This document shows, piece by piece, positions 1 through 22,302 of a stretch of 22,302 nt of DNA (positions are counted from its first letter, which is position 1; the number at the start of each line of letters is the position of its first letter). The stretch lies in IMG/VR virus record IMGVR_UViG_3300033571_003959, positions 1-22,302 of that record; one strand, written 5' to 3'. Origin of the DNA: a virus. Below the pieces are notes generated by a model. That model was not told the origin of the DNA and did not search any database. It was given only the letters and a program-made list of their open reading frames with translations. The position numbers and the translations under genes are program-made.

Positions 1-162
1 ATGAAACCACGTAACCACGTAGCAGCAGCCAAGCAGTCAGGCGCAGGTAAGCACAAGCAAGCCGACAAGACTGCAATACAGGAAGCGTTCGAGAGAGCGA
101 TGTACAGGGATGCAGTTAAACAGGTGCAACTAACCGCACCTAACAATGTTAGGGGGCAGTGA
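1..162 (+). CDS. Small basic phage protein of unknown function
   Basis: An open frame of 53 residues starts with ATG at the first base of the window and stops with TGA at 160-162. The product begins MKPRNHVAAAKQSGAGKHKQ and is rich in Lys, Arg, Ala and Gln. Short basic proteins with an MKPRN start and a KxGxHxK-like stretch are common as unassigned genes in tailed phages, but I cannot give a function. Because the frame begins exactly at the window edge, its ribosome-binding site is not visible and the start could lie further upstream. The stop overlaps the next ATG by one base, which suggests translational coupling. The last codons contain the first copy of the 13-bp palindrome. Confidence 0.65.
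   Translation: MKPRNHVAAAKQSGAGKHKQADKTAIQEAFERAMYRDAVKQVQLTAPNNVRGQ
140..152. repeat. Dispersed 13-bp palindrome, copy 1 (A centre)
   Basis: Exact CTAACAATGTTAG; the palindrome extends to 139-153 with one more C/G pair. It lies in the last codons of the first gene (read as Pro-Asn-Asn-Val-Arg) and just upstream of the G-rich ribosome-binding site of the next gene. See the finding on the nine-copy family. Confidence 0.9.
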
Positions 163-257
163 TGGATAAAGATGACTTCATCGACTTGATGGTCGCAGCC
201 GTTGCTGTATTTTGTGTAGTCCTTGTATATACGCTAGCTAAATTGGGGGTGATATGA
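162..257 (+). CDS. Tiny single-pass membrane protein
   Basis: This is a 31-residue frame, ATG at 162 and TGA at 255-257. After an acidic N-terminus (MDKDDFIDLM) it has one hydrophobic segment of about 18 residues, VAAVAVFCVVLVYTLAKL, which should span the membrane. A G-rich ribosome-binding site (AGGGGGCAG) precedes the ATG, and the start overlaps the previous stop (TGATG). Its stop overlaps the following ATG (ATGA). The function is unknown. Phages use such peptides as holin or antiholin accessory proteins, as toxins or as membrane anchors, but nothing here favours one of these. Confidence 0.65.
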   Translation: MDKDDFIDLMVAAVAVFCVVLVYTLAKLGVI

Positions 258-514
258 GCTTAGTTAAATCAAAGTTCCATGCCGACGTGGCTAATCTGGT
301 GGGGTTGATAATCACCGACAAGAAACTACTCAAAGCATTAGGTCAGACCAGCGAGTTCATTCTTGTGGCTAGGCACGTAGCAGAAGGACTGCCCGAAGTT
401 ATTGATGTAATGATGCAACACCGCAACATTAAGTTTACAAACGTGAGCGATGCACCGGCTATACATACGACACGACAGGCAACACCATTTGATCAGCTAT
501 TTATAGGGAGTTGA
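254..514 (+). CDS. Unrecognised small protein (86 aa)
   Basis: The ATG at 254 overlaps the previous stop and follows GGGGGTGAT. The 86-residue product is mostly alpha-helical in character, with a hydrophobic stretch VANLVGLIITDKKLLKALG and a later helix FILVARHVAEGLPEVIDVMM. I see no catalytic motif, Cys pair or signal peptide. It belongs to a run of small genes with near-identical start regions and is probably co-translated with its neighbours. I do not recognise the family. Confidence 0.7.
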   Translation: MSLVKSKFHADVANLVGLIITDKKLLKALGQTSEFILVARHVAEGLPEVIDVMMQHRNIKFTNVSDAPAIHTTRQATPFDQLFIGS

Positions 515-515
515 T

Positions 516-719
516 ATGCAAAAGATAACAATACGGCTAGACAAGAATTATGGTGTGGAAACCGCATACCCAGTATGCGACGGTGCAAAACTATTCGCCA
601 AGATTGCGGGGACTAAGACCTTGACACATAACACCCTGCGTGACGTGGCATCACTTGGCTATGAGATAGACGTAGCACAGGATACATATAAAACATTCAA
701 GCACTTATTAGGGGGCTGA
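516..719 (+). CDS. Unrecognised small protein (67 aa)
   Basis: The ATG at 516 follows the upstream stop by one base, with GGGAGTTGAT as ribosome-binding site. The product starts with a beta-type stretch, MQKITIRLDKNYGVETAYPV, followed by a helical region. The segment TKTLTHNTLRDVASLGYEIDV could be a short helix-turn-helix or a simple alpha/beta fold. This is only an impression, and no known family is evident. It is part of the tightly packed small-gene run at the start of the window. Confidence 0.65.
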   Translation: MQKITIRLDKNYGVETAYPVCDGAKLFAKIAGTKTLTHNTLRDVASLGYEIDVAQDTYKTFKHLLGG

Positions 720-720
720 T

Positions 721-876
721 ATGGCAAGGTATAAGGGGGTTGTTGTGTTTAGGTATTACCAAACAATCGAAGTAGAAGCGGCTACACCAGAGGATGCCGA
801 GCGCATCATGTGTGAGGAGTTTAAGTTAGACAAAGCAGAAGGTGAGTGCGAAGTATACGACTTGGAGCTGATATGA
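721..876 (+). CDS. Unrecognised small acidic protein (51 aa)
   Basis: The ATG at 721 lies one base after the previous stop and behind GGGGGCTGAT. The 51-residue product has an alternating hydrophobic N-terminal strand (KGVVVFRYYQTIEVEA), then TPEDAERIMCEEF and an acidic tail. The pattern 'strand, EAATPEDAE helix' is typical of small phage proteins with a beta-alpha fold, in which an alanine/proline turn leads into a helix. Its function is unknown. The TGA stop at 874-876 overlaps the next ATG at 873. Confidence 0.65.
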   Translation: MARYKGVVVFRYYQTIEVEAATPEDAERIMCEEFKLDKAEGECEVYDLELI

Positions 877-1901
877 CATTTGCAACAATATACAGAATTC
901 AAACATTGCGTAACTATGGTGACGCACAACGTGCATACCATTTGACTAAACCATTGCGAGGTCAGAAGGGTAGCGACATACGACCACTAGGCGCACGACG
1001 TGACGGTCATCAGTACTATATAGAACAGCATCAGGGCGAGAAGGGCAATGAGTTCTGGTGCTTTTTATATAACAGCCCCGTCGTGAAGTTCTTGCCTGAG
1101 GACAAGATCGAGGTGTGCACGTTCGGTTGGGGTACAGGCATGACGATGGCGTTCATTAGCCAAGTGCTAGATATTAACGCCTACCGTACTAGGGGTAACA
1201 ATGTATTCGTCATTAACGGTACTAAATACGTAACAAAGCAATCCGAGAAGCTATTGCTTGGTATCAACCCTAGCGGTACGTATTACGTAATTCACGAAGC
1301 CGAGCACCAACACTATGTGGTTAATCGCACAGGGGCTAACAATGTTAGGCGCAAGACATCGGAGTTTCGCAAATACTTGAAAGGGTTCTTATCCCTACGT
1401 ACTGAAACAGTAACCGAGAGGTTCAACTCATACAGCCCACCGGTCGAAGTTACCAGAATGACTATGGCATTGAGCGAGTATGACTTTGTGCCGAGATTAG
1501 ACCGCAAAGACTGGAGAGATAACATATATCAGATACTAGATATTGGTGACTTTAAATATTTAACGCACAAGCAAGCGTTGCACAGATTTCAATTTGTCAA
1601 TGAGCAGTTGAATGCGTTGACAGCCAATGACCAACCTGAAGATGAGCGCACCGAGAACTTCTATCGTGCTGCTTTGTTGCTATGTATAACTGCGAGGGGT
1701 GGGGAACTGGTGGTCGGGGGGTACAACGTACAAGCCGAAGATACGTTTTACGTTGCACCTGACAAAGTAACCAAACTGTTTGACGAAGCGCAGTTTAAAT
1801 TTTATAGCAAGGAAGTGTTTAACTTAGTGCCCGTCCCAAAAGGCAAAGTGCCACGCACCGACTACGACTCATGGGTTGATGCACCTTTAGTAGCAGAGTA
1901 A
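873..1901 (+). CDS. Unrecognised conserved-looking phage protein (342 aa)
   Basis: I place the start at ATG 873 because GGAG at 864-867 sits five bases upstream and the ATG overlaps the previous stop. The frame could begin at GTG 846, but that would overlap the neighbouring gene further and has no better ribosome-binding site. The product has 342 residues and is soluble, with no signal peptide or membrane segment. It contains several strands with Tyr/Val/Phe (HQYYIEQHQGEKGNEFWCFLY, GNNVFVINGTKYVT) and a C-terminal region rich in acidic and aromatic residues. I do not recognise the fold. It carries palindrome copy 2 in its coding sequence and ends just before promoter P1. Confidence 0.8.
   Translation: MTFATIYRIQTLRNYGDAQRAYHLTKPLRGQKGSDIRPLGARRDGHQYYIEQHQGEKGNEFWCFLYNSPVVKFLPEDKIEVCTFGWGTGMTMAFISQVLDINAYRTRGNNVFVINGTKYVTKQSEKLLLGINPSGTYYVIHEAEHQHYVVNRTGANNVRRKTSEFRKYLKGFLSLRTETVTERFNSYSPPVEVTRMTMALSEYDFVPRLDRKDWRDNIYQILDIGDFKYLTHKQALHRFQFVNEQLNALTANDQPEDERTENFYRAALLLCITARGGELVVGGYNVQAEDTFYVAPDKVTKLFDEAQFKFYSKEVFNLVPVPKGKVPRTDYDSWVDAPLVAE
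1336..1348. repeat. Dispersed 13-bp palindrome, copy 2 (A centre)
   Basis: Exact CTAACAATGTTAG inside the 873-1901 gene, read as Ala-Asn-Asn-Val-Arg. A weaker relative (TAACAATGTA, 9 of 13 matching positions) lies near 1196-1205 in the same gene. Confidence 0.9.
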
Positions 1902-1912
1902 TGACTAAGGAC

Positions 1913-1941
1913 TTGTATTAGGTGTAACAATGTGGTATACT
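1913..1941 (+). promoter_or_regulatory. Sigma70-like promoter P1
   Basis: TTGTAT (1913-1918) and TATACT (1936-1941) are separated by 17 bases, the optimal spacing for housekeeping sigma factors. The spacer holds a partial palindrome copy (TAACAATGTG, 1925-1934). Transcription should start near 1948, giving a leader of roughly 75 bases before the AAA+ ATPase gene. The nearest upstream gene ends at 1901, so this is a true intergenic promoter. Confidence 0.7.
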
Positions 1942-1953
1942 ATATGTATAGTA
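1938..1953. promoter_or_regulatory. Inverted repeat over the P1 -10 box and start site
   Basis: TACTATA-TG-TATAGTA is a perfect 7+7 inverted repeat with a 2-base centre. It overlaps the -10 box and the predicted transcription start. The position is typical of a repressor operator. Its sequence differs from the 13-bp palindrome, so a second regulator is possible. AT-rich inverted repeats can also occur by chance around -10 boxes. Confidence 0.45.
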
Positions 1954-1979
1954 GAGTAGTAGCAGCAGTAAAAGAGCAC

Positions 1980-1992
1980 CTAACAATGTTAG
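1980..1992. repeat. Dispersed 13-bp palindrome, copy 3 (A centre), in the P1 leader
   Basis: Exact CTAACAATGTTAG. The palindrome extends symmetrically to 17 bases, ACCTAACAATGTTAGGT, at 1978-1994. It lies about 30-45 bases downstream of the predicted P1 start site and upstream of the ribosome-binding site at 2012-2018. A bound protein here could block initiation or early elongation. Confidence 0.9.
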
Positions 1993-2025
1993 GTAATTAG
2001 TGTCCGTTATTAGAGGAGTTAGAAA

Positions 2026-3090
2026 ATGGCTGAAGTTAATTTTGGTAAGACCGTATCACTAGCACAAGCGAAGAACCTAATCATAACTAATCCTGATAGT
2101 AGGTTTATGCTAAGAGGTGAGCCGGGAATTGGTAAATCTTGGATGCTAGAAGAGATTGCCAACGCTATGGGTTATGGCTACGCATACATCGACGTGCCTA
2201 ACCTTGACTTGGGTGACATCGCTATGCCGGTGATCGACCACGAGACAAAGACTACCCGCTACTACCCTAATGCTAGGTTCGGATTGCATACAGGTAAGCC
2301 AATGGTAATCATGCTTGACGAGTTCAGTAAAGGTGCTGAGCCGGTAAAGCACATGCTTCATCCTATGCTAGAGAAGGCTAACCCTCGCTTGGGTGACTTA
2401 TCTATATCTAAAGAGAACATTGTTTTCTTGACAGGTAACTTAGCGACCGACGGTGTGGGCGATAGCATGAAAGCTCATACCTTAAATCGTATTGTGCCTA
2501 TTACAGTACAGAAACCCGATGCCGAGCAGTGGTTGACATGGGCTATACCTAACGGTGTAGAGCCTGAGGTTTGTGCATGGGTGAATCAATTCCCTCATGT
2601 ATTGGCAAGTTACACCGACCCTGCACAATCAGAGAATCCGTACATCTTTAACCCTAAGAGAGCACAGACAGCCTTTGTATCACCACGTTCGTTAGTCACA
2701 GCATCTAACATTGTTAGGACAAGACACCAAAACGATAACGACTCAGTGATTGCTGCGTTGATTGGTTCGATAGGCGAGAGCGGTGCACGTGACATGCAAG
2801 CGTACTTAGAGTTCTCTGACCAACTGCCAACATGGGAGCAAACGATTACTCATCCTACTACTACGAAGATACCCACAGACCCAGGGGCTTGTGCGATTGT
2901 GGTGTTTGGTGCTATCAGCCGAGTAGAAAAGGACACCATTACTCCATTCATGCAGTACATGGAGCGTATGTCTGCCGAGTGGCAAGCAGTGTTTGCTATC
3001 AACGTATCCAGAGCCAAAGCTAAGCAGCAGATTGCATTCTCATGCAAAGCATTCGCTGATTGGGTAGCTAAGAATCAGGACTTACTGTAA
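2026..3090 (+). CDS. MoxR/CobS-like AAA+ ATPase
   Basis: The ATG at 2026 follows AGAGGAG (2012-2018). The 354-residue product has a Walker A motif GEPGIGKS (31-38), a Walker B motif VIMLDEF (94-100), a sensor-1 region FLTGN (134-138) and an arginine in LNRIV (155). The fold is that of the MoxR/CobS branch of AAA+ ATPases. Family members work as ATP-driven remodelling chaperones with von Willebrand A partners, inserting metals or maturing protein complexes. The expected partner is encoded two genes downstream. The first gene behind P1, it likely sets expression of the module. The name CobS-like does not imply cobalamin synthesis, because no other pathway gene is present. Confidence 0.9.
   Translation: MAEVNFGKTVSLAQAKNLIITNPDSRFMLRGEPGIGKSWMLEEIANAMGYGYAYIDVPNLDLGDIAMPVIDHETKTTRYYPNARFGLHTGKPMVIMLDEFSKGAEPVKHMLHPMLEKANPRLGDLSISKENIVFLTGNLATDGVGDSMKAHTLNRIVPITVQKPDAEQWLTWAIPNGVEPEVCAWVNQFPHVLASYTDPAQSENPYIFNPKRAQTAFVSPRSLVTASNIVRTRHQNDNDSVIAALIGSIGESGARDMQAYLEFSDQLPTWEQTITHPTTTKIPTDPGACAIVVFGAISRVEKDTITPFMQYMERMSAEWQAVFAINVSRAKAKQQIAFSCKAFADWVAKNQDLL
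2705..2717. repeat. Dispersed 13-bp palindrome, copy 4 (T centre)
   Basis: Exact CTAACATTGTTAG, the complementary-centre form, within the AAA+ ATPase gene and read as Ser-Asn-Ile-Val-Arg. A shorter relative (AACATTGTT) is at 2416-2424. Confidence 0.9.
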
Positions 3091-3323
3091 TGCGTAAGCT
3101 CGATGCAATTTGTGACCCAGTAGATATTAACGTTATCTATTGGGTTGCATGGAGTGCGAAGGATAACCCTGACTGTGACCCATGGCATAGGGAGGAGTTA
3201 CTACATCGTGTGTTCAGAGATGATCGCAGGGAGAGAGGTGCTCAACCTATATCAGAAGCAATGAGTAGGGATGAAGCATATAAATTATTAGCACAGATGG
3301 CATTACTATTTAAAGGGAGCTAA
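3090..3323 (+). CDS. Small Trp/Asp-rich protein in the AAA+/VWA module (77 aa)
   Basis: The ATG at 3090 overlaps the ATPase stop codon (TAATG), so translation is probably coupled. The 77-residue product is charged and soluble (DNPDCDPWHREELLHRVFRD) with a C-terminal helix rich in Ala and Leu. No catalytic signature or known domain is visible. It sits between the ATPase and the VWA protein, so it may be an adaptor for that pair, but only its location suggests this. Its TAA stop at 3321-3323 lies inside palindrome copy 5. Confidence 0.75.
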   Translation: MRKLDAICDPVDINVIYWVAWSAKDNPDCDPWHREELLHRVFRDDRRERGAQPISEAMSRDEAYKLLAQMALLFKGS

Positions 3324-3332
3324 CAATGTTAG
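3320..3332. repeat. Dispersed 13-bp palindrome, copy 5 (A centre), across a stop/start junction
   Basis: Exact CTAACAATGTTAG. It contains the TAA stop (3321-3323) of the 77-residue gene and the ATG start (3326-3328) of the VWA gene. A protein bound here at the DNA level, or a small hairpin in the RNA, would affect the VWA gene directly. Confidence 0.9.
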
Positions 3333-4531
3333 AAGAACGTCGTTTGCAGAAGGCGAAGATAAGTCTTATGCGTAGTGAAAGATTTGCTTTGTTTAGTGGC
3401 ATCTTGATGGTTGGTCGTACGACAGTAGTAGATGACATACCAACAGCGTCAACCAATGGTCGTGACGAGAAGTACGGTCGTGACTTTGTTAAGACATTGA
3501 AGGACAACGAGCTTGCATTCTTAGTCATGCACGAAGGTATGCACAAAGCGTATCGTCACTTGACTACATGGAAGAAGTTGCATGACGAGAACCACAAGCT
3601 AGCTAATTGTGCTTGTGACTACGTTATTAACCTCATGTTACGTGACGCTGACCCAGAAGAACGCATCATCGCTATGCCTAGATACAAAGACGGTGAACAC
3701 AAGGGTAAGCACATGGGTTTGATCGACGAGAAGTATCGTGGACTCAACGCTAAGCAAGTGTTCGACCTACTGAAGCAGGAGTACGGCGGTGAGGGCGGAG
3801 AAGGCGGTGATGGTGGTGACGTATTGGATGACCATGATTGGGATGGCGCACAAGAACTAACCAAAGAAGAGAAGGAGAAGCTAGCCAAAGCAGTTGACCA
3901 AGCTATGCGTCAAGGTTTGATGGCGCATCAAAAGATTGCAGGTAAAGGTAAGGGTGGACTCGACCGAGAGTTTGCCGACTTACTCGCACCTAAGGTTGAT
4001 TGGCGAGAGGTGCTGCGTGAATTTGTTAAGGCTACGTGCCGAGCCAAAGACGCATCATCATGGCGCAGGGTGAACCGTCGTTACTTATCTACTGGTGTAT
4101 ACATGCCAAGCCTGATAGGTGAGAAGGTTGGACATCTTGTAGTAGCCATAGATACATCAGGTTCTATCGGTGGGGATGAGTTAAATAACTTTCTCTCTGA
4201 GGTGAAGGGTATCGCTGAAGAAGTTAATCCTGAGAAGGTTGACTTGTTGTACTGGGGGCATGAGGTTGAATCACATGAAGAGTATGACGGTGCAACGGTA
4301 GCTAACATTGTTAGCTCAACCAAGCCGGTAGGTGGTGGAGGTACTGCACCTAGCTGCATATCACAATACTTGAAAGAGAAGAAGATTGAACCCGAGTGCA
4401 TCATCGTATTGACTGACGGTTATGTAGGTGGTGATTGGGGTAGCGATTGGACTGCACCATTGATGTGGGTAATCGTTGGTGGTAACAAAGATATGGCAGA
4501 GCATGGCAAGACTATCCACGTGGAGGACTAG
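3326..4531 (+). CDS. CobT/COG3864-like protein: HExxH metallopeptidase-like plus von Willebrand A domain
   Basis: The ATG at 3326 follows AGGGAG with seven bases between. Residues 69-73 are HEGMH, a zinc-metallopeptidase-type HExxH motif in an N-terminal domain like DUF2201. A Gly/Asp/Glu-rich linker follows near residues 152-172. The C-terminal half is a von Willebrand A domain with the MIDAS start DTSGS (276-280), a Gly-rich loop with TAPS supplying the MIDAS threonine, and IIVLTDG supplying its aspartate. Family members (COG3864) pair with MoxR/CobS ATPases, as here. Whether the HExxH is an active protease is unknown. It could process a host or phage protein or only bind metal. Confidence 0.88.
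   Translation: MLEERRLQKAKISLMRSERFALFSGILMVGRTTVVDDIPTASTNGRDEKYGRDFVKTLKDNELAFLVMHEGMHKAYRHLTTWKKLHDENHKLANCACDYVINLMLRDADPEERIIAMPRYKDGEHKGKHMGLIDEKYRGLNAKQVFDLLKQEYGGEGGEGGDGGDVLDDHDWDGAQELTKEEKEKLAKAVDQAMRQGLMAHQKIAGKGKGGLDREFADLLAPKVDWREVLREFVKATCRAKDASSWRRVNRRYLSTGVYMPSLIGEKVGHLVVAIDTSGSIGGDELNNFLSEVKGIAEEVNPEKVDLLYWGHEVESHEEYDGATVANIVSSTKPVGGGGTAPSCISQYLKEKKIEPECIIVLTDGYVGGDWGSDWTAPLMWVIVGGNKDMAEHGKTIHVED
4302..4314. repeat. Dispersed 13-bp palindrome, copy 6 (T centre)
   Basis: Exact CTAACATTGTTAG inside the VWA domain coding region, read as Ala-Asn-Ile-Val-Ser. Here the palindrome extends to 17 bases, AGCTAACATTGTTAGCT, at 4300-4316. Confidence 0.9.
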
Positions 4532-4532
4532 C

Positions 4533-4778
4533 ATGGGCAAACTTAAATCATTGCTATTGAATATGCCTACTACGTGGGCGCAGTATAAACACTATGAGTT
4601 TACTGAGTATCACGCTAGGCGTACGTTGGAAGACCCGAAGCTATGGGTAGTAGTGAAGGTAGTAACAGATAAAGATGATAGGGTAATAAAGCAAGAAACT
4701 TTATCGGTAGGTATGAAGCGCAATCGTGCCGAAGCAATCGTTCGGCTTATGAGATCGAACCAACAACATGACAATTAA
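4533..4778 (+). CDS. Small basic protein in the AAA+/VWA module (81 aa)
   Basis: The start at ATG 4533 is chosen because GGAGG (4522-4526) lies six bases upstream. The frame stays open upstream to 4476, but that region overlaps the VWA gene. The 81-residue product has a beta-type core (LWVVVKVVTDKDDRVIKQETLSV) and a basic C-terminal helix with several Arg (MKRNRAEAIVRLMRSNQ). I do not recognise it. It lies between the VWA and DUF3150-like genes and could belong to the same complex. The basic tail could contact nucleic acid, but that is inference. Confidence 0.75.
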   Translation: MGKLKSLLLNMPTTWAQYKHYEFTEYHARRTLEDPKLWVVVKVVTDKDDRVIKQETLSVGMKRNRAEAIVRLMRSNQQHDN

Positions 4779-4789
4779 GGGAGCTAATT

Positions 4790-5647
4790 ATGAGCATAGC
4801 AGCTAGCGCAGTATTGGTAGAGTTAAACATTAGTGTATGGACTGCAAGCAAGGTTGACCGAGAGGTTACTAACCAAGTGAATGCCACAGCATCAGCAGTC
4901 TATGACGCAAGCCAAACTAAAAAGAATCTTATGGCAGGTACTCACTTACGTAAGGACATCGAGAAGTTCGCATCACGTGTTCGCTTGTATCACAATCAGA
5001 ACACATTGCCATGGGCTGACAAGGGTGAGCGACTATTGCCGACTAAGTTATTCATGGACTACAAGCAAGCTATGGATAACTACGCACAAACATTCGATGT
5101 GATGTGCAATAACTTTTACACTGCTTACCCTACGTTAGTACAGCAAGCGCAAGCTAATCTAGGCAGCATGTACAAGGCAGAGGACTATCCATCGTTAGAG
5201 GAAGTGCAAACTAAGTTCGGCTTTCGTCGTGCGGTGAACCCTATACCTGAAGCGGGTGACTTTAGACTTGATGTTAGTGCGGCTGACTTAGAGGACATAC
5301 GACAGGACTATAACCGTAAGTTCGACGAGCGACTCGCTGAAGCTATGCGAGCACCATGGGAACGCTTACATAAAGTGTTAGTAGATACAAGCACGAAGTT
5401 GACCGACGCAGAAGGTGAAGAGGATGGTAAGAAACGCTACCATGAAACACTCATCACTAATGCACAGGAGCTATGTGAGTTGCTGACTAAGTTGAATGTA
5501 ACGAACGACCCTAAGTTAGAGGTTGCCCGTAGGGAGCTAGAGCTAACAATGTTAGGTGCGGATATAGAATCTATTAAGGAAAGTTCTATTGTACGTAGCG
5601 ACATGAAGAACAAGGTCGATAACATTCTTAAACGCTTTGATTGGTAA
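4790..5647 (+). CDS. DUF3150-like protein
   Basis: The ATG at 4790 follows AGGGAG. The 285-residue product begins with VLVELNISVWTASKVDREV and continues with a Lys/Leu-rich segment. It then has RLYHNQNTLPW, a helical stretch around FYTAYPTLVQQAQANLGSMY, KFGFR, and PIPEAGDFRLDV, followed by long helices. This order of motifs matches my memory of the DUF3150 family, about 300 residues long and found next to MoxR-type ATPases and CobT-like VWA proteins in phages and bacteria. Its biochemical role is not known. It is likely the third component of the remodelling system. I rely on memory of the family, not on a search. Confidence 0.72.
   Translation: MSIAASAVLVELNISVWTASKVDREVTNQVNATASAVYDASQTKKNLMAGTHLRKDIEKFASRVRLYHNQNTLPWADKGERLLPTKLFMDYKQAMDNYAQTFDVMCNNFYTAYPTLVQQAQANLGSMYKAEDYPSLEEVQTKFGFRRAVNPIPEAGDFRLDVSAADLEDIRQDYNRKFDERLAEAMRAPWERLHKVLVDTSTKLTDAEGEEDGKKRYHETLITNAQELCELLTKLNVTNDPKLEVARRELELTMLGADIESIKESSIVRSDMKNKVDNILKRFDW
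5543..5555. repeat. Dispersed 13-bp palindrome, copy 7 (A centre)
   Basis: Exact CTAACAATGTTAG inside the DUF3150-like gene. It is read in a different frame from most other copies (Leu-Thr-Met-Leu), which argues against a shared protein motif. Confidence 0.9.
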
Positions 5648-5656
5648 GGGGGCTAC

Positions 5657-6025
5657 ATGGGATACCGTAGCGATGTAACTATATACATGTACGCAGTAGC
5701 AGAGAAAGATGCACCCGCTATTAAGTTATGGATAAAGGAGAACTTTCCCTTTGACGAATGGGCAGAGTACGTGCGTTGGGTTGACAAGGGCTTAGTGTTT
5801 GAAGCCAATCACATTAAGTGGTACGACGATTACGACGATGTTAAATCAGTCGAAGGTGCATTAGATGATTTTGAAGAGTTATTCATGAACAGTAAGCACA
5901 ATGTGCCTGAGGGTGCGTATGAGTATGTACGTATCGGTGAGGACTTAGATGATTTAGAAGTTAGGTACAGGGGTCATGTTGACTACAAGTTAGAAGTAGA
6001 ACGTAAAACATTAGTGGGGGTTTGA
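5657..6025 (+). CDS. Acidic phage protein, unknown function (122 aa)
   Basis: The ATG at 5657 follows GGGGG at 5648-5652. The 122-residue product begins MGYRSDVTIYMYAV, a start that recurs in unassigned phage proteins. It is strongly acidic, with DDYDD, DDFEE and GEDLDDLEVRY, and it ends in a strand-rich segment. There is no membrane segment and no Cys. The acidity and aromatic content are compatible with a DNA-mimic or protein-binding role, but there is no direct evidence. It follows the DUF3150-like gene by nine bases in the same unit. Confidence 0.75.
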   Translation: MGYRSDVTIYMYAVAEKDAPAIKLWIKENFPFDEWAEYVRWVDKGLVFEANHIKWYDDYDDVKSVEGALDDFEELFMNSKHNVPEGAYEYVRIGEDLDDLEVRYRGHVDYKLEVERKTLVGV

Positions 6026-6026
6026 G

Positions 6027-6872
6027 ATGAACATATATGAATTGATGAAGTTACCAAACGTGACATTCGAAGAAGGTTTAGTTGAAAGACTTAACATAGA
6101 TGACAAGACGGAGTTTGTATGTAAGGACGTACTGGTAAATACAGTATGGGAACTGGTGGGGTGTATGCCGTCATGGCGGTTTGTGGTTAGAGCTTCACGT
6201 CATGTTGCACATGCGGTGCACATCGAAAAGATTGAGGTGTTTCAAGACGGAGAGCAGATCGGTAAACTCGGTTCTACGTGGTACAGACGTAACTACTGCG
6301 TGAGTATCGGTGGCGGCAAGATTGGTGAGTATGAGCATCAACGTACAAAGGATGTGCATAAAGCAGTATTGATAGCCAAGAAAAACTTTAAGAAGAAAGG
6401 TATTGGTGACTTGCTTGATGCGGCTGATAACGAAAGCAGAAGTGTTATACGTACTGCAATGAACGACATGCAACGTAGAGTCAGTACATCATTCGACAGG
6501 CTAAGACCGCACCTTATACATTTTGCACTGACTGAACATAGAGCGGAATTTGCGGCTGCAATAAGTAACTATACCCAAGCCACAGAAGCATTGAGTACGT
6601 GGACTGATACAGATAAGGACTTAGTAGTAGCAACGGACATGGATATGGCATACAAGGCTAGGGAGTTTTACTTAGTCGTAGCAAGAAATGGACAGTACAT
6701 CGTTAGGTTTGCCGATGACAGCGCAAATATATATGATGACGGTAACTTCCCTGATGACTTACGTGGAAAGTTAGGATTATTGAAACTTCTTACGGCTGGG
6801 CAGATGGTTAGTAATGTGGGTTGCCGAGTCAATGACAATACATTCGTTCTATTAAAGGAGGAGCAATGTTAA
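6027..6872 (+). CDS. Unrecognised phage protein (281 aa)
   Basis: The ATG at 6027 lies two bases after the previous stop (GGGGGTTTGAG before it). The 281-residue product is mixed alpha/beta. An N-terminal half carries SWRFVVRASRHVAHAVHIEKI, a Gly-rich turn (SIGGGKIGEYEHQRTKD) and a Lys-rich stretch KKNFKKKGIGD. A helical middle region follows, then a C-terminal part with GQYIVRFADDSANIYDDGN. No known motif is secure. Its last codons overlap the next gene by seven bases, and that gene's start region is AGGAGGAGCAATG. Confidence 0.78.
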   Translation: MNIYELMKLPNVTFEEGLVERLNIDDKTEFVCKDVLVNTVWELVGCMPSWRFVVRASRHVAHAVHIEKIEVFQDGEQIGKLGSTWYRRNYCVSIGGGKIGEYEHQRTKDVHKAVLIAKKNFKKKGIGDLLDAADNESRSVIRTAMNDMQRRVSTSFDRLRPHLIHFALTEHRAEFAAAISNYTQATEALSTWTDTDKDLVVATDMDMAYKAREFYLVVARNGQYIVRFADDSANIYDDGNFPDDLRGKLGLLKLLTAGQMVSNVGCRVNDNTFVLLKEEQC

Positions 6873-7048
6873 AGGATGGCAAATTTATAAAAGAACCGCC
6901 GCCAAAGATCGGTGCGTTTTGGGTAGCACCGTATAAGCAGCGTGAGTTGAACAACGAAGAAAAGTTGGTTGAGGCTTTGTATCGTGGTTACAACCCTGAG
7001 CGAGTGGGGCTGACTGCTAAACTTATCAATGCGTTACTACGTATATGA
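6866..7048 (+). CDS. Unrecognised small protein (60 aa)
   Basis: The ATG at 6866 follows a strong AGGAGGAG and overlaps the upstream gene. The 60-residue product has a Pro-rich N-terminus (KEPPPKIGAFWVAPYKQ) followed by a basic, amphipathic helix (NNEEKLVEALYRGYNPERVGLTAKLINALLR). No domain is recognised. The start region AGCAATGTTAAAG is a degenerate form of the 13-bp palindrome (9 of 13 positions), an arrangement like that of the VWA gene start. The TGA stop at 7046-7048 overlaps the next ATG. Confidence 0.7.
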   Translation: MLKDGKFIKEPPPKIGAFWVAPYKQRELNNEEKLVEALYRGYNPERVGLTAKLINALLRI

Positions 7049-7149
7049 TTTGGGTTAGCTTTGTTTTGATGTTAAGCGGGGCATTACTATGGACTGCGGT
7101 ATTGTGTGCAGTAGTAATGTGGTTCGTTCACAAGTACATGGGGGAGTAA
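7045..7149 (+). CDS. Tiny single-pass membrane protein (34 aa)
   Basis: ATG at 7045 (overlapping the preceding stop as ATGA) to TAA at 7147-7149. The 34-residue product is almost entirely hydrophobic: MIWVSFVLMLSGALLWTAVL continues into CAVVMWF and ends in HKYMGE. It should be one transmembrane helix with a short charged C-terminus. There is no strong ribosome-binding site, so it probably depends on coupling to the upstream gene. It is the second very small membrane protein in the window. The function is unknown; holin-related or envelope-modifying roles are guesses. Confidence 0.6.
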   Translation: MIWVSFVLMLSGALLWTAVLCAVVMWFVHKYMGE

Positions 7150-7346
7150 TGGATAGAAGGTACTGCACTTCATGCTCTGCAACAAAACCTACTGAGGGTG
7201 GGCGCATGAAGCGGAGTAATAAGATTAACCGATGGCAATGCAAATGGTGTGCTGAAGGTGTAACACCAAGCATATATTCATCTAAACCTAAGGAGGTACT
7301 AATTGACAACGGGGATAGAGTTGTTGAAGCCGGAGAAGAAGCGTAA
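7149..7346 (+). CDS. Small four-cysteine zinc-finger-like protein (65 aa)
   Basis: The ATG at 7149 overlaps the previous TAA (TAATG) and follows GGGGGAG. The 65-residue product has CTSC (Cys6, Cys9) and CKWC (Cys31, Cys34), a C-x2-C-x21-C-x2-C pattern that should bind zinc. Basic residues (KRSNKINRWQ) lie between the pairs, and the C-terminus is acidic. This is consistent with a small zinc-ribbon regulator or a partner of nucleic-acid enzymes. The frame is open upstream to 7089, but the start there would overlap the small membrane gene and has no ribosome-binding site. The end overlaps the following gene by 44 bases. Confidence 0.7.
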   Translation: MDRRYCTSCSATKPTEGGRMKRSNKINRWQCKWCAEGVTPSIYSSKPKEVLIDNGDRVVEAGEEA

Positions 7347-7506
7347 GGGGCGGGGGCTTGCAAAGAAACCCGCTTTATTTTGTACAAGCTTACGACTACC
7401 GACGGAGGTGATGGAGTATTTCAACAAACACTTTCCATACACCAAGCAAGCAAAGATGCGGGAGATTCTAACCGAGTACGTTCGACAGAACACCGCAGAC
7501 CATTAA
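7303..7506 (+). CDS. Ribbon-helix-helix-like small protein, TTG start
   Basis: The start is TTG at 7303, six bases after AAGGAGG (7290-7296), a near-perfect ribosome-binding site. The 67-residue product has a basic N-terminus (KKRKGRGLAKK). A short strand follows (ALFCTSLRLP, about 24-32), then a helix (TEVMEYFNKHF, 33-43), a turn, and a second helix (TKQAKMREILTEYVRQN, 47-63). This strand-helix-helix order matches ribbon-helix-helix DNA-binding proteins such as CopG, Arc or BrnA antitoxins, which bind short inverted repeats as dimers. The gene ends at 7506 and a palindrome copy follows directly (7508-7520). It may be the repeat-binding protein; that is inference. Confidence 0.6.
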   Translation: MTTGIELLKPEKKRKGRGLAKKPALFCTSLRLPTEVMEYFNKHFPYTKQAKMREILTEYVRQNTADH

Positions 7507-7507
7507 C

Positions 7508-7520
7508 CTAACAATGTTAG
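7508..7520. repeat. Dispersed 13-bp palindrome, copy 8 (A centre), beside a terminator
   Basis: Exact CTAACAATGTTAG. It extends to 17 bases, ACCTAACAATGTTAGGT, at 7506-7522, the same extended form as copy 3. It sits between the stop codon of the ribbon-helix-helix-like gene and the terminator hairpin, only 2 bases before the hairpin stem. In RNA it could form a 7-bp stem with a 3-base loop. Confidence 0.9.
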
Positions 7521-7524
7521 GTCA

Positions 7525-7547
7525 AGCCGCCTTAGGGCGGCTTTTTT
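7525..7547 (+). terminator. Rho-independent terminator
   Basis: Stem AGCCGCC (7525-7531) / GGCGGCT (7536-7542), loop TTAG, then six T residues (7542-7547). It ends the transcript that began at P1. The next promoter, P2, starts at 7560. Confidence 0.92.
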
Positions 7548-7559
7548 ATTATCTAACAC

Positions 7560-7587
7560 TAGACAAAGTCAAATCTTGTGGTATATT
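7560..7587 (+). promoter_or_regulatory. Sigma70-like promoter P2
   Basis: TAGACA (7560-7565, five of six matches to TTGACA) and TATATT (7582-7587) with a 16-base spacer. It lies 12 bases after the terminator and drives the zinc-ribbon gene at 7619 and the replication genes after it. Its leader of about 25 bases contains the ribosome-binding site GAGGAG (7607-7612). Confidence 0.65.
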
Positions 7588-7618
7588 AGGGATTAGAAAA
7601 TTTGTCGAGGAGTTAGCT

Positions 7619-7963
7619 ATGCAATACAAAAAAGCAGTTGAAATAGACACTAACGCATACGCAAGTATATGCGCCCTCAAATGCCCTAGCTGCGGCGAAA
7701 CCTACTTACATCAAGGCATAATCGAAGCCTACAATCGTGTCGAAGATGCCGATAAAGTACGCTGTGTAATCGTTGACGGTTCAAGCGTATTCTCTGAACA
7801 AATCCCTAGCAAACATTCTAATAACCCTAGCAGCCGTAGGCAGGGGTGCATTATTCATTTTGATTGCGAACATTGTCAGGGTATAGATTTCAAACTCACT
7901 ATCGCTCAACACAAGGGCACTACTTTACTTGAATGGATATACGACGATGGCGAGAACACCTGA
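7619..7963 (+). CDS. Zinc-ribbon protein of unknown function
   Basis: The start at ATG 7619 is chosen because GAGGAG sits at 7607-7612, and starting at 7514 would place the gene across the terminator and promoter. The 114-residue product has CPSC (Cys22, Cys25) and CEHC (Cys83, Cys86), a split zinc ribbon, with a central stretch (NNPSSRRQGCIIHFDC) and a C-terminal strand TIAQHKGTTLLEW. I have seen this pattern in unassigned phage and prophage proteins, but no function is known to me. It is the first gene behind P2. The gene overlaps the next by 17 bases. Confidence 0.78.
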   Translation: MQYKKAVEIDTNAYASICALKCPSCGETYLHQGIIEAYNRVEDADKVRCVIVDGSSVFSEQIPSKHSNNPSSRRQGCIIHFDCEHCQGIDFKLTIAQHKGTTLLEWIYDDGENT

Positions 7964-8246
7964 AGGCAAAGTTAAAGACGATGTTGTTAAGTTATTGAAA
8001 AAGTTTAATGCGTACTATTTCTTCCCTGCTACGCATGGGTACGGAAGGTCAGGCATACCAGACATAATATGTTGTTTAAAGGGTGGTAGGTTTTTAGCGA
8101 TAGAGTGTAAGGCAGAAGGCAAAGCACCGACATCATTGCAGATAAGAGAGTTACACATAATACAAGATACAGGTGGATTGGCTCTTACTGTTACACCTTC
8201 TAGGCTACCGTTATTAGAGCTTTTATTAAAGGAGAACTCTAATTGA
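7947..8246 (+). CDS. VRR-NUC family nuclease
   Basis: The start is ATG 7947; the frame is open from TTG 7929, but the ATG gives the usual MARTPEGKVK start. The 99-residue product carries the PD-(D/E)XK core: GIPD with Asp39, IECK with Glu53 and Lys55, and Gln65 in the SLQ that follows. The N-terminal FPATHGYGRSGIPD is typical of stand-alone VRR-NUC proteins in phages. They are small nucleases thought to act on branched DNA in recombination or repair. Here it lies in the replication unit, 747 bases upstream of the DNA polymerase. No ribosome-binding site stands out, so coupling to the upstream gene is likely. Confidence 0.88.
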   Translation: MARTPEGKVKDDVVKLLKKFNAYYFFPATHGYGRSGIPDIICCLKGGRFLAIECKAEGKAPTSLQIRELHIIQDTGGLALTVTPSRLPLLELLLKENSN

Positions 8247-8515
8247 ATAAAAAAACCGCACCATGTGAAGCTGTGATGTTGCTAACTCAGAGAATGGAAA
8301 CACACCCAGATGAATTTGCGTTAGAGGGTTCTTCTAAGTGGGGGCATCTAATGTCCATCATTAAGCGTAGGGTAGTAGATAAAGATTCAAACGCTTTTAT
8401 CATACTAGAGGACTTTGAGTGCGAGATGCTATGGGGTAAGTTTAAGGTAGCAGGTAAAAAACAATTACATTCGTTTGTGATGGAAAAAATATTGGAGGGT
8501 AATGATGGAAAATAA
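8243..8515 (+). CDS. Unknown protein, first of two tandem paralogues (90 aa), TTG start
   Basis: TTG at 8243 overlaps the previous TGA stop (TTGA) and follows GGAG (8231-8234). The 90-residue product contains LLTQRMETHPDEF, a conserved Trp (SSKWGHLM), a Glu-rich middle and FVMEKIL near the end. The next gene has the same spacing of motifs (LIERMKSNPEEF, HKWNGVM, FTSLVMARLL). The two therefore form a tandem pair of paralogues. Related small helical proteins are common between replication genes of tailed phages, but the function is unknown to me. The product is soluble and mostly helical. Confidence 0.75.
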   Translation: MNKKTAPCEAVMLLTQRMETHPDEFALEGSSKWGHLMSIIKRRVVDKDSNAFIILEDFECEMLWGKFKVAGKKQLHSFVMEKILEGNDGK

Positions 8516-8993
8516 TGATGAACTGTGCGGTGGTGTAAAGATATTGATTGAGCGTATGAAGTCTAACCCCGAGGAGTTTACCGATATAGATAGTACGATA
8601 GGTATGCACAAGTGGAATGGCGTTATGGCTTCTTCTATGTGGGATAAAAATGTAACGTGCTGGGATGACGTGCTTACACCTGCCGAAGTAGATGCACTAC
8701 GCAAAGCACGAGCTGACATAATGCGAGCTAAGTTTACTAGTTTAGTAATGGCTCGGTTGTTAAAAGATCAGGAAGAAACAAAAACAACATCACCTTTTCC
8801 ATCAGGCGGCTACTTTGTGTCAACAGGTACGGGTGGTGGCGGCGGTACAGGGGGTCAGGGGTTAAGAGTTAATTTACCCTCTTTTCAAACCATAGGTGCA
8901 GTAACAAGTGATACATCAATATACACAAGCATAACGCAATCTAAACCTAAATCATTTTTGGGTAGCTTCTTTAACGGATTGGTTGGTCGATGA
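8505..8993 (+). CDS. Unknown protein, second of two tandem paralogues (162 aa)
   Basis: Two in-frame ATGs occur at 8502 and 8505. I choose 8505 because GGAGG (8494-8498) then lies six bases upstream. The first about 95 residues resemble the previous gene (IERMKSNPEEF, KWNGVM, a charged helix, FTSLVMARLL). A long low-complexity tail follows, with Pro/Ser/Thr residues and a Gly-rich run (GTGGGGGTGGQG), ending in SFFNGLVGR. The tail may be a flexible linker to a short C-terminal contact motif. The TGA stop at 8991-8993 overlaps the polymerase ATG. Confidence 0.75.
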   Translation: MENNDELCGGVKILIERMKSNPEEFTDIDSTIGMHKWNGVMASSMWDKNVTCWDDVLTPAEVDALRKARADIMRAKFTSLVMARLLKDQEETKTTSPFPSGGYFVSTGTGGGGGTGGQGLRVNLPSFQTIGAVTSDTSIYTSITQSKPKSFLGSFFNGLVGR

Positions 8994-10810
8994 ACATAAT
9001 CACGTTGGACTTTGAGACGTACTACGATAAGGACTTCAGTTTGTCTAAGTTGACTACTGAGGAATACATACGTGACGATAGGTTTGAGGTTATTGGTGTA
9101 GGAGTAAAGATAAATGATAGTCCGGCGACGTGGTTCAGTGGGAGTACCGAAGAGATCAAAGCGCATCTCCAAACCTTCAATATGGGTGAGCACCTTGTTC
9201 TGGCTCACAATGCTATTTTTGATGCCGCTATACTTAGTTGGCACTTTGATATATGCCCTCGTGGGTGGCTCGATACGCTTAGTATGGCTCGTGCTATCCA
9301 TACCATCGAGGTTGGTGGAAGCCTTGCTGCGTTGGTTAGATACTACGGACTCGGAGAAAAAGGGAGCGAAGTGGTAAATGCGTTGGGTAAACGTCGTGCC
9401 GATTTTCGTGATCCGGAACTAAGAACTTACGGCGAGTACTGCATGAACGACTGCAACATTACATACGAGTTGTTCAATGTACTCAATGCCGACTTCCCCC
9501 CGAAAGAGTTGAGGCTCATAGACTTAACCATACGTATGTTCTCAGAACCAGTATTACGCGTTAATGTTAAAGCGATGCAGACGCACTTAACCGTTGTGCG
9601 TATGAAAAAGTTTAAGTTGTTGCAAGAAGCAAACTCGACTCCAGAGATATTGTCATCAAGTGAGAAGTTCGCCGAGCAGCTAACATTGTTAGGTGTGACT
9701 CCTCCCCGCAAGGTCAGCCCTACCACAGGTAAAGAAACGTGGGCATTCGCTAAGAACGATGAAGAGTTCAAAGCGTTGCTCGACCATCCGTTGATAGCCG
9801 TTCAGACTTTAGTGTCAGCTCGTCTTGGTGTTAAGTCTACGTTAGAAGAAACAAGAACAGAGCGAATGATTAAGGTGGGACTCCGAGGTCATCTACCAGT
9901 TCCCCTAAGGTACTATGCTGCCCACACCGGACGGTGGGGTGGTGATGACAAGATGAACCTGCAAAACCTGCCACGTCAATCGCCAATCAAGGACGCAATC
10001 GTTGCGCCCGATGGATACAGAATTATCGACTCAGACTCATCACAGATTGAAGCCCGAACACTCGCATGGCTTGCAGGGCAGAATGATCTGGTGTCAGCCT
10101 TTGAAAGGGGTGAAGATGTTTACAAAATCATGGCGGCGGCGATTTACGGAAAACCCGAAGCGCAGATTACGAAGGATGAGAGGTTTGTTGGTAAGACCAC
10201 TATTCTGGGAGCGGGTTACGGTATGGGAGCGACCAAGTTTCAAGCGCAGCTTAAGACGTTCGGAGTTGAGACCTCACTTGATGAGTGTAAACGGATTATT
10301 GAGGTCTATCGGAAGACTTACCCGTACATCCCCGAGCTATGGAAGGCAGCTAGCAAAGGAATTGAAGCTATCAATCGCAACAGCATCACGACGCTAGGAC
10401 GAGATGGGATACTGAAGGTTGAAGGAGTAAAGGGCATCAGGCTCCCAAACGGTTTGTATATGAAATACCCGAACCTACGTGAGATGCGCACTAACGAGAA
10501 GCTAGAGTATGTGTACGACACCAAGAAGGGTAAAGCAATTATCCCCAACCGCATATACGGTGGGAAGGTTGTGGAGAATGTGTGCCAAGCATTAGCCCGA
10601 ATTATTATCGGTGATCAAATGTTAATGATAGCTAAGAAGTACAAAGTAGCTATGACAGTACATGATGCTATTGCTTGCGTAGTTCCAGAAGCAGAAGTTG
10701 ATCAAGCCAAAGAGTTCGTTGAGTTGTGTATGCGTATACGTTCTGATTGGTGTTCTGAGTTGCCCTTGAACTGCGAAGCAGGGTCGGGTGTTTCTTATGG
10801 AGATTGCTGA
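8990..10810 (+). CDS. Family A DNA polymerase with 3'-5' exonuclease
   Basis: This is the replicative polymerase, 606 residues. The N-terminal proofreading domain has DFET (Asp7, Glu9), HNAIFD (73-78, Asp78) and YCMND (Tyr150, Asp154). The polymerase domain has GRWGGDDKMNLQNLPR, motif A DSDSSQIEAR (347-356, catalytic Asp349), motif B around Lys402 with GAGYGMG and motif C VHD (His558, Asp559). There is no 5'-3' exonuclease domain, as is usual for phage enzymes. The ATG at 8990 overlaps the preceding stop, and the ribosome-binding site is weak. It would act with the primase-helicase at 15424. Palindrome copy 9 lies inside it. Confidence 0.96.
   Translation: MNIITLDFETYYDKDFSLSKLTTEEYIRDDRFEVIGVGVKINDSPATWFSGSTEEIKAHLQTFNMGEHLVLAHNAIFDAAILSWHFDICPRGWLDTLSMARAIHTIEVGGSLAALVRYYGLGEKGSEVVNALGKRRADFRDPELRTYGEYCMNDCNITYELFNVLNADFPPKELRLIDLTIRMFSEPVLRVNVKAMQTHLTVVRMKKFKLLQEANSTPEILSSSEKFAEQLTLLGVTPPRKVSPTTGKETWAFAKNDEEFKALLDHPLIAVQTLVSARLGVKSTLEETRTERMIKVGLRGHLPVPLRYYAAHTGRWGGDDKMNLQNLPRQSPIKDAIVAPDGYRIIDSDSSQIEARTLAWLAGQNDLVSAFERGEDVYKIMAAAIYGKPEAQITKDERFVGKTTILGAGYGMGATKFQAQLKTFGVETSLDECKRIIEVYRKTYPYIPELWKAASKGIEAINRNSITTLGRDGILKVEGVKGIRLPNGLYMKYPNLREMRTNEKLEYVYDTKKGKAIIPNRIYGGKVVENVCQALARIIIGDQMLMIAKKYKVAMTVHDAIACVVPEAEVDQAKEFVELCMRIRSDWCSELPLNCEAGSGVSYGDC
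9680..9692. repeat. Dispersed 13-bp palindrome, copy 9 (T centre)
   Basis: Exact CTAACATTGTTAG inside the DNA polymerase gene, between the exonuclease and polymerase parts, read as Leu-Thr-Leu-Leu. This is the last exact copy; none is found in the following 12.6 kb. Confidence 0.9.
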
Positions 10811-11061
10811 TGAAAATAATAGAGAAAATAATTGACGGATGCAATGAAGTAAAAAAGAATCCAGAAATACACAAAGACGCTAAAACTTTGGCATCACTAG
10901 TGATTAAAGATTGTAACGACGCACTAAAGAAAGAATGGATAGGGCTGACGGATGGTGAACGTGAAGAAGCTGTATGGGATAGCGGTAAAGACGGTTTAAC
11001 AAGCAATAGATATGATGTTGCTTTTGCCGTAGAAGCAAAGCTAAAGGAAAAGAACACATGA
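10810..11061 (+). CDS. Small phage protein, unknown (83 aa)
   Basis: The ATG at 10810 overlaps the polymerase stop (TGATG), and GGAG (10799-10802) lies seven bases upstream. A TTG at 10804 is possible but is less well placed. The 83-residue product is highly charged and helical (MKIIEKIIDGCNEVKKN, KDCNDALKKEWIGLTDGERE, AVEAKLKEKN). The 'LTDGEREE' segment followed by a C-terminal helix is familiar from unassigned phage genes near polymerases. No function can be given. Confidence 0.75.
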   Translation: MKIIEKIIDGCNEVKKNPEIHKDAKTLASLVIKDCNDALKKEWIGLTDGEREEAVWDSGKDGLTSNRYDVAFAVEAKLKEKNT

Positions 11062-11294
11062 GAAGCATATTAGAACATCCAGTTTACGCTGATAAGAAAC
11101 AACAGTTTATCGGTCATTGGTTAGTTAGATATGGGTCTGATTGGGTTGAAATAAATTACGAAACTGATATTGATGAGTATTTTTCTCATGTGAGAGATCA
11201 GCTACTGAAGATGGGTAAATTAGAAGTACAAACAACGCATAGTCCGGCATCGTGGAACCCTGTGTGGCGTTATAGATTAATAAAGGATAAATGA
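11058..11294 (+). CDS. Unrecognised small protein (78 aa)
   Basis: The ATG at 11058 overlaps the previous stop (ATGA) and lies behind AAGGAAAAGAACAC, a moderate ribosome-binding site. The 78-residue product has many aromatic residues (YADKKQQFIGHWLVRYGSDW, ASWNPVWRYRL) and a central acidic segment (INYETDIDEYF). It looks like a compact alpha/beta protein. I do not recognise it. Its location between DNA polymerase and a nuclease suggests a DNA-metabolism partner, but only by position. Confidence 0.72.
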   Translation: MRSILEHPVYADKKQQFIGHWLVRYGSDWVEINYETDIDEYFSHVRDQLLKMGKLEVQTTHSPASWNPVWRYRLIKDK

Positions 11295-11956
11295 TGTCTA
11301 TAGTCTGGTCGTTTAGTAGTTTAAAAACTTTTCAACAGTGCCCTAAGAAGTACTACCACACCAAGATAGCAAAGGATATTAAAGAGCCTGATACTAAGGC
11401 TACGCTATACGGTAAGCAGATGCACACAGTTGCCGAGGAGTTCATTAGAGATGGTAAACCCATACCTGAAACGTTTGAATACCTTGTGCCTACGTTGGAA
11501 CAGTTAGCTGCTATCCCCGGGGAGAAGTTATGTGAAGTTAAGTTAGGTTTGACCCGTGATTTAAAACCATGTGACTTCAGCGCACCAGACGTATGGTGGC
11601 ATGGTATTGCCGACTTGGTAATTATCAATGAGGAAAAAGAATTAGCGTATTCGATTGATTACAAAACAAGCAAGAACGCTAGATATGCAGATAAGAAACA
11701 GTTAGACTTAGTTGCTGCCGCTATCTTTGCTAAGTTTCCAAAAGTGAAAAAGATTAAGTCTGCGCTTGTGTTTGTAGTTAGCAAAGAGTTTGTAAAGGCA
11801 GACCACACCTATGACAAGCGGGTTCATTACATACAGCAGGTAACACCTGACGTGGAACGTATTGAATCGGCTATACGTACTGACGTATGGAATCCCATAG
11901 AGGGTCCCCTGTGTAGGTTTTGTGCCGTCAAACAATGTGAATACAACAGGAGTTAG
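11291..11956 (+). CDS. Cas4/RecB-like PD-(D/E)XK nuclease with Fe-S-type cysteines
   Basis: ATG 11291 and ATG 11294 are both possible starts. The 221-residue product has FQQCPKKYY (Cys17), His45 in YGKQMH, Asp108 in GIADLV and DYK at 123-125 (Asp123, Lys125), the core of RecB-family nucleases. The C-terminus has Cys208, Cys211 and Cys216 (C-x2-C-x5-C). Together with Cys17 this matches the four-cysteine iron-sulphur arrangement of Cas4 and AddB. Such proteins degrade or trim DNA ends. In a phage replication unit it is probably a recombination or end-processing exonuclease. No CRISPR genes are nearby, so a Cas4 role in spacer acquisition is not indicated. Confidence 0.88.
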   Translation: MMSIVWSFSSLKTFQQCPKKYYHTKIAKDIKEPDTKATLYGKQMHTVAEEFIRDGKPIPETFEYLVPTLEQLAAIPGEKLCEVKLGLTRDLKPCDFSAPDVWWHGIADLVIINEEKELAYSIDYKTSKNARYADKKQLDLVAAAIFAKFPKVKKIKSALVFVVSKEFVKADHTYDKRVHYIQQVTPDVERIESAIRTDVWNPIEGPLCRFCAVKQCEYNRS

Positions 11957-11958
11957 CT

Positions 11959-12273
11959 ATGCCATACGTAAACAAACCCAGACCTTACAAGAAGGAATAC
12001 CAACAGCAGTTATCTAGAGGTGAAGCCGACGAGCGACGTGAACGTGAACGTGCTCGTGAGGCAATAGATAAGAAGAATGCTGATAAGAACGGCAACAAGA
12101 TTGCGGATATTAGAGAAGGTAAAGATGTTGCGCACCGAGTGGCTCTGTCAAAGGGTGGCTCTAATAAGAATGGTGTACGCATCGAAGCTCCTAGTGCCAA
12201 CCGTTCGTTCAAGCGCGGTTCAAACCACAAAGTTGTATCTGAAGTAAGTACAAAGGAACGCAAAAAGAAATGA
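11959..12273 (+). CDS. Basic HNH-like phage protein (104 aa)
   Basis: The ATG at 11959 follows AGGAG with a six-base gap. The 104-residue product is very basic, with a charged helix (ERREREREREAIDKK-like) and a C-terminal segment containing DVAHRVALSKGGSNK, then ANRSFKRGSNHK. The pattern 'D-x-x-H, LSKGGSN, NRSF' resembles HNH nuclease remnants in tailed-phage proteins, where His-rich and Asn residues bind the metal. The usual first Cys pairs are missing, so catalytic activity is unsure. It may be only a DNA-binding fold. The stop overlaps the helicase start (ATGA). Confidence 0.6.
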   Translation: MPYVNKPRPYKKEYQQQLSRGEADERRERERAREAIDKKNADKNGNKIADIREGKDVAHRVALSKGGSNKNGVRIEAPSANRSFKRGSNHKVVSEVSTKERKKK

Positions 12274-13655
12274 CATTAGAAGCCTATCAATGGCCTAGAC
12301 CTCATGGGTTTACTCCATTTGCACATCAGAAGCAGACAGCCGAGTTCTTAATATCAAACAAGAAGTCGTTTTGTTTTAACGAGCAGGGTACAGGTAAGAC
12401 AGCATCAGTTATCTGGGCGACAGATTACTTGATGTCCCAAAATGCAATTAAGAAAGTATTAATAATTGCCCCGTTGTCTGTTATGAAGTCAGCATGGCAA
12501 GAAGATTTGTTTAAGTTCGCTATACATAGAACCGTAGCAGTTTGTCATGGCTCTGCGGCTAAGCGTAAAGATATTATTAAAGGTAACTACGAGTTCATCA
12601 TTATTAACTTTGATGGTGTGAAGATTATTAAAGACGACATCATCAAGGCAGGGTTTGATTTAGTTGTGGTGGATGAGGCATCAGCCTATAAGAATGCACA
12701 GACTGATAGATGGAAAGCACTGCGTGATATTTGCAAAACTGTAAAAGGTTTGTGGATGTTAACTGGAACGCCAGCAGCCCAATCACCTGTGGATGCTTAC
12801 GGATTAGCAAAGCTAGTAAACCCAACAAACGTACCACCGTTCTTTGGTCAGTTCCGTGATCAGGTGATGATGAAGGTTAGTGAGTTCACATGGATTCCTA
12901 AAGCTAATTCACAACAGATAGTTCACAAAGCATTACAACCTGCTATCCGGTTTGAGAAGTCGCAGTGTATTGACCTGCCGCCGATTACATTTGTAGATCG
13001 TGAAGCACCACTAACACCGCAGCAGCTTAAGTACTACCAGACAATGAAAGCACAGATGTTGATTGAAGCCGACGGAGAAGAAGTAAGTTCTCTGAATGCT
13101 GCATCTAAAATTAACAAGCTACTACAAATAGCCGGTGGTGCAGTATATACAGACAATAGAGAAGTAATTGAGTTTGATGTTTCCACAAGATTAAAAGTTG
13201 TACGTGAAGTTATAGAAGAGTCAAGCCATAAGGTGCTTGTGTTTGTTCCGTTCACGCACACCATACAGGTGTTGCAAAAGTATTTAACTAGCCACAACAT
13301 AAGTTGCGATGTTATTAATGGTGACGTATCAGTTAATAAACGGTCGGACATTGTTAAAGAGTTTCAAACTTGTGAACACCCTAAGGTATTAGTAATTCAA
13401 CCACAGGCTGCATCACATGGCTTGACGTTGACCGCAGCAAATACAATCATCTGGTATGCACCAACTACTAGCGTAGAGACATACTTGCAAGCTAATGCAC
13501 GTATAGACCGACCCGGTCAGAAGAACAACATGACCATTGTGCATATTAATGGTAGCCAAGTTGAGAGCCGACTGTATTCTTTGTTGCGTAACAACATAAG
13601 TGGACACCAAAAAATAATTGATTTATATCGTCAAGAACTTGAGGATAACTCTTGA
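12270..13655 (+). CDS. SNF2/superfamily 2 DNA helicase
   Basis: The ATG at 12270 overlaps the previous stop, and its ribosome-binding site is weak. The 461-residue product has the Q-like segment FTPFAHQ, Walker A EQGTGKT (38-44), DEAS as motif II (135-138), LTGTPA as motif III (164-169) and ARIDRPGQ as motif VI (410-417). These order and spacings are typical of SNF2-type helicases encoded in phage replication modules. It could remodel or unwind DNA at forks or remove proteins from DNA. It is the last gene of the unit; its stop codon overlaps the -35 box of promoter P3. Confidence 0.93.
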   Translation: MTLEAYQWPRPHGFTPFAHQKQTAEFLISNKKSFCFNEQGTGKTASVIWATDYLMSQNAIKKVLIIAPLSVMKSAWQEDLFKFAIHRTVAVCHGSAAKRKDIIKGNYEFIIINFDGVKIIKDDIIKAGFDLVVVDEASAYKNAQTDRWKALRDICKTVKGLWMLTGTPAAQSPVDAYGLAKLVNPTNVPPFFGQFRDQVMMKVSEFTWIPKANSQQIVHKALQPAIRFEKSQCIDLPPITFVDREAPLTPQQLKYYQTMKAQMLIEADGEEVSSLNAASKINKLLQIAGGAVYTDNREVIEFDVSTRLKVVREVIEESSHKVLVFVPFTHTIQVLQKYLTSHNISCDVINGDVSVNKRSDIVKEFQTCEHPKVLVIQPQAASHGLTLTAANTIIWYAPTTSVETYLQANARIDRPGQKNNMTIVHINGSQVESRLYSLLRNNISGHQKIIDLYRQELEDNS

Positions 13656-13679
13656 CATTGTCTAATCGTGTGTTATATT
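13652..13679 (+). promoter_or_regulatory. Strong sigma70-like promoter P3
   Basis: TTGACA (13652-13657, full consensus) and TATATT (13674-13679), 16 bases apart. The -35 box overlaps the TGA stop of the helicase gene. It drives a transcript with a leader of roughly 120 bases, followed by the genes at 13806 onward. Confidence 0.8.
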
Positions 13680-13685
13680 TGAATT

Positions 13686-13805
13686 GTTTTCACACGGCCC
13701 AGCGGAAGGTGGCATGTAACAGCCGCAGCGGGGGCAGGGTTTCCTTGTAAAGATTTCCCTTTCACTCTGTGACCCCGTAACTTTATTAGTGTATTAGGAG
13801 AATAT
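13686..13805 (+). promoter_or_regulatory. Structured-looking leader downstream of P3
   Basis: This non-coding stretch is visibly more GC-rich than its neighbours. A possible fold: one hairpin GCGG (13702-13705) / CCGC (13723-13726), then a three-way junction. The junction is closed by CGGGG (13729-13733) / CCCCG (13773-13777) and holds two arms. One arm is AGGG (13736-13739) / CCCT (13757-13760), containing CTT-GTA-AAG. The other is TCAC (13762-13765) / GTGA (13769-13772) with loop TCT. AGGAG (13796-13800) follows as ribosome-binding site. The pairings were found by eye and their stability was not calculated. Confidence 0.45.
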
Positions 13806-14225
13806 ATGAGCGAAGTATTAGAAACAGTAGAGTCATCCATTCCATTAGATAAACTCACCAAAGCATATCTTAAGCTACGTGATCAACGTGCTGAGCTAAA
13901 GCAAAGATTCCAAGCTGAAGACGAAGAGCTTGAAGTACAGATGCAGATGCTCCAAGAAGAGATGCTCAACATCTGTAAACAAAACAACGCAACAAGTATA
14001 CGTACCGAACACGGCACTGTTATCCGTCAAGTGAAATCTAGATACTGGACGAATGACTGGGATTCAATGTACACGTTCATTCGTGAGCATGAAGCATTTG
14101 GCCTACTGGAGAAGAGACTTCATCAGACACACATGAAGGAGTTTCTCTCCGAGAATCCTAACTTACTCCCTATGGGTTTGAATGTAGAGAGTGAGTACAC
14201 CATAACCGTTAGACGTTCTTCGTGA
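13806..14225 (+). CDS. Coiled-coil phage protein (139 aa)
   Basis: The ATG at 13806 follows AGGAG with a five-base gap. The 139-residue product begins with a long, highly charged helix, including LTKAYLKLRDQRAELKQRFQ and AEDEELEVQMQMLQEEM (about residues 15-57), which should form a coiled coil. A short beta region follows (SIRTEHGTVIRQVKSRYW), then a helical C-terminus. The design recalls phage Gp157-type proteins beside ssDNA-binding proteins, but I would not assign it firmly. It is the first gene after P3 and lies 7 bases before the candidate ssDNA-binding protein gene. Confidence 0.8.
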   Translation: MSEVLETVESSIPLDKLTKAYLKLRDQRAELKQRFQAEDEELEVQMQMLQEEMLNICKQNNATSIRTEHGTVIRQVKSRYWTNDWDSMYTFIREHEAFGLLEKRLHQTHMKEFLSENPNLLPMGLNVESEYTITVRRSS

Positions 14226-14232
14226 GGAATAT

Positions 14233-15123
14233 ATGAGTAATTTAGCTTTAGTAAACCAAGACCTACCAGACTTCTTGCAAAATGCAGGTGTTAGTGATTT
14301 AACCAAGCAGCTTGCAGGTAAGACCGGTGTTAAACGTATCGTTCCTAAGAACGGTATCTTCCGCAAAGTTGTTGGCGGTGAAGAGATGGGCAAGACAGGC
14401 GGTCCACTTAACGTGATCATTGTTAATGCGTCGATTGATGTAGGTCGTATCTTCTACGCTAAGACATGGTCTCCTGATGCCGAGCCATCTGCACCCGACT
14501 GCTTCTCCAACGACGGTCGCACTCCTGATAAGGGTGTAAAAGCACCACCGGCTGATCGTTGCGATAGCTGCCCTAACAATATCAAGGGTTCAGGTATGGG
14601 TAACTCCAAAGCCTGCCGCTACTCACGTCGTTTAGCATTGATGTTAGTAGATGACTTTGGTACTGCATTAGAAGGTTCTGTGTATCAAATGAACTTGGCA
14701 TCTAAGTCTTTGTTCGGTGATACCAAAGGTGATAAGTTTGAATTTGAAAACTACACCAAGTACTTAGCTAACAACGGTAAGAGTGTTGATTGGTTTGTAA
14801 CGCAAATCAGTTTCAACGAAGATAACGACAACCAGTCTGTGTTGTTTGCACCTCTTGGTCATATCTCTCGTGAGCAGTATGCAGTTACCAAACCCGCATC
14901 TGAATCTGCTAATACTAAGATGATGGTAACGATGACTCCTTATCAAGCCGATGCAAGTGGACGTGCTTTACCTGCGCCTAAAGCAAAGGATGATGAAGAG
15001 TTTGAGCAAGCTGCACCTGCAATCGAAGAACCAAAGAAACGTGAGTCTAAGAAAGCTGAGACACCACCCGCAGCTAAGAAAAGTCTTGAGTCAGTAGTCA
15101 AAGCATGGAGCGATGAGGACTAA
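14233..15123 (+). CDS. Candidate ssDNA-binding protein with four-cysteine site and acidic tail
   Basis: The ATG at 14233 follows GAGGA (14224-14228), which overlaps the previous stop. The 296-residue product has Cys90, Cys110, Cys113 and Cys128 in a C-x19-C-x2-C-x14-C arrangement with CDSCPNNIKGSGMG, likely a metal site. The C-terminal 55 residues are Ala/Pro/Lys/Glu-rich and end in the acidic tip SDED, as in many ssDNA-binding proteins. I recall similar sequences beside primase-helicase genes in phages of proteobacteria, but have no firm function. The assignment to ssDNA binding is inference from the tail and context. It could also be another replication accessory protein. Confidence 0.75.
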   Translation: MSNLALVNQDLPDFLQNAGVSDLTKQLAGKTGVKRIVPKNGIFRKVVGGEEMGKTGGPLNVIIVNASIDVGRIFYAKTWSPDAEPSAPDCFSNDGRTPDKGVKAPPADRCDSCPNNIKGSGMGNSKACRYSRRLALMLVDDFGTALEGSVYQMNLASKSLFGDTKGDKFEFENYTKYLANNGKSVDWFVTQISFNEDNDNQSVLFAPLGHISREQYAVTKPASESANTKMMVTMTPYQADASGRALPAPKAKDDEEFEQAAPAIEEPKKRESKKAETPPAAKKSLESVVKAWSDED

Positions 15124-15125
15124 CC

Positions 15126-15368
15126 ATGAGTTATGGATACAGTCAGCGGCTAGTAGAAGCCAATAAAAAAGCCGACGCGAGAAAGTCGCTGGGTGTAGCT
15201 CTGGGCAGAATCTGCATTGATCTTGGAATACCAGTCAACTCTGTTGCGGATAAACTGGGTGTCAGCCGTGCTACGGTTTACAACTGGTTTTGGGGAGTAT
15301 CTTTCCCCGACCGCATCAGAAGCGACCGTATCTCTAAGTTCCTAGCATCAGTTAAGAACCGCAAATAA
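15126..15368 (+). CDS. Helix-turn-helix DNA-binding protein (80 aa)
   Basis: The ATG at 15126 follows GAGG (15115-15118). The 80-residue product has the classical pattern PVNSVADKLGVSRATVYNWF (36-55), a helix-turn-helix in which SRATVYNW is the recognition helix. A basic C-terminus (RSDRISKFLASVKNRK) follows. Small proteins of this type are found next to replication genes in phages and may act as transcription regulators or as replication-initiation helpers. It is another candidate for binding the 13-bp palindrome, although the nearest exact copy lies more than 5 kb away. Confidence 0.78.
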   Translation: MSYGYSQRLVEANKKADARKSLGVALGRICIDLGIPVNSVADKLGVSRATVYNWFWGVSFPDRIRSDRISKFLASVKNRK

Positions 15369-15376
15369 CTAATTGA

Positions 15377-15403
15377 GCATGGGGGCAACCGCCCCCTATA
15401 TGC
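15377..15403 (+). other. GC-rich hairpin between regulator and primase-helicase
   Basis: GGGGGC (15381-15386) - AACC - GCCCCC (15391-15396) is a perfect 6-bp stem. GCAT (15377-15380) and ATGC (15400-15403) can extend it past a TAT bulge. No T tract follows, so a standard rho-independent terminator is unlikely. It may partly stop transcription, stabilise the upstream mRNA or influence the start at 15424. Confidence 0.6.
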
Positions 15404-15423
15404 CTAACTCACCCTAAAATAAT

Positions 15424-18270
15424 ATGGCTAACTTTGATCTACTTGATGCAGTATTACCGACCGAAGGGCGGTATTGTGTCATAGGGGTAGGCAAGTATGC
15501 AGATCAAACATTTTGGGATACACGAGAAGAAGTAGACACACAAGTTGCCAAGCTATTAGCCGGTAAATTTGATGTGTACTTTGGTTGCGCTAAGTTTGGC
15601 GCACTTAATAACCGAACACATGCTAACGCTAAACACTTCCGAGCACTTTGGATAGACATTGATTGCGGTCCGACTAAGGGCGTACCTGATGAGAAGGGAA
15701 TCATCAAAGGGTATTTAACGCAAGACGATGGCATGGTGGAGTTTAGACGCTTCTGCAAAGAAGTAGGACTGCCTCGCCCTATCATGGTTAACTCAGGATA
15801 CGGTATACATGCGTATTGGTTATTAGAAGAAACTATTGATCGGAGAGAATGGGAGCCTCTATCAAACCGACTACGTGATCTTTGTGTACAACATAATTTG
15901 ATTGTGGATGCTTCAGTATTCGAAGCATCTCGTGTACTGCGTGTCCCCGGCACTAAGAATTTTAAATACGATACTGAAGCCGACGTTGATGTTATTAATG
16001 ACAGCTCGTCACGCATAACGTATCAGCAAATGAAAGACTTGCTGGGTGCACCAGACCCAGTAGCAGAACAACCTGATTTCTTACCCAAGACTTTAAGTCC
16101 CATGATGGAAGCTATGCTTTCCAATAAGGTTAAGCGTTTCAAAACCATCATGATTAAGTCGGCGAAGGAAGAAGGATGCCAACAACTATTACATTGCTAC
16201 GAGAACCAAGAAAGTATTTCGTATGATATGTGGCGGTCTTCCCTTTCCATTACAGCATTCTGTGTTGATGGGGATATGGCATCGCATCGTATGTCTGAGA
16301 AGTATCCGGATTACGACCGCGCTGAAGTAGATAAAAAGATAGATGACTTACGCCGTACGGGTGGTCCACACCATTGCACTACGTTTGAAAAGTGGAACCC
16401 CGGTGGTTGTGATGGCTGCATCCACAAAGGCAAGATAACTTCCCCTATCGTTATAGGTATTGAAGTATTGGAAGCCGACGACGGTGATAACGAAGTTGTG
16501 GTTGAAGAAGATGGACAAGACCAAACATATCAGATACCTGCTTACCCCCCGCCATTCTTTAGGGGTAAAAACGGTGGTGTGTATCGTAAGCCTATGGAAA
16601 ATGAAGACGACCCATTACTTGTGTACGAGCATGACTTGTACATAGTTAAACGTATGACCGACCCTAATGCAGGGGAGACGTTGCTGTTTAGGTTGCACCT
16701 ACCACGTGACGGAGTACGTGAGTTTTCTATTCCGTTAGCGCAAGCAGTTGTTAAAGAAAAACTAAGGGATGCGTTAGCTCCGCAAGGGGTTGCGCCGTCG
16801 GGTAAACAAGTGGATGCGTTGTTGTGGTACACGATGACGTTTGTAAAAAATCTACAGTATGCAAATAAGGCCGAGATTATGAGAACACAATTTGGATGGG
16901 TTGACGGGGATAGTAAGTTTATCCTCGGTGACAGAGAGATAACTAAGGATGGCATATTCTATAGCCCACCTTCTACAGCAACGAAAGAAGATTCCGCATT
17001 GATATACCCTAAGGGTGACTTCGATAAGTGGAAAGAAGTATTCAATATGTACGCACTGCCGGGGATGGAACCCCATGCGTTTGCTGCACTGACAGCGTTT
17101 GGTTCCCCACTGTTAAAGTTTACTGGCTTGAGTGGCGCAATTATTAATGTGATCTACCCACGCTCCGGTTCAGGTAAGTCAACCGCACTCTATATGTGTA
17201 ACAGCGTATACGGAGAGCCGCAGAAGCTGGCTTCAATTTGGAAAGATACATTCAATGCAAAGATGCACCGACTCGGTGTAATGAACAACCTACCTAATAC
17301 GATTGATGAGATAACGAACACCACGCCGATGGAGTTCTCTGACCTGTCGTACAGCATCTCTCAGGGTAGAGGTAAAAACCGTGTGAAGTCGCAGTCAAAT
17401 GAGATGCGTGTCAACAATACTTCATGGCAGGGCATCACCCTAGCATCTGCAAATGCTAGTTTCTATGAAAAACTTGGCGCTGCTAAGAACTCTCCTGATG
17501 GCGAATCAATGCGCTTATTAGAATATTCTATTGCTCCTAATGATGTGATAGACGTAGCCTTAGGTAAGCAAATGTTTGATCACCAACTACGTGAGAACTT
17601 TGGGCACGCAGGTGATATATACGCACAGTGGTTGGTAAATAATTTAGAGAGCGCAAAAGACTTGATCGCTAAAGTCCAAGCTCGTATTGATAAGAAGGTA
17701 CAGTTTACTAGCCGTGAACGTTTCTGGTCGGCTGTAGCTGCATGTAACATTGCCGGTGGTTTGATTGCTAAGAGCATAGGCTTGCATGACTACGACATGG
17801 CTGCTGTATATGATTGGTTGGTTGGTATGCTTGCTGAGATGCGTGAAGATATTAAACCACCACAATCAAACCCAACTTTAATTCTTGGTGAGTTTATTAA
17901 TAGCCACATGAACAACGCACTTGTAGTTAATGGTGAGATTGATGCACGTAGTAATTTAGAAGCTATGCCGTTGCTTGAACCACGTGCCGAGTTGCTAGTA
18001 CGTTACGAGCCAGATACTAAGCACTTGTATATTGCAGCTAAGCAGTTCAAAGACTTCTGTGTTGAACAACAGATTAACTACAAGAGCGTACTTAAAGAAT
18101 TGGAAACAACGAATGTGTTTGTTGAAGCAATGAACAAGCGTATGGCGAAAGGCATGAAAGTGGTTTCACCTGCTGTGCGTGTGTTGAAGTTTGATGCTTC
18201 GACTTCAGAGTTCATTCAGATGGACGCAATGTTGCCAAATGAAAATAGAGACAGTTCATTACCAAATTAA
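15424..18270 (+). CDS. Primase-helicase: AEP-type primase domain fused to DUF927-like helicase
   Basis: This 948-residue product begins with an archaeo-eukaryotic-type primase-polymerase domain: motif I WIDID (Asp78, Asp80), the NSGYGIHAYW His motif, and a third motif around RVLRVPGTKNFK. A Cys/His site follows (Cys318, Cys329, Cys332, with nearby His). The C-terminal half is an ATPase with Walker A GSGKST (582-587) and Walker B IDE (627-629), resembling DUF927-type helicases. It would prime and unwind DNA at the replication fork with the polymerase at 8990. I see no Shine-Dalgarno sequence before the ATG at 15424, and the hairpin upstream may affect translation. Its final codons overlap a small gene. 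Confidence 0.88.
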   Translation: MANFDLLDAVLPTEGRYCVIGVGKYADQTFWDTREEVDTQVAKLLAGKFDVYFGCAKFGALNNRTHANAKHFRALWIDIDCGPTKGVPDEKGIIKGYLTQDDGMVEFRRFCKEVGLPRPIMVNSGYGIHAYWLLEETIDRREWEPLSNRLRDLCVQHNLIVDASVFEASRVLRVPGTKNFKYDTEADVDVINDSSSRITYQQMKDLLGAPDPVAEQPDFLPKTLSPMMEAMLSNKVKRFKTIMIKSAKEEGCQQLLHCYENQESISYDMWRSSLSITAFCVDGDMASHRMSEKYPDYDRAEVDKKIDDLRRTGGPHHCTTFEKWNPGGCDGCIHKGKITSPIVIGIEVLEADDGDNEVVVEEDGQDQTYQIPAYPPPFFRGKNGGVYRKPMENEDDPLLVYEHDLYIVKRMTDPNAGETLLFRLHLPRDGVREFSIPLAQAVVKEKLRDALAPQGVAPSGKQVDALLWYTMTFVKNLQYANKAEIMRTQFGWVDGDSKFILGDREITKDGIFYSPPSTATKEDSALIYPKGDFDKWKEVFNMYALPGMEPHAFAALTAFGSPLLKFTGLSGAIINVIYPRSGSGKSTALYMCNSVYGEPQKLASIWKDTFNAKMHRLGVMNNLPNTIDEITNTTPMEFSDLSYSISQGRGKNRVKSQSNEMRVNNTSWQGITLASANASFYEKLGAAKNSPDGESMRLLEYSIAPNDVIDVALGKQMFDHQLRENFGHAGDIYAQWLVNNLESAKDLIAKVQARIDKKVQFTSRERFWSAVAACNIAGGLIAKSIGLHDYDMAAVYDWLVGMLAEMREDIKPPQSNPTLILGEFINSHMNNALVVNGEIDARSNLEAMPLLEPRAELLVRYEPDTKHLYIAAKQFKDFCVEQQINYKSVLKELETTNVFVEAMNKRMAKGMKVVSPAVRVLKFDASTSEFIQMDAMLPNENRDSSLPN

Positions 18271-18433
18271 TTGGGCTAAGTTTCGCCGAGGGTATTCTTT
18301 TTTCATACCCTGCATTAATGTTAAAGAAGCAAGAGAAGAACTACGCCGTGTTACAAAGAGATTAGATATTTCAATTGTTACGAAAGTAGTGATTGAAGAC
18401 GGTGTGAAAGGGCTTCGTATTTGGCGCACTTAA
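18239..18433 (+). CDS. Small conserved-looking phage protein (64 aa)
   Basis: I place the start at ATG 18239 (MKIETVHYQINWAKFRRGYS). The frame is open further up to 18191, but only inside the primase-helicase gene. Overlap with that gene is 32 bases. The 64-residue product has INWAKFRRGYSFFIPCINV, a basic helix (AREELRRVTKRLDI) and a terminal strand (KVVIEDGVKGLRIWR). The arrangement is familiar from short unassigned phage genes. It is rich in Arg/Lys and might bind nucleic acid. It is the last gene on this strand before the terminator. No ribosome-binding site is evident. Confidence 0.7.
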   Translation: MKIETVHYQINWAKFRRGYSFFIPCINVKEAREELRRVTKRLDISIVTKVVIEDGVKGLRIWRT

Positions 18434-18474
18434 TGTATACTGGTTTTTTCTCGGGGGACACTCCCTTTCCCCTT

Positions 18475-18502
18475 AGCCCCCGCCTCCATGGGGGCTTTTT
18501 TT
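18475..18502 (+). terminator. Rho-independent terminator for the + strand
   Basis: Stem AGCCCCC (18475-18481) / GGGGGCT (18490-18496), loop GCCTCCAT, then seven T residues (18496-18502). It stops the P3 transcript at the junction with the converging minus-strand gene, whose stop codon (18501-18503) shares its last bases. On the minus strand no T tract follows the hairpin, so it is one-directional. Confidence 0.9.
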
Positions 18503-21500
18503 ATTCCCGTTCTCTTTTACGTTCTTCAATTTCTTTAGTTGCATTTATTATGGCTTCTTTTTGTTGCGGCGTAGCTTTCTTTGGGTCAATACGTATTCCA
18601 CCCCAATTCTCAGCAACACCACGTTCTTTCAACCGTTTCTCAATAGAGTCTTTTATATTTTTAGGTTTGATTGCATACTCAGGATGCTTCCTGTTAAATT
18701 TCTCTACTTCATCTAGACGTTTAAGGTATTTCTCACGTGCTGCATCTGTGTCAAAATTATCTAGCTCAATATACTCACGCCCTACGTTATTAAGAAGTTT
18801 AGAACGTTCGTTATTAAGACGTTGATCCATAGCTTGCATCTTAAATGCTAGCTTCTGATGGTTTGAGAGTATGTCGGAGTTAAAGCCAACAAATCTACCT
18901 ATTAACTCTCCAGTAGTGAAGCCACCCTTAGCAATGATCTCTGCACCTTTACTATCCATCGCACCTTCTGTACGTAGTCGGTTAGCAATCACAATGTTGC
19001 GTAAAAGCGCAGGTGAAATTTTCTCTACACCTTTTTGGTACTGACCATTCATAAAGGCTTCTATACCATCTGCCCATGCAAGTACCAGATTTGCTGAAGG
19101 ACCGGCTTTCTCAACAGCTAATGCTATTGCACTCTCTCTAAGAGTCTTGGTTTCTTTTACGTCACGCAGCCATAAATCATTTAAGCTTGTACGACTTGCA
19201 ATATCAAGACCCGTCAGCGCATTGACAGCGCCACGATCAACAACTTTAGTTACAAGATCACCTAGCTGCACACCACCAATTTTAAGATACCCTAAGTTTT
19301 CAGGGAGCCAAACAGTGCGCCACCATGTCTCATAGTCCATATCCTTTAAATCTTCTGGCTTATCTTCATCTTTCCAGAATGAACCTAAGAAACCCATGAC
19401 TGTACTAAACATTGGTAGACCCGGTGTACCGGCTAGCAAGAATGTTGTGCCGAGCGTACCGTAAAACATCTTAGCGGCTTCCCACTTACCTTCTTCGTTT
19501 AATAGTGGTAATGAACGTTTAAAGTTACGTAGTAAGAACAACGTTACATGTAAGGGGTACATGGTAAATTGCAGCAATATCCTACCAATACCCTTCTGCA
19601 TAAAGATAGGACGATTGTATTGACCGTAGTTACCTAATGCTTCGTTAGTATCTATAACCGCTGCATCAACTGCTTGCTCGTGGGGCTTACCTGCTTTCCG
19701 GTTAAGTCTGTATGAAGCCATGAACATCATCTCTCTAGATAGACGTTCGGTGGTGTGCATCAAACCGCCGGTAAGCATTGCTGCGCCACGTTTAGTCTTA
19801 CCCCATGCTGAATCAAACTCCATGGTCGGCACACTACTGTAACCAAACAACGCACTCGCATAAGTAGATTGTGATACATCGCGCCCTAGCATCTCACGCA
19901 CAGCACGCTTTTCATCTGCGCTAAAGCCCGACGCATTTACAATACTTGGTGGGACAACGGATACAGAACCATCAGGATTTTTACGGAATACACCGTACTG
20001 ATCCCAAACTTTTAACATCCTTGTTAGTTCTACTGTTGCTTTGGTATACCCATATCTAGCACCTAATACGTTTGTACCTGTTTGAAATACACCAACAGGC
20101 TGCATCAAAGCAGACGCCATACCAGATAGATAATGGATAAACGACGCACGGTTAAAGAATGTGCCGATTGCATTTAATTTACCGCTAGCCTCAGGGTTCA
20201 TCATTTGATTAATGCGTGCTTGCATTTCATCAACAAAAGGTTCTAGCTCTTCTCTACCTACTATGGAATCCCTAGCCGCAGATATAGAATTACGCATTAG
20301 TGGTGAATACTTTAACTTAGCAAGCTGCGTAGACATCTTGACACCAGTAGTAGATATATTACGTAGTAAGTCCGTTGAGAAACCTGTTATGTTTTTACGG
20401 GTGATAAACTGCCTACGGAAGCTCTGCTCCGGCATTGTGTTTAAATACAACTGATACACAGCATCTTTTAATTCTTCTCTAGCTTCAGGTGATGTGAAGT
20501 CTTGTGAATCTATGACATCAAACATACCTTTTAGCAGACCACTTGAGTCATACGATGCACGGCGCAACGAACCTATATCATTACCAAGTACAAATGTCTG
20601 ATCTTCTTTAAGTTGCTGTAATGGTGTGCGACGTTCTTTAGCAAATCCTTCGGCTGCTGAGTTACGCTGAGCTAGTGTTTCAAACGTATAGAACTGACGA
20701 TGTTTACCAGAACCGATAGCTAGCCAGTAGTCGCCACGACGCACCAACGGGAAGTAGGGTTTAATTTTACTGCCCGTTTCATAGATGGTTCTAACCATAG
20801 CCATCAAACGATCTCTTGCTTCTGGTGATACGTTAGAATTAATAATCTGTTCGTCCAACAGATGTGAGAAGTAGTCTGATAGATTTTCGTAGTGTTCTTT
20901 AACTAGCTTGTATATCTGCTGACCTTTGAACCCTAAATCCGCATACATTTTATCCAACTCTGTACTACGTTCTTTTGCATTAGGGTCGGATGGGTCAATT
21001 TCATCAAGAGTAGCTGTGTACACAACATCTTCCAACTTGTTTTGTAAAGTGGAGTCTTTTTTGTATGCCTTGTGAATTGTCTGAGCAAGGATAGCAGCCG
21101 AGTTTAACAACTGCTGTGTCAAACCACCCATCTTTTCCATAAGAACATTAATATTCTTAAGTTGAGGTATTTGCTCCCCAGCCCATGAAGTCAAAAACTC
21201 TGTAGTTGGCAACGTAACTAATATCTTACGCTCTTGGTAAGTAGCAGTTTTCCATATCTGCTGCATAGAAGGTATGATCTTATCAGGGTCACGTAACCCT
21301 TGTAATGAACTCACATCCCGAGCAAGCTCCTCGGCTTGTCTACTTAACCGAATCTTCTCAAGATTAATCTTTGTTTCTTTATCAATCTCTTTTTGAGTCC
21401 TTACTGCTTCTTCTCCGTCTTCTTCACCTTCTTTAGTTTGCGCTAATACTTGTGGGGCAAGTGGTTCCAACTTACCTACTTCACGTGCGGTTAAAAGTGA

Positions 21501-22302
21501 GTCAGTTGCGTTGATTAAATCAGCTAACGCATTAGCATCGTTTACATCCATACCAAAGAAGTTACGGATTGAATCAACAAAACGATTGAAGTAACCGACT
21601 GGGCTTGGCTGCCCATACGCAGTTTTCAGGAATTCCTGCATTGCAGGGTCCGTCATGCCATAAGCTAAGAACTCACGTGGGTCATCAAAGATTTCACCAA
21701 ATCTAGCTAGGTTGGATATATGTGGGGGTAATTTATTTTGGTCAGCAAGTTCATTAAACCGGTCGCCTGCATTATTCATTACTTCTACAAGCTCATTAAA
21801 CGCACCGATTAAAGCTTTGTCGCTGTACTGCCCGTTGTCTATAGCTTGCTTAGCAAGCATGATCTTTCTGTTTGTTGCGGCGTGCAATAGCTCATGCAAC
21901 ATCGTAATGTTGTTAACACCTTGATCAGCACCAAAGGATGCGCCACGAACGTAGATTACTTTCTTCTTATCAAAATCACCTTCAACAAATACAGCACGTG
22001 CACGATTCCATTCACGTTCATAACGTGGGTTCTTCAGGAAGATGTCAGGTGTTGGTTGATTAGCTTCGACTACAACTATCTTTACATTGCCGACTGAACT
22101 ACGAATGCGCCGAGCCAATATCTTCTGGAACTCATTACCTGTTTTAATGATCTGGGTTATTGCTTGTGCACCGTTAGTTACTTTGCCTAACTTCTCGTCG
22201 GCTATGGTGTCGGCTGCCGCAGCTTCAATAGTTTTAGACATCGAAGACATGCCGATAGTCCCAGTCTTCTTGCGGAGTGCGTGTCCTTGCTCTGCATCTA
22301 CC
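18501..22302 (-). CDS. Giant virion-associated polyvalent protein with HExxH motif, 5' end outside window
   Basis: The minus-strand frame runs without stop from the window end (22302) to TAA at 18501-18503. An internal ATG lies at 22250, but 17 in-frame codons precede it, so the true start is likely outside. Numbering from that internal ATG (1249 residues), HELLH is at 119-123 within LHELLHAATN, a zinc-metallopeptidase-like motif. EIFDDPREFLAYGMTDP further on could supply a third ligand. A long helical region follows, then hydrophobic stretches (GRILLQFTMYPLHVTLFLL and GTLGTTFLLAGTPGLPMFST). Large phage proteins of this type are packaged in the virion and injected with the DNA ('large polyvalent proteins'). 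Confidence 0.82.
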   Translation of the reverse strand, partial: VDAEQGHALRKKTGTIGMSSMSKTIEAAAADTIADEKLGKVTNGAQAITQIIKTGNEFQKILARRIRSSVGNVKIVVVEANQPTPDIFLKNPRYEREWNRARAVFVEGDFDKKKVIYVRGASFGADQGVNNITMLHELLHAATNRKIMLAKQAIDNGQYSDKALIGAFNELVEVMNNAGDRFNELADQNKLPPHISNLARFGEIFDDPREFLAYGMTDPAMQEFLKTAYGQPSPVGYFNRFVDSIRNFFGMDVNDANALADLINATDSLLTAREVGKLEPLAPQVLAQTKEGEEDGEEAVRTQKEIDKETKINLEKIRLSRQAEELARDVSSLQGLRDPDKIIPSMQQIWKTATYQERKILVTLPTTEFLTSWAGEQIPQLKNINVLMEKMGGLTQQLLNSAAILAQTIHKAYKKDSTLQNKLEDVVYTATLDEIDPSDPNAKERSTELDKMYADLGFKGQQIYKLVKEHYENLSDYFSHLLDEQIINSNVSPEARDRLMAMVRTIYETGSKIKPYFPLVRRGDYWLAIGSGKHRQFYTFETLAQRNSAAEGFAKERRTPLQQLKEDQTFVLGNDIGSLRRASYDSSGLLKGMFDVIDSQDFTSPEAREELKDAVYQLYLNTMPEQSFRRQFITRKNITGFSTDLLRNISTTGVKMSTQLAKLKYSPLMRNSISAARDSIVGREELEPFVDEMQARINQMMNPEASGKLNAIGTFFNRASFIHYLSGMASALMQPVGVFQTGTNVLGARYGYTKATVELTRMLKVWDQYGVFRKNPDGSVSVVPPSIVNASGFSADEKRAVREMLGRDVSQSTYASALFGYSSVPTMEFDSAWGKTKRGAAMLTGGLMHTTERLSREMMFMASYRLNRKAGKPHEQAVDAAVIDTNEALGNYGQYNRPIFMQKGIGRILLQFTMYPLHVTLFLLRNFKRSLPLLNEEGKWEAAKMFYGTLGTTFLLAGTPGLPMFSTVMGFLGSFWKDEDKPEDLKDMDYETWWRTVWLPENLGYLKIGGVQLGDLVTKVVDRGAVNALTGLDIASRTSLNDLWLRDVKETKTLRESAIALAVEKAGPSANLVLAWADGIEAFMNGQYQKGVEKISPALLRNIVIANRLRTEGAMDSKGAEIIAKGGFTTGELIGRFVGFNSDILSNHQKLAFKMQAMDQRLNNERSKLLNNVGREYIELDNFDTDAAREKYLKRLDEVEKFNRKHPEYAIKPKNIKDSIEKRLKERGVAENWGGIRIDPKKATPQQKEAIINATKEIEERKRERE

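Follow-up and report, generated by a model that had tools for sequence, protein, structure and literature searches.

In the NorQ/NorD system, a VWA finger plugs the pore of the MoxR hexamer, and the target, gripped by the MIDAS, is remodelled through ATP hydrolysis (PMC9976466). Both NorQ/NorD and RavA/ViaA combine a MoxR ATPase with a VWA/MIDAS adaptor, as does the locus described here, but they lack a zincin domain and a DUF3150 protein and act on respiratory enzymes. A pair consisting of an ATPase and a zincin-VWA protein is already known from phages. N4 genes 24 and 25, which are core genes of N4-like phages and belong to the middle transcripts (PMC4193335, PMC7650795), and their Schitoviridae homologues (PHROG 1297/1314) likewise encode a MoxR-type ATPase followed by a DUF2201_N-DUF2201 protein. 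Iyer et al. (2021, PMC7824862) describe a jumbo-phage MoxR-vWA pair with an N-terminal metallopeptidase, the same two-protein architecture as in the present locus, for which virion assembly was proposed; their passages on it present the system as a pair and mention neither a third protein nor a plasmid counterpart.

Three-part arrangements have been recorded on plasmids. In pCAR1 (ORF100-103 region) and R478, MoxR, DUF3150, and VWA genes resemble those examined here, the central gene encoding a genuine PF11348 protein (PMC2642839), but the VWA partner is NorD/CoxE-like and lacks the zincin domain. The three-gene composition of pCAR1 was noted earlier with the family of the middle protein unnamed, and the region was reported in 2009 as conserved also in Rts1, SXT, and R391 (PMC2642839). 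In the open literature searched, no description was found of a link between the third gene and the ATPase/VWA pair or of the trio on PRTRC/T4SS plasmids of Burkholderiales, and the term "DUF3150" was not encountered.

The sequence analyzed (the window) corresponds to an entire IMG/VR record (22,302 bases) from a freshwater phage and is probably a phage genome fragment. All five open reading frames (ORFs) that a first-pass annotation had delimited between positions 2026 and 5647 were found, as follows.

2026..3090, plus strand: MoxR-type AAA+ ATPase gene (354 aa; Walker A GEPGIGKS, Walker B MLDE, sensor N)
3090..3323, plus strand: small ORF (77 aa), not conserved, with a homologue in 1 of about 80 loci
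3326..4531, plus strand: gene for a protein with a DUF2201_N zincin-like domain and a DUF2201 VWA domain (401 aa; HEGMH at residues 69-73, MIDAS intact)
4533..4778, plus strand: small ORF (81 aa), not conserved, with homologues in 2 of about 80 loci
4790..5647, plus strand: DUF3150-superfamily protein gene (285 aa, mostly helical; remote homology)

The two small ORFs had been proposed as dedicated subunits, a role contradicted by their sparse distribution and ruled out by relatives with too little space for one of them or both (L007, L015, and L080). Several relatives have a gap of 13 to 34 bp between the ATPase and VWA genes, where the 77-aa ORF would sit, and several have a gap of 11 to 29 bp between the VWA and DUF3150-like genes, where the 81-aa ORF would sit. 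A 122-aa gene (5657-6025), 30 to 47% identical to its relatives, lies 3' of the trio in the window and between the ATPase and VWA genes in many relatives, and this change of place suggests that the intergenic gaps of the trio hold movable cargo. At 18501-22301 on the minus strand, a gene for a DarB-like antirestriction/polyvalent protein (LPD39) is cut by the window end; a relative (L169:10551-19226) has a single ORF of 8.7 kb at the matching place, the match being one of position.

The three proteins and their conservation

The 2026-3090 product is identified by its sequence as a MoxR-type AAA+ ATPase. It scored 25.9 bits against Pfam AAA_5 (PF07728; cutoff, 22) and matched phrog_1297 ("ATPase") over its full length (E = 3e-47). 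The GxPGxGK motif, Walker B D98, N138, and R155 were conserved among 69 aligned homologues, and median identity was 74% across 71 loci. The product had been termed MoxR/CobS-like; the MoxR part of that name is borne out by the AAA_5 score and the Walker motifs, whereas the CobS part is not, since no window protein matched a CobS or CobT family in Pfam or NCBIfam. In the phage loci compared, the ATPase gene adjoins the gene for the VWA protein.

The 3326-4531 product matched both DUF2201_N (PF13203; 99.4 bits; cutoff, 23.2) and the DUF2201 VWA-like domain (PF09967; 55.1 bits; cutoff, 26.4), as well as phrog_1314 (E = 1e-87), in agreement with its first description as an HExxH-VWA protein and putative peptidase. 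Among 42 aligned VWA proteins of the phage group, H69, E70, and H73 of the HExxH motif, together with N94, D98, and N102, were invariant, as were MIDAS residues D276, S278, S280, T340, and D364 (DTSGS/T/D); D98 is a candidate third metal ligand. All of these residues were at least 97% retained across 89 sequences that included N4, MinM2, and plasmid homologues. Among these 89, a Variovorax plasmid homologue lacks the HE of HExxH, which indicates that proteolysis would not be essential everywhere. The VWA fold in the structure model of the protein (pLDDT, 78) was confirmed with Foldseek and VIA-align against PDB VWA domains (Z up to 12.9); the VIA-align matches, obtained with the whole model, cover the VWA domain only. 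The top Foldseek match was the MIDAS domain of human midasin, which is itself a component of an AAA+/VWA machine. PHROG 1314 is labeled "HNH endonuclease," although its Pfam matches are to a putative metallopeptidase and a VWA domain; this label, apparently an annotation error, has been carried over into records of N4 and Vibrio phages.

The 4790-5647 product is remotely but convincingly related to DUF3150, as judged from profile comparisons. It had no significant match in Pfam, PHROG, or NCBIfam and did not reach the gathering score of PF11348 (DUF3150). The homology part of the original "DUF3150-like" assignment therefore holds, and direct Pfam membership does not. By tblastn, relatives were detected in phage MinM2 and its near-duplicates at 27% identity and, weakly, in Tunturi_3; relatives were also present in 44 plasmids, with up to 32% identity over nearly the full length. 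A plasmid homologue (L088) scored 22.1 bits against PF11348, just below the cutoff of 24.9, and a Manganitrophus plasmid protein passed that cutoff. A profile built from 12 phage and plasmid relatives matched this genuine PF11348 member at 99.7% (E = 2e-25, 279 columns), and comparison with the DUF3150 proteins of pCAR1 and R478 gave 81% (E = 1e-5); a profile of phage sequences only was too narrow to detect the homology. The best BFVD structure match of the third protein was named DUF3150. Its AlphaFold model was weak (pLDDT, 64) and had no significant match in a PDB comparison, and no confirmed relative was found in the bacterial genomes searched with the third-protein alignment. In a Manganitrophus plasmid (L091:5824-6710; compare L090), the DUF3150 gene is split into two overlapping ORFs.

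The ATPase, VWA, and DUF3150-like genes co-occurred in related phages as one unit, as had been suggested from the window. In loci picked by the VWA protein, the three genes were in the same order wherever the contig reached. In loci picked by the third gene alone (some records of which overlap the VWA-picked set), the VWA gene was upstream in all 48 that had enough upstream sequence, and the MoxR gene was present in all 37 that had still more. All three genes were under strong purifying selection, with dN/dS values of 0 to 0.17 compared to 0.18 to 0.39 for flanking genes. Identity between relatives was about 60 to 80% for the trio and mostly 25 to 40% for the flanking genes at 846-1901 and 6027-6872. 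Given the invariable co-occurrence and the low dN/dS values, the grouping of the trio is not due to chance.

Counterparts in other phages and on plasmids

Homologues of the VWA protein were present in 767 INPHARED records, N4-like phages included, and the best schitovirus matches were about 30% identical to the window protein. Unlike in the window, the annotations of N4 and Acinetobacter phage nACB1 show no DUF3150 gene next to the ATPase/VWA pair. N4-like phages thus keep the pair without an annotated DUF3150 neighbor, and the third protein is not universal. Phage MinM2 carries ATPase, DUF3150, and VWA-like genes in an order that differs from that of the window. Three further records (OQ594354, OL906435, and PP438419) are named for different cyanobacterial hosts, are each 65,014 bases in length, and match at identical identity; the stretch of them that was read has a G+C content of 69%, and the three records may represent one heterotroph phage.

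A tightly packed ATPase-DUF3150-like-DUF2201 trio was found on plasmids of Cupriavidus, Burkholderia, Paraburkholderia, Robbsia, Variovorax, and Rhodovastum, several of which have PRTRC and VirB-type T4SS genes adjoining it. All three window families are present on these Burkholderiales and Rhodovastum plasmids, in the order ATPase-DUF3150-VWA rather than the ATPase-VWA-DUF3150 order of the window. The trio probably serves phages and plasmids alike as a common tool of mobile DNA.

A palindrome array around the trio

Nine copies of the 13-bp palindrome CTAACAWTGTTAG (CTAACA-n-TGTTAG) were found in the window, compared to 0.07 expected, and all of them are in the first 10 kb (starts at 140, 1336, 1980, 2705, 3320, 4302, 5543, 7508, and 9680). 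Five of the nine sites are in or just upstream of the trio unit, as follows.

1980..1992, unstranded: palindrome CTAACAATGTTAG, intergenic, upstream of the ATPase gene
2705..2717, unstranded: palindrome CTAACATTGTTAG, inside the ATPase gene, at an offset (679) that is the same in several relatives
3320..3332, unstranded: palindrome across the VWA gene start codon, in the same place in many relatives
4302..4314, unstranded: palindrome inside the VWA gene
5543..5555, unstranded: palindrome inside the DUF3150-like gene

All copies in the long relatives examined were in one block of 4 to 15 kb that holds the trio; for example, a 67-kb relative had 16 palindromes within 9.2 to 21.6 kb, and a 60-kb relative had 12 within 28.3 to 39.7 kb. 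Phages with a two-base spacer had their palindromes likewise confined to one block. The half-site was conserved, and the spacer was 1, 2, or 3 bases long depending on lineage (L002-L081), with a one-base array in 39 of 81 sequences, a two-base array in 32, and a three-base array in 1. Another relative (L078) has the palindrome CTGACA-nn-TGTCAG, and the distant phage MinM2 has a palindrome of its own. About 180 of 792 palindrome sites overlapped a likely start codon.

Between close relatives, the spacers change length in a concerted manner. Two of these relatives (L017 and L021) share 84% identity over a stretch of 11.6 kb, and every TAACA/TGTTA site has a two-base spacer in one and a one-base spacer in the other. 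A further relative (L013) retains two one-base sites, at least one of which falls within the ATPase gene at a point where an extra base would cause a frameshift; these sites look like a relic of an older spacer state. Corndog-type mycobacteriophages have a similar palindrome array (PMC4351075); stoperators differ from the CTAACAWTGTTAG palindromes in being asymmetric (PMC4351075). A search of six 60- to 67-kb records gave no tyrosine integrase.

A gene at 7303-7506 (67 aa; present in 64 loci; median identity, 73%) is the only small gene in the region that is so conserved. Its product, which had no Pfam match, reads as ribbon-helix-helix-like and is a candidate DNA-binding partner of the palindromes. 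It was rejected as the factor that sets spacer length, because the L017 and L021 copies are 94% identical yet the spacers of these two relatives differ. A promoter (P1) had also been proposed over the trio, but promoter-like matches in the region from 1700 to 7100 were rarer than the shuffle mean (6 versus 10.1), and the proposal is not supported.

Possible action of the trio

The reading preferred here, at a probability of roughly 0.6, is that the trio is an element-encoded three-component MoxR/VWA machine with the DUF3150-type protein as third subunit, acting inside the cell. In such a machine, the ATPase encoded at 2026 would assemble as a hexameric ring on which the VWA domain of the protein encoded at 3326 would dock; the MIDAS of that domain would grip a target protein, ATP hydrolysis by the ring would pull on the gripped target, and the zincin-like domain of the DUF2201 variant could cut it. 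The conserved Walker and MIDAS residues fit the NorQ/NorD scheme. The DUF3150-type protein encoded at 4790 would be the constant third subunit, most likely an adaptor for target selection or presentation. The occurrence of the same trio on plasmids leads one to expect that the machine acts in the infected or recipient cell and not in the virion. The zincin domain can be absent or degenerate on plasmids on which the ATPase, VWA, and DUF3150 components persist, so that the protease looks like an option on a remodelling core. That no infection role is settled for this kind of unit, as the first-pass annotation had remarked, agrees with the literature on N4 gp24/gp25; N4-like phages are absent from the CRISPRi-ART phage gene-fitness paper.

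Several roles could be envisaged for the trio. It is possible, though not favored, that it removes or degrades a host defense or regulatory protein at phage or plasmid entry, which would suit a trio common to phages and conjugative plasmids, a DUF2201_N domain that could cleave proteins, and a phage genome in which the DarB-like antirestriction protein is also encoded. However, PADLOC gave no match for the trio or its plasmid counterpart, no link to defense was found, and the core status of the pair in N4-like phages suggests a general rather than a strain-specific need.

Nearly as probable is a role in remodelling replication or recombination complexes, in which the machine would strip or mature the DNA-processing complex of the element. 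Genes for DNA polymerase A, lambda-type exonuclease, VRR nuclease, and a helicase are neighbors of the phage trio; ssb, RecT, and lambda-exonuclease genes are about 10 to 16 kb from the trio in pCAR1; a toprim protein is encoded close to the R478 trio; and N4 gp24/25 are upstream of replication genes. Such neighbors are nevertheless typical of any early phage region and of plasmid backbones, the distances are large, and nothing ties the trio directly to DNA.

A role in virion assembly or maturation, with the pair acting as chaperone and cochaperone and a peptidase processing capsid or tail proteins, seems unlikely. Iyer et al. (PMC7824862) put it forward for this domain pair in jumbo phages, taking Acidianus two-tailed virus as the analogy, and a structural module is near gp24/25 in N4-like roseophages (PMC4193335). 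The phage trio, however, lies among DNA polymerase, exonuclease, and helicase genes and, in relatives, at a distance from the structural genes; N4 gp24/25 belong to the middle genes; and the trio is present on plasmids that make no virions, a distribution that renders virion assembly improbable as its general role, though conceivable for the window phage. Of the first suggestion of an ATP-driven protease or metal-insertion machine, the putative MoxR/VWA unit with a metallopeptidase-like domain is retained, while a CobS/CobT-type metal chelatase or metal-insertion machine is highly improbable: the MoxR/VWA pairs NorQ/NorD and CoxD/CoxE assist metal-center assembly (PMC7159879, PMC9976466), but the CobS/CobT models had no match, and no metalloenzyme gene was recognized among the scanned window products or the plasmid neighborhoods examined.

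The three-component machine acting in the cell admits a more speculative extension, offered tentatively, in which DUF3150 would be the defining third subunit of one machine of phages and conjugative elements, with an interchangeable VWA partner (with a zincin domain or none), and this machine would serve the establishment of incoming DNA in a new host, for example by removing a blocking host protein. The N4 genes 24 and 25 are core to a whole phage family, and many of the 767 phage records with homologues of the VWA partner are mislabeled. That plasmids also carry this machine, constant third protein included, makes virion assembly a weaker general explanation, and tests of conjugation and of phage growth can be run side by side in laboratory strains.
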